A stretch of 64,000 bases of DNA from Capitulum mitella (taxonomy: Eukaryota; Arthropoda; Thecostraca; Pollicipedomorpha; Pollicipedidae): positions 4,030,001-4,094,000 of the forward strand of contig CP099842.1 in NCBI GenBank assembly GCA_030062745.1, written 5' to 3'. This document shows positions 1-64,000 of the stretch, piece by piece; positions within the stretch are counted from its first letter, which is position 1, and the number at the start of each line of letters is the position of its first letter. A model generated the notes under the pieces. That model saw only the letters and a list, made by a program, of their open reading frames with translations, ran no database searches and was not told the origin of the DNA. The translations under genes were made by a program, and so were the position numbers.

Positions 1-480
1 CCACCTAGCGTGTGGCGGTCTGGCCGCGGCCGTTTCCTGCGCCAGTTCTGCCGGCCCCGCGCCGCAGGCCACAAACCGCCGTCACAAACGGCCCGTGCGG
101 TGCACCCTGCCGCCCATCCGGTGTGACAGACGAGGTTTATTCTGCCGGATAGGAAGCGAAAAGCGCGACGCCCAACGACGGCGCGCTGGCGGATTAGTGT
201 GTCCGGCCCACCCGTGCGGCGGGCGGTGGCGGCCGCCAAAGATAGCCGCCGGCTCGCGCCAGGGCGTGCGGTGACACACGCGGCCGTGAGGTCGGGCGGG
301 CCGGGCGGCGGCCGGCGCGCGCTGCAGTCTGCGCGGGCCTGCCGTCCGTTCCGCGGGCGTGACCCGGCATGTGGCGACGCCCCGCCTCGGAGTACTGCGA
401 CCCGGCCCCCGCGGGCGTCGCGTCCGTGGCCTACGGCGAATGAGGTGTCGCCGTCACATTCCGAGCCAGAGGCCGAGGAA
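1..480. other. CpG-dense GC-rich block
   Basis: This stretch is very rich in CpG and in GGCC/CCGG words. It has open frames in several phases with no recognisable domain. I see no splice-bounded exon. It is the first of about a dozen such blocks of 0.3-1.5 kb in the window. It may be a regulatory CpG-rich segment or unmasked repeat; the sequence alone does not decide. Confidence 0.5.
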
Positions 481-507
481 CGTCTGGAAGGTTGGGGTGG
501 AGCAGGA

Positions 508-633
508 GCGTAGGAGTATCTCAGAAGGGGGAGGGGGCAGAACGTTTTTTCCGTAAGAGTAACATTAGATTTCCGGAAAATGTGTGGGGGGGGGGAAGGG
601 GGGTCATGCCCCTCGGCCCCCACGTTCCTACGC
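508..633. mobile_element. Short G-rich interspersed repeat with terminal inverted repeats
   Basis: An 8-bp inverted pair bounds the unit: GCGTAGGA at 508-515 and TCCTACGC at 626-633. Inside are a run of ten G, then AAGGGGGG, then a C-rich arm. The order of short words (GTAGGAGTATC, a G run with GGCAGA, GTTTTTCC, AACATTAGATTT) recurs diverged at 20223-20335. This is compatible with a small non-autonomous DNA element. No clear target duplication is seen. Confidence 0.45.
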
Positions 634-957
634 CTGCAGGATGGGGCAGTGGAAGATTTTGAGTCTTTCCGTACGGCGCCAAAAGGTTAATGTAAGGATT
701 CATGAGACGTGAAGGGCCGTGGCGTCCTGGCCTTTCGCGTTCCTACGCCTATGCAGCAGGCTTTTACGCAGAATTGGATTGCGCCGCGACCAGAGCGGTG
801 GCGCCGTGAAATGAGGGTGCGGGCTCGGTTACCGAGGTTCATTTGACGCGGTGCGTGTCTGGGCTTTTTGATCTTAGATATTGCTGGTTATGTCGGAAAC
901 ACGCGATACTTTGCGGGTTTCTGCTCGGGGCATTGGAACGTCGGATGCTTATTCACC

Positions 958-1075
958 TCCCAGGGGCGTAGCCAGGATTTTGCTGAGGGAGGGAGACGGG
1001 CCAAAAGGGTCCTGTTTTCGGGCGAAAAGGACCGCAGCTAGGGCGAGGAGGGCCCTTTTTTGGCGTGCTTCACAT
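958..1075. repeat. Dispersed repeat of the GGGGCGTAGCCAGG type
   Basis: It begins AGGGGCGTAGCCAGGATTTT and continues with alternating G-rich and C-rich words. A related start, GGGGCGGAGCCAGG, occurs inside the 1.2-kb elements at 35043 and 38313, so this is an interspersed family with several relatives here. No ORF of note. Confidence 0.5.
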
Positions 1076-1149
1076 GCATAACGCAAGCTGGAGTCCTCAC
1101 TAGGTTCAGCGAATACACCACAGTCAACAGTCACTAATTATTCATATGC

Positions 1150-1904
1150 ATGGACGGGTCCAAAATCGATGACAAAATTGGATCTGGACTCTCATCGCCC
1201 GGCTTCGAGCTCGACAACCGCCTCCCAGACAAAACATCCATCTTCATCGCAGAAGCGGTGGCCAATCTGATAGTTATTCGCATGACAACCAGACACAACC
1301 TAGCTAACGTAGCTGTTTACTCCGACTCAAAATCAGCACTTTGAGCCAGCAGTAACACTACCGACCCACCACGCTACGTCATAGAATGCATACAACAATA
1401 AGTGTCCCACAACGTAAACAACATTTCATTTCTTTGGATACCGGGACACGCAAACGTCAAAGGGAACGAGCGAGCAGACCAGACTGCAAAACAGTCATTA
1501 ACCTTCGACATTTGCTTTGACATGAAATTCTCACTGGACGACTGTAAAGCAGCTCTCCAGCACCACACCCGTCAAAAACAGCAAAGGGCTCGGACACAAA
1601 ACAACCACGAGCAAATGTACAGAATCAAGCCTACACTTGACACCCGGGACACAGATCAAAAGTGCCGGAGCCAAGAAGTCGTCTTTACCAGACTTACAAC
1701 GGGTCGCACAAAACACACACAACCAATCTCAGAGGACGGCTGTCATCAAGCCCCACAATGCAACAGCTGCCAGACACACCACTTAATTTTAGCCACCACC
1801 TGCTAGAATGTAGAGGCCTTGAATTACAAAGACGACCCATCAAGGCCTTCTTCCAAACAAAAGAAATTCAGCTCACTCTGAGCACCCTCCTGGGCAACCA
1901 GTAG
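1150..1904 (+). pseudogene. LINE (non-LTR retrotransposon) RNase H 3' fragment, decayed
   Basis: Conceptual translation shows an RNase H fold of the kind at the C-terminal end of pol in I/Jockey/R1-like non-LTR retrotransposons. The first catalytic Asp is in DGSK, the Glu in IFIAEAVA, the second Asp in YSDSKSAL. After an SFLWIPGH motif, GNERADQTAK holds the last Asp. A Cys-x2-Cys and a following HHLLECRGL resemble the usual tail of these proteins. The frame is broken by TGA at 1342-1344, TAA at 1399-1401 and a frameshift near 1780-1790, after which the tail continues in another frame. No reverse transcriptase is found upstream, as expected for a 5'-truncated copy. Confidence 0.85.
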
Positions 1905-3080
1905 CCAAACGTACTATACCTGGTGTTCAAATATCTCAATGACACACACCTAGCACGAAACCTCTAGCATATCAGCACCACAACAAACAGCACCGTATGA
2001 ACAGCCAGTGACAGTGACCTGCCTCACGGGAACTTAGCCGGGATCGCGCATTTCATTTATTTGGTCAATCTGCCCTGGGCTCCACCCACACGTACAGAGG
2101 CGGGCCGCGGGACCGCACAACCCACCAGCTCAAGCCACCAACAGGCAGCATCGATCAAGCACCACCACTACACTACACTACATAACCGCAACACAACAAG
2201 TCCTTCTCCCTTCTTTCCTTCTTTCGCAACGCCCGGCGTGATAGGGTGAACGCTTAGCCAGCGTGAGAGGCGGTGTGGACAATTTCCTCCTAGTCTGCAC
2301 GATAAAGACCCCTCGGTGCTCTTCGTGAGGAGTAGGTAATGCGCCTGCACCTTGGCGAAATCCAACGTAAATCATGACGCATTTTTTTCAGGAGGGCTAA
2401 ATGCAGAAAAAATGATAGTAGTAGAGGCGACGGCTCCTTTTGTCTTCTCCCTGTGCTTCTTGCCTCCGCTTTCACGGAGGCCCCACACTTTGCCGATGTC
2501 ATAAGCGGCTTCTAAATTTAGCTCTGCACACAAATAAACTCAAAGTAAAAAATCACTTGTACCATTATTTTCCACTTGTAACGTTAAATGAAATACTTGT
2601 GCTGTCTTAAATCGCCATATCCATTCTAAAAGGTAACGTGACTCACACGCAGACTTTGCACAGGCGGCGCATTATGGCCAGTAGGTCGTGGCACGCCTCT
2701 AAACGCAATGTCAGTCAGTCAGGCAGTGCGTCACATGGCGAGGAGGCCCCTTTAGGGCGCCGAGGAAGAGGGCCCCAGACTCGCCCCAGGCTGATTCATC
2801 GTAAGACTGAACGAGATAGATTCTATGCGCGTGGTGTCTCATCATGGTATAGAAACAAACCTATCACGGCCATCATGAGAATGAATCGCGCCGTTTCCAA
2901 AGGACTTAGAGTGATTAGGAAGACTCGTACTCGCGGCGGACTGGACCGCGGCGGCACTGAGCAGAGTACACAGTTGAAAACCAGAAGGAATGTCTAACTC
3001 ACCTGATGTTCATCTAATGTCGCATGCTTCTGGGACATATTACTATCCAGTCGTGTCGTGAGGATGTCTTCTGAGGTCGC
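1905..3080. other. No recognised gene; LINE tail and unique sequence
   Basis: The first part probably continues the 3' end of the LINE fragment, but no poly-A tail or target duplication could be placed. A 119-codon Arg-rich frame at 2638-2997 has no recognisable domain or splice context and is treated as chance. Confidence 0.4.
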
Positions 3081-3081
3081 G

Positions 3082-3306
3082 TCGTTAAAAAAACTGCACA
3101 GCATACATTAAAGTCGTAGCAAATAGGAAAAAATCATTGCTCGTAATGTCAAGAAAGAAGCATTCTCAATCGAAATTTTCTGGAAAATTTTGGTCCACGA
3201 TGACAGTTAACAAAAAACGTCCCCCAAAAAAACTACACAGCATACGTTAAACTCTTAGCAAAAAGGAAAAACCCTTGCTCATAATATCAAGAAAGGGGCA
3301 TTTTCA
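3082..3306. repeat. Pair of ~85-bp direct repeats
   Basis: Two diverged copies, about 3082-3170 and 3224-3306, lie 141 bp apart. Both run from an A-rich start through CACAGCATAC, TTAGCAAA or GTAGCAAA, AGGAAAAA, TTGCTC, TCAAGAAAG to GCATT. They look like an old local tandem duplication. No coding potential. Confidence 0.65.
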
Positions 3307-3309
3307 GTG

Positions 3310-5340
3310 CATGCCGTTGGCGTTATCGTGCCTGGAATCCCTGAACGTTTCAAAACATGTCGCTTTATGAGCATACAACGGTTCGCTTCCGTCCAACGTT
3401 TCTGCTGACACAGCATCGCGAGCGGTACGGTAACTTCTGCGGACGCTGTGCGGCGTGAGGCCACGCGCAGAACGTACCGGCAAATCGGATTTAATCTCCA
3501 TTTTCGATTCCCTTTGAAATCTGCATCCGCCATCAGCGGCGCGTTTGTGGTCAGGCGTTGCTGCCGCTCTCCTCGCGGCCTCCGCAAACAGGCCTGCTGG
3601 GTCCGCTGCGCATTTCCGTCGCTCAGTGCCGACTGGATTTGTGGGTTAACGCGGATGAATCAGTCGCTGATGTCATGGCTGAGTGGAACGCGTTCTCGCC
3701 GTGTGACGCCGCGCGGCGCGATTTCATCGAGGACGCCGGCCGGTGATGAAGAGCTCGCGCCCGCACTGAAACCAGCTGGCAGCGCGACTAAGTCGATGGA
3801 CATGGTTGGATAGTCGTGGACGCTGCTGAAACCGCAGAACAGAAGACACGGATATGTATTAAGGTTTGTATACGGGATGCCGACTCTGGAAAACGTTTCA
3901 AGTATCCAAATGGCTTAGCATCAAAGGATGTTAGATATATGTCAAAAGATAAAAAGGACGGTTTCAGAAGCGTTATGAAACGTCCGCAAGACGTTAAGAT
4001 TACTGAGATACTGCAGTGATTAAATACTGCCTGCATGATGCAGGATGGACGTAGGCCGGTAATCGAATGCGGAAAGACGAGACGCTGTCTATTATATGAA
4101 CATTGGCCGGTAACGCGCTTCATTCAATCTGGGTCTTGTAAGGCTAGGTGCACCACGCAAGTTCATTTCCCTACATGAGGCCAATGGCGGAGACAGGATT
4201 CTCCTCAGAGGGCGGCGACGGGCCAAAATGGCTCTTTTAGCAAAAGATCCATTTTAGCGTTCACCAGCACGGGTATGGAGGGTCCCTTTTGTGTGGCCGG
4301 CGTGCCCAAAAGGAGCCTCATGAGCGTCAGGGAAAGGTGGCTGCCCCCGTCGCTCCCTCGCTTGCCTACGTCATTGCACGAGGTTACTGCAGTTAGTTTA
4401 GGGTGGTAGCCACACATGATTCGCACATATCTGGGGTTCTCACAGGCTGTTACTCTTTCACTGTCGTCTTTCGATTATTTTTTTCGTCGCGCTCATTACT
4501 CTTGAAAACAAATAACGCTGACGTCGCGCACTTGCACCGAAGCAGGGGGCATCCACAAATTGCGTGGCGCATGTCCCATGTTTTTCTTCACCCTGCCCTT
4601 TAACGTACTTTTAAGTTTTGCAGTTTTGGTCCCTTAAATACTGGCGTAGGACCGGTCGTGACCCACCTCGGAATGTTTCGTGATTGATGGAGAGCTGATA
4701 GCGTGAGATGCCAAAGCCGAACGCGCCGTAACCATTTTAACCGAAACCTGGTAACTAATGCGCGTTAAAACATTTTGAGTGGCTGCAGCCGCCGTGGTGC
4801 GATCATCCTTCCTTTTATTCAGAAGAGAAGCTCACCGCAGTTACGATCTGTTCCGGGCCTTCTGGCAGCGCTGTTAGGTTATTGCGGGAAAGTTTCTCAG
4901 TAGGTCAGGCCATTGCGGTCCGTGAAACTCTGACAAACTTCTGCAGGCATCCATGGTTACTGCTCACAACCCAGAATGGTCGCCCGTATTGCCCGTTAGT
5001 ACCGTATCCATTGTGCTTTGTAAATGATCCTGCGAAAATAAAACTAATAGGGTCCTGCGAGCGGTGACGGTGTGGATTCGGCAGTGCTTTTGCCATGGAT
5101 AAATCCCGACAGATTCCTGCAACCTTCATTATGCGGTGCATGAAAACATTTTTGTTATTGCCGCTGGCTAGATACGTTGTTCGGAGAATGAAATCCCGCC
5201 CCTAGGAAAATGCAGGGAAGAACGTAATGCAAAACACTCGCGAACGTTTCAAAGTTCCGCGACCAAATTTTGCGTTATGCCGTTAAGTCCTGGTCCACCA
5301 TCCAGCGCCCTTTGAACAGTGCCGTTTGCTTTGTCGTCCT
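3310..5340. other. Gene-free stretch with one repeat relic
   Basis: No exon with homology or good splice sites was found. At 4175-4345 a GGCGGAGACAGG...GACGGGCCAAAA segment resembles the repeat at 958-1075 and is probably a diverged member. The rest reads as unique non-coding sequence. Confidence 0.4.
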
Positions 5341-5344
5341 AGTT

Positions 5345-5870
5345 TTCTCATCACCCCTCCGTTCCCCGGTGTGTCGCTTCCGTCACTTTGGCGTATCACG
5401 TCTTCGTTGCCTGGAGTGTCAGGTTTCCCGTTCCCGGTATGCCATGCCTTCATTACCAAGAATGTCACGCCCGTTACCCGGCGTGACACGCATCTGACAT
5501 CCGCCATGTCACGCCTCCGTTGGCGGTGTGCCCCTCCCGCCGTTACGTTGCATGCCATATCTCCGTTAACCGGAGTGTCACGACACCGTTACATGGCCCG
5601 TCATACTTCCGTCACTCGCATTGTGGCGTCTCGATCACCTTCCGTGTCACGCCTCCGCTACCGGGCGCCTCACGCCTTCGTCACTCTCAGTGTCACACCT
5701 TCGGCATCAAGTCACTTCCCTGTCGCGTTGCCGGTGTCATATCCCGGTCACCCGGTGGTGTCACGGCTCCGTTACCCGGCGTTGTCCCATGCCTCCGTCC
5801 TCGGCGTGTCACGGCTCCGTTACGCGGCGCGTCACGCCGCCGTCACCCGTCGGCGGCGGGTGACGTTCCC
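5345..5870. repeat. Degenerate minisatellite, ~30-bp unit
   Basis: Repeats of the type GTCACGCCTCCGTTACCCGG recur about every 25-35 bp with many substitutions and small indels. The repeats create long open frames, including one of 261 codons from 5326 to 6111, rich in Val-Thr-Pro-Arg-Ser. I attribute that frame to the repeat, not to a gene. Confidence 0.7.
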
Positions 5871-6090
5871 GGGCGGCGCGCGTGACGACAGTCGGCCGCC
5901 GGCCGGCACCGGCTCGCACGCCATCTCCGGCTATTTGTGCGGATTCCTCTGGCGGCGCGGCGCGGCCGCTCGGCCGGCTGCCAGCGTCCCCGCCCGGCGC
6001 TACCTGCGGCGGCGCGGTCCGGCCCGGCCTCCGACCGACGGCCGCGAGGTGACGACGGCCGCCGCCGGGGAGGTGCGCTCTGGGCGGACC
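5870..6090. other. CpG-dense GC-rich block
   Basis: A GGCGGCGCGGCGCGG-like stretch directly abuts the minisatellite. Several frames are open by composition. No domain or splice-bounded exon is recognised. Confidence 0.4.
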
Positions 6091-6094
6091 TGCT

Positions 6095-7750
6095 GGCGGC
6101 TGATGCCGTGATTGTGAGTATTTCAGGCGGACGAGGTGCTACAGGGAGAGCGGAGGTCGACCGGCCGGCAGGAGGTGCCGGCCATGCAGAACTCTGCCCA
6201 CAAATCGGCCCAGTGTCCTAGGATACTGCGTCGTTCTGTCATGACCCGGGATAAGAATGGCATGTTGGCACATTTGGCAGGCGGACCACCTTAACTGCTG
6301 TTCTCGGAGGTGTTTAATCGGGATGTGACCACCAATGGCAAACATAAGCCGTTGTGCTGACTCTCACGTATAATCCGCTGACGTCCCTCGTGGCTCTCTA
6401 CGGTAGTCCAATCGTTTACATACCCTGTCACCGCCTATTGCTTCATCTTCATCAGCATCCAATAGCGATATCCTTTTTCCGGCATGCATTTCCCCCATTT
6501 CCTGCAGCGCCCCTATTGACCTCGAATACGTGACCTCGTCTGCTCCCTCGACCCATATCTCTGTCCTCGCCCTCCGCCGTTTCTTTTCCATTCACTGTCT
6601 CCGCAATCGCTACAACCGATGTGGCAGGCTGTGGCGGTGATGGTCCCAGTATTTACGAGCGCTCATAAATAACCTCACTGTTTTATTTCGCCTGTTCACC
6701 AGATCTCTCCCTCTCGGCCTTCTGGTGTCCTCCAATATATGCGCTTTGTTATTGCCGCATTCATTTTGTCTCCCTAGCTAGCCTTGAATTTGAAAACCTG
6801 CCGCTGCTCATGTGCTCCGTATTTTTTATCTCGTGAAAACACAAAATGACAGGTCTGCTATGATCTCTGTCCCTACCTCCTCCCCCTCTCTCCTCTCTCC
6901 ATCTGCCTGTCCATCTGTTAGTCTGTTTCTCCGTTTCCGTTTCCCTCTGTCCTCCTCTCCCTTCCCCTTCACGCCGCTGCTGGGAGATGGGGTGGCGGTG
7001 GCGGTGGCGGTTGGGGCGGGGGAATTAGGGGCGGGGCGCCGGACACCTCGATCCACTTGTTTACGCCGGCGGATAGGTTTTCGCCGGCGGCGCTATAAGG
7101 CGGCAGTTTAAAAACACGACTCGGCACTCCGGGACGATTGATGCGAGGCATCACCGCCGCAGCGGCGGCGGCGGCGGCGCGCCCACCTGTTGCCGCGGAA
7201 GTTGATTATCGCCACCTGAGCTGCGATGGTCGGAGCCGGCCGCCGACGACGTGCTGTCGGCGGCGATGACGACGCTTTCGTTTGCCGATACGGGTCACAA
7301 GTGCGGGGTCTTCCCCGCTCGCGGCGGCGAACGTGAGCGTAGCGACGTCCTGCGTAACGGTGAACGAGAACGCCGGCGGCAGGAAGCACGGGGTTCCCCG
7401 GTCACAGCATCGCTGAGATTGTTTCCCCTCTACTGCGCGCCGCGTGTCTGATTGCCGGCGTTACCCGGCCAGTGGCCGCCACGGCCGCCGGCAGCCGGAC
7501 GGCGCGTGCCGGGCCCGCCGCGCCGTCCGCTGCCGGCCGTCCGGGCGGCGCGCCGGGCGGCGTTCGCGTCTCAGCCGGCCCGCCGACGTCCCAGATGAAT
7601 AACTTCTGACCGGCCCACGCTGATGGCCGTCGACGCGCCAGCATGGCCGACGGCCGATCCGCCGCCGCTGGAGGCGGATCGGCCAGCCGGCGCGCCCATC
7701 GGACTGGCCGAGCCATCGAGGCGGCGTTTGGGCAGCGCGAGCCGGGATGG
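6095..7750. other. Pyrimidine-rich then CpG-rich sequence, no gene seen
   Basis: From 6870 to 6985 the plus strand is C/T-rich, followed by a short GGTGGCGGTGGCGG run near 6990-7015. From about 7140 to 7720 the sequence is CpG-dense, with a (CGG)n tract near 7156-7178. No coding exon is supported. Confidence 0.4.
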
Positions 7751-10700
7751 AGACATTGGGACGCCGTGTGGGGTCGGCTGAGTCTGGACCAAATTGGGGA
7801 GGAGGCCTTCAGCCACCGACGAGTCTGGGCCAGCGCGGCGAAACGGCGTTCTGCGTCTGCCGTGCCCGGGCTGAGATGTCGAGACGGCGGTCGAAGCGGG
7901 TCAGTTCCGGGCCGAGGCGCCGGCCGTCACGGACCGAGTCCGATTCGAGGCGCCAGGTCGGATTGATCCATATCGAGACGGTCTTCGGCGCCAATCAAGT
8001 CGAAGCTGAGGTCTGACCGATGATCAATAAACACTGCACATCCCTCGTTGTACCACGAGACGCTTGTTAGGAGCAGCCAGAGTCTCTGAAGTAGAAACAA
8101 TATCAAAAATTCATTGTTGATAGGAACGGGCATTGTGTTCAGGCAGGTCTTGGCCAGCATAACAAGGACCGCATTGCACTTTTTGCATGCAACAAGCAGA
8201 GTTATTAGAGGCCTGACAGTTCTGACATTTCGCCATAAGTGTCACGGGTTAGTGGTGGCAAGTCAAGACGTGTCACGGGTGATCTTATCCCGAGTATTCG
8301 TTCCGGTGAGCAGGACAGTATTCGTCCGGGACGATTGACTGCTGATGCTAGTCACCAGATTCTGATGTCTGTGGCCTCATCTAAATGGCGCCCGTGTGAA
8401 CGAGTGGTTCGTTTGCTTATGGATTAAGACGCACAGACTCTTGAGCTCAGGCATTCAGTCTTCAGTCAGTCTTGTGTCTCGTCAGGCATCATTCAGTTTT
8501 CGCAGTCTTTCACGCCAGATTTCGCCATGGACATGTCATACCGCGACTGGACCCGAACATACGCGACGAAAGCTCAACAGCGCAGCAGAAGGCAGTGACA
8601 CTGTCGCGGTCGTAAATTGCCAGACGGCCGCCAGGTCTGGACAGCCGCGGCCGACCGCCGATTGGCTGAGCCGAGGCGGCCTCGGACTAATTCGGCGAAG
8701 AGAGGACGCCGTTCTGCGCCGATCGAACTGCTTTCAGGCCTCGAGGACTTGATGCACGATCCGATGCGTCTGGGATGTGTGCCTTTAGGCGATCTCGGCC
8801 GAGCAGCGATTGCACACACCGTCAGACGACTGAGTGGCACCTGACAGGACGCAAAATTTGCACAAGAGTTTGGGCGCTTAGCCCCAGAAGCTGTGTGCCC
8901 AAAATTAGAAACACTTACACAGACAACTAGAGCAACAGGTTGTGTGAAGTGGCAAACATATTGTAGCAAACCGGTTGACATTCTGATGAGTTCCTCTCCG
9001 AAACCGATGCAGACAATTAAAATCAAAATTGCTCATATCTAATCCATATTAGGCTTGAGACCATGACTGGTTTAAGATTATCTAGAGCCCCACTCCACGA
9101 GGATAGTAGAAGTGATGTCGATATCAGTGGTAACGTAACTTAGTGTTGCATGTATAGCAAACTGGATTTTGACTTCGATTAAATCTGGGCTGCAAATCTA
9201 AGTGGGCAAAAATTTTCAGGATTTAGCTGCTGCGTTTAATATAATTGGGAAAATATCTGTAAAATTATGTCTCTTAGAAGTGAAAAAATGAGCGCCTTCT
9301 GGTCAGGTAAAAAGTGTTTTAAGAAGTGGACCTGAAACCGATCTCCGAAGTACTTTTTGCCGTTTCGCTGTTTTCAGAACGGGGTGACAATTTCGTAACA
9401 AATTGCGTGGGATTTTGAAATACATAAGCGCTATGTCAGGGTCCGAACTTTGCATCTAAAGCAATCAGACTCTCCTCCTGAGGTGCTTTTCATTTGTTCG
9501 GGAATCCATTGATGCTTTCCAGGGGAAGATGCAAGCAGATATGTCACCAGGCTGGGCCCCAGCTGTCTTTCGTGTGCCCGATCGCTCGTGTTGTGAAACT
9601 GTTAGATCGGCGGGGCTCGTACGCATCATAAAAGCGAGAAATAAGGGATGAAATGTTTCACGTGTTCGGCCGTGAATCACCGTCACTGCCGCTGATAACG
9701 TTGCGGGGAACTGGATCCGTCACATTGCCTTTGTAAATCTTTGCACCCCTGAAAACTAAAATGCCGAAAAAGTTCACCTTCGTGACAGTTCCCCCGAGAA
9801 CGCAAATCTTTAGAAGAGAGCAATTTCCTTTTCCCTTTTTCAAAACCCTTTGCTTCATGTTTAGCTGTACGGTGGATTGCTAAGGAATTCTGGATTAACG
9901 CTACTAACATCTAGTTCTTTATTTTTATACCCTTATCTGGATTTAGCATACCTCGCTGCCGGCGTTAATGAATGGCGTGATCACCATCCTAATTGCCGGC
10001 TAACGCGCACTCATTGCGCTCCCCAAGTTGTTGACGCTTCTCAGGACTAATATTGACCCCCGCGCGCCTCGAAATTAAACGGGCACGCGGCGTTCACCAG
10101 CTGCCTGGCTCGCCCAGCGTGCGCGGTTCTCCCCCACCTGTCTGCTTCAGACTTCGGGCGTCTGCTCGCCGCCACTCCGACGGCCGCCGTGGCGTCCTGC
10201 GGGGACACCGAGACCACACCCGATCAATGCAGCAAGCGTCGTTTAATTTTCCATCACTCGGAGCCCTCCTCTCCTCTGGAGATGAAAACAAACAGCGCCG
10301 GCGGTCCTATTCGGCGCTCGCGCTGCCACCTGGCGGCGTCCGGCGAATGGCCCACGCCCCCCACTGCCGGTGACCCGGTCACTCCGCCGCCGGTGGTGGC
10401 TCGGTCACGCCGGTGCGTCGGTCGTCCTACCGTGTTGTCGAGATGGAGTGGGGCAGATCCCGGCGGGCTTCCGGCCCGGACCTGTACCTCTCGACGTAGC
10501 TGGGACAAGTGGTTACGGGCATTTCTCCCGGGCCACTAGGGACGGTCCCCTTGACATACTTTGAGGCCGGAACTGTTCCACTCGGCATACCTTTGCCCGC
10601 ATGGTCAGCTGCCGCCTGGTCACTGGAGAGGGGAGCTCGGGCGATGGGCGTGAGATCGCCTTCAGGCATGCCTGTCTCAGGGATGTTTGCGAACAGGGAG

Positions 10701-11490
10701 CTTCGGACTGGTCGTCAGACTAAATCGCATACGGTTTGAACGAAGCAGTTATGCATGATATATCTGCATTCGACTACTACTTACAGTGGGATGGTGCCCT
10801 GCCGGAATACTTCGGTGATGGCCTGTCGAGTACCGTGCCTGTACAATTGCTGAAACTTTCTAGCTAATCGGCTTGAGCTAAATGCCACCGTATGGAATGA
10901 TTGGCAGCTCTCGTGTATGTGACAGATGGCGGCGAGTACGCTGACATTTAACCGAGTGCTATCATGCGTCCTTTTGATTATTTTGTCAAGTTAAGTGGGT
11001 AGGAGTACGCGTTATATTACATTACAAATTAAGTCTCATGAACGGCTTTTATCACGAAGGATGGTTTAAACTGCCCGGGACAATTCTGAGTTCGTTAAAT
11101 TAGCTTCGACGCTACGTTAAACTGTGTGTGGAGTACTGTCGCTTTGCCGATAAACGGCAAGATCATGTTCGGTTTTTGAAAGAAATTGTAAGCCTTGGAC
11201 TTGGGGCCTAAATGTTTCGTCTGCACCTGGGACCGTTGCACGAAATATCAGATTGGATGAGATATCATATCACCGGGATGTGTCGATTGTACTACACGAC
11301 GTCCCTCGTATCCCTCCCAGTGTTCAAAGTGTCTGGGGAATTGGATCCCATCGGATGATTTCACCACATCGGATTTTTTTTATTTCAAATGGTAGAGCAA
11401 ATGGGCGATGGTGGGAAAGGGATTTTCTTTTCTTTTTAGCGAGGCCATAACTCAACATCTGGCGCCGATGGCGTCGTTTTGCATCGTCGA
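7750..11490. other. Long gene-free stretch
   Basis: I see no domain, tRNA, transposon end or tandem array that I can support. Base composition falls from GC-rich to ordinary after 8 kb. A GC-rich patch lies at about 10060-10640. Short open frames are at chance length. Confidence 0.4.
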
Positions 11491-11499
11491 CGTTCGGCG

Positions 11500-12790
11500 A
11501 CACTGTTTGGATCGTCGGCGCCGACGCTGCCGCCGGCTGTCGCCGCGCCCGGCCGCAGAGCGGGGCGTCGCGCCGCCGCTGCCGGGTCTGAATGCCACGA
11601 CACTGCGACCCGCTTCGGTGGGTAACCCCCCCCCCCCTCGAGCAGCCGCCACGCCGCCTTAAGATCACAGCGCGCGAGTCAACGGGATGACATTTCTAAA
11701 ACAGCGCACCGGTCTCTGCCGCGTCGGCCTCTAGTTAACGCCGCCTCCGGGAAGCACCGGCTTTCCACATCAAACCTCGGAGATTCGGCGTCCTCAAATG
11801 ACCGGGGTTTCCGGAGTGCACCGTGGCGGGCGGACAGCGCCCACCGCAAACACCGGTTGCTGCCTGGTCGACCCAGGCAGACCGGTGCAGGCCGTCGATC
11901 TCGGCTCGGCGCGCCTGCTCGCGACGACTCGAGCGCGGCCCGACGGAAGTTAATTGAACGTTTTTGCCGGCCGGATGGCGGCCGCGCTGCGGGCCGGCCG
12001 GCCGTCGCCGGATGTGTTATTGACCGGGTCGTCGAAGAGGCGTCGATGACGGCGGCCGAGAGACGAGAGCGTCCGGTTATCGCCGCAGAAAAACGGCGGG
12101 CGGCGGGCGGCGGGCGGCGGGCGACGGGCGGCGGGCGCGGCTGAGGCTGCGGCTGCCACCGGCGTGGCGGAGCTTCCTTCCTGATGTCGTCGCGCCTCGC
12201 ATCCAACGGCCGCCAGTCAGAGGCCCAGTCGCTCAGTGTCCTCCCAGCTGTCCTGGTCAGGTCTGCTGGCTGACGGCTGCCGGTCAGGAGCGCTCCCTTT
12301 GCCCCAGCCCGCTCCCAGTTTGCCGGTCTCCCCTCGCCAGAGCTGGCGTCTGCGGCCAGGGGCGGTCAGCTTTCGAGACGCGCGGTGTCCGCGCTCACGT
12401 CGAACGACCGACGCTGCGACGCTGAGGGCTTCCGCGAGCGCCTGAGGCCCCTCAGCCCTGCGTGGAGCGGCGGCCGGTCGGCCCGTGAAGGCGGGGTCCG
12501 CTGCAGGCCGGGGCCGCGGTCGGTCGGCCCGTCGCGGTCGCCGCCCATCGGCCGGGATTACGTGGCGACGTCGCCCGGGGCGATAAGGCGCCGCCGCGGC
12601 GAGATGGATTGCTCCATCACCGGGGCCGGCGGATCGACGCCGCCACCGCCGCCGGCCGGCCGGCGTCGGCCCGCGCCGGCCCGGCGTCAGCGCCAGGCGT
12701 CAACACGCACCGCGCCGCGCGCGTTGACGGCCCTCCGAGCCGACTGCCGGCGGTCGAGGGTTGAGGCTTTTGGAGGACGCGCTGCGGTGT
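11500..12790. other. CpG-dense GC-rich block with a G-rich tract
   Basis: About 1.3 kb of high CpG density. At 12093-12138 the plus strand has repeated GGCGGGC units, about six in a row, giving evenly spaced G runs that could form a G-quadruplex. Overlapping frames on both strands (up to 175 codons) are of low complexity and carry no domain. Confidence 0.5.
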
Positions 12791-13611
12791 TTAAACTGAG
12801 ACCCTGGTTTTATCCTCTGGACGCTCGTAGATTTCGGGTTAAAGCCTAAACTTTCGCGAGGATTATGAGTATCTTCTTTGTTTTCGCCTCGCGGAGCCCA
12901 GCGGTCGTGCGTCGCTCTTCCAGGCGAATCGTGGACACGGCGGTAGACATCCCACTCCCAGCTGTAGCATAGCAACGGCAACTGCATGATCCCTCCTCGT
13001 GAGTGCTGCAGAACGAGCGTCGGCTATCCAAGGCAAGCCAGAGCACCAGATGGAAGTAGACCGAGCAGTTGTTCTGAAACATGGGACGTAGCCTGGCGTG
13101 TTGAACGCGCTGGGTCGCGGTCGTGGTCGGGCGTTTAGTAGCCTTTACGACTCGAAACGGCAACTGGCTTTGTGGAGTCGGCTGGCGTCGGAATATTAGC
13201 TCTGATGTCGCCGAGCGAAAACCTTACTGACGCCGAATAATTTCGTCCACAAAAGGTTGAGACCGCTGGCATTTGTGATCAACACTAACACCGCTGGTCT
13301 ATCCCGCAAAACTGCATCGTCATCTGGTCCATGTTTCATCTTCCCGCGGACCATCATCTGCGAAAAAGAAGAGGGGAAATGAACTGATAATTATACGAAA
13401 GATTACATGCCCACGGTGACAACACAAAGTTCGAAGAGAGGTGAAATTCTTGGCACAGCCTGTGAAAGAAGAGACAGTTCGGGACGAACAACAAACAGGC
13501 AAAAACCGTTTAAGTGAGCAATGAGTTAGACAAACAGATGAAGAACTTAACAGCGTCTGAAATGCGCAGTTCTGCAACATCTGGGATGCTGCTTCAGCGT
13601 CTCAGATGTTG

Positions 13612-13800
13612 CCTTAGGCACTCAGCGTATGGAGGGTTTGTTACCTTAGGCAATCAGCGTATTGTAGGGTTTGCACATAGGTTTACCTTAGGCACTCAGC
13701 GTATGGAGGGTTTGTTACCTTAGGCAATCAGCGTATTGCAGGGTTTGCATATAGGTTTACCTTAGGCACTCAGCGTACTGAAGGGCTTGTAATTCAAACC
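13612..13800. repeat. 74-bp tandem repeat with internal half-unit
   Basis: CCTTAGGCACTCAGCGTA recurs at 13612, 13686 and 13760, an exact period of 74 bp. Each unit has a second related half, CCTTAGGCAATCAGCG, so the array grew from a dimer of roughly 36-38 bp. The copies are nearly identical, so the expansion is recent. Confidence 0.85.
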
Positions 13801-13969
13801 CTGCAATGTGCTGCTGTTGTAGGACTTGACCGAAACCCCTTAAGACCAGTAAAACGGACGCGATGAGGATGGTTCAAGCTCTTGTGCAAATCGGAAGAAT
13901 GCAGCTGTGCGTACTTTTGCCTTCAAGGATTTGGAAAGAAAGTTATCGTGTTCTTAACATTTAGGCGGC

Positions 13970-14010
13970 ATCTCTCTCTCCTTCCCTCCCTCCCCCATCC
14001 CTATCTCTCT

Positions 14011-14076
<66 letters not shown>
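13970..14076. repeat. (CT)n microsatellite
   Basis: An interrupted pyrimidine start (CTCTCTCCTTCCCTCCC) leads into an unbroken CT run of more than 60 bp ending near 14076, followed by ACATATACATACATATG. The 70-codon Leu-Ser frame across it is an artefact. Confidence 0.95.
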
Positions 14077-14078
<2 letters not shown>

Positions 14079-14099
14079 ATATACATACATATGATGCAA

Positions 14100-15640
14100 G
14101 GCCTCATTTATCCTTATCATGTAAGCTGTCGATCTCTTGCCAAAGGTTTGCTCAGTACAGTTTACCTTACCTTTACACTGCGTCCTTTGAAATGATTTTC
14201 TTTTGCAATGCTACGATGTCAGTTCCTTCGCCTCACACGCATTCAAACGAGCCAAAGGTTTATCGTCGCCGAAAGCACACAAAGGTTTGCAGCGGCCTAA
14301 CTTTGCATGTGGGCAAAGTTTTTCGCCCGTTTCTGGTCGCCAGTTGGACTGGCACGGGGCTACATCGGAGGCGGCCTGCGAACATGGCGTGTTTTGGCTG
14401 GCGTCAGCAGGTCTTCCTCGGCTCCGTTCCGGGAGACGCGCTGGAATTGGGCCGTGCCCCCAGAGGGAAGATAGTTGTCATAAAATTGCAGAGGTGGCCC
14501 CATCCATTGTCAACGACTCCGGCAATCGAAGGGCTGTGAGCTATCTGCGGCCAGTAGCTGTCAGTGGACACAATAGACCTCCAATGGAGTGATCATAAAC
14601 GTCGATGCCCATAACCAAGTTCAAGGTTGTTCTGCACATTTTGATATTGGCTTTTTGAGATGTGTGCACGTTCAGACCAGTGACAACGCAAGTCGCGTTG
14701 AAATTCGTACGGAACATGCTGGTCATAGCCAAGTAGTCTAACGGTATGGTTGTAACCTGGTAAGCTTCACGGAGTTATTATTTTTTGGACCGTCTCTGGA
14801 CGAGGACAACAGTCCGAAATTTTTTAGCTCCGCAGCATTGGAGATTTATGCAGCTGTGATAGATTAATACCAATTTATTTTTAGTGCAAAACGCAGGTGC
14901 TTTTGAGTGTAGAGGTACTTTCGCGCCGTCTCATATTATATGCAGCTGGTCCCCAACAAGACTAAATGGCGAGTTGTTTATTCGTGGGCTTACAGGAATG
15001 CCACTGTTATTGAGGTGTCACGCCCCACACAAAACGCTGCACGTTCGTCGTCTGCAACCCTGGGGCAGCAGTTGTGGGACAGTGGTTATGGTCTAACTTA
15101 TAAAATCATAATAGTGGTTATGGTTATAAGGATAGGGAAGTAATGTATAAAATGGTCGGATGCGAACTTTGAGTTCCGGAGTCAAACTTCCCAACGCAAA
15201 CACGTTGAGGCTCCAAAAATGCTTCATTTTTCAAAATACTCGTCAAAACCAGTGTACCAGTGGCCCGGATGAACACATCAGTTGAGGTCACCGAAGTGGA
15301 CCTCAGCGTGGAGACCGCACGAGGATCACGACCTGCCTCGCAGGTGTCACGGCACCTTGCACTGGTGTCGCTGAATGTCGCAAAACTAAGCTGCAGTAAA
15401 ACGCACGCCTTCTAACATTTCATGCAATCGCGGCAAAACTGCTGCATTTTACAAGGTATTCCTGAGTCATCCTAAGAGCTCTTAACGTGTTGAATTTCGC
15501 GCCAAATGTGTAGTTTCTGAAAAATTACCCGCCGTATTACGCACGGAGAACTTTGAATGTCATGGAGGAAATTGCGTGCCCGTGCTGCGTTATGATGAGA
15601 ATGTTCCCGCTCCACCTCCACCGAGCGCCGGTATTATTAA
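14100..15640. other. Gene-free stretch
   Basis: No supported exon. The segment around 14725-14755 (GTCTAACGGTATGG) vaguely resembles a tRNA D-arm, but no B-box follows, so I do not call a SINE. Overlapping frames at 14192-14592 show no domain. Confidence 0.35.
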
Positions 15641-15649
15641 CTCCACTGG

Positions 15650-17460
15650 CCGGGGTGCAATGCATGCGGTGCCGGGCAGGTCTGCCGGCTGGCAGCACTG
15701 CAGCCCTGACCAAGTGGGGCTCTGCAGTCGGCGGGCGCGCGCCGTGATCCGCTACGATCCCACCGCCGTCGAAACTCACCGGCCGCATACCGCGGCCGGC
15801 GCTGCCAGCGCGCCGTGCTGTCGCGCGCGGCCAAAATACCCGCCAGCCGTGTGCCGGGCACGGGTGGCGGCGGCTGGCGCCGCGCTGGGCGGCGGCGGCC
15901 GCTCCGCTCCGATGCGGGGCCGGCCCGCACCGGGCCGCCGCCGCGCCCACGGCCGGGTGGTCGGCCAGATGAGGTGCCGTGTCGTGCCGTGCCGCCGCTG
16001 CCGCCGCCGCGTTGCCAGGCGGCGGCGCCGAGGACGTGCCGACGGCGCCGGCCGCACGTGCGCCTCGCGGCCGACGGCGGCGAATGATTCACGGCTGGCA
16101 CCGAATGAATGTCCCGCAACGCTGTCACGCCGCTGACGGGGCGGAGGCCGCAGATTAGACGCGGCGGCCAAGAATAAAGGAGTTCAACGCGGTGACGTCA
16201 TCGCTCCGAAGACAAATGGCGCCTCGCCGCCGAGTGCGCCGTCAAAGTTACCGCCGTTTTCGCCCGCTGAACTTCGCCGGGGTAAGAAGCAGTGGCACGC
16301 ACTCTGTCCGCTGGCAGCGTCTCCGTTTTTCACCTACGTTTTTAACTTACCGACAGCGTGGCTGGCGATCACAGAGACATCCTCCGCCCGTCTGCGGCGT
16401 CCGGTCCGCGACCGACCTCCCCGTCAGCCGGCCGGGGAGTAATCCGCCCGGCATCTCTTCAATGGGCCCGCCCCATTTGTTTCCGTCGTGGCGGGGCCAA
16501 TTAATGGCCGGGGTCCGCCGACCTGCGCCGGCGGGCGAATCGCCCCCTCCCGGCGCCGGCCGGTCGCCATCCGTCAGGCACGATAACGTGTCGGCGCCTC
16601 CCATTTGTCTGCCGTCCTGGAAGTGGGACTGGTTTTTAACCGGGCCGCTGGCGGCTGTCGGCCGGCCGCCGCTGGACGCGCCGCTGACCGCCCGGATGAC
16701 GGCGGAGTTGGATTACCGCGCGCCATCTCCGGGCCAGGAGATGCCCAGCTGCATGGTCCAAGTGCAAATCGAATTTCGCGAAGCAGTCCTGAAGGAACGG
16801 ATCCACAAAGGCCAAAACGCCGTGAAAACTGGCGCTAGCAAATGTTTTGATTCGTTTAAGTCGCGGAATATTTGGCTTTGGCGCCGTAAGGTTAACATTT
16901 CGTTTAGCTTCATGTAACGCGTGTCTTGTGTCCATGCTTCTTTTCCTCCTTTATAAAAGCTATCATTAACCGCAATGGCTGTGTGTCAAGGTATCCAGTT
17001 GAAACAAAGTCCGCTCTAGCGTCTCGTTCTCCGTCCTGTCGCCGTTCTTTGTTATGGCCAGGCATCTTTGTTCACTCCTGTTGTTTTTTGTGCAATCCGC
17101 GGGAGTCCCGTCGCAGCGTCTCGCTGTCTCCAGACAGCTCCGACCTGCAGTGTCGCCAGGTCAGCGCCTGGCGCGCGATCCGCGGACCGACCGGTCGATC
17201 CGCGGACCGACCGGTCGACCTGCGGACCGACCGCGGCCTCCCGCCGTCGGAGCTCGGCCGACCCCGCCCTGCCGTCCCGCCGGCGCAAAAGTTCCCGCCG
17301 CCGAGTTGTCAACCGCGCCGCATTCGGACGACTTTCCGGGCCAATTTGCATGCGCTCGACTGTTGCCGGTCGTTGCGTGGGGTCGCCGGCTCGGGGACGG
17401 GCGGGGCAGCGGGCGGGCTGCCGTCCGGGGCCGGCTGTATGGCACGGGGCCCGGACCGCC
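15650..17460. other. CpG-dense GC-rich blocks
   Basis: Two adjoining CpG-rich stretches, about 15650-16190 and 16200-17460. Open frames up to 241 codons (16192-16917) are rich in Pro/Arg/Ala/Gly and show no domain or exon structure. These could be regulatory islands of the host gene, but I see no core promoter motif here. Confidence 0.4.
17172..17232. repeat. 20-bp tandem triplet
   Basis: GATCCGCGGACCGACCGGTC and close variants occur three times in succession within the GC-rich block. Each contains the palindrome GACCGGTC or a close match. Confidence 0.75.
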
Positions 17461-17890
17461 AACGGACCGGCGGCTGACGCCTCAGAGGCCAGGCGGTCGG
17501 CGGCTGATGTGGTCAGTCGTCAGCTGACGTCTCCACGTCGTCGGCCAACGTTGATTGGCGTGTCAGCAATTGGTCGATCAGCAAAGGACATGCCAGTGTT
17601 ACATTGGCCACCAGCTGACGCGGCGGATAGTCTGCGAGCAAGCGACGCACGCCTGTTTATCAGTGAGTCGGTCACCGCCTGCCATCACAGTGGCAAGAGT
17701 GGATGAGCAGACGTCCGTCAGCAGGTAGGGTGTGTCACGCTGGACACCGACTGACGTCGCATCGGACGCGTGACCAGCAACTGATGTCGGAGTGGTTGTC
17801 TGGTGTGACAAGTGACGTCTCAAGTACAAGTACAAGTACAAGTGACGTCTCAGAGGCCTGCCATCAGCGGATGTCATGGTGACCAGGCTG
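17460..17890. repeat. Degenerate minisatellite with TGACGTC-like words, plus (AAGTAC)n
   Basis: Words such as CAGCTGACGTCTC, CTGACGCCTCAGAGGCC and GTGACGTCTCAGAGGCC recur irregularly. At 17820-17842 a short (CAAGTA)n run is flanked on both sides by GTGACGTCT. TGACGTC is the core of a CREB/ATF site, but here it comes from repeat structure. Confidence 0.5.
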
Positions 17891-17899
17891 TCGCCTAAC

Positions 17900-20215
17900 G
17901 ATGTTAGACCAGCATTGGGTACTTACCAGCAGCTGCTCAGGACTAGACTGTATGTGGCAAAACACTCGTAATGAGATGGAAGTCTTAATTGGAACCGGCT
18001 TACTCCACCGTCATGTTGGGAAACAGAAATAACAGGCATTCAGGTACTGTAGAATCGTCTAAATGCGCCGAGGAAGTGGACTTTTCGGGCCGAGTGAAGA
18101 AAATCTTAGAGATTTGTGCCCCAATTAAGCTTTCGCTGTGGTGAAATTCCCTCATCGTCAGAATTTATGACGCCATCTGTTTAGAAACATATGGGAGCGG
18201 TTGACGAACACAGTGGCCGTCCTATTTCTTTACCGGTACTTATCTAATGCGGCAGCTTGTTACGGACGTTTTGCAGGGACACGAGGATGCTCCAACGCGA
18301 GCCTTTTGACATTTTGGAGAACACAGATAATGACGGGAGAATTGTTTTGGCTCGGATGGGGAAGTGCAGCGTCCATTGACTAGGTGTTTTGTCACGTAAC
18401 GACGCTGAAAAGGCACTCCAGTTTACTGCTGGCGTTGCTGGTCGTGTTATTTCGACTATTGCCTACGTGGACCACGAAGTGCCTACGGTTCAATTTCCCT
18501 GTACGTTGATTAGTTGCGACCGCACTTACTTAACGCATTACTTAACGACCAGACCGACCAAGAATAGGACTGGTGTTCACGTCTTCCATTCAGTACAGAA
18601 GTATTTCCAGCTGTAGGTCCCATTCAATATGCTTTAAAAGATGCTTATCTTTTCTGCGCGGCAGAGCCAGCAAACCGCTGTTAATAGCTCAGTAAGTGCT
18701 CGGCCTCGAACAAGAATGGCTATTCGTAGCTTTCGCAGGAGGAAGAATACATGGTATCTTCAACCTTGCACCATGCTAAATCACATTCTCTGCTGTAAAA
18801 ACTGCATGATGACTTGGTCACATGATCACAGATCTTATCACCGTTTTTCATGACCGCTTTCCTACGGAATGATATCAAAGTTTTCTCGGCTTTTCCAAAT
18901 CGCATCCACGCGAAAACATGGCAGCATCAGAGATGCAACTCGAAGTGCACTAGTACTTGTGGCAAGGGCTTAGGCCAATTGGTCCGTACGCCGACAGCCG
19001 TTAGGCAAAACACACTTATCTCCTGAGACTTAGCATTCGCGACAGCCGCCGAGCCGATGGCGCAGGCTTGACCTGATCGGGGGCAATCCGGGCTGCGACC
19101 GAACCATTCATTGCAAATCCCAATTACGTGCAACTCGATGTTGACATTCGGCACTGATGCGGCTCTCCGCTGCATACTGATTCGACTTCGAAACAGCCGT
19201 GGCGCGCCGAGCCGGGGGGGGGGAGGTGGGGGCAGTTGCCGCGTCGCTGGGCCTCGCCGCTGCGGCATCTTGGCGCCAAATGCCAGCCGGCTTCAGTTCA
19301 CTCAGAGACGCCGAACCCTGAAAGCATGGATGCTGGACCAAACTTCAGACGGTACGGAATACCAGATACGGCTACACTGAAAACCAGGGAGAAAGAGCGT
19401 CGCGGACAGATTGTGGTGCATCGCCTGCTCGGATCGGGGCTCTGTAATGCCGGAGTAAAACTGCATCCTAGTACGGAAATGCAGACTTCCCAGTCTCGCT
19501 ATCCTCGTTTCAGTAGCGAAATCTACAGCCGGGTTTTTTATGGAGAAGGCAGCATTCATCATTGATAGCTGTCTACAAGCACTTAACATGTGGAAATGCA
19601 GCAATAACTACGGCAAAATGAACAACCCATGGCCCGTAACACATTAGTTACCCAGTGCTCGTCAGGCTGTCGATAATGGTGGGGGCTCATTCGGTGTATG
19701 GTTTGCAGACTGAAGACAGTTTTAAGGACCGGCAATTAAAAGGGATACAACGAATTGTTGCTCTCTTAAATTTCACACGACAGGATCATACGACTTATGT
19801 TGCGTAGCATCGTACGCTTCCAATGCGAATGCTTCTTTAAGTTTCATCTTACGCCAGTTTTTACCGTCATAAAATTATCAAGAAAGGAACTGAAAACGCT
19901 TGTCAAAGGTCTGCGAAGCGCCGAGTCAAAATGCTTCTTAAAGCCAGCTTTGCAAGTTTTAAGAAATGTTGGATCTTTAATTTAAACTAAAATTTAAGAA
20001 ATGTTTTGAGAAAATTTTAGCTCCAATCATCCATGGCAATTCAAATGAATATGGTGGCATTTGGCATTTGCTGATCTCCAGCTTTCCGGGAGTAAACAGG
20101 ATGTATCGCCACAAAAGCTGGTGGAACGTCCAACAGAAGAATAAACTACGACTGCCATATTCAAGCTAGTCGAAAACCAAGAGCAGACATCCATATCGTG
20201 CACCAAAGAGGACCG
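17900..20215. other. Gene-free stretch
   Basis: No domain, splice-bounded exon, tRNA or transposon terminus is recognised. A run of ten G occurs near 19206-19215. Remaining open frames are short. Confidence 0.4.
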
Positions 20216-20222
20216 TAGGAGT

Positions 20223-20335
20223 ATCCAGAAAAGTGCCTGTGTAGGGGGGGGGGAGGCAGAGATGTTTTTCCCATGAAGCCAATGTTAAGTTCTCAAAACG
20301 TGGGAGCTATGGCCATCCCACGGTCGTATACGATA
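20223..20335. mobile_element. Short G-rich interspersed repeat, second copy
   Basis: It shares ordered words with 508-633: GTAGGAGTATCCAGAA, a run of ten G followed by AGGCAGA, GTTTTTCCC, CCAATGTTAAGTT and a GTGGGA arm. It starts ACCGTAGGAG and ends near CCCACGGTCG, so short inverted ends (ACCGT/ACGGT) are possible. Diverged non-autonomous element. Confidence 0.4.
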
Positions 20336-21033
20336 TTGGGCCAACACACCAGTACACAGCTCCAGGTCCAGCAAGTTCCGTTAAAAGGAACTGGCACCTG
20401 CGTACCAGATCATGCTGCAATGCTGTTGGTAAAATCCCAGAGAAATCCGGATTGAGATCAAACAAATAGTGGCAAACATATGAAACAAACAGATGGAAAA
20501 GGAAAACAACCCGAGGTATGCATTTGTGTTGATACGTTAGGACGCGTGACAAGAACGTCTCGATCCATAAACCGTTTTAATTCCGAATATCGGCGTTAGT
20601 GGCACCACATGTAGCTCAATAACGTCTTGTCATTAACTCGTCAATGCATCGATACATCTAGACCTTCATTGTTTAATATGTTCGTGGTTTCCTATGTAAA
20701 ACAGATATGGCCTTCGTGCATTTGGGAACAACTTTGAATAGACCAGCATTTTATTCCATTAAGTTTCGGCATCCCGGAATTCAAACGTGTGGGATGACGG
20801 GATAAATGATAAAAAATTCCAGGATTCACAAACTAGATCTTAAGCGTCTAGTAGGTCATAGGAAGTAGGCCGAGTAAGTCGCTGCGGTTAGTTAGGCTCC
20901 ATCTGGTGTTTAACTCTATTTTCCTTTGTCTTTATAAATGCTTGAACAAACCATTTCGGAGGTTCTACTGTTGGCGTCGTTGAGTGTTACCCGCATGACA
21001 ATGCTTCTTTTAATATCATCCACTTCTCACGGT

Positions 21034-21320
21034 GGGGGCGACGTGGTGTGGCGGTTATCGTGCTCGCCTCAGTCACTTCCCGGTTCGAGCCCGGGTAACA
21101 GCGACATTGCGCCGTCCCTCTCGACAACCGTGAGGGCTGTCCCTCGCGACAACCATGAGGGCTGTCCCTCGCGACAACCGTGAGGGCTGTCCCTCGCGAC
21201 AACCATGAGGGCTGTCCCTCGCGACAACCGTGAGAGGCCGTCCCTCGCCACGGGCGTGAGAGGTTGCGACGCGAAATGACCGTGGCAGTCAAGGGCGTCG
21301 TTAAATAACCCAGTAGCCAA
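21034..21320 (+). mobile_element. tRNA-derived SINE with perfect 14-bp target-site duplication
   Basis: The element is bounded by identical copies of CCACTTCTCACGGT at 21020-21033 and 21321-21334. Its head is tRNA-like: an A-box-like TGGTGTGGCGG and a good B-box GGTTCGAGCCC near 21081-21091, i.e. an internal RNA polymerase III promoter. The 3' tail reads GTCGTTAAATAACCCAGTAG. SINEs are non-autonomous and are copied by a partner LINE. The intact duplication shows a real and fairly young insertion. The middle is occupied by a 25-bp tandem repeat, which is unusual for a SINE body. Confidence 0.85.
21114..21267. repeat. 25-bp minisatellite inside the SINE
   Basis: Five to six units of GACAACCGTGAGGGCTGTCC plus CTCGC, alternating ACCGTGAGG and ACCATGAGG, with the last unit diverged. 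Each unit can pair CCCTC with GAGGG, so RNA from this element would have a string of small hairpins. The array ends inside the element, before the SINE tail. Confidence 0.85.
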
Positions 21321-21334
21321 CCACTTCTCACGGT

Positions 21335-22350
21335 TCACAATGTTTACCATGTTTCGGTCTTAATTTTATTCCGATCAGCTTGGGCTGATCATTGCCTTGA
21401 CTATGTTTGCATTTACGACATCAACAGATGATCTGAGACCTAGATTTTTGACCTTGCTAGAGTGACAAAAGCTGCACGAATAAGATATTCGCTCATAATG
21501 ACTTTGCTGGCCTTACAAACTTCTAGTCAAGGTGAAATGTAGTTTATAGCATGTTCGTAGTCTCTTCTTCATTGAAAATGATCCTCAGTACTGCGCTTTG
21601 GTTATTGTATTTGATCGCCAACTTTACGCGGCCGTGAAGGATGCTTTCTCTGTAGCAAAGAAAGAAAAACCATTCATTCTGAAAGCTAACGAACAATCCG
21701 GCGTCAATATTTGTTTTGTCTGTGTTGTCTTACTAAGCCTTGAAATCACTGACAGATTTTCACGTCCTCCGGAGACGGAGAGCCGGAAACACCGGTCACC
21801 GGAACACATCTGGAGGAGTTCCCGGATGCGACAGGATGGTTGGTCTCAGTATTCCGACGACGCAGAACAGTCCTTCCCTTGGCGAGCCCGCCGCCCTCTG
21901 GCCCGGCAAGAACGATTCTGCTGCGGAAATCAGTTACGGCGCGCTTGGAGATGACTTCACAATTATCGCATCGGAGAATTTCTGATAGCGGGAATAACTG
22001 GAACGTCAAGACGTTCCAAGAGCAGATCAGATCCCGCGAACTATTTCCTGAGATTAATTGCGTGAGAGCCAGTATTGTATTATTAAATATTCTAACGCGT
22101 TGACTCCATGACGTATTCAGTTTCACGGCCTCCTTTATCGGCGACATTTATCCCATACCAAACCTTAACTTGGCTTGACTTAGTGGACGGCCGTTAAGTG
22201 CTAGAATATGTAGCAGTGTAAATGATAATTTATGCAATGCCTGGCGAATGAAGACGCAATCCTGCAACATTTTCGCTGATATGCATTGTTTTAATTACTG
22301 GCCATTTTCGGTGCTATTTTTATATTGCGAATTGGACTAAACAGATCGCA
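21335..22350. other. Gene-free stretch
   Basis: A 118-codon plus frame at 21598-21954 and an overlapping 133-codon minus frame have no recognisable domain and no convincing splice sites. Nothing else is supported. Confidence 0.35.
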
Positions 22351-22358
22351 TGAGCCAC

Positions 22359-22460
22359 CGTGGTCGGCAGCTCATGTGGTAACAGCTCTGGTCTCTGTCC
22401 TGGTCGTATCTTGGCCAAGGTGATTTTGGTCGCCCCAGCGCTCAGTCTGAATGTAAAATA
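22359..22460 (+). mobile_element. tRNA-like SINE head, partial
   Basis: GTGGTCGGCAGCTCATGTGG followed by TCTGGTCTCTGTCCTGG closely parallels the SINE head at 55505 (GTGGTCGGTAGCTCAGTTGA ... TCTGGTCTCCCCGTCCTGG). The B-box is degraded. Probably an old member of the same family. Confidence 0.5.
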
Positions 22461-22540
22461 ACGTGTTGGGATTTTTTCCTTTGGTGCCCCTTAGAATGGG
22501 CATTTCATACATGCAGACGTGACGTTTTAGCGTTTTGCTT

Positions 22541-22592
22541 TGACGTTATATGAAGTTATATGACGCTCTTTATATGACGTTATATGACGCTC
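22541..22592. repeat. Short ATATGACG tandem repeat
   Basis: GACGTTATATGACGCTC-type words occur twice in a row with a diverged third. It is a local slippage product with no other feature. Confidence 0.6.
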
Positions 22593-23249
22593 TTGCTGCC
22601 ATTTCCACAACATTTCACTTCTTTAAGATGGGATCTCTTTTATAAAACTCTTTGATATCCCATTGCATGACGCTCCCTCGCTCGCACGTTAAATGAACGC
22701 ATCCTCACAAAGGTAAACTTGCAACGCCATTTACGCATATCGCAGAAGCTCTTCCGCCGGTTTCCACGTGGCGAGGATCGGAGTCTCATGTCTATCTTAG
22801 TGCACCCTTATCTTCCCCGTTAGCTGATTTTTCGTCAGGTTTTATCCACGTTTACGAGTTTGGACAACACAAAATGACCACGAAAAGGTGTGTAGCATAA
22901 AGGCAACTGGCCACCAGGGAGCGGAAATCTTTTCCTATCGCTAAAAAGATGGGAACGCGTGCCCCGCGCTCTGCAGCGGAACCACGCACACAGCCGCATA
23001 CCCACAGGCGCAGTGTCGGCGTAGGCATACAGACAAGCGCGCCGCCAAGCCCTCCCTTCTCACGTGTAGTTTTACGTTTACTCGTCCAGCCATGCGGGCG
23101 GGCGGGCACAGTCGGCGCCGGAGGGCACGGGGCCAGGGGATCAATACGGCCCGCAGACTCCCCTCAGTCCCACTGACTGGCGACGAGATGGATTAGCCTC
23201 TCAATAGAGACGTCATAATGCGAGATTATGCGACACGTGTTGTGCGCCG

Positions 23250-24440
23250 GGCGGAAAGCCCCGGCGGCGCGGCCGGTTTTTATTTGACGGTCGGCCGGTC
23301 GGTGTTTGTTTGGACGGGGCCGCGGCGTGGCGCACGTCCGCGCCGCGCCGCGGGACAATCGTGCCCCGAGTGGCTCCGTCGAAAGCCCGCCGAGAATAAA
23401 CCTGTCAACCGGCGCCGCGGCACGCTAATGCCCCCATTTCCACACCGTCCGGGGCTCATGGCGCGGTCTGTCGCGCGGCCCGAGACAAGGCCGGGATCGT
23501 GTTGGAACGGGAGTCATTCGCCCCCCTGCATGAGATCTTTTGGTCCTTTAAACATTGGTTTACGCCGATCTGCACTTTCCAAATAAACATAATAATAGTA
23601 TGCGTTGGGCCAAAGGATGAGAACTATTTAATGCTCCCTAAAACCCAAGACCGATATAGCACTTCGACGGCAAGCATAAACACTCGCTCCGAACTGGACG
23701 GAGTTCGACATGTTAAATTCAGCGTCGGGCTCACAACGTCGCTGGAGAAACCGAGCACATATTTCCCAAGCGCGATGAACCATTGGCCCCGCTGCCATCC
23801 GACCTCCACCAGGACGGGTCCCGACTGCGGTGGCGCCCTATCTCGGCGCGTACCCGCCGCAGCCGGTCTCCATCGCGGCAGGCGGTTGGTGTCGGCCGAG
23901 ACTGGTTACGTCGCTGCGTGCACGGCCGCCGGCCGCCGCCGGCCCGGCGTCCTTGCGGGCGTGGCGCTGCGAGCCGCCATCGGACCGCCGCCGCCGCCGC
24001 TGCCGCCGCCGGCGCACGCGGGCTCGACGCAGGCCTGCCGCAATCATTCACTGGATCTCGCGCTGTCGGCGCGCCCGGGGCGGACGGCGCGTGCACGGCG
24101 GCGGCCGCGGCCGAGTCCGCCGGCGCCGCTCACAATCGATGCGCGGCGTCGTTGTCGCCGCGGTGACGTCACCGCTCGGCCGGATGGCACTCTCGCGGCC
24201 GCCGCTCTCCGGAAACATAACTGGCGCCCATATTGATTCGACGCCGCGGCCGCGGCGACTGCTGCCCTGCTCGGCCGCTACCTCTTAATCCTCGCGGTGT
24301 GGGCGGGCAGCAGGTCAGCCTTTCGCCGCGTTCGGTCAAAGGACGCTCGAGCGCCGCCGAGCATGAGAAGGAGGCCTCTGCCGCACGGCAGACTCAGCGA
24401 CTGACGCGGCGACGGCCGGCCTAATGCTGTTTTCCAAGCC
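23250..24440. other. CpG-dense GC-rich block upstream of a candidate core promoter
   Basis: About 1.2 kb of very CpG-rich sequence ends immediately before the TATA/initiator pair at 24460-24489. The 245-codon frame 23499-24236 through it has Arg/Ala/Pro-rich composition and no domain, so I do not call it a gene. Position next to a good core promoter makes a promoter island plausible. Confidence 0.4.
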
Positions 24441-24459
24441 GCCGCGGTGAAAGGCATTT

Positions 24460-24489
24460 TATAAGCGGCTGAGGACTTCTGTTGTCAGT
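24460..24489 (+). promoter_or_regulatory. Candidate core promoter: TATA box plus arthropod-type initiator
   Basis: TATAAG at 24460-24465 is followed by TTGTCAGTGG, whose TCAGT (24485-24489) matches the arthropod initiator. If the A at 24487 is +1, the TATA box starts at -27, within the canonical spacing. A CpG-rich block lies just upstream and no downstream promoter element is evident. It lies about 2.9 kb upstream of the Ig exon. Whether it starts that gene, an unannotated transcript or nothing cannot be told without RNA data. Confidence 0.35.
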
Positions 24490-25149
24490 GGAGAAGGTAT
24501 TTGTTGAAGTTACGAGGGATGTCTAGTTGAAGCAAACGAAAGCAAGCAATGTCGCGTAGGCAGCATATCAGTTTTGTCCGTGGTCCATGGGCCATGGCAA
24601 GATATTCAAAATTTACAGCCAGTCAAGTGCCAGCTAGAAAGGTCATGTTTCACAGCAGCTTTTGAGGAAACTCTTCTCAAGCGCTAGTTCTAAGAATGCC
24701 TTAGTTTGGTTTCCAACTATACTGCCAGCTTACTTGACAATCATGTACCAAGTCCAGGATGTTTCGAAGGGAACTGGATTTTTAACTCGGACCAAAATAT
24801 ATTCCCTGCTCGACTCAGCAATGTTTGATCTGAATGTGATCGTCACAAATCGCATTGTAAGTCATATGGTCTAAACCAGGGGGGGGGGGAATTACCCACT
24901 TGCGCGCTCTAACTGCCCAGTCATCACATCCGTCACAGCGGACTACACAGCTCACATTCGGAGCAACTGGCGAAAATCTCAACGCGGCGCACGTCGACCG
25001 GGCCTAATCCCGTCAAGACGACCAAGCACATTAAAAAATGGGATGTCCAATTGTCATTCATGTGCTAATTCATTAAACGGCATAGTTTAGCAATAACATG
25101 CATCGTATGTGTAATTCCTACGTCATACGCAACGATCAGAAACGTGTTC

Positions 25150-25640
25150 TGTCGGCCGGATCGGCAGCTGGAGGGTGCGGCCGGCGGTCCCCTTGATTGT
25201 CTCTCTGCCGCACGAGGTCGCCTCGCGATCGATTCCGGCGACGAGAGCGGTGCGTCCGATCGACCTCGGCCGTGATAGTCTGGTGACGCGCCGCGCTGAG
25301 CGCCGCTGACGGGCGCGGCATTCCTCGGCGGCGAGCGGCCGGCCGGCGCCGTCACCGTCACGCCGGCGTCCCCGGCCGTCGGCGGCGACGTCACGGCGGC
25401 GGCGGGTCCGGTTCACGCGCCGGCCGGCTCGGACCGGACGTCGCCGCCGTCGCGACGTTTTCCGACGGGCGCCATGACCGACGGCGGCCGGCCCGGCCCG
25501 TCTGTGGACGTCTCCGCCGTCGGGACGGCTCGGAACGAGAAGGACGCCCGGCCGCCGCGGGACTGGACGGTAGACACCGGTGGAAGGTATCGTCCTGCTG
25601 CGGGACTGAGCGGTAGACGGCGGTAGAGACAACGCGTTCC
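25150..25640. other. CpG-dense GC-rich block
   Basis: High CpG density with many GCCGGC words. Minus-strand frames up to 169 codons are Arg-rich and carry no domain. Near 25555-25626 a GCGGGACTG...CGGTAGAC segment is duplicated. Confidence 0.4.
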
Positions 25641-25672
25641 CCCGGGGCCGTCCGGCAGGCTGCTGGGTGGTG

Positions 25673-25712
25673 GCTGAGCTGAGCTGAGCTGAGTTAAGGT
25701 AAACTGAGCTGA
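25673..25712. repeat. (GAGCT)n short tandem repeat
   Basis: GAGCTGAGCTGAGCTGAG followed by diverged units. Simple slippage repeat of about 40 bp. Confidence 0.75.
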
Positions 25713-27180
25713 ACGGCTGTCGCCCTCGGTGCTTTCAGGCGCGAACAGTGATGGATTGAAAGCGAGGTTACTCAGAAAGGCTATCAGTTCTTAGGATTAG
25801 ATCCCCATGTCTGGGACTTTAAAATTAAATATTTTTGAAACATCAGTCTGAGATATTCACGCCCTGCCTTTTACGAGCGGAATATTTTGCAATAAGAAGA
25901 TTGGGCGTCGTAGGAATCGTCAGCACCATGCATAGGTGATTGAACGCAGAATTACACACATCCGTCGCAATGCCACATGTCGTAGTGGGAGTTGCATTGT
26001 TGTATTTCAGCATCAGAACGCCATGGTAAAGATTATGCATTAAACTCCCGAATGTTTCCATGTCAACCGTCAGCCTTTAGGAATTACCGTTGTCACCTGA
26101 AACCAGTTTGCGTTTCACGTCACGTATTGTTAGCTTCATACTAGTGAAAGTTTCCGGCCAAATGATCGTCATCGACGGAAACAGTCACAGTAGGATCGAC
26201 AACACTGCATTATGTATGTCACGTAGCGTCTCTATCAGTTCGTCCCACTTTCGTTGTTTTGACGTCTCTGGCGGTCGTCAGTTCTTGTTTGTTTTGCTTC
26301 GAGTTCTCTGTGGATGCATCTCCCCGCAAAACATATTTCAGCCATTGGATGTCTTATGTGCTCTTACCTGAGTATGCATAAACTGATATCCCGATCTCTG
26401 CTATACTTGTCATTTGTATTTCAAATTGCATGTGGGCGAAGTTAGACGGACTTGCAGCACCAGGTGCCTCATAGTTTCGGCGCGGTTCGCGATGCATTTC
26501 AGCATCACACCAGAGCATGAAATGCATGATGGTTGACACACGGAAGGCTCTGCTCTAGAAACACTGACTAGATTCATTAGGAAGATTTGGTAGCGTCGGA
26601 TCACGTCAAATGAGGGCTGCACGCGACTGCTGTAGACTGTCAAGCTGAAGAGTGCGTGATCCGTTCCCGAAAGACACGACGGGACCGTAATAATGCGCAC
26701 GATTTGGTGTCATGCCCTGTCCTTCTCCACATTATACGTATATGGGCGACTTGAACCTGTATTGCCCGGACGGAAGAAACAGCGTTATACCATAGGTGGC
26801 TATTCATCCACAGCAATACTTAATGTCACATCGATTCACGGATTGGACCATTTAAGCAGCTGCCAAAACTCATCAATAACCAAAACACTTCGCTTTTTGT
26901 GGATAGTTTGTCTTCGTCTTTGTTGTCTTCTGTCTGTCTTCGCTGTGACGGACGCTGTTTGCCCCACCAGGGCCCTCAGGCAACAAAAGCGAGGGCTCGT
27001 AGGGTTGGAGGGGGAGGGAGCACAACTTGTGTTTCGTGCGACCGTCTGGCCAGAGACCATCGCTGTTTCCTTTAAAGCCTAAGTAAAGACTGGCTCACAT
27101 GAACTCCCGGCGGTAAATCAACCGTTCTCGCGATATTCCGACGGATTTGGAGTTCGGTAAAGGTGACATCGTCCCCTGGT
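25713..27180. other. Gene-free stretch before the Ig exon
   Basis: A 129-codon frame at 26693-27082 has no recognisable domain. Nothing is supported here; it is presumably intronic or upstream of the Ig exon. Confidence 0.35.
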
Positions 27181-27225
27181 TGGTAGAATGTACGCATTGA
27201 TCACCGTCCGACTGTGTGCGTCCAG

Positions 27226-27405
27226 TGCCCGCAGGCTGTGCAGTTCGAACTACGGCCTTGCGGTGACACCGCCCCGTATCCGCAGGCTGTACAGCCGGGA
27301 ACAGCGAAGCCTCCCACGGCCGCAGGCTAGGTCGTCAGGAAGGCTCGGACCACGGTCTCACCGTGACCCTCTCGTGCCCGCAGGCTGCTCGGCTCGGACC
27401 ACGGT
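27226..27405 (+). promoter_or_regulatory. Cluster of four acceptor-like CCGCAG|GCT sites before the Ig exon
   Basis: The word CCGCAGGCT occurs four times, with AG ending at 27234, 27285, 27325 and 27383. A 15-bp segment GGCTCGGACCACGGT is also duplicated (27342-27356 and 27391-27405), so the acceptor and exon start were partly duplicated. Only the 27383 site has a reasonable pyrimidine tract and gives the symmetric phase 1-1 exon. The others would enter the same open frame in phases 2, 2 and 0. Use of the upstream sites is possible but unproven. Confidence 0.5.
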
Positions 27406-27731
27406 GATGCGCACCCGCGCCGGTCTGAACGCCACGCTGCCCTGTCTGGGGCTGACCGGCATCCCGCACGCCGAGGTGGCCGAGCTCACCTGGCTCTGCT
27501 ACGGCTGCATGGAGAGCCTGGTCATCTCGCTGGACGAGCCGCTCAGCACCAAGCTGATCGAGTACAAGGACGGCATCTCGACCGTGTTCCACAGCCACGG
27601 CCGCATGAGCCTGGTGCCGGAGACGTTCGCGCTCAAGTACGACCCCGTGCTGGTCAAGTTCAGCGGCAAGTACCTGTGCCAGGTGAACGGGCGCAGCTCG
27701 CCCCAGGCCATGATCGAGCTCGTTGTGCAAG
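27384..27731 (+). CDS. Exon encoding a V-type immunoglobulin domain (partial gene)
   Basis: The exon follows CCCGCAG and ends CAAG|GTAAGA, a consensus donor. Length is 348 bp, phase 1 at both ends, as is typical for Ig-domain exons. Of 115 full codons, the canonical disulfide cysteines are 20 (ATLPC) and 98 (GKYLC), with core Trp 36 (LTW). The usual Asp of the DxGxYxC motif is absent. Cys 38 and 41 (CYGC) add a CxxC just after the Trp, and Cys 1 is a further extra. An N-glycosylation sequon NAT is at 15-17. The domain is extracellular, from a cell adhesion or receptor protein. The next exon at 63772 encodes FN3, so the order is Ig then FN3. I cannot name the orthologue; Ig/FN3 neuronal receptors are candidates. 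Other exons are outside the window. Confidence 0.85.
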
Positions 27732-28639
27732 GTAAGACGGCGCTCGGGCTGTGGCGTGCACGGCGCGGACCGGGCGCGGCCGCGCAGGCAGATGCATGGA
27801 GTGTGCGGAGGCTGATCTGCGTTTTGTGTTTGCTTATCGGTGGCCGAATTTGTCGAGTTATGGGCATGTTTCATACCGGGAGCCAGTTTTCTGGCTACCG
27901 TTCGAAGCTATCCCGGATGAATGCTGAACGACACGGAGAGCGCCGCGCGCACGGCGACGACGCCCGCTGAGGCCCCAGTGGGACGCACCAGCGCCACGCT
28001 TTGTCCCCAACGCCTCGGCAGCCGTAATTAAGTCCCCGACTTGATCTACATACCGCGTTATTACGTGACAAAGGTGATAGGTGGCCGGGCCGTGTTTGCA
28101 CGCGGCCTGTCCCTCGACAGGCCATCTGGTCTGAGAGGACGACGCTGTCTTCGCCTGGCGCCCCGCCCGGCCGGCGACGCCGTCCAGGGTCACGCCACGT
28201 CACGTGCCGGCAGTGGCCGAGCGTGCCGGCCGCCGCGCGAGGCGACGCTTGCTATGCCGGGCGGCGGCGGTGCCGTGGGGCGCCACAGGCAGCCGCTGAG
28301 TGCTGCTCGTTAACGAAAGTTTCGTCGAGTTTTGCTCGTTTCCTGGCCGTAAATCGTTGCGCTGTCAAATTAGCTGCAAATGGCAGCGTGAAATCCATTA
28401 CAGGTGTGGCATGTTTGAGCGTCTCAGTTTGCACAAGCTCTTGACGGCCATTATCAGCCTGTTTACGTATTCTGTGGGCCAAAATGTGTTGGGGAATCTT
28501 GGAAATTGCATTCAGCTTGTTCGATGGAGGCCACGAGTTTTCAGGAACGCCTGCACCAGGCGCCCAGACAGCGCCTGTTTGACGCTGGCCGTCTGAGACA
28601 TTTTCCTCTTAATGAGCGCGGTGTATTTTGAGCGTCGTT

Positions 28640-29130
28640 TTTCACGGCTGGCGTCTGGCCGCCGTCGCGGCGTCCGCTCAGCGGCGCGAGCCGACGGCCG
28701 GCCGATCGCCGCTCGTCACCGGGACCATCAGCGGGCCGCGCTGACGCCAGCACGCGCGTCCGCCGCCGCCGCACAATTGGGCAGAACGGGCGAGGGCCGC
28801 GCCCGCAGGCGGGCCGGCGTCGCTCGCCGGGATCGATGGCGATTTGTTGCGGCGCCGGCCCGGCGTCTGGCCCCGGAACTCGGCCGTCCTCCCCCTGACC
28901 GCGCCGGCTCGGCTCGGGACTCGGTCGTCCTCCCCCTGACCGCGCCGGCTCGGGCCGTTACTCGGCTGTCCTCCCTCTGACCGCGCCGGCTCGGCCCGGA
29001 ACTCGGCCGTCCTCCCTGTGACGGCACCGGCTCGGCTCGGAGGGGGGAGCGGTCGGTCGCCTCCTGCCCGCTCGGCAGGAGACCGCGACGCTCGCGGCGG
29101 CGGCGGCGGAGATCGGAGGGCGGCTTTGTT
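28640..29130. other. CpG-dense GC-rich block
   Basis: CpG-dense sequence holding the 41-bp tandem repeat described separately. Minus-strand frames up to 189 codons come from that repeat and from composition. Confidence 0.45.
28872..29042. repeat. 41-bp minisatellite
   Basis: ACTCGGCCGTCCTCC and variants recur at 28878, 28919, 28960 and 29001, an exact 41-bp spacing, with CTGACCGCGCCGGCTCGG between. About four units with few differences. On the minus strand the period gives a repeated Arg/Ser/Ala/Glu-rich frame (41 is not a multiple of 3, so the phase rotates). Confidence 0.9.
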
Positions 29131-32100
29131 GCGGCTGGTTTGATCACACAATGGTTGTGGGCCATGGCGACATGTCTGTCGGCTCCGCTGTGATGCTGCC
29201 ACTATTGGGGGAGGGGGGGAGGCGCCTGCTGCCCGGTTGTCGAACATTGACTAAGACTTTGAACCGTTCCGGATCCGTGGAACAATAGTTCCAAGAATCT
29301 TGTGAAGATGACTTGGCTGTAATCTAAATCTGCACAATGTTTTCGATCAGAATATATTCTGTTATCCTCTGCGGTGGGCTGGGAATCCCATGCTGCATGA
29401 CACGCCCTGAAATTTGATGACTTCATATGTAGACTGGATTGAACCTTTTCAGAGGTCATGCGTAATTGATTTTGAATGTGGTTGATGAGTCCAGACAGTG
29501 CAAGATAATCTAGTCAGGTTGGTGCGTTTGTCTACAGCCACAGTAACTTATGTCTCTCGCGGATGTACAAGAAATCGGTCGACTGGTGTGGAGTTTCATG
29601 TTTTTCCAACACGCTCGCAAAATGGCACACCATGCGGCCCGCAAGTTTCTGGGTCTGGGTCACTTTCCATCAAACGCCGGCAGTGGCCGGCCGCCGAGAG
29701 CATCATCGCCACTTTCGTCGCCGCCGGGATCTCCAGATTAATTTGGGTAAGGGTCCTCCGAGCGCCACTCTTCTCAGTCGAGAGGATAACAAATGGCCGC
29801 TGCGTCCGAGCTGGCCTCGCCGTCGCGCTGCGGTCAGGGCACCGGCGAGCGCGGTCAGAAAACACGGAGCCAACGACGGCGCACGTCGAAATTTGACGAA
29901 AATTGCGCCGGATAAGGCAGCCGACGCGCCCTTCGCGGGCCATGAAATGGATTTTACGGCGTGTAAAGGCTGGCAGGTTTCCACGAGGCGCGGGAAGTGT
30001 TATATTTCAGGGCGCCCTGGCACGTCTGGGGAGACCTGCCCGCGACCTGTCCGATTCGGGACGATCAAAGCCGCGCCGCCGTTTGCGAGTTCTGGCGTCT
30101 GCGCGACTCTTGCGAAATGCCTGTCGGAAACGTTTAGAATCTTGGAACTTTGTTGACGTAATGGTGGAAAGTAGTGAGTTTGGTGAATTATCTCTACAAC
30201 GGATTGCAAACCGGTTTTTAGACCTTCAAACAAAAGAAAACAAAGGCCTCTACATAGGTGGCAGGATAGGACAACAAAAGTGGGCATTCGCGACATTGTA
30301 CTTATTCATCACGATACTAGGTCATCCTCTGTTAGAGGTTAATTTTATTGCATTATAATTGGCTAATGCAGCGTGACTGAAACTCCCTCGTGAATTGCAT
30401 TGCTTATTCGTGGGGTTTATCTTCAGTCCATAACTTATTTGAATTTTGAATTCCGACGGTAAAGTTTCTTTAAATCCATTGAAACATCTGTACATGAAGA
30501 AACTTCCAACGTTGGAAAAGAGGGAATTATGGATGGATGTATTGCATTAGGGTCTACGTCACGCACCACATTTCACAGCATCACCATGCAATCACGCCTA
30601 ATTCTGACGTCTTTTTCAGTTCAGCATGCACCTAATGAAAGCGGGAGTAAGTCCCAGGAACAATGTACGAAAGTCAGGGAATAGTTTCCGATAAGCGATT
30701 GTGAACATTCCTTAAAATATCCTTTACGATTTCCCATGTTACTACCATACTTTGATGTACACTGTTTTCAACACAACAGAGCGGTTGTGAAATGCGTTTT
30801 TAATAAAATTCAACACGCAGAGACGCGGTAATGAGAATCATACGAACAATCGGTATAATAGAGTGATGTTGGAAGGATCAGACAGTGGTGAACTGGGACG
30901 AAATAGAACGGATCAGACGTAAATCGCGGATTTGTTGATATGCATTGGGAAAGAAGCAGTAAAGGTCAAGAGCCTTGCTTCAGCTCCTCTCCCGTAATTT
31001 TAACGGTATGAAATTTCTTTTTACATAGTTGGTACAGACAAGGTACCAATGAGAATAACCCAAGAAACGGTCAAACATATAAATAGCAGCTAAAAAAACA
31101 GCACCTGTTTTTGTTTTTGTTTTTTTGTTTTTTGTTTTTGTTTTTCACCAATATACTCGCAAGTCTGATGCCACTGTCTGAAATGAAGATATAACGAGGA
31201 CGTGACTACCAAACCCATCATCCAACAAGGACCGTCATCACATCCGTCCACCCAAAGGTGAGCCGATAATAATCAGCAATAAATATTTTGCGGATCATTT
31301 TTTTTTTGAAAATTGCTTAGATTCAGGGATTTGCAAGGTTTAGTATTTGACTGGTTGTTGTGTTGTTCAAGGTTCCTGGACTTGTAACAGAGACGGCAAA
31401 CTCTCCGTAATTTGTGGCGGAGTGTTTCTGCCGAAAATAAAGATTTTGCTTCGTGCTTCTACTATTTGAGCGGAGGATAAAAACATCTGCGTACATCAGG
31501 GACAGTTTGCCATATAGAAAGTTCTGAATCACCAGAATAAGATGTCGGCTTTCAATGCCTTAAAAATCTAATAGACCATTTGAAAGTATTGAATTATTTG
31601 TAAAAAATCAAGCATTCACACCTTTTAGATTGTAGTTGTTTGAGCATATACATATGCTGCAGTAGAAATGAAAACATTTGTGGAACAAAATGCTGTACGG
31701 CACACCGTGCATGAAATGGACTGCTCTCCATTACATTGTTGGAAAGCACTCATTATTTCGAAGCAGTTTTTCCGAGCCAGTTGCATGCGCAAAAGACCCA
31801 TAAATCCGTGTCTGAGCGTAGCGCCTCCTCCTCGAGCTTGCTGCAGCCCCGTTTCCTGCCCTGCTGCCCGCCAACAGGGCGGCATTACGCGACAGACGCG
31901 GCGCTCTCGTTCCCGGGATGCTTTCTGTCCGATCGGTCAGCTGAGCGGGACCGCGCGACAGCTGACACCGCGCCACTGCTAACAATTTGTCTTCGCGCAT
32001 CGGTCGCCGTGTCCGTCGGCCCAGGCAGACCGGCCGACAAGGCGCTGCTTGTCTTCTCAACGCTAGATGTCACCGCTGCGCCGCGCCTGCGAGTGCCCGT

Positions 32101-32395
32101 GATGCTGTACCGCAGGACTCAAACGAGGCAAATGTCGGAAAAGGGACGGGGATTGGGGGACCTTCGACGCAGAACATCTTAAATAGAGCTGTGAGGGAAA
32201 TACTGATTTAAGAAAGCTACTGTAGCCTCATTTTCCCTTTTTTGGATAGAATTTAACGTCAGTCTTGTCACAGTTGGGGAAAATAAGTTCCGGAACTTGT
32301 TCTGCTGTTATAACTTTGAAAACGGTGCTATGTCGTAGTGATAGGCGATGAACACAGCCGTAGCCAATCTTAGCGGGGCGGATTTTCGCCGTTTT
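29130..32395. other. Gene-free intronic stretch
   Basis: No domain or transposon end is recognised. A 197-codon frame at 29563-30156 is unassigned and shows no splice-bounded exon. A (GTTTTT)n low-complexity run lies at 31108-31146. The TATAAATAG at 31080 has no matching initiator. Confidence 0.35.
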
Positions 32396-32399
32396 TGTC

Positions 32400-32835
32400 T
32401 TCAAACATGTTCTTGGGTCCCAAAGGAGGATCTAGGGTCCCAAAGGACCTTTCGACAAAATGCCGCCGTGGGATCCAGTATCTGCAGGGATTCTTCGACA
32501 AAATGTTACCATAGGATCCAGGATCTGAAAGGATCTTTCGACAAGGCACAGCATTGGGATCTAAGATCTGAAACGATCCCACAATAAAACATAAGCTTAA
32601 CATCTACAGACTTAGCATCTAGGATCTGGCGGATCTCTTCACAAATTATAGACTTAAGATCTGGGATATGAAGAGATCTTTCAACGAAGGCTACATGTCA
32701 AATATAGGGTCTGAATGTCTTTTAGCAAAATGAAGACGTAGCATCCGCATTCTTAAGGGATCTTTGAACAAAGCAAACATACGGGACCATCTGGGAACAT
32801 CTGAAGGAATCCTGCAACAAGCAAAGTAAATCAGC
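32400..32835. repeat. Degenerate tandem repeat rich in GGATCT
   Basis: Units of about 45-65 bp contain GGGATCTAGGATCTGAA and TTCGACAAAATG-type words: for example GGATCCAGTATCTGCAGGG, GGATCCAGGATCTGAAAGG, GGGATCTAAGATCTGAAACG. Divergence rises to the right, so the left end looks younger. No ORF. Confidence 0.7.
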
Positions 32836-33182
32836 TGTTGTGCATCTCAGCATGCAAAACTCGTTGATTCCTTTCCGGTCTGTTGGAAAGTTTTCCGCGG
32901 AACGAGGCTTAGAAGAAGCAAATTGGGGAAACTAGAACGCTGGATCACCGGTTTGTTCTGAGATGATTTGCTACCGGACAACCGACCTGAGATTGGTCGG
33001 ACAGACGGTCGCTTGCGGGCAGACCAGTCTCGAAAATGTCTGAAATTGGTGGCTGTCTGCCCGGCGGGTGGAATGGTTGACTCCGCCGTGTCCGACGTGA
33101 CTTCCCAAGCGTTTAAAGCGTCTCAGCACCGGCAGGCCAGATTACACCGAACTGGCACATCAGGTCATCGAGAACGAGCGCT

Positions 33183-33350
33183 CTCCTGTCCTCCCTGGAC
33201 CGGCGCGGTGGGCCGTCTCGACCACGCGCGGTGGCCCCTGTCCTGTGCTGTCCGGGCCGGTGCAGTGACCCCTGACCTGTCCTGTCTGGGCCGGTTCGGT
33301 GGGCCCGCTGTTGTCCTGTCCGGGCCGGGGCGGCGGGCCCTGTCGGCCGC
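33183..33350. repeat. GC-rich degenerate tandem repeat
   Basis: CTGTCCTGTCCGGGCCGG and variants recur about every 45-50 bp, three to four times, with GGTGGGCCC-like words between. Overlapping open frames are artefacts of the repeat. Confidence 0.55.
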
Positions 33351-33354
33351 GCTA

Positions 33355-34880
33355 GAATCGGCCGGTTGGACAGCGGCCCTCCGCTGCCCTCGGCCCATCA
33401 GCTGGCGCCGCTCCCATGTCTGGCACTCGACGCCCCCATGAGGGCCCTCAATGTATCAGCGGTCGGCCGTGACAGGACGGCGCTGCCGGCGGTTGTTAGC
33501 GCTGTCTTGTCCGCCCCCAGCGCGCCCTCTTTCGCTCGATCCTGTTCAGTTGGGGTCGGGCGGTAATTAGGCATGCCTGCCAGCTGTTGATTCCCGCCTG
33601 TCATCGACTGCACCGTCGGTAACACTGTATGAACGATGTTGCGTTCCGGGTGGTCCCAGGCTAATGAGGAAATTATAGTTAATTAAAAATGACGTGATGG
33701 GGTTGTGCTGCTGTTGCTGCTGTTTATGTTTGACTGTGCTGTGTATGTGTATTGGACTGACTGCGTATGTTTGTAATACTGACTTCTGTGTACTGTTAGG
33801 CACTAGTATTTAATATGTTTTATTGATCACAATCAGCGACTAATTAACGTTAACTCGCGCTAGAGCATACTTATATAAGCCTATGCATAGGTGTTTTTTG
33901 TTCCATATCGAAATGACTACCAGATAAAATTCTGTGGCGTTTGCCCGGCACCGAAGTGGCCAGCCCCGGCGGAACCGCAGAGCTCCAGTGGCGCTCTTCG
34001 TCTGGAGGAAGTACGTCGAATCAGGCCCTGGAACGACTGAAGCGGTGCTAAATCGGACGGCCGGCCGAATCGGTTCCGACCAGGCCGACTAACGGCCCGG
34101 AAGGTATCGAGCCGAGCGCGCCGCCCCGCCGCCCGCCGCCGGCCCCGGCCGGCGGCGGCACCGGCGTGCCGGTGGACACCGCGCGGTGTTGCGAAGTAAA
34201 ACTGAGCTTGTGTGATGTTCCGATAATTTGGTTGGGAGTGTCATGGTGCTTTTCGCGAGAGATGGGGTGGGTTGATGTATGCTGCTTTAAATTTCCTTGG
34301 GCTGACTCCGATGCCCATTTATTTCGCGTGTGCGTTTTGATTTTTAGGCGACCGCCTCAGGATAGTGTGTTCGTTGCATTCTCGTCGGTTATAAGACAAG
34401 AAAAACGGTTCCAGACTGGCCTGCAGCAATTTTAGGTAGAGATCGGAGTCATAATATTGAAACACAACCCTCGTGTTTTTGCCATGAAGGCATGAAGTTG
34501 TAACATGTGTTGTTTCCTTAAACCTGGCCTTATATTTAAAGGACGCATGCCATCCAGATATGTTTTCGAGTATTGTTTTGCTCGATTTTTCGAAGAACGC
34601 ACCTGAAGTATCAGTTGGTGATGGATATTAGCACACTTTGGGAGGAGTTTTTCTTTTTTAATATACGCTTTTGAATCACGCCCAATATCATAATGTATTC
34701 GGCCCACCTATCAGGCAACGTTTTCATTGGTGGCGTTTCAATTTTTGTACAGTAGCTTTCACCATGCATAACTTTTAATATATCTCATTAGCCCCGTACT
34801 GAATATTCTGGGTGCGTCATTCATGACAAATTGTTTTGTCTCCGAAATTATGCATCCACTGCCAGCTCAGTAAAAGTCGC
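33355..34880. other. Gene-free intronic stretch
   Basis: A short CTGTTGCTGCTG run occurs at 33708-33722 and a GC-rich patch at about 34000-34170. No exon or transposon end is supported. Confidence 0.35.
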
Positions 34881-35042
34881 CCTTAACCCTATTCCCGGCA
34901 GGGGGGGGGCGGAATCCGCCCCCCCTCGGGTTTTTTGCTTGCCAATTACAGGCTTTTTGACGCAGCTTCACGAAACTTGGTGACTTTTCCTAGCTATTCC
35001 TTCTACGCGCCGTGACAAAATTTCGAAATTCTGTTTTTCTCA

Positions 35043-35615
35043 GGGGCGGAGCCAGGCAACGTTTTTGGGAGGCACCTCAGGTCATTTTTGGCCATGTTGA
35101 GGGTAAAAGGAAAATGTCTGCCAAAAACAGAGTTTTTGAGATAGAACTTAAAACTTTATATGAGTATATAGCTAAATAGTTGGGCAATGTGCATATGTAA
35201 TTTTGTTTGTCTGAGGTCACTTTACAAGGTCAGGTCAAGGTCAAAAGTCAAAATTTGTTTTTTCGCAATAATTTCGGCGCCGTTTTTTCAAATGCCAAAC
35301 CCGGAATATATATGACGTAGAAAAATGCCCTCTACTTGTGTACCAAGTTTCAGCTTGATATCAGGTCAGGTCACGGAGCTATGACCTAAAATGTCAGTGC
35401 ACGTGCCCTATATCGCAAAAGCCAAAAAATGATTTTTTTGGAATAGAGTGAATTTAATCGATTAAAAACGTTTACAGATAATATTGAATGCACACGACAT
35501 CATTCCAGGTGACCCCAAGGTCACTGGAGGTCATTTAAGGTCAAAGGTCACAAGTTGATCTGAGAAACGTGTGACCATGACAGTTCCCCCTTTTTTATGT
35601 CCCTGGCACCGCCTA
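35043..35615 (+). mobile_element. Nested GGGGCGGAGCCAGG-type element inside copy 1
   Basis: GGCGGAGCCAGG at 35045-35056 is mirrored, with one change, by CCTGGCACCGCC at 35602-35613. The left end matches the family start seen at 958 (GGGGCGTAGCCAGG). All three 1.2-kb copies have this interior, so the nesting came before amplification. It contains every AGGTCA word of copy 1. Confidence 0.5.
35538..35550 (+). promoter_or_regulatory. Perfect DR1 nuclear-receptor element in transposon copy 1
   Basis: AGGTCA-A-AGGTCA, two consensus half-sites spaced by one base, the DR1 bound by RXR/USP- and HNF4-type receptors. It sits in a cluster of AGGTCA words at 35518, 35528, 35538 and 35545. In copy 2 (38811-38823) one base of the second half-site differs. 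In copy 3 it is perfect on the minus strand (45050-45062). Binding is inference. Confidence 0.55.
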
Positions 35616-36101
35616 TGCTGACATTATACAAACATTGTAATGCGATTTGTACTTCTTTAGCATAACATGACTAGCAGAAGCTAAAAAAGTGTTTTGGCCT
35701 CTTTTGTTCATTCCGTTATTGGAAAACTAATCCCCCTATTTTTGAAACCCTGTGGACGCCCATGAATTTTCTCAAAATTTGAAATTTGCATACCCATGGT
35801 AAAAGCCCTATCCATAATCTCTCGATTGATGCCAGTTTCATCGAAATCGGTCCATAAACAACGGAGTTATAAGAAGTCAAAAAGTACCCCCCATTTTGAC
35901 ATTTTTGCCCCCCTGTATCCACAAATTTCAAAATTTTGAAAATTTCTTTTAATCAAAATGTAGTTCACGTCACGGCAAATCGATTGCCGTTTGTTGCGAT
36001 GAAATCGGATAAGTAGTTCTCGAGATCTCAGGGGGGGGCCGAATCCGCCCCCCCCTGCCGGGAATCGGCCATACCGTTTAGCCCTCCGGGAATAGGGTTA
36101 A

Positions 36102-38152
36102 TGTCGCCACAGGATAGTTCACCCCAGGGGAGGAGTGTACCGTTTTCCTGCAGTCTGCGGCGCATCGCTGTGGCAGGCGTGCTGCCCGACTGGCACTTTG
36201 CGCACCCTGTCACTTACAGTCTCGTACTGTTTTTGCCTCTGGAAATGTCTGTCCTCCCTTTGCGGAGCCGCCTCGGACTGGCGCAGTAGGCGGCCGGTGC
36301 CGTCAGGCCGCGCTGTTTACGGCCGTGGGACGGCGTCGCCGACTGCCGGCCGGCGCTGGGGCCACTTCCGAGCCGACTGCGGTGGCCGCGCAGAAGCAGA
36401 CCGTGCCAGACACGTACGTGGCTTGGAATTCGTGATGAAAATGCGGTTATCGTCATTTGGGTTAGGCCGGCGTGACAGCCTACGTGGAAAACTGTCGTTG
36501 CCGCAGAAAGAAGCGATGCCAGCTAACTGCAGTAGATAAATGCGCGAAAGCGTCGTGAGACTCGGCCGTCATCTGAATAATCGTCGTTGAGCAAAGTCAG
36601 GCATTTATACTTTGCCATTTGATCAGAACTTTTGGCTTTCCGCTGCTATTCCTTTTTTGTGTACGACGTTTGCATCCAGGTCCTTGATTAATATGCATCG
36701 AGGGCGCAATCATGTCTATCTCTTAACATGCACTGTCGTCAGTATTTGGCAGATTGCCGGAATGGTTGCCTGTCATCTGCCAAAGTATCGTGGGCGAGTC
36801 GCCTAACCTGGTGTATTTTTTTAGATGTGTTGGCGTGATACGACAGCAAAAACGAGTCGTATTTAGCCGGTAGTATTTGTGTGGAAAATGTTTGTTTACT
36901 GTAATGTTTGTGAACTGTTTCTGATATTCTGACAAGAAAATATTCCTAATCATATATCTATTAAAATGAAGATGGAGAGAGAGAAACAGAGAGACAGAGC
37001 AGGATAGAGAAATGCGTAGAGAATGTCTTGGGTTATGCTTATTTGGCCCAACAGCGTTTACCGGAAAAACTACGTTCCCAGCTACGCTGCCATGATGCCA
37101 GTTTTCTAGCCCTGCGCACAGCACGGCAACTTAAGTCAGAGTTAAAAATGTCCCGGGGTTAGCCATGAATACGATGATCAAAGTGCGACGCAGCGGCGCC
37201 TATGCTGCGGACCACCTCACTCGGACATATCTCGGTAATGTGCGGCGCTAACTTTGCATCTTTATCACCCAGTCCGGCCCTTGTCTGCATAACCATCTCG
37301 GATCTGTGTGGGCCTCTCAGGGCCTGTGGCACGCTTGGTGCATTAGACGCGCTGAATAACACATATCTAAACGTGGGACCGTCAGTCTGCAAAGTTGAAC
37401 AGACAGAACATGCGTGGTCTTCCAAGGTTCTCTTGGTTTCCGTTTTATAACAACTCGTTTAAAGTGTTGCTTTGACAGCTCGGAATAGATGGTAGGTAAA
37501 GTGTTTTTGTTTTTATCGGAACTGTTCATGTGGAGACCATTTGAACCAAATTCCATATTACAAACGACTTGCCGTTCGGGCCACATATGCCCATCGACTC
37601 ACCAACCACGGGGCCTTAGTTCTGAACCACGAGCCCAAAACGCTGAGTAATGTCACATGATCTAAGGGCACGGTACGGTGACACGGTACGCTGCCTTAAG
37701 CCCTGGTGGAGAGCAATACGTTTTATTTCGAATGGATTGGAACCTGCGAGACTCGACCCATGGTGCACGGCTCTCGTAGGTTACCAGTCGAGTCTCCTCT
37801 AACCGAGCAGTGTGATGACACGCGCAGTCAGCACAGACTCAGGAGGCGCAATATCTGCAGAGACAAGAACCCGTGCTATAAAATATATCCAGAACACATG
37901 ACCGTACGGTCTCGGGGTCTGTGCTGTTCTGTAGCGCTGATCCCAAAGAGGAATTCGTTGTTGATGTCTGAAACAAACCAAACTGGCGATGAAAGAAATG
38001 TCTAAAAAATGTTCAAACAGACGAACCTCAGAACAATGCTACACTCTCGGTTCAAGTCGCTTTGCCTGTACATGATCCGTAATGTTCGTGCAGTCAGTAT
38101 GTTTCGGTTTGTTTTGCTGATTACTGGCAGTTATTTCGAACCCTGATGTCTG
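36102..38152. other. Gene-free intronic stretch between piggyBac-like copies
   Basis: No exon or further transposon end is supported. A 10-bp inverted pair GAGACTCGAC/GTCGAGTCTC lies near 37748 and 37786. An A/G-rich run occurs at about 36970-37010. Confidence 0.35.
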
Positions 38153-39374
38153 TTAACCCTATTCCCGGCAGGGGGGGGGGGCGGAATCCGCCTCCCCTCG
38201 GGTTTTTTGCTTGCCAATTACAGGCTTTTTAACGCAGCTTCACGAAACGTGGTCACTTGTCCTAGCTATTCCTTCTACGAGCCGTGACAAAATTTCGAAA
38301 TTCTATTTTGCTCAGGGGCGGAGCCAGGCAACGTTTTTGGGAGGCACCTCAGGTCATTTTTGGCCATGTTGAGGGTAAAAGGAAAATGTCTGCCAAAAAC
38401 AGAGTTTTTAAGATAGAACTTAAAACTTTATATGAATATATAGCTAAATAGTTGGGCAATGTGCATATGTAATTTTGTTTATCTGAGGTCACTTTACAAG
38501 GTCAGGTCAAGGTCAAAAGTCAAAATTTGTTTTTTCGCAATAATTTCGGCGCCGTTTCTTCAAATGCCAAACCCAGAATATATATGACGCAGAAAGATGC
38601 CCTCTACTTGTGTACCAAGTTTCAGCTTGATATCAGGTCGGGTCACGGAGCTATGACCTAAAATGTCAGTGCACGTACCCTATATCGCAAAAGCCAAAAA
38701 ATGATTTTTTTTGGAATAGAGTAAATTTAATCGATTGAAAACGTTTACAGATAATATTGAATGCACACGACATCATTCCAGGTGACCCCAAGGTCACTGG
38801 AGGTCATTTAAGGTCAAAAGTCACAAGTTGATCTGAGAAACGTGTGACCATGACAGTTCCCCCTTTCTCATGTCCCTGGCACCGCCTATGCTAACATTAT
38901 ACAAACATTGTAATGCGATTTGTACTTCTTTAGCATAACATGACTAGCAGAAGCTAAAAAAGTGTTTTTACCTTTTTTGTTCATTCCGTTATTAGAAAAC
39001 TTATCCCCCTATTTTTGAAACCCTGTGAACCCCCATGAATTTTCTCAAAATTTCAGATTTGCATACCCATGGTAAAAGCCCTATCCATAATCTCTCGATT
39101 GATGCCAGTTTCATCGAAATCGGTCCATAAACAACGGAGTTATAAGAAGTCAAAAAGTACCCCCCCATTTTGACATTTTTGCCCCCCTGTATCCACAAAT
39201 TTCAAAATTTTGAAAATTTCTTTTTATCAAAATGTAGTTCACGTCACGGCAAATCGATTGCCGTTTGTTGCGATGAAATCGGATAAGTAGTTCTCGAGAT
39301 CTCAGGGGGGGCCGAATCCGCCCCCCCCTGCCGGGAATCGGCCATACCGTCTAGCCCTCCGGGAATAGGGTTAA
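38153..39374 (+). mobile_element. piggyBac-like non-autonomous element, copy 2
   Basis: Flanked by TTAA at 38153-38156 and 39371-39374, with the same ends, hairpin, nested interior and AGGTCA clusters as copy 1. By eye, differences from copy 1 are scattered substitutions and G-run length changes, well above 90% identity, so both transposed recently from a common source. Same orientation as copy 1 and about 3.3 kb from it. No transposase. Confidence 0.85.
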
Positions 39375-40400
39375 GGTATCTTTTCATTGTGGTCCTTCGA
39401 AGGTCCATGCTTATTTTACCCAACATTGCATCAGCGTCAATGGGATCAAACCCCGTCTTCAGACGCAGATGTGATGATGAAAATGGAGACCTTACTCAAT
39501 AGAATTTCGACGCGAGTGAATGCGATCTGTCTGCATTTCAAGCCTGTAGGGGGCTCGTCGTCAACAATTTGCTCTTGAAGTAGCCATTTGCTATCAAAGT
39601 AGCAATTACTCTCAATAGCTGCTAGCTGAAGTCCCGCAGCCCGTAGCGATTGACCTAATATGATGCTATCAAGTGAACAAGCTTCTTAGGCACGACCTGT
39701 ATTGATGGTGGCAAATCTCGCCACCACTTTTCCCACATTTTCTTGACTGATGCCCTAGATAAGCCGCCGAGTGCGTTTGTTCGCTCGTAATGGGTTGATA
39801 TGACGCGGCCTAAAGCTCCTTGACTGCGTTCCACTCCGTCAGAAGTTCGCTTAGTTCGCCAGTTGTCGGCTCGGCATGTGGTCGTTAAAGTGAAAGTAGC
39901 GGTCGCCGAGAGCTCCGAGGATAGCCCGCATCTGTCTGAGCGATGAGTGCTCACAGCACATCCACATCATACCTATGGCCACTCCATCACGCCGGGACGC
40001 TTTCCTGCATCGCCCCGCCGGTGCGGGGCCATGGAACCAAGGCCTGCGTTCCGCCCGCGGCACCAGGTCGCTGGCGGAGGTGTGCCGTACAGCCTGCGGC
40101 CGTGGCCAGCCGAACGAGGCCGGCGACCGACGGCCGCGCCGTCCCCGTTCCGAGTCCGCCGACGTGAAATATGCGCCGACTATTAGCCTGCTCGCTCGGG
40201 GTGGCCTCAACTTGCGGGTGCCGAGTTGGCTGGGTTTAATGAGGACGAGTCACCGGGGCGTAAAGCTGACTAATTGCTGCAACCGCTTTTGCGTGGAGCC
40301 GCCGCGACTGTGTTTAGCTCTCGGGGAGTGGAAAGGGGCGGCGGTTCGCTCCCGCCGCCGTCGCAAGCGAAGAGCCGGCCGCCTGGCTCCACCGCGGTGT
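39375..40400. other. Gene-free intronic stretch with a small CpG-rich part
   Basis: CpG-rich at about 39990-40180. Overlapping plus-strand frames at 39943-40418 show no domain. Nothing else is supported. Confidence 0.35.
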
Positions 40401-40670
40401 GGGACGGCCTCTCGCTGATGAATATGACTTGTCGTGGCCGGGCGGTTTCAGGCTCTTTTAAGGCAGTCCTCGTGATTAATCCAGGACTGAATGCGTGCGG
40501 GGCTCTATGCGCACAATGCTCCAACGAACCACACGCATCTTTGTGTGAGGATTACGAGCATTCTCACATCGGTCCGTCTTTAGCTGACTTGCTGAAGATA
40601 ACCAGAATATGTTGTTTTGCATCTTCTTAATTCCATTCAGCAACCGGTTTAATATTCGCACGCGGTACTC

Positions 40671-40823
40671 AGGGGCGCGGGAACCCCACCACAATTGGGG
40701 GGTCGTCGGGAGGGGGGCAAAAAGTATTTTTGGTCATTTTTTCCAGTCAACACCCAATGTTAAATTTCAAAAAAGCGGGGGAGGGGGGCAGCTGTCCCCC
40801 TTCCCGCTTCCCATGACTTTGAG
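40671..40823. mobile_element. 153-bp G-rich insertion private to unit A
   Basis: It is flanked by GGTACTC at 40664-40670 and 40824-40830. The matching place in unit B (about 47088) has a single GTTACTTC-like copy, i.e. an empty site. The insert starts AGGGGCGCGGG and has G-run and C-run parts like the repeats at 508 and 20223, so it is an active relative of that G-rich family. A 7-bp or slightly longer target duplication is implied. Confidence 0.65.
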
Positions 40824-41747
40824 GGTACTCCACGTATGAATAAATATTCTTTGCATTCTGATAAAGCTAATGAGGCGCCAAAGGAGAAATATGTAGCGAT
40901 ATAACAACATTCAAACTCTTAATGTGTGCTATACATTTAATGAGGCGCAGATCATGTGGACAGCTATCGCGCTTCTGTTAGAGTTTAAGTATTCCGTCAA
41001 ATCTGAACACTGTTCTCTCTAGCTGGTAGGGGCAGACCAGAAGTCGGCCGAGAACTGCCGGGTCGCCAGGCGCAAATCGAAAGAGGAAGAAGGCCAACGA
41101 GGGTCATCTTAAGTGTGTTGAAGTATAGCTACAAAAGGATAAATATCGGAAGACAATGACGAAAACAAACAGAAAAAAGGGTTTCCTATTAAACCTCAAA
41201 TTATTCCCCTCTTGCCTATGTTTCTTTTGGGAGATTTTCAGGACATCAGCCACACACCGACGAGTTCAAAGACGATGAATTGGTACTGTTGACCAAGCGT
41301 CTTATATTCGTATCAGCCCACGACCAACACCAGCATAGGTGGAGAAAACAAAAGTTGGTGTGGCAAAGATTAACCTGGTAAGCCTCATTCTCTCAGCTCC
41401 TGCTCCTCCTCCCCCCGGTTGTTTTCTCATCCGATTTCAAACACTTAATTTTCGATTTTGATGAAAATGACAGAAGAAGTTGTTCTTCCGCTAGTTACAG
41501 TTTGTTCTGGGGCTTTATTGTGCCTGCAGGGACAGAAATACCCTGAAAGGCACTGAATTGGAGTGCTCCGTGATGGCATTGCTCCATAATCGGTAGGCTT
41601 CTGCTGTGTAATTTATTTTTAACTTTGCAGTCCATAATTCTGCAAACAAGTAAAATTTGGGATGTGGATGATTCCCTTCCACAACCAATTATAGAAACAT
41701 TTTCTGTCAAAAGTTGGTGCGGCATGTCAGTGTGGCGTGCCATATCC

Positions 41748-42119
41748 AAATGTGCTAAAGGCCTTTATTGTGTTGTCTTCCGCTGTCAACTCATAGAATT
41801 CGGCCAAGCTCACTTTAAAGAAGTAATTTGCGATGCTGAATCACATTCTGATGGACTGCCGATCTTTGACCCAGAGGGGTCTTTCGGGGGTCAAACAGAG
41901 GTCGGCCTTATTTGACCCCTCTGGGTCAAATAAGGCCGCCCGGCCGGCGGCCGCCCAGCTGAACCGCGCGCCGGCCGGGTGGCCTTGTTTGACATCTTTG
42001 GGTCAAAGTCCGGCAGCTCATCAGAACACTTTCAGCACCGCAAATTACCATTTTCAGTGACCGCCGAATTCTCTGAGTTGACAGCGGAAAACACCAAAAT
42101 AAAGGCCTTTGGCACATTT
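41748..42119. mobile_element. Foldback MITE with ~130-bp inverted arms
   Basis: The left arm (41748-41885) starts AAATGTGCTAAAGGCCTTTA and the right arm (about 41990-42119) is its diverged reverse complement, ending AAAGGCCTTTGGCACATTT. Near the centre a perfect 15-bp hairpin, GGCCTTATTTGACCC (41904-41918) with loop CTCT and the exact complement at 41923-41937, would make a cruciform. A short CpG-rich part follows. It is absent from the corresponding place in unit B. No ORF. Confidence 0.8.
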
Positions 42120-43001
42120 GACCTCATTTGACCCCATCTGACCTCTAGGTTCCAAAGTTAGGTCCAATCTATCGCCAGGAACGGTTTCAACACCACGAAC
42201 GCCATCCGCTGGCGGCCGGCCGTAACACTGCTGACGTAGACGGTTTGGTCGGCTGCCAGATGCGCTATCAGGAAAGTTCTTCAGATTTCCAGATAAGTCT
42301 TCATGTGTCGGTGGAATCTGATCAAAATCAGAGGTACATCAGAAAATGATAACATTTCGGAGGAATTTACGAAATTGGTTAAGACCTTTCGGGAGCCTTG
42401 TTGTTGAGGACACTACGAAGTCGTGCAGTTTTCCCACAGTTTCATAGGGTCGGAACATGCGACCCAAGTTATGCTCTTGTTACTGCACCGGGTAGAGGTT
42501 CAAACGTGCCGCTTTTCACAGAGTGTCCAATAACTCTTAGTGACAAGGTCAGGTGTGCTGTTTCGACGTTATTCATGGAGCACTTTCTTTGCCAGTTACG
42601 TTGCTGTATTAGCGTCTCCAGGGTGGATAAGAAATATGAAAGAAATGTCGGAGCCGGAACAATCCATGTAGATCGATCCCAACGAACAAACGGCTAAACC
42701 GCTGATGTCGAACCGTTCTGCTTCTTTCACGACCTTGCCGAAGTTCCGCCGTAAGCGTCAACCGGAGCGCAGCCGTCCGAAACTCTGCGCTGGACGGAAT
42801 GGCTTCCTTTGTACTCGGAAGAGAGTAAATAAACTGGGCGAACATAACGAGACGATTAAGGTGAGCTGTTGCACCATACATCTGTGAATGTCGACATTGT
42901 ACGCCGGACAAATGTGAGCCGTCAAAGGCCGTGCGGAGATCGGAACATTACCGCCCTGATTGGACTGAGCGCAGTGTCGACACCGGCCTGACGGCGTGAC
43001 G

Positions 43002-43465
43002 CCCAGTTTATACGAACGGCGAAAACGCCCGTCTGCGCGTGCTTCTGCCGTTCGAACAGCCTCGCGTGCCTCGCGGCGGGCGAGTGGTGACGACTGATGA
43101 CGTTTTAATGGTGTATTCATGGTGTTTACGCCAATCAGCGATCACGTGGACTAGGAAGCTTGTCGCGCAACATATCAACCACGCCTGTGATGTGGCTGGG
43201 GGGATTGAATCAGCCGTCCAGCGCTGCGGCCGGCCGCGCATGACCTTGACCCCGCCTCGGGCCATGTGGCCGGACGGCGTGAGCCGGCCAGGCCCGACTC
43301 TCGGGCGGTACCGGGCAGTCTCTGCCGGGCCGCCACCACGACCAGGATTGGCATGCAAGCGCTGCGTGTGCGCTGCGCGTAAAGCACGGATACAACAACG
43401 CCCAAGTCTGCTGCTGCGGGTGAAACGCAAGATCTGATTTGAACGTAATCGGATCAGGTTATTAC
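43002..43465. other. 464-bp segment upstream of WAP-A, absent in unit B
   Basis: It is flanked by GTGACG at 42996-43001 and 43466-43471. Unit B has one CTGACG at that place (about 51084-51089), then continues into the shared 74 bp before the start codon. It is either an insertion in A or a deletion in B. No inverted ends or tRNA-like head is seen. It separates WAP-A from upstream sequence that WAP-B keeps close by. Confidence 0.6.
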
Positions 43466-43545
43466 GTGACGAGGACGGACCTGAAGGCCATCTCCTGGTC
43501 GGTTTCGACGTCCGCGGTCGACCTCGAGCTCAATCGAGCGCAGCC

Positions 43546-43842
43546 ATGGCGAGGCTGGTACTGCTGCTGAGCTTGCTGGTCGCATGGGCGTCGGCGCATG
43601 TTTCGACGACCGGCATCGGGTGCTGCAGGAAAGGCTGCGGCGCCGTCTGCTACGAGCGTTGGCCGCTCCAGAAGGCAGGCAGCTGTCCTCCGCCGCCGGA
43701 CTTTGTCTGTGCCCTGGCACCTCCGCTGCCGGATCCCTGCAGGAGCGACGACTTCAACTGTCCCGGCCGGCAGAAGTGCTGCGTCGGCGGCTGCGGCACC
43801 GCCTGCGTGGAGCCGCGCTTCACCCAGGAGCCCGACTGGTGA
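43546..43842 (+). CDS. Secreted WAP-domain (four-disulfide core) peptide, WAP-A
   Basis: 98 residues in one open frame. Residues 1-17 form a signal peptide (Leu-rich core ending AWASA). Residues 26-35 hold CC-x3-C-x3-C, the spacing of the C-terminal half of a WAP domain. Residues 47-87 form a full WAP domain with eight cysteines at 47, 55, 65, 72, 78, 79, 83, 87 and the CPGRQKCC signature. The start codon context GCAGCCATGG is strong, and the 74 bp before it are shared with WAP-B. WAP proteins are secreted, commonly protease inhibitors or, as in crustacean crustins, antimicrobial peptides; which applies here is inference. The gene appears intronless and lies in the Ig/FN3 intron. A decayed WAP remnant follows the stop. 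Expression is unproven. Confidence 0.85.
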   Translation: MARLVLLLSLLVAWASAHVSTTGIGCCRKGCGAVCYERWPLQKAGSCPPPPDFVCALAPPLPDPCRSDDFNCPGRQKCCVGGCGTACVEPRFTQEPDW

Positions 43843-43888
43843 CCGTCACGGCCGCGTAGGGGCCGGCCATGTTCGTCGGCCCCCGCCT

Positions 43889-43933
43889 GACCGCTGCGGC
43901 GGCAGTGACGCCGGGTGCTCCTGCGGACAAGTG
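43889..43933 (+). pseudogene. WAP-domain remnant after the WAP-A stop
   Basis: In one frame this reads DRCGGSDAGCS, matching the DPCxSxDxxCPG part of a WAP domain. It aligns with the remnant 3' of WAP-B (51652). It lies past the stop and in another frame, so it is a lost repeat of a formerly longer protein or of a neighbouring copy. Confidence 0.5.
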
Positions 43934-44249
43934 ATACCTTCGTAACTTCGGCTCGCTGCCGAGTTCGAGTCGAGTTTGTTTTGTGTTTTGTGTGTCGATA
44001 AATTCAAAAAATATAAAAAAACTCACTTCGCTGCGCGTGATTCCCGGTCTGCTCGTCACCCCGGCGCCAACGGACAGGACAGGCTGGTGTTCGAAGCCGC
44101 GCGCACCGCCGTCCGAGTGCGGGATGAAGCGCGGGACGGTCGACTGCTGGGCGGGGGAGGTGATGTCCGGTATCCCGGTGCGCTCACTGTGGTAGAAAAT
44201 ACAGCCCAGGACGTGGAAACTGAAAACAGAAATAGAAATAGGAAAAGGA

Positions 44250-44255
44250 AATAAA
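44250..44255 (+). terminator. Candidate polyadenylation signal for WAP-A
   Basis: AATAAA about 410 bp past the stop codon, in an A-rich stretch where chance matches are likely. No nearer canonical signal is seen. Weak support. Confidence 0.2.
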
Positions 44256-44509
44256 AAAAACGAAAAAAGTAAAAAAGAAATTCAAAAACAGAAAGTCGGA
44301 AGCAGAAAATGGAGAACGTTTGGAATGCCCGAAGGTCATCTTCTCGCTTTTCTTTGACGTAGAGGACTATCAGTATGTTTCAGGCGTGGAGTATTATATC
44401 GACCGGCATTCTGTTAATGACAGGTAAATCAACGGTGAGCTCACTTCATTATTTTTACTGATCGTTGATAAATACGACTGGTTATGCCCCAGCGGTTTCA
44501 GACCCTCAT

Positions 44510-45713
44510 CCCTTTTCCCAGAGGGCTGGACGGTATACAGCCGAATTCCTGGCGGGGGTATTCCAGCCCCTTCTGAGATATCGAGATCTATACATCCGAT
44601 GTCATCACAACAAACGGTAATCGATTCGCCAAGACGTAAATTGTTTTTTATGATAAGTTTTCGAAATCTTGGAAGAGATGGAAACAGGATGGCGAAAAAG
44701 GAAAGTGGGAATATTGTTGGACTTGTTGTAATTTCGCTGTTTATGAAATGATTTAGAAACTGGCATAAACCGAGATTTTATGGATGGGGCTTTTATCATT
44801 GGTCCATAGTCTGAAATTTTAAAGAAAATAATCATAAGAGTTCACGGGGGTTTCGAAAATGAGGGGACTATTTTAAAAAAAACACAAATAAACAAAAAAG
44901 TTAAAATATTTTTTTTTTTGCTGTTACTATTCATGTTGTATTTAAGAAGTACAAATCGTTTTACATTGTTTTATAATGGTACCATAGGCGGCATAAGGGA
45001 AATGGAAAAAGGGGAACTGTCATGGGCACGTGTTCATTAGGTCAGCTCATGACCTTTGACCTTAAATGGCCTCCAGTGACATCAGAATCACATGAAATGA
45101 CCTTGAGTGCATTTCGTATTGTTTGAAAACGTTTCCGATCGTTTCAGTCGGCTTTATTCCTAAAATCCCAATTAATGTCTGCCTTGTTATAGGACACGCA
45201 CACTGACAGGTTGGGTCATAGCTCCATGACCCGACCTGATATCAACCTGAAATTTGGTACACATGTAAAGGGCACTTTTAAAGTTATATATATATCAGGT
45301 TTTGCGTTTGGAAAGTTAGCGCTAGAATTATCAACATAAAACCAGTTTTGATGTTTTGACCGTGACCTGGCCCTCTGAACTGATCTGAGTTTAACAGAAT
45401 TATTTTTTTATGCTTGCCCACATACCTGCCTATACACCCATGCATAGTTCTAAGTTCTATCTAAAAAACGCTATTTTTGGCTGCCATTTCCTTTTACCTT
45501 TGACAGGGCCAAAGATGGTCTGAGGTACCTCCCAAAAACGTGGCCTGCCTCTGCCCCTGAAGGAAATAAGTTTATGAAATTTTGGCATGTACGAAACAAA
45601 AATGGGCAGGAGAAGTGACCGAGTTTCGTGAAGCTGCGTGAAAAACTCTGGAACTGGTAAAAGAAAAACCCAAAGGGGGCGGATTCCCCTTCCCCTGTCG
45701 GGAATAGCGTTGA
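44510..45713 (-). mobile_element. piggyBac-like non-autonomous element, copy 3 (inverted, diverged)
   Basis: The reverse complement of copies 1 and 2 over its whole length, including the G-rich right end (44511-44560), the AGGTCA clusters and the CCCTTTTCCC/GGGAATAGCG ends. The flanking target reads TCAT on the left and TTGA (45710-45713) on the right, decayed from TTAA. Unit A keeps the empty site: TTAA at 40458-40461 between the same flanks (CGGTTTCAG... and GCAGTCCT). So it is a true, older insertion made after the tandem duplication. Confidence 0.85.
45050..45062 (-). promoter_or_regulatory. Perfect DR1 nuclear-receptor element in transposon copy 3
   Basis: TGACCT-T-TGACCT, the reverse complement of AGGTCA-A-AGGTCA. 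This copy has many substitutions elsewhere, including decayed target sites, yet this 13-bp site is unchanged. It lies about 6.1 kb upstream of WAP-B. Regulation of WAP-B by it is speculative. Confidence 0.5.
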
Positions 45714-46191
45714 CGCAGTCCTTATAAATAATTCTGGACTGAATGCATGCCGGGGCTGTGCGCGCATAAACGAACCACACGCGTCTTTGTGTAAGAATTA
45801 CGAACATTTTCATATCGATCAGGTGACTTGCTCAAGGGGTCAACAGTAAGATTTTGACCGAGCGCTTACTTCGAGGGAAAATAATCGTAGTAGTGGTTGC
45901 ATGGCGCTTCAAATGCAATAGTGATAAGTACTACTTACGATTTCAGCCGGAAAAACCTGAAACACACATTATTTTCCCGGAAACAGGTTGCGCCGTCACT
46001 GGTATGCTAACCGCCAGACGCACGCTTAGGGATTTTTGACGTTTCTGCATTAAATAGTTTGTTTACGAGAGATCTCGAGGCTGATTGGTCGTCGGTCGGA
46101 CTCAAGGTCCAATCAAGAGTAATAAAAAAGGTTGAAGAAATAACTAATGCGATATAAATTATCTTTAAAATGAAAAAGGTAATCGTTGTAT

Positions 46192-46297
<106 letters not shown>

Positions 46298-46515
46298 TAG
46301 TAGTTATAATAATAACAAACAACAATAACAATAAAAAAGTAAAAATATTACAAGGATGAAAAAGTGAACTTGCAATTTAGAAAATACAAAATAAAAATAA
46401 CAAGCAGTAAAATAAAATATCTCAAAAGGCATCACGGAACAAAACGGAAAAATATTAGGAAGTGAAATAAATAAAACAATTGTGAAAGTGAAATAAAACA
46501 ATAAATAAAAATTTA

Positions 46516-46632
46516 CCCTAACCTAACTTAGTAACCTAACCTAACCTAACCTAACCTAACCTAACCTAACCTAACTTAACCTTATCTAACCTAGCCCAGC
46601 ACAACCCCACCTAGCAACCTAATGTAACCTAA
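46516..46632. repeat. Interstitial telomere-type (CCTAA/TTAGG)n array
   Basis: The core at about 46531-46575 has eight or nine tandem CCTAA units. Diverged units on both sides (CCTAACTTAG, CTTAACCTTATCTAACCTAG, CTAATGTAACCTAACG) extend it to about 115 bp. TTAGG is the canonical arthropod telomere repeat. Being 220 bp from the compound microsatellite and inside a block absent from unit A, it was inserted or expanded here after the duplication. Confidence 0.9.
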
Positions 46633-48276
46633 CGAGTATTAAATGTCATAATGTAGTAATACTGATATCAGATAATCCCAACAATTATCTAATGCAATAA
46701 TATAATGGCGTAATAATTCAGCAGTTCCTCCAAGTTCAGTTTGTGGCAACAAAATAGAATTTTCATATCAATAATCTTAACCTTGGCGGCACTACATTTT
46801 CCGCCGCGAAATAATGTTGTTCTCCGCCAGTTGACTGCAGCACGGTATTACTGAAATGGTACGTTATCGTAACGATTTTGTTGTTATTTTTTAGACAATC
46901 AAGTAGTGGAAAGTAAGGTTAGAAACAGGATGATACATTCTTTGCATTGGTGGCAACTATACAAAGGATTGTTCGCGATTTCGTCGGGCAGAAACTTACC
47001 TTTAGCCGCTATAGGTAATCAAAACATATTGTTTTGTATCTTCTTATATTCCATTCCGAAACTGGTTTAATGATCGAACATGTTACTTCAAGTATCAATA
47101 AGCATTCTTTGCACCATCAGAAAGCTAATGAACTACAAGATGAGAAATATGGAACGACATAACAGCATTCAAACTTTTCATGTGTGTTTTAGATTGGGTG
47201 AGGTACGGATCATGTGGACAGCTATTGGGCTTCTGTTCGAGTTTGGTCACTCTGTCTAATCTGAACACTGTTCTCTCTAGCTGGTAGGGGCAGACCAGAA
47301 GTCAGCCGAGAACTAGTGGGTCACCAGGCGCAAATCGAGAGGGAGGAGACCAACGAGGGTCATCTGAAGCGTGTTAAAATATAGCTAAAAAAAGCTAAAT
47401 ATCTGAAGACAGCAACGAAGGAAACAGAAACAAGCGTCCCCGATTCACAGAACAAACTCCTCTTACCCATGTTCGTTTCGGGGGGATTTTCAGGACATCA
47501 GCCACAGAGGAACGAGTTCAAAGGCTATGCCTTGTTACTAATGACCAAACGTCTAATATTCCTATGAACATCCGACTGCCACCAATGGCTAGATCCAAGT
47601 ATTTACAGTTTCTTCGAAGAAGCAGAAAATGCATGAATGTTTTAAAACATCCTACGTTGGCTCAGTAGAATTTCGACTATTTATTTCATTGAAATTTCCA
47701 TTTTTCATATATTTCTGCTAAACATCCCTTGTTTAAGGATGTCCGTTCTGTCCCCCAAAAAATTTTGAAGTCTGTGTTTGCAATATTAAACAGATTTTCA
47801 AGCTGAGCTGCGCATTTTCTGTTTTGCGACCTTAGCGTACGATTTTGGCCACGAACGCTGTCCACTGACTGCCGGCCGTACTACTTTGATGCCGTAGATG
47901 GCCTGATCGGTTGCCGTATGCACCATAAGGGAAAATTCTTCAGGTTTCCAGATAATGTTCATTTATTGGTGGAATCTGATCAAAATCAGTGATGTATCAG
48001 AAATTGATAACATTTCGGAGGAATTCACGAACTGATTAAGGTCTTTCGGGAGCCTTGTTGTTGAGGACACTCTTCATGAAGTTGTGCAGTTTTCCCACAG
48101 TTTCATAGGGTCTGAATATGTGATCCGAGTTACCCTCTCGCTGTTGCACTGGGTAGAGGTTTATACGTGCCGCTTTTCACGGAACGTCCAGCAACTCTTA
48201 ATGACGAAGTCAGGTGTGTATTGTTTCGATGCTATTCATGGGGTTCTTCCTTTGCCAGTTATCTTGCTGTATTAAC

Positions 48277-49429
48277 TAGGGATGCATTGGATCGGAAGTT
48301 TTGTGATCCGGCTGGATGCCGGATATTTCGGATCAAGGTGCCGGATATGGGGTCGGATGCCGGATATTAAACTTACCTATTTCAGTTTCCCTGTTTTTAC
48401 TGAAAAGTTAACGAAAAAGGCTAAATTGAAAAAGGGAAAGATCTGAAAAACCGAAAAATATTGAATCAAATGTTAACGTCTTGAATCATTCACCTTTGCG
48501 CATACACTGACTGTGAAGTTTCCATAGGTTTCCATGTAAAAAAAATGAGTAAATGAATAAAAAAAAAAACAACAGTCATAGCCGAGCTCGCCGTCTCTCA
48601 CGGCATTCATAGGCATGGGTGTAACCACGGTTCAGAAATTGGGGGGGGGGGGCAAACTGGCTGCAATGCATCAAGAATAGGTGTGGGGTTAAAATCACTT
48701 TTTCGGTCGTTGCATGACAACGTACGCTTGAAATTCCTTTGTTTGATTTCAGAAGTCAAGAAATTGTGTCGCTAATGGAAAATAACTATATATAATATCT
48801 ACCTTAAAAATCTGAGGAACAATTACCACTTCTGGAAAACTACGTGGGACATGGGCCCCTCAGCCCCCGCCGAGGTTACACCCATGGCAAAGGCTCCAGA
48901 GTACGCAGAATGCCATTGTAGCGCCTTGGTAGAACTGGAATACCTGACTTGATAAGCTTTCTGTACGAGTACTTAAAGTATGTCTCTTGAAGTATATTGC
49001 CCCGTAATGCATTTGTATCAGAGGATTTGAGAAAGATAAATGTCTGAAAACTAGAGAGATAATACACCACAAAATGGGCTACTGAGGACATGCTGGCTAT
49101 TGTTTCACAGCTTTGAGCTTGGGTCCCACTTTTGCAAAATATGTCTCAACCTTTCCAAAACTAAGAAGGATAAGTGGTGCTCCAAACAGACCTTGGAAGT
49201 GCCAGTTACATGGACAATCTAATATGACGAGGCATATTTCTTCTGAAACGGCTTTTGTAGGCAGACATTAGAACAACGTCGTGATCGTACACCGGAAGGC
49301 TAAATATCCGGCAATATCCAGCCGGATCACACAAATATCCGTCCGGATACCGAATACCGGGTAATCTTTAGTATCCGGCCGTACACCCGGCCGGATATAT
49401 GGCCAGACCGGATACCCGGTGCATCCCTA
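48277..49429. mobile_element. hAT-like non-autonomous element with nested insert
   Basis: Terminal inverted repeats TAGGGATGCA (48277-48286) and TGCATCCCTA (49420-49429). The flanking 8 bp, GTATTAAC (48269-48276) and ATATTGAC (49430-49437), match at six positions, fitting a decayed 8-bp hAT target duplication. The empty site in unit A at about 42607 reads GTATTAGC. Subterminal arms are exact inverses: GATCCGGCTGGAT (48305-48317) and ATCCAGCCGGATC (49316-49328), among many CCGGATA words. No transposase ORF. Confidence 0.8.
48614..48886. mobile_element. Nested short element with 13-bp inverted repeats
   Basis: CATGGGTGTAACC at 48614-48626 and its exact complement GGTTACACCCATG at 48874-48886 bound 273 bp inside the hAT-like element. 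Like the other G-rich units it has a long G run (about 48643-48653) after the left end and a C-rich CCCCTCAGCCCCCGCC before the right end. It fits the same loose family as 508-633. Confidence 0.7.
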
Positions 49430-50569
49430 ATATTGACGTCTCCAGGATAGGAAAAATGAAGGGAATTTGAAAGAAAAGTCGGGGGCGCAGAAATCCATGT
49501 CGATCGAGCGTAACGAACAAACAGCTGCGCCGTTAATGTCGAACCGTTGTTCTTCTTTCACGACCTTGCCAAAGTTCTGTCGTGTCAACCATAGTGTAAC
49601 GGCCGAAAACTCTGCACTGGACAGAATGGCTTCCTTTGTATCCGGAAGTGACTAAATAAGCTGCACTGAGAAGACGACTTGTGAACATCTTACATTCATG
49701 CTTATTTTAAACCAGTTGTAGGTCTGACATTCTAGTTTGAGTCCTCTGCTGAAGCTCTTGCCAAACTAATTTCCAGTGCGGAATTGCAGGGCTCATTGCA
49801 AACTAGCAAATGTTCCATACTTATCATTCATAGGGCGGTACACAGCGAGGAGGGCTGCTGGTCTCACGGTTGCGCATCTGGTTTACCGTGAGACGCGTCA
49901 CTGATCTCGGCGGAACAAGTCACAATTACAAGAGGCAGTCGGCTTGAGGAGGTTGTGGAATGCGGTCGGTCGTGACAGGTTGAGCTAGGCGTGCTGTGGG
50001 ACCTTCCAACAGCCGTGAAATTAGATGGTAAGGTGCTTGACATGGGGATGTTTTTTTCATAGGCACGCGTTCCTCATTTTGAAGTTTTGTCGTGTCTCTA
50101 CAGGAATTACAGGAAATACAGGCGATCGACAGTACTGCTACCAGCACTGTACAGTGATTTGTCAGTTCTTTGTTAAAGAAACCCGCAGTGCACCGTGCAG
50201 ATAGGCCGGACGAAAGGTGACGCGCTATATGATACCCGTAAACTGGGGGCGGATGGTTCGACAGTTCTGTTACCAGCGCGAAAACGCAGCGTGGCGATTC
50301 CTTATTTCTGCGTTCCTGACATGACACCAGGGCGGTAATTTCCTGTTTGCGTGTTCCTGGCGTAGCTCTCCTGTGATTGCCTACAGTTGTTCGTACGGCA
50401 GTAACTGTGTCGTCACCCACGGCTGTCGCCAGCTCAGCTTCGATTGGGTTCAGCCTTGTTTCGACCAAATACATACCGTTAATTTTTTCCGTTTCGAAGA
50501 CTACGATTTTAAAGTAGGTCGCCGAAACCTGAACGAGGGATATTTTGAGAATGACTTTGGACATTGAGA

Positions 50570-50935
50570 CCAGTGGCCATTCTCACTTAGAAAAAAGTGA
50601 GAACAACACCTGTTCTCAGAGACCAGAAGGGGTTCTCATTTTCCCTATTCAAATCAGACCACACATTTTCATACCCTGGGAGGACTCATTTGAGAATGTT
50701 TTCGAGACTGGTACCTGATCTCATGTGAAACCACCTTTAACATAAGGTTTCACTTGAAACCAGGTGGATTCATATGAGGCCAGGCACCATTCTCGAGTTA
50801 AACCGTTCGCAAATGAATCCTCTTAGGGCATCGAAAATGTGTGGCCTGAGTTGAATAGGAAAAATCTGCCGGCCTCTGGAAATCTCTGGAAATCTCGGTT
50901 ACCGGCCTCTCTTTTTCTCAGTGTGGGCTAACGTC
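50570..50935. mobile_element. Foldback element in the unit B-specific block
   Basis: CCCTATTCAAATCAGACCAC (50643-50662) pairs with GGCCTGAGTTGAATAGG near 50842. Inner arms around AAACCACCT / AGGTGGATTC give a near-continuous imperfect palindrome centred near 50745. Ends are ragged, so borders are approximate. Repeated GTTCTCA and GAGAAC words lie at the left. No ORF belongs to it. Confidence 0.6.
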
Positions 50936-51163
50936 ATATGGCGATAAAGGTAAAATGTTGCACCATGCAGCCGTGAATGTCAGCATCGTATGCCGGGCAA
51001 ATGTCAGCCGTCAAAGGCTGGCGCAGATCGAAGCGCTACCACCCACATTTGACTGAGCGAAATGTCGACACCGGCCTGACAGCCTGACGGGGACGGACGT
51101 GAAGGCCATCGCCTGGTCGGTTTCGACGTCCGCGGCCGGCCTCGAGCTCAATCGAACGCAGCC

Positions 51164-51616
51164 ATGGCGAGGCTGGTACTGCTGCTGAGCCTGCTGGTCG
51201 CATGGGCGTCGGCGGGCGTTCCGACGAACCGCATCAGGTGCTGCAGGAAAGGCTGCGGCGCCGTCTGCTACAAGGGTTGGCCGCTCCAGAAGCTGGGCAG
51301 CTGTCCTCCACCGCCGAAATATGTCTGCGCCCTGCATCCGCTGCCGGATCCCTGCAAGAGCAACGACTTCAACTGTCCCGGCCGGCAGAAGTGCTGCGCT
51401 GGCGGCTGCGGCACCGCCTGCGTGAAGCCGCGCTTCACGCTTCGCAAGCCCGGCAGGTGCCCTCCGCCTCCGAAATATGTCTGTGCCTTGGCGCCTCCGC
51501 TGCCGGATCCCTGCAGGAGCAACGACTATAACTGTCCCGGTCGGCAGAAGTGCTGCGCTGGCGGCTGCGGTACCGCGTGCGTGGAGCCGCGCTTCATCCA
51601 GAAGCCCCGCTGGTGA
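51164..51616 (+). CDS. Secreted double WAP-domain peptide, WAP-B
   Basis: 150 residues in one frame. The signal peptide (1-17) is identical to that of WAP-A. A half WAP domain with CC-x3-C-x3-C follows at 26-35. Full WAP domains are at 47-86 (eight Cys; two residues shorter between its second and third Cys region) and 99-139 (eight Cys). That gives 20 cysteines in the mature protein. Both full repeats carry CPGRQKCC. The second repeat is closer to the single full domain of WAP-A around CALAPPLPDPC and the ending CVEPRF. Probably a secreted protease inhibitor or antimicrobial peptide, by family. The 74 bp before the start are shared with WAP-A. More WAP remnants follow the stop. Confidence 0.87.
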   Translation: MARLVLLLSLLVAWASAGVPTNRIRCCRKGCGAVCYKGWPLQKLGSCPPPPKYVCALHPLPDPCKSNDFNCPGRQKCCAGGCGTACVKPRFTLRKPGRCPPPPKYVCALAPPLPDPCRSNDYNCPGRQKCCAGGCGTACVEPRFIQKPRW

Positions 51617-51651
51617 CCGTCACGCGGCCACGCGGGGGCCGGCCCCCGTCG

Positions 51652-51900
51652 GACCCCTGCGGCGGCAGCGACGCCAGGTGTTCCGGCAGACAGAAGTGAT
51701 GCCTGGGTATCCACCAGCGTGGAGCCCCGCTTCACCCAGAAGCCGGTTTACTGTCCGTTCAGTGCTGGGATCTGCTATCAATGTGGGGACACCCCCGTCC
51801 GTATGTGGTTTCGATGACGTAAATTGTCCGGGTAAGCATAAATGCTGTGACGCTGTATGTAGAGCAGTCTGTGACAATCCTACGGAAGCACCATTTTATT
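51652..51900 (+). pseudogene. Two decayed WAP repeats after the WAP-B stop
   Basis: First remnant: DPCGGSDARCSGRQK followed by TGA (51697-51699) exactly where the first Cys of the CC pair is expected (TGC to TGA). Its end, SVEPRFTQKP, continues in another frame near 51717. Second remnant: a C-terminal half with DDVNCPGKHKCCDAVCRAVC in a third frame (about 51813-51872), its first cysteines (YCPF, ICY) lying in the previous frame. Two shifts and a stop in the first repeat show loss of function. The ancestral gene had at least four WAP repeats, or part could be an unrecognised exon. Confidence 0.7.
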
Positions 51901-52072
51901 GGCGAAGTTCACTGTGGCAGAAAATACGGCCTGGAACATGAAAATATTGTTGGCATGAAATACCCGAGGGTTATCGTTTCGCTGTTGTTTGACGTTGCGG
52001 ACTATCGATATGTTTCAGATGTGGATTTTTATATCGAGCCGTGTCCTGCGAATGGTAGGTAAATCAACGGTA

Positions 52073-54595
52073 CTCCCTTTTGATGTGGTTACCGTAGTGA
52101 CGGTTATCTTCTTTATTGGTTTGAAGAAACCATGTGCTTCTTCCACGGTAATATGAATTAGCCTCATCGACTGAAAAATGACAAAAGAAAACTGAATATG
52201 TAGAGCATGAACTAGAAATACACCTTTTGACCTTACAGTGGCATTTTATTGGCGTACTGACTAAGATTACTTCGGTCATTGCGAACGAGGTCGAATGGAG
52301 CTGCCCAACTCGGCCCGGCCATAACAGTATCTGGAGGCTAATAACCTCGCAACCACTGGGCACAAAGCCTTAACATTTTTTAGAATATGGGCCAATAGAG
52401 GTAGGAATTTTACTTTTGTGGACTGAGATTGTTGAGAACAAAACGAAAAAGTGAGAACAGAGCCGAAGTAACGTGCACCTTCCTGTCGTGTACATGGGCC
52501 AACATTGAGACCAGTGTTTTATTTACCATTTATATGCATTTACGCGGTCACAGTCAGATTTTTTGTACAATGACAGTCTGCAGTGAGGCTTCAGAAACAT
52601 TACACTGATGTTCCGAATTGGGCAGTAGATTGATAATCTTGCTGGGTGATGAACCATGGAATCATTAACAAGCATCGATAAAACGGTAGAGTTGGATCAG
52701 TGTGCGGGGCATGACATATTGTTTATTTGAGAACAAAAGAACTGATTTCACCCAATCCAAAAAGCTTGGGAACAAAATGTCTTTAGGCCTGAAAATTAAC
52801 AGTGCCCAAAATGCTGACCTTGAGGTCAGTTCTTTGCATTTTATTTGTTTGCATTTAAATTGTTCATTTATTGCATTGTTTGCATTTATCATAGCTGCAT
52901 TTGCATTGTGTCAACCTGCAAACCTTTTTTATCCGCATAACTATTCCGGGAGCATTGTTTTCACTCTAAGACTTATTTCTCTATACATGTTTTTCAACAG
53001 CTCCGTAATGGCAGCGAAGAACTCCAAGGGTATGCGGGACGTTGAAACTTGCAATTCTTCGAATGCGAAATATTGAAATAGATCGACAAATACTGTTTTG
53101 TAAATACTGCAAACAACAACGCAATGGGCCTTGTTCGTCATGCGTCCCACAAGGCATCGTACTGATGGCATTCAGCTGTATACGTTTGGGATGCCTATTG
53201 TTCTGAAGAATACGAGTTTTTTTTGTAACATCAGATGGCTGTTTTGGCTTTTTTTATAACATCAGAGGGCAACCTGAGTCAGTTTTACTCATATACACTT
53301 CAAAAATAATTTGATCTTGTTTTGTTTAGCAAACACGAGTGAATTGAAAACAAGGTTTTGTAAGCTGTCTACAGTACTGATTGACCTTATCTGTATAAGG
53401 TTGTATAAGGCTGTGAAAAGACGTAAACAACGAAGAATACAAAGGATATCGGTGCTTCGGCTGATAAACTTGAATTGTCAAAACAATCATACTAAAGAAT
53501 TATGGGCTTTGCCACTCTCAGTGACGACACCGGCATTTGTTTAAAATATTGTCTATAAGCGTACTGGACGGGACCTTGAGTGAGTACCAATAATGCCTAT
53601 TATTTCATGAGGACCATGCGTCTCCAGGGTGAGTTTTTTTCTTTTACTGGAACGCATTCTTCCGCATTCTAGCGTCCTGGCATGTTTAACTTCGTATATG
53701 TGGGTTTGTATTGACGTTGCTGGTCTCTCGTTGGCTATATTACATTCCTCGGTGTCGAATTAATATCATGGTCTAAACGTTATGGGAACAGCATGAATGC
53801 CGACGTTTAATTCCATTTGGTGTCAAGCGTTTACTACACGAATATCAAATCAACGTGGCTATCAGTTCATGAAAAAATAGTTTCATACGACAATTAGTTA
53901 TTAATTCATGGGCGCATTTCCTGAATGCGATATGTTTTTTTTGAGACGCCTAATGACGCATTAGCGCCATGCCCCAACGTCGGTCTGTGCTGAACGTGGT
54001 CACCAGTGATGGCTGATGTGCCTTATTGCTTGGCTGTTTTAGCTGCCGTTTATTGGTACTTTCTGTTTAACGTTAGACTGGTGAAAAAAAAAAACATTTG
54101 CTTTGATCCCAAGTTATCATTGTTGCCAACTCGAGTTTATTTTAAGTGCAAAATGATTATGTATTACGATGACTATTGGCGTTTACTTCATGGTTTGCCG
54201 TTTTTTTTCATAATGAATAACGTTGAGTGTGTTTTTCCTTGTGAACTTAAACATTCAAAATTTTCTTTCTGATGTTGACGTAGAGGACAGTATTTGAAAT
54301 CATTCTGAGCATTTGCATCATTTTTGAGGGAACAAGAGATGATGAAACCCAAATGTCGTGTCGCCGTATCCGAATACCCATTTTAATATAGAAATATAGC
54401 AATGAATATGGAAAAGACGATCACCCATTTGGAAGCTGCGCCCAATTTATGCAATGATTTAATTAACCTGCTCTGGTCTGAGTCCAGCTTGCCTTTGCAC
54501 CAATGACTGTTAGACAACAAACGATTGGCCACGCTTTCGGCATATGAAAAGCAGGTCATGTCAGCTTCTTTCCAAATGATGAAAAATAAGGTACG
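52073..54595. other. AT-richer gene-free intronic stretch
   Basis: No domain, transposon end or tandem array is supported. Frames of up to 124 codons (52702-53076) are AT-rich and hydrophobic by composition. Confidence 0.35.
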
Positions 54596-54597
54596 AA

Positions 54598-54790
54598 ACA
54601 GGGCTGAGAATTCGATTCGAATGACTCGAATATTCGGCCAATTGTTCGGATTTCGCGAATGCCCGAGTCATCATTTCTTCAAGATTCCTAGATTTGGCGA
54701 ATATTCGTTCGGCCATTTTTGCTCCCAAATTCTCCCGGAATATGCGAACATCAAACGAGATTTGGAATATTATTTTGCATTCATTTGCAG
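54598..54790. mobile_element. Possible single end of a hAT-type element
   Basis: CAGGGCTGAGAATTCGATTC followed by repeated ATTCGAATATTCG-type words resembles the subterminal region of hAT elements. The opposite end was not found, so this is at best a solo end. Confidence 0.3.
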
Positions 54791-55504
54791 CATTTGAAGG
54801 TACGTGCTAACCAAATTATGTATAGTCACGCAAAATGCTAACCTGGGCATTGTACAGTGGTTCTGTGGGTTCTGTTTACCACTGTGGCTGAGAACAAAGC
54901 GCGGCGGTGCGACTGAGACTTGCTCCGTCCCATCCCTATTGTGGCACTGATCCGCGCCTCAAGTTTAGTAAGGCGACTGCAGCTCCGTGAGTAACCTGAC
55001 GTACGGTCCGTGTCTGGTCACGACTGGCAGAAACGCCGGGTCGGTGTCGGTCGGTCCGTGAAGCTGGGCGCATTCCAGGGTACGACAACCTGCCCTCCGA
55101 AATGTGGGTTTCTCAACGAACTGGCCAACTTTGTTTTGACCGGCGACAGTTTTTCATTTTTTGCTATGAAATAGCAATCCATATGTATATATTAATAGTA
55201 CCTTTAATACGTAGCATATGTAATTCAAAATATATAACATAACACACACACAAAATATGTATACATACATATGCACTGATATCATCTGTACCACCACCCG
55301 ATTCTTGGTCCCATTTTGTATTCTATTTGCCTTTTTACATATTATTGTACTTAAATATAAAAAGCGTTGGTACAGTGTAGAAAAGCATTGGTAGTGCTCA
55401 AATCAATACGGGAAAGGCCTTGGCACTACGAGGCCCATAGCAAACGATACCCATGTTTCCCACGCTAAGAACCTTTCGCATTAACAAACGCGTACTGAGC
55501 TGCT

Positions 55505-55790
55505 GTGGTCGGTAGCTCAGTTGATAGACTTCTGGTCTCCCCGTCCTGGCAAGGCGGATTCGAATCGCATGGGAGCTCGATATTTGGCCCGCTGGTAAGC
55601 TGGCAGCTGGTCAACGTAGGGCCACGCTGACTACCACACGGTCGTGCCGCACCTTTGATGGCACATTAAGCTTAAGCCACGAAATCAGCCGCTACCTGGG
55701 ATGGCGTGATCGGATGCCGGAGTCGGAGGCCATCCCACAAGCTCTGCTTTGCACGGGCTTCGATAACTAACGCCACCGTATCAAACCACT
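55505..55790 (+). mobile_element. tRNA-derived SINE
   Basis: The head has an A-box-like TAGCTCAGTTGATAG at 55513 and a B-box-like GGATTCGAATCGC at 55555-55567, spaced as in tRNA genes. The following body runs to about 55790. It shares its head with 22359. Target duplications could not be placed with confidence. A functional tRNA is unlikely, since the arms do not pair well. Confidence 0.6.
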
Positions 55791-56404
55791 CGAGTCAAAT
55801 TGACAAAAAATACAGACGGAACTGTACTGCGGCAGCGAAATATCCTGTTCGAGGCAGATGACGTATACCACTCCGACCTCGGTAAGACGGGAAGCTACCT
55901 GTGATTAATTATAAACGAGCTGAGCTAGATTTCAGGCATTTTACAGATTACATTGGCTAATGATCAGAAGAAATCTTATGATGAATGTGCATGCATCCAT
56001 TTCGGGTGGATATTCTTTTGCGGGCGTTCTGGAAGCAGAGCCCGAGCTAACCTGAGTCTGTTACACGGAGTCTAGTGTCTATAATCTTTTACGCTATTCC
56101 AGATACACAGCATAATTTGCCGAAATGAATGGCACGTAACACCATAGCCAGTGCGCCCTCTAAACGCCAGAAAATAACTTACAGATAACTTGTTACAGGG
56201 GTAACAAGCAACACCGTAGTCCCAGTTAAATATCGCACTTCTAATTTGGCTATGAGATGGAGTTGTAGGAAGCAGGAAATTCCCTCTAGTTTTAGGTTTG
56301 TTGTGGACGCTTTGATGAAAAAGAGGCATTCTAAGCTGGATAATGATTTCGACTGCTAACTTTGATTTAGACCATTTCAAAATTTACTAATTTCTTCAAA
56401 GTCC

Positions 56405-56505
56405 TGCCACGGTAAGTGCCGGATGGTATTCCCGCGGGTTACAGAGCATCATGACTGCCAGTCAGGCACTCTGCCACTGACGTCATGCCGCTCTCCGTCC
56501 TCGAC
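56405..56505 (-). mobile_element. tRNA-like sequence, probably a SINE relic
   Basis: On the minus strand GCATGACGTCAGTGGCAGAG then CTGACTGGCAGTCATGATGC resemble a D-arm and an anticodon arm. The T-arm/B-box is replaced by CCCGCGGGAATACC. A decayed tRNA gene or SINE head; not a functional tRNA. Confidence 0.4.
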
Positions 56506-56959
56506 AGTGCCCAATCACCTTCCGCCTGGTACTCGGCGCCGGCCGGAACTGTGAAGTTCTGTAATTTGTTCATGCCTTTGTAAATCAATGTCATTGTAAC
56601 CATTGCTCCGATTGCACCTTTTGCGATGAAATGGCACCAGCTTCTGAATTCGAAGATTCCAATATTTAGTCGAGATTTTCCACTGTACCCGGGAAAATAT
56701 TCGAATCAAAGACTGTATCCAGATTTTCGGCTGTAGCAGGACACTGCACCCCCCAATCGCTTGCCGCGATCAGCAAAATCATATCAGAAAATTTTGCGCA
56801 GCAAACGTGCACCCGCACCCAGCAAACTTCTGGCTTTTTGCAATTGTTGCAGGTCGTCGCACTATCATCGGCAGGATTTATAAAATCATCCAGCCTATCA
56901 GCTCAATACTTAAACCAAACCTCTTCACATAATCACGCGGCTCTTCGTAACTAACGGCT

Positions 56960-58310
56960 GACGGATCCCAGGCCCGTCGGTGTCACGCACCTCCGACTGC
57001 CTGGACAGAGCGGGGCGGTTCTCGGTGCCTCCGCCCTGGCCGCCGTCCTGCCGTCACACCCTCAGCTCAACGCGCGACCGGACGGCTGGCCGCTGCCCCC
57101 CCCCCCTGCGGCGCCACGTCTACGTCTCCAACGCCGCCGCCAACACGCCGCCGGGGGCAGCCAGAGGTCACGGCCGCCGCTGACGGCCGACCGCCGCGGC
57201 CGGGGGGGGGGGACGGCCGGGGAGGCCGTTCAGACGTCAGTGACGAGTCGCGGACGGTGACGGCTCCTGCGGCGGCCGTGCCGCGGCGGCCGGACGGTCC
57301 CGGCGGCCCTCTCCGCCGCCGGCCGAGCGCGGACTGACCGGGCCGCACGACGCCGGACGGGCCTTCGGTGGCCGCCGCCGGGCCGTTCCAGGCCGCGCCG
57401 TCCGCCGCAGACGGCGCCCCGCGGCAGCCGCGGCGGCGCAGCGGCCGCCGCCGCCGGCCCGGCCATGCAAGTTTGAACGATCGGCGCCGCTGGAAGGGCG
57501 GCTGCGCGCGGTCGGAAGCGGCGCCGGACAGTGATGTTGGTCCCTCGGTGGCCGGATTGGGCGGCAGACTTTAAAGAGGTGTCCTTTGGACTCTGCAGGT
57601 GTCCGTTCCCTAGCTGCCATCAAGGTGTCAAAATGTAGCTTCCGATTCCACCTGGGTTCGGGTCCTTGCGTTATTGAAAGGTACCAGGCTTCCCCGCGAC
57701 GTCGCTGGTGGCTTGTAGTCGGGACAAGTAAGACAATAAACAGTTTAAGATAGCTTGCTTCCTTGTGTCCTTCCTGGCCCATTTGCTTCGAATCTGAACA
57801 GCGACCAGTTGATGCCTAAAACCCCATATTGTTTAATCTTTCATTCTTTTATCAGCCTTTTGACGTAATAACTGTTGATTTGTCTGACAATGACATTCAC
57901 TTTCTGGCGTCTCCAGACTAATGGAGGTTCCAGGTCTGGCTGGTTTATGCAATCATTCCCTGCCGCGTCCTGGCGCCGTCGCCGTCGACGAGCCCGCCCG
58001 CCGACCGGCCCGCTCGGCACGTGTGCTCCTGTTCTCGGCCGCGGGGCAGGCCGAAAATAAGCCTCGTAAATCATTAACGCACCCAGGTACCACTTTTCAC
58101 CGACGGTTCTCACAGGCTGTCGCAGCCATCGATCGCCGCCGGGGGAAATTTGCCGGGGTGGATGACAAATGCTCACCGTCACGGCCGCGCTGCACCCGCC
58201 GCGCTTCAGGCCGCCTCGGCGCCGGCCACGCGCCCGCCGATATGGCAGTCATGTGGCAGCCGGACGTGACCGAGAGCCGACGACGCCGCCGAGGCGTTCG
58301 TCATTGAGCA
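56960..58310. other. CpG-dense GC-rich blocks
   Basis: Two CpG-rich parts, about 56960-57530 and 57950-58310, with runs of C and of G (57096-57104, 57200-57210). Frames on the minus strand reach 181 codons without a domain. No exon of the Ig/FN3 gene is recognised. Confidence 0.4.
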
Positions 58311-58788
58311 CGTATTCGGCACAGATCGCTGGCGCCGCTCAGCTCGACCGCATCAGCGTGTTTTTGACGCTTAACCCCTTAGATTGACCGAATAGCGTCG
58401 TTCTGGAAGCCAGATGGCAGCTTGCTGTGGAAGAGTGTGTCACTGGTTCTCGAGAGTCGTTATCTTATATGTTCACGCTGTGGGGAATTATTTTTTCGGG
58501 TGTCCAGCGGCTCCAACACTTTGCGAACGAACCGCATATCACGGAGACGACGGACGCCCTCGCATCACCCTCCCCCCTCCCCTCGCCAGGCCAGATGGGT
58601 CCGCTCCCAGACGTGCCCATCGCGCTTATGCAGTTGAAAAATGCGGTCTTTTCCGCCGACGAGAGTTCGGTAGAAGACCTCGCCACGGTTTCGCTAGCCG
58701 GGACGATGCCTCTGTCCCAGATGTTGAGTGCTGCAGTGTGACCGCGGCCCCGGCTGCGGGACGCTGTGTGCGGACCGGATCGGTGTTG

Positions 58789-59480
58789 CCTGATCCCGTG
58801 ATAGCCGCAGAACCCGACTCTGCAGAGGACGGGGTCCCGACTGGTCGCGATATAAGGCCGCCTGATCCCGTGACAGTCACAGCCGGAACCCAGCTCTGCA
58901 GAGGACGGGGTCCCTACTGGTCACGATATAAGGCCGCCTGATCCCGTGACAGTCACAGCCGGAACCCAGCTCTGCAGAGGACGGGGTCCCTACTAGTCAC
59001 GATATAAGGCCGCCTGATCCCGTGACAGTCACAGCCGGAACCCAGCTCTGCAGAGGACGGGGTCCCTACTGGTCACGATATAAGGCCGCCTGATCCCGTG
59101 ACAGTCACAGCCGGTACCCAGCTCTGCAGAGGACGGGGTCCCTACTGGTCACGATATAAGGCCGCCTGATCCCGTGACAGTCACAGCCGGAACCCAGCTC
59201 TGCAGAGGACGGGGTCCCTTCTGGTCAAGATATATTGCCGCCTGATCCCGTGACAGTCACGGCCTGACTCCTGCTCTATAGAGGATGCAGTCCCGACTGG
59301 TCACCATACATTACCGCCTGATCCCGTGACAGTCACGGCCGGACTCCTGCTCTGCAAAGGCCGTGGAAAGTCACGGCCTGGAACACGACCCTGCGGAGGA
59401 CGGGGTGCCGCCTGATCCCGTGACGGGAGCGGTCAGGCCTCCGATTATACAGAGGACGAGGTTCCGACTGGCGGCGTACT
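58789..59480. repeat. 76-bp minisatellite
   Basis: CCTGATCCCGTGACAGTCAC starts units at 58861, 58937, 59013, 59089, 59165, 59241 and 59317, an exact period of 76. A 72-bp variant precedes (58789) and diverged units follow to about 59480. Central copies are almost identical. Each unit has the palindrome-like TGACAGTCA, CAGCTCTGCAGAG and a GATATAAGG word that looks like a TATA box. The period is not a multiple of 3, so it is not a protein repeat. Confidence 0.95.
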
Positions 59481-59484
59481 TCAT

Positions 59485-62400
59485 GAGGATTTCTAGCCGC
59501 CTCCTATCCTCACTCTGCTCCCCGAGGCTTACCCATTCCTCTTTCGCGCTTTCTTTTACTCTCTTTTCTCTTTTACGCTCGTGGCTTTAATTTTTCCGTT
59601 TCGTTTCTTTCTTCGCTTCTTATTTCTTCCATTCTTTTATTTGATTTCGTTCTTTTTCATGTTTGTCTGTAAAAGGTTATCACGTATGATAGGTGAAACA
59701 CTGTTTGATATCCGCTAATGCAGTGAAAAAACTTAAATGGATGTGGGTCATGTGACATCGGCATTTCGAAGACGCTTAACTACGTTTCCTGAGTGTTCTT
59801 CTTGAGCTGAGAATCTTGATCCGTTATCTCAATTCCCGAGTAATTAGCAGCGAGATGTTTGTTTTAAGTGATATGTTAGCCAATTAACGAGGATAAAATC
59901 AAAATAACTATTTCCTTCTTTCTGACTTTGGCTGAACCTGTACATTTCAGCTATGAACCTTACCTCCTATAGGCGTTTTATCACTTATTTTCCATGTTTT
60001 TGCAGTCTGCCCAGTCCATTCCGTTATCACCGGATATTAAAACTGTCGTGGTCACGGGTGCTGCATGTCAGCGCGGTGCGGCAGAGCCGCCGCTGTTGGG
60101 ACGGCGGCGGCGGCCCGGCATCGTGCCGGCGTCTCCTTTCTCCGGCAACAGCCGGCCGCGCCGTGTGACGCCTGTTTCGGCCAAGTTGAGCGGAAAAATA
60201 AGCACATAATTCCGGCGGCTCCAGAAGGCAGTGCTTCAGATAAGCGTGACGGACGCCGCCGCCGCCCCGCTCCAGTGACGTCACGGGTCGGCGGCGCGGC
60301 GGGTCCATCTGATGCGCCGCCGCGGCTCCCGCCGGGCACAAAGCGGCGATAGCGCGGCCGTCCGCCGCTTCGGGGATCGCAGTTCCTTTGTTCCGATAGA
60401 TAAACCCGGTAAATCGCGTCGGGCCGGCGGCGGCCGGCGCCGCGAGCCGCTCGTGTGTCTGACGGACGGCTCATGGGGCGTGTCGACAGAGATTGACGCC
60501 GACTGAGCGTAACCCGTGATCCCCACCGCCCCTTCCTACCCCCCCCCCCCGGGATGGTCAGCGTCCGAGACGGTCAGCCGGCGCCGCTGCCGGTCGACGT
60601 CGGCCGTCCCGTCGGTCTGACGGCGGTGGCGGCCGAGACGGCGGCCGGTTTGCCGGTCTGGCGGCCACCGCCAGATGGCGCCGCTCGGGGCCGCGCCTGA
60701 GGGGCCGTTGCGGCCGCTCTGGGATGCCGGGCAGGCGACGATGATACGGAAACTGGGGCCGCTAAATGTGGGAGGTCGCGGGCCCTTTGAATGGCCACAC
60801 CGAGGCATTTTGCTTATTCAGTCCGGAACCTTTGTTTCTGCATTGATTTGGGACAGTCGCGGCGGTCTGTAAAGAAGTAACGATTTGGTGTGTTGTGCGC
60901 CGTAGTCTTAACTGCAGCTTGCTGTGGAACTGGTGCCATTATCAAGCAACATGTTTGAAGCTTATGATTGCTCAGCTGCGCAAGCGCAACAGTTTACTTC
61001 ACTTGAAAACAAATGTCAGTACCACAGAAGGAGCAGGAATCGTCTATTTATAATGGTTTATCCTTGTATGAATTTCAGTCCATACCATTTAGCCTTTGAT
61101 GGCTGGGAAGACTAAATGCAACAAATTGAACAACGGGAAATCGTTAGGAAGTAGTCTCTATGCAATCCCCGCGGACCGGTCAAACCTTGCGGAATTCCCT
61201 GATGTCTTGATCTCACTTATTTCGATTGTCCTAGCGAATCATCGTTTCCGAAACATGGATATCTACATATCAACCGCGTTATGTAGTGATGGCATATCAT
61301 CAGTAAATATCTTTCCAGACCTTTTTTAAACATTCTCAGTTCCACCGCGAATGAAATGCATTGCATCGGCAGGGTATTACTCTAGGCAAAATTACCAGCT
61401 TTGCTTCCCATCCTCAACCGAGCACCGTTGGGCTGGGAAATCTGTTCCGTGTTTCGACCACATTCGCAGCTGCTGCCGCGGCCAAGGTTGCTCCATTTTT
61501 GTGGGCACAAGTGTTCGCCTATGGATCTATGCTCTGTCGCCACGGGAAAACGCTCGTACGCCGCGCAAGTTTTCCGCGAAAACAAGGTCAAACATGGCGA
61601 CGGCGCACAGATGCAACGACTTCTGATATCCGGATTCTTCTTGGAGCGTTGCGTTTCCATGGCGACGGGTGTGTGTACCCGGAGTTGCCAGAATTCATCT
61701 CCGTGGTCGGATTATTCTGATTAGCATTCTCATCGGATGAATGTCACCAGATGTACGCTTCCGTGCTAGATCGTCGCGGTGTTCACCGAAACAGTGAACC
61801 TCCAGTATGACAGGGCGTTTTATGTGTGCGTGGATGCTGCCACAGGACCTAGTGCTCATTAAGGCTGTCCGGTTGCGTTGCTGTCTCTCCATACTGCTAC
61901 GACCAGCGGCGCGCGAGCGACGAGCTCTGGTGAAACTGGTAGGGTGTTGTTCACGTGGGGATGGGTAGGAACGAACAAAAACCGGTGTGACTGTCATCTG
62001 ACCAGCTGGCATCGCTTGAGCTCTGTGCTTACGTACGTGGGATATCTTGTCAAAAACGATTACGTGGGTCTGTTCCTGTTCCTGGGGGACTTCACTGCAA
62101 ATATGCTCTGGAAAACGTCTTCAAGCGTCTCGTGCCAGTTTTCCAGTCCTTGAACAGCAGACTTTGCTTGCCAGTAATTGGGACTTTTCACCATAACAGG
62201 AAGATGAAACACCCGTGGTTAGGCACGTTGGTCGTGGTATCCGCACGTGCCCAGGACTTGGAACCGAGTCGTTTTGACGACGTTCGTTCTGTGACTGGTG
62301 AGCGGTTCGGCGGTGCCGTTACGGTCCCACGAGGTGTTACTGTCTGCCGCCGATTCATCCGATTTGTTGGGATGTGGAGTCCCGGCGATCGATGGCTGCT

Positions 62401-62880
62401 GCAACTGCGTCGAATCTGTGTAAAACACTACTGGCCCAAATGAAACTGTCGGCTCAGTGCTGACGGAAGCCGCAAACTCGCACCGGTTATGGCGAAAAGT
62501 TGGGCGTGCTCCCGGGGACGCAAATAAAGCCCGGAATGCAAGTCTGCCATTTCGTGGTGTCTTTGTTGTTCGATGTTATTTTTTTTTTTGGATATATATT
62601 TAGTATTATTGGAACTAATGTGATGTATGTAGATGACGTGCGCAGACCAGTTCCTCGGCCAACCTGCCAAGCAGCATGTATGCGCCGCCTACATTTAGTT
62701 TCGAAACGCCTTTTCAGAGCGAAAGTCACGAAAACGATGCACACACGACGGATGGTTTTTCGTGTGCCTGCCGGTTTGAAGCCATCTTTCGCGACTTGCT
62801 GGTTTCGGTTTGGTTTCTGGTGGTAGCAACGGCGCCGAGCTCGTTCTACCTTCGTCCGTCAGGCACGGAAGCCGTGTCCG
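59485..62880. other. Gene-free intronic stretch with one CpG-rich block
   Basis: CpG-dense at about 60060-60730, with a C run at 60539-60550. Frames at 61351-61724 and 62132-62443 have no recognised domain. No exon is supported. Confidence 0.35.
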
Positions 62881-62887
62881 TTCTTCC

Positions 62888-62912
62888 GCGTCCGTCCGTC
62901 CGTCCGTCCGTT
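62888..62912. repeat. (CCGT)n microsatellite
   Basis: Six tandem CCGT units. Confidence 0.9.
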
Positions 62913-63104
62913 TATCAGCGGCCGTTCATCCCCGTGCAGCGGATAACCTCAGTCGCCGACCTGTATCCCTGTGATTGGGTCGCTGAGACCGAACTTGTTC
63001 AACTTAACTTCGGCCCTTGGCTTTCGCTGTTGAATGTTCCGTTAACGCCATTTGGCGGCATCACCGATGACAGGCTGGGGCTGTGCTCGTTGGCGGCGGC
63101 CTTT

Positions 63105-63735
63105 GGTGATTGGGCCGGTGTCGACTGCCGTTGACATTTGCTGATGGTAGTCGCTGGCGACGTCCGTAAGCGACGTTTGCTGGCAGCGACCCCGGTTTAC
63201 AGTATCCGGTGACAGTCCCTGGCGACGGTCTTTGACCAAGGTCTTCTGATGGCGTTTTCTGGTGATAGCTTGTGTTGATGATATGCGGCGACGGTGCCAG
63301 TAACGGTCTTTGATGACGGCCTGTGGTTAAGGCCTCTAGTGACTTTTCTGGTGGCGTTCTGTGGTGGCGGTCTGTGGTTTCCATCGATAGTCTGTAATGA
63401 CGGCCTGTGATGAAGGTGTCTGGTGACGTTTTCAGATGACGCTCTGCGGCGGCGGTTTCCGGTGGATGGTCTCCGGTGCTGGTGTGTGATGAAGGTCTCT
63501 GGTAACGGTGTGCGGTGACGCTCTGTCGTGACAATTCGTGGTGACATCCTCTGGCGGCGTTCTTTGGTGAAGTTCTACGATGAAGCGTTGTGGTCATCTC
63601 GACGACGTTATCTTAAGACATCCGCTACTGACGGTCTGTAGCGAGGGCTTCAGGGACGGTCTTTGGCGATGATCCCTGGTTAAGACCTCTAGTGGCGTTC
63701 TGTGGTGACGTTCTCTGGTTACTCATGTCCGTAGT
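63105..63735. repeat. Degenerate minisatellite next to the FN3 acceptor
   Basis: Short words such as GGTGACG, GGTCTNTGG and GATGACGGCCTGTGG recur every 15-30 bp with much divergence. The array ends only about 35 bp before the FN3 exon acceptor. A 178-codon minus-strand His/Arg/Pro/Thr-rich frame (63061-63597) is made by the repeat. Confidence 0.7.
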
Positions 63736-63771
63736 GTCACGCTGCTGACGATCGGCGTCCTTGCTCGTCAG

Positions 63772-63895
63772 ACGTGCCGTCGCCTCCCGGACGGCCTCTC
63801 ATCACCAACTTCACGTCCCGCTCCGTCTTCCTCTCCTGGGCGCCGGGCAGCAAGATCAACAACAGCCCCATCCGCCACTACGTCATCCACGTCAG
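63772..63895 (+). CDS. Exon encoding the N-terminal part of a fibronectin type III domain (partial gene)
   Basis: It follows GCTCGTCAG and ends GTCAG|GTAAGA, a consensus donor. Read from the phase-1 junction it gives (D)VPSPPGRP, LITNFTSRSVFLSWAPGS and IRHYVIHVR. The Pro-rich start, the conserved Trp of strand B (LSW) and the Tyr of strand C (HYVIHV) are typical of FN3. It ends inside an Arg codon (phase 2), so the rest of the domain is in an exon beyond the window. NFT is a possible N-glycosylation site. Its junction with the Ig exon is in frame and gives Ig followed directly by FN3. The likely product is a membrane or secreted Ig/FN3 adhesion protein; gene not identified. Confidence 0.85.
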
Positions 63896-64000
63896 GTAAG
63901 ACCCGCACCGTGACTTCGCGGCCAAGGCGGCTGATCCGACGTCGGGGTCAGGCGCGAAGGAACGTGCAGCGTCACGAGGGAGGGCGAGTTGTCACAACGC
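63896..64000. other. Start of the next intron
   Basis: It begins GTAAGACC after the FN3 exon and runs to the window end. Nothing else is seen. Confidence 0.6.

Follow-up and report, generated by a model that had tools for sequence, protein, structure and literature searches.

A segment carrying the gene for a WAP-domain secreted peptide was very probably duplicated in tandem long ago within the window (the whole 64 kb stretch of DNA that was analysed), and the two units have since undergone insertions and changes of their own; this reading is drawn from the sequence, and the tandem arrangement is seen in a single assembly. Unit A occupies 40412–44436 (+ strand; 4025 bp, own inserts counted) and unit B occupies 44462–52071 (+ strand; 7610 bp, own inserts counted), both delimited by alignments and a test of the left ends. 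Tandem duplication followed by transposon insertion is an ordinary kind of event, and no new kind of system is revealed. Several transposon types can be compared here with reference to a single duplication, some empty target sites having survived, and the locus is one at which a WAP peptide gene changed its domain number (one in A versus two in B). It can be used for the annotation of these element families and for the study of domain-number change in WAP peptides.

Collinearity and extent of the units

Collinearity, head-to-tail order, unit ends and unit-specific inserts were observed directly. Self-BLAST aligned 40.4–44.4 kb with 45.7–52.1 kb in eight collinear plus-strand matches, two of which overlap each other at the WAP repeats. 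A long-gap alignment of A with B scored 1947, compared with 57–93 for ten base shuffles of B, and contributed extra short blocks at 40599–40661 and 44184–44206; it wrongly put the leftmost end within a transposon. The left ends of the units were tested separately, 40412–40451 against 44462–44501 giving a score of 22 (null maximum 12, n = 100). Three flank tests outside the units returned scores equal to the null mean and showed no homology there. The units are separated by a 25 bp junction (44437–44461), for which no match was found in the right flank of B or, up to 44455, in the left flank of A. The first-pass annotation had proposed a tandem duplication with collinear blocks lying head to tail, and had suggested a self-alignment; the ordered BLAST matches and the alignment score bear the proposal out, and the gaps and flanking duplications between the collinear units are listed below.

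Noncoding sequence is 81.4% identical between A and B (300 of 1613 sites differ, 18.6%), which points to an old duplication. The unmatched segments listed account for 5283 bp of B (out of 7610) and 1837 bp of A (out of 4025), and ~2.2 kb is still common to both. The region is rich in transposons, and the shared blocks could in principle be dispersed repeats that lie twice in the same order by chance. This is very improbable: order and orientation are kept over eight BLAST matches that include a gene, the eight noncoding blocks measured have diverged to a similar extent (K2P 0.15–0.26), and each of the seven noncoding blocks searched occurs only twice in the 64 kb window. The genic block, searched in the same way, also matches the WAP repeats inside B.

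We also regard it as unlikely that the assembler placed two alleles of a single locus side by side as A and B. Adjacent false copies have been documented (PMC9516828), and the noncoding difference measured here is near the average fourfold-site diversity within the barnacle Balanus improvisus, taken only as an example (~20%), for which PMC8270832 also gives ~5% over whole coding regions and 6–12% neutral diversity for one well-studied gene. Gaps between copies are described in PMC9516828 as a mark of false duplication, wrongly filled gaps also being mentioned; the window contains no N, although a wrongly filled gap would not show in this way. At E 1e-8, other doubling in the window consists only of one transposon family, two foldbacks and local tandem repeats.

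Under the preferred reading, a tandem duplication of the segment with the WAP peptide gene, in the genome of an animal that was probably an arthropod, would have been followed by drift of the copies to ~19% at noncoding sites. Unit B would then have acquired a hAT-like element, a CACTG-ended element and a low-complexity block, and A a 153 bp insert; a piggyBac-like copy would either have entered B or have left A precisely.

Insertions polarised by target sites

The hAT-like element of B (48277–49429) has TAGGGATGCA ends, which agree over 10 bp, and is flanked by 8 bp target copies, GTATTAAC (48269) and ATATTGAC (49430), which agree at six of eight positions. Target copies of 8 bp together with inverted ends are traits of the hAT family. 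In A the target is present undoubled (GTATTAGC at 42606), so the difference is read as an insertion in B. The 8 bp target copies and TAGGGATGCA inverted ends liken the element to non-autonomous hAT elements; no transposase was found in it (one ORF of 71 aa tested, no Pfam match). A non-autonomous copy need not carry a transposase, and the element is named hAT-like only. A possible further element is nested within it at 48614–48886, with 17 nt inverted ends that are 94% complementary.

The 153 bp G-rich insert of A (40671–40823) lies between two copies of GGTACTC (40664 and 40824), and B has a single undoubled target, GTTACTTC at 47082; the difference is therefore attributed to an insertion in A. 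No inverted repeat of length at least 10 was found within this insert.

Differences not polarised by target sites

The piggyBac-like copy of B (copy 3; 44510–45709, − strand) is flanked by TCAT and TTGA, decayed from TTAA, and the corresponding site in A is a TTAA at 40458–40461. It is ~73% identical to the copies at 34883–36104 and 38153–39377. Copies 1 and 2 are each flanked by TTAA and their CCCTATTCCCGG ends, with the CCYT motif, match, whereas in copy 3 the target copies and ends have decayed (7 of 32 positions differ from the family over the 12 bp ends and 4 bp target copies). One ORF of copy 3 was scanned and had no Pfam match. A length of ~1.2 kb is long for a MITE. The TTAA target copies and the ends of copies 1 and 2 are hallmarks of piggyBac-type MITEs according to PMC2872659; the ~1.2 kb length of the copies here and the decay of copy 3 set them apart.

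Excision of piggyBac elements is usually precise and restores TTAA without a footprint, imprecise cases also being noted (PMC2872659). Precise excision from A would leave the same TTAA, so this case is unpolarised. That copy 3 was already in the ancestral unit and was later precisely excised from A, rather than inserted into B, is possible but doubtful. The absence of a footprint after piggyBac transposase activity would fit, as would the 7 of 32 differences in copy 3 when set against the 9.3% expected for an entry at the time of the duplication (p = 0.025, post hoc); part of these differences may nevertheless predate its insertion, and excision from A requires one event, the same number as insertion into B.

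A segment of 463 bp found only in A (43002–43464) lies between two copies of CGTGACG (42995 and 43465), which form a 7 bp repeat at its ends, and B has CCTGACG at 51083. This segment was considered as a transposon and dropped, as it has no inverted ends; the difference may fit a deletion in B as well.

The empty sites named in the first-pass annotation (TTAA at 40458, GTATTAGC at 42606, GTTACTTC at 47082 and CTGACG at 51084) are all present. Its view that the units record each other's history for four element types was too strong: it holds for the hAT-like element and the 153 bp insert, which are polarised by target-site duplications, but not for the piggyBac-like copy or the segment that it gave as 464 bp. 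Its list of interruptions also lacked two inserts in B and the difference in WAP-domain number. The first of these inserts is an 1184 bp low-complexity block (45832–47015) with no clear ends, containing microsatellites of ATG and ATA as well as an array (46517–46593) of CCTAA, an arthropod-type telomere repeat. Together with the G+C content, this array was weighed as a pointer to a barnacle origin, which no search confirmed. The second is a 1260 bp CACTG-ended insert (49664–50923) with ends CACTGAGAA and TTCTCAGTG, a possible 2 bp TG target copy and an internal foldback (50638–50865).

An uninterrupted counterpart had been claimed for every interruption, and at two places this does not hold. 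In A, 41314–42191 contains a foldback element (41747–42120) and a 17 bp direct repeat (41349 and 41708) and has no counterpart in B, where 47566–47847 lies at the corresponding place; the two have no detectable similarity (score 12, null mean 11.9), and no single insertion can explain them. The other pair, 43940–44183 in A and 51705–51908 in B, scored 11 (null mean 9.2, maximum 16). Among ten proteins scanned with Pfam, the three from insert ORFs gave no transposase.

WAP peptide genes

The gene of A (43546–43842, + strand) encodes 98 aa, with an N-terminus that is signal-like by eye, a truncated WAP repeat (four Cys) and one WAP domain (eight Cys). The gene of B (51164–51616, + strand) encodes 150 aa, with an N-terminus as in A and two WAP domains. 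The coding part is apparently without an intron. Both products exceed the Pfam WAP cut-off of 20.8 bits (A, 37.8 bits, E 2.4e-9; B, 65.2 bits, E 6.3e-18 in two stretches) and both have the eight Cys of the four-disulfide core. Tandem duplication with insertions specific to each unit, centred on a defence-type WAP peptide gene much as the first-pass annotation described, is the best reading. The truncated first repeat scored 23, whereas the highest score among 200 codon shuffles was 17.

After the stop codon of B lies a relic WAP repeat (51650–51744, + strand, E 1.7e-9), and the stretch of A aligned to it (about 43877–43939) is likewise 3' of the stop codon. A second, frame-broken relic in B (51725–51881, + strand) reached 19.1 bits in Pfam, below 20.8, and no counterpart of it was seen in A. 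Because both units have a truncated start repeat and a relic repeat past the shared stop codon, descent from a longer WAP-repeat gene is probable, and A may have lost one domain via unequal exchange between repeats.

Silent distances between the WAP domains (R1 and R2 of B, 0.339; A and R1, 0.096; A and R2, 0.288) suggest a domain doubling at least as old as the A/B split. The dN values run the other way, with R1–R2 (0.048) lower than A–R1 (0.078) and A–R2 (0.094). An origin of B's two domains after the split would thus be disfavoured by silent sites and favoured by amino-acid changes, and may still hold. A agrees with R1 at nine of 20 informative sites and with R2 at five, and R1 agrees with R2 at six; a chimeric R1–R2 origin of A's domain is weakly supported (9 versus 5, p = 0.21; 9 versus 4 without the last site, p = 0.13).

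The WAP domain also has sequence matches to elafin and omwaprin (E 4e-5 to 6e-5), solved WAP proteins of vertebrates, which differ in having short chains of 50–59 residues. As short, apparently secreted peptides with a WAP four-disulfide core, the predicted products resemble the crustin-type antimicrobial peptides of crustaceans. Crustins are described as having 12 Cys, and Type IV crustins as having two WAP domains (PMC11678330, PMC5793079, PMC7401287); A would resemble crustins in its 12 Cys (4 + 8), and only B would resemble Type IV in its two domains. Type I crustins have a four-Cys region before one WAP domain; A has four Cys in that place, yet these look like the latter half of a WAP repeat in their pattern (CC-x3-C-x3-C).

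Divergence in the 5' part of the gene

Silent divergence in the 5' part of the gene is lower than that of the flanks, which hints weakly at gene conversion. When the 79 bp upstream of the ATG are counted with the silent sites, 12 of ~147 positions differ, compared with 300 of 1613 in the noncoding blocks (p = 0.001), and these 79 bp differ at 6 positions, compared with 32 of 155 in the block left of the 463 bp segment (p = 0.014). Amino-acid constraint does not account for the low silent divergence, since dN (0.11) is close to dS (0.093) in the N-terminal part, and the same repeats do vary at silent sites (R1–R2 dS 0.339). Conversion between A and B may have homogenised this part of the gene, with the tract ending at the 463 bp difference; we put this somewhat short of an even chance, as the sites are few and the region was picked after the data were seen. 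Judged on the 79 bp alone, the tract failed a scan test: similarity as high occurs in 25 of 1381 windows to the left of the gene, and in at least one window of 1205 of 2000 shuffles.

It is conceivable, but on balance unlikely, that the two genes are still exchanging, with conversion keeping the leader and first WAP domain similar as the flanks drift, transposon and indel boundaries limiting the tract, and unequal exchange altering the number of WAP domains. If true, the pair would show a defence-peptide family changing its domain number between transposon insertions.

Further searches

Relatives of the B protein were searched for in viral_contigs (4 pattern matches) and genome_contigs (184 pattern matches), and none was confirmed, as expected for an animal gene. 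Rfam at gathering scores gave no match and ARAGORN (bacterial code) no tRNA. The G+C content is 51.9%.

Extent and age of the tandem units

The window was compared with itself at a threshold of E = 1e-8. Eight plus-strand matches were found, collinear between 40.4–44.4 kb and 45.7–52.1 kb, two of which overlap at the WAP repeats. Long-gap alignment of the head-to-tail units A (40412–44436) and B (44462–52071) scored 1947, against 57–93 for base shuffles of B (n = 10); it contributed two further short blocks, and its far left end was wrongly placed within a transposon. In a separate test the left ends of the units matched (40412–40451 and 44462–44501; score 22, null maximum 12, n = 100). The upstream flank of A scored at the null mean against both the sequence preceding B and the downstream flank of B, as did the latter flank against the junction. 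The alignment, left-end and flank tests thus give lengths of 4025 bp for unit A and 7610 bp for unit B, with a 25 bp junction (44437–44461) between them. The tandem duplication described in the first-pass annotation was correctly observed and well localized.

The listed unmatched segments total 5283 bp in B and 1837 bp in A, so that ∼2.2 kb is common to both. Across the noncoding blocks, 300 of 1613 aligned positions differ (18.6%; K2P 0.218), and the blocks are 84.1% identical over 1360 sites once CpG sites are masked. Judged from this divergence, the tandem duplication is old. Allelic false duplication, with A and B being alleles of one locus, is a serious rival because a barnacle with ∼20% diversity at fourfold sites is on record (6–12% in one gene studied in depth; excerpt of PMC8270832), but the window is gap-free and its self-comparison gave no comparable doubling elsewhere.

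Interruptions distinguishing the units

The hAT-like element in B (48277–49429) has 10 bp inverted ends and 8 bp target copies, GTATTAAC and ATATTGAC; the counterpart of the target site in A is GTATTAGC at 42606. Since hAT excision normally leaves a footprint behind, the element was most likely never present in A. A possible further element is nested within it (48614–48886). A 153 bp segment of A has GGTACTC on either side where B has GTTACTTC, and is accordingly read as having been inserted in A; within it, no inverted repeat of at least 10 was found. A 463 bp segment of A, in which inverted ends were looked for and none found, lies between two copies of CGTGACG (CCTGACG in B); deletion in B via the repeat and insertion in A both fit.

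The piggyBac-like copy 3 in B (44510–45709) has decayed flanks, TCAT and TTGA; at 40458, A has TTAA. Support for the family comes from two fresher copies (34883–36104 and 38153–39377), which start ∼3.3 kb apart in the same orientation, retain TTAA on both sides and are 96.7% identical; by this similarity the family is judged to have moved recently. Decay at seven of the 32 end and target positions of copy 3 hints that its insertion is older (p = 0.025, post hoc). As piggyBac excision is usually precise (excerpt of PMC2872659), the single TTAA is no proof that A never carried copy 3.

Two inserts of B were absent from the first-pass list: one of 1260 bp (49664–50923) bounded by CACTGAGAA ends, possibly with TG as the target copy, and a low-complexity one of 1184 bp (45832–47015) holding microsatellites and a CCTAA array. 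This interstitial, telomere-type (CCTAA)n array (46517–46593) resembles arthropod telomere repeats. No similarity was detectable between A 41314–42191 and B 47566–47847, or between A 43940–44183 and B 51705–51908. An uninterrupted counterpart for every interruption, as had been proposed, is therefore not general. Of the four interruptions proposed, the hAT-like element and the 153 bp segment are polarised as insertions, copy 3 and the 463 bp difference being ambiguous. The interpretation was correct in part, and less of the history can be read than had been claimed. A foldback element with 58 nt arms (91% complementary) lies in A at 41747–42120.

WAP-domain genes

Each unit carries a gene for a short WAP-domain peptide (Pfam 37.8 and 65.2 bits for A and B, respectively; cut-off 20.8) whose N-terminus is signal-like, as judged by eye. 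The gene of A (43546–43842, plus strand; 98 residues) has one domain and that of B (51164–51616, plus strand; 150 residues) has two, R1 and R2. The four-cysteine region preceding the domains matches the second half of a WAP repeat, scoring 23 against a null maximum of 17 (n = 200). Beyond the common stop codon, TGGTGACCGTCACG, B has a relic WAP repeat (E = 1.7e-9), with an aligned stretch in A, and a second, frame-broken relic below the Pfam cut-off. We infer that the ancestral gene had more WAP repeats.

Silent distances (R1–R2, 0.339; A–R1, 0.096; A–R2, 0.288) suggest that the two domains of B are at least as old as the A/B split, in which case a repeat would have been lost from A. Amino-acid changes point the opposite way (dN of 0.048, 0.078 and 0.094, respectively). 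Among the 20 informative sites, nine group A with R1, five group A with R2 and six group R1 with R2. On the order of domain doubling and split, we lean towards repeat loss in A.

In the stretch from the 463 bp difference to the first WAP domain, 12 of ∼147 silent and upstream sites differ, against 300 of 1613 (p = 0.001). When every site of this stretch is counted, the units differ in 33 of 357 alignment columns, three of which are gaps. Taken by themselves, the 79 bp upstream are unexceptional (25 of 1381 windows equally similar; 1205 of 2000 shuffles). A conversion tract over this stretch is possible and is offered as a lead.

Splice-donor-like motifs lie upstream of both genes (AAGGTGAGC at 42858–42866 in A and AAGGTAAAA at 50947–50955 in B); an intron preceding the ATG is possible, like that of one penaeid crustin gene (excerpt of PMC5793079).

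Other features of the window

At 1402–1803, an ORF matching RNase H (26.1 bits in Pfam, E = 1e-5, cut-off 25.8) is probably a retrotransposon remnant. Tandem arrays occur at 21114–21248 (25 bp unit, 5.4 copies) and 58788–59360 (76 bp unit, 7.6 copies, 92% matches).
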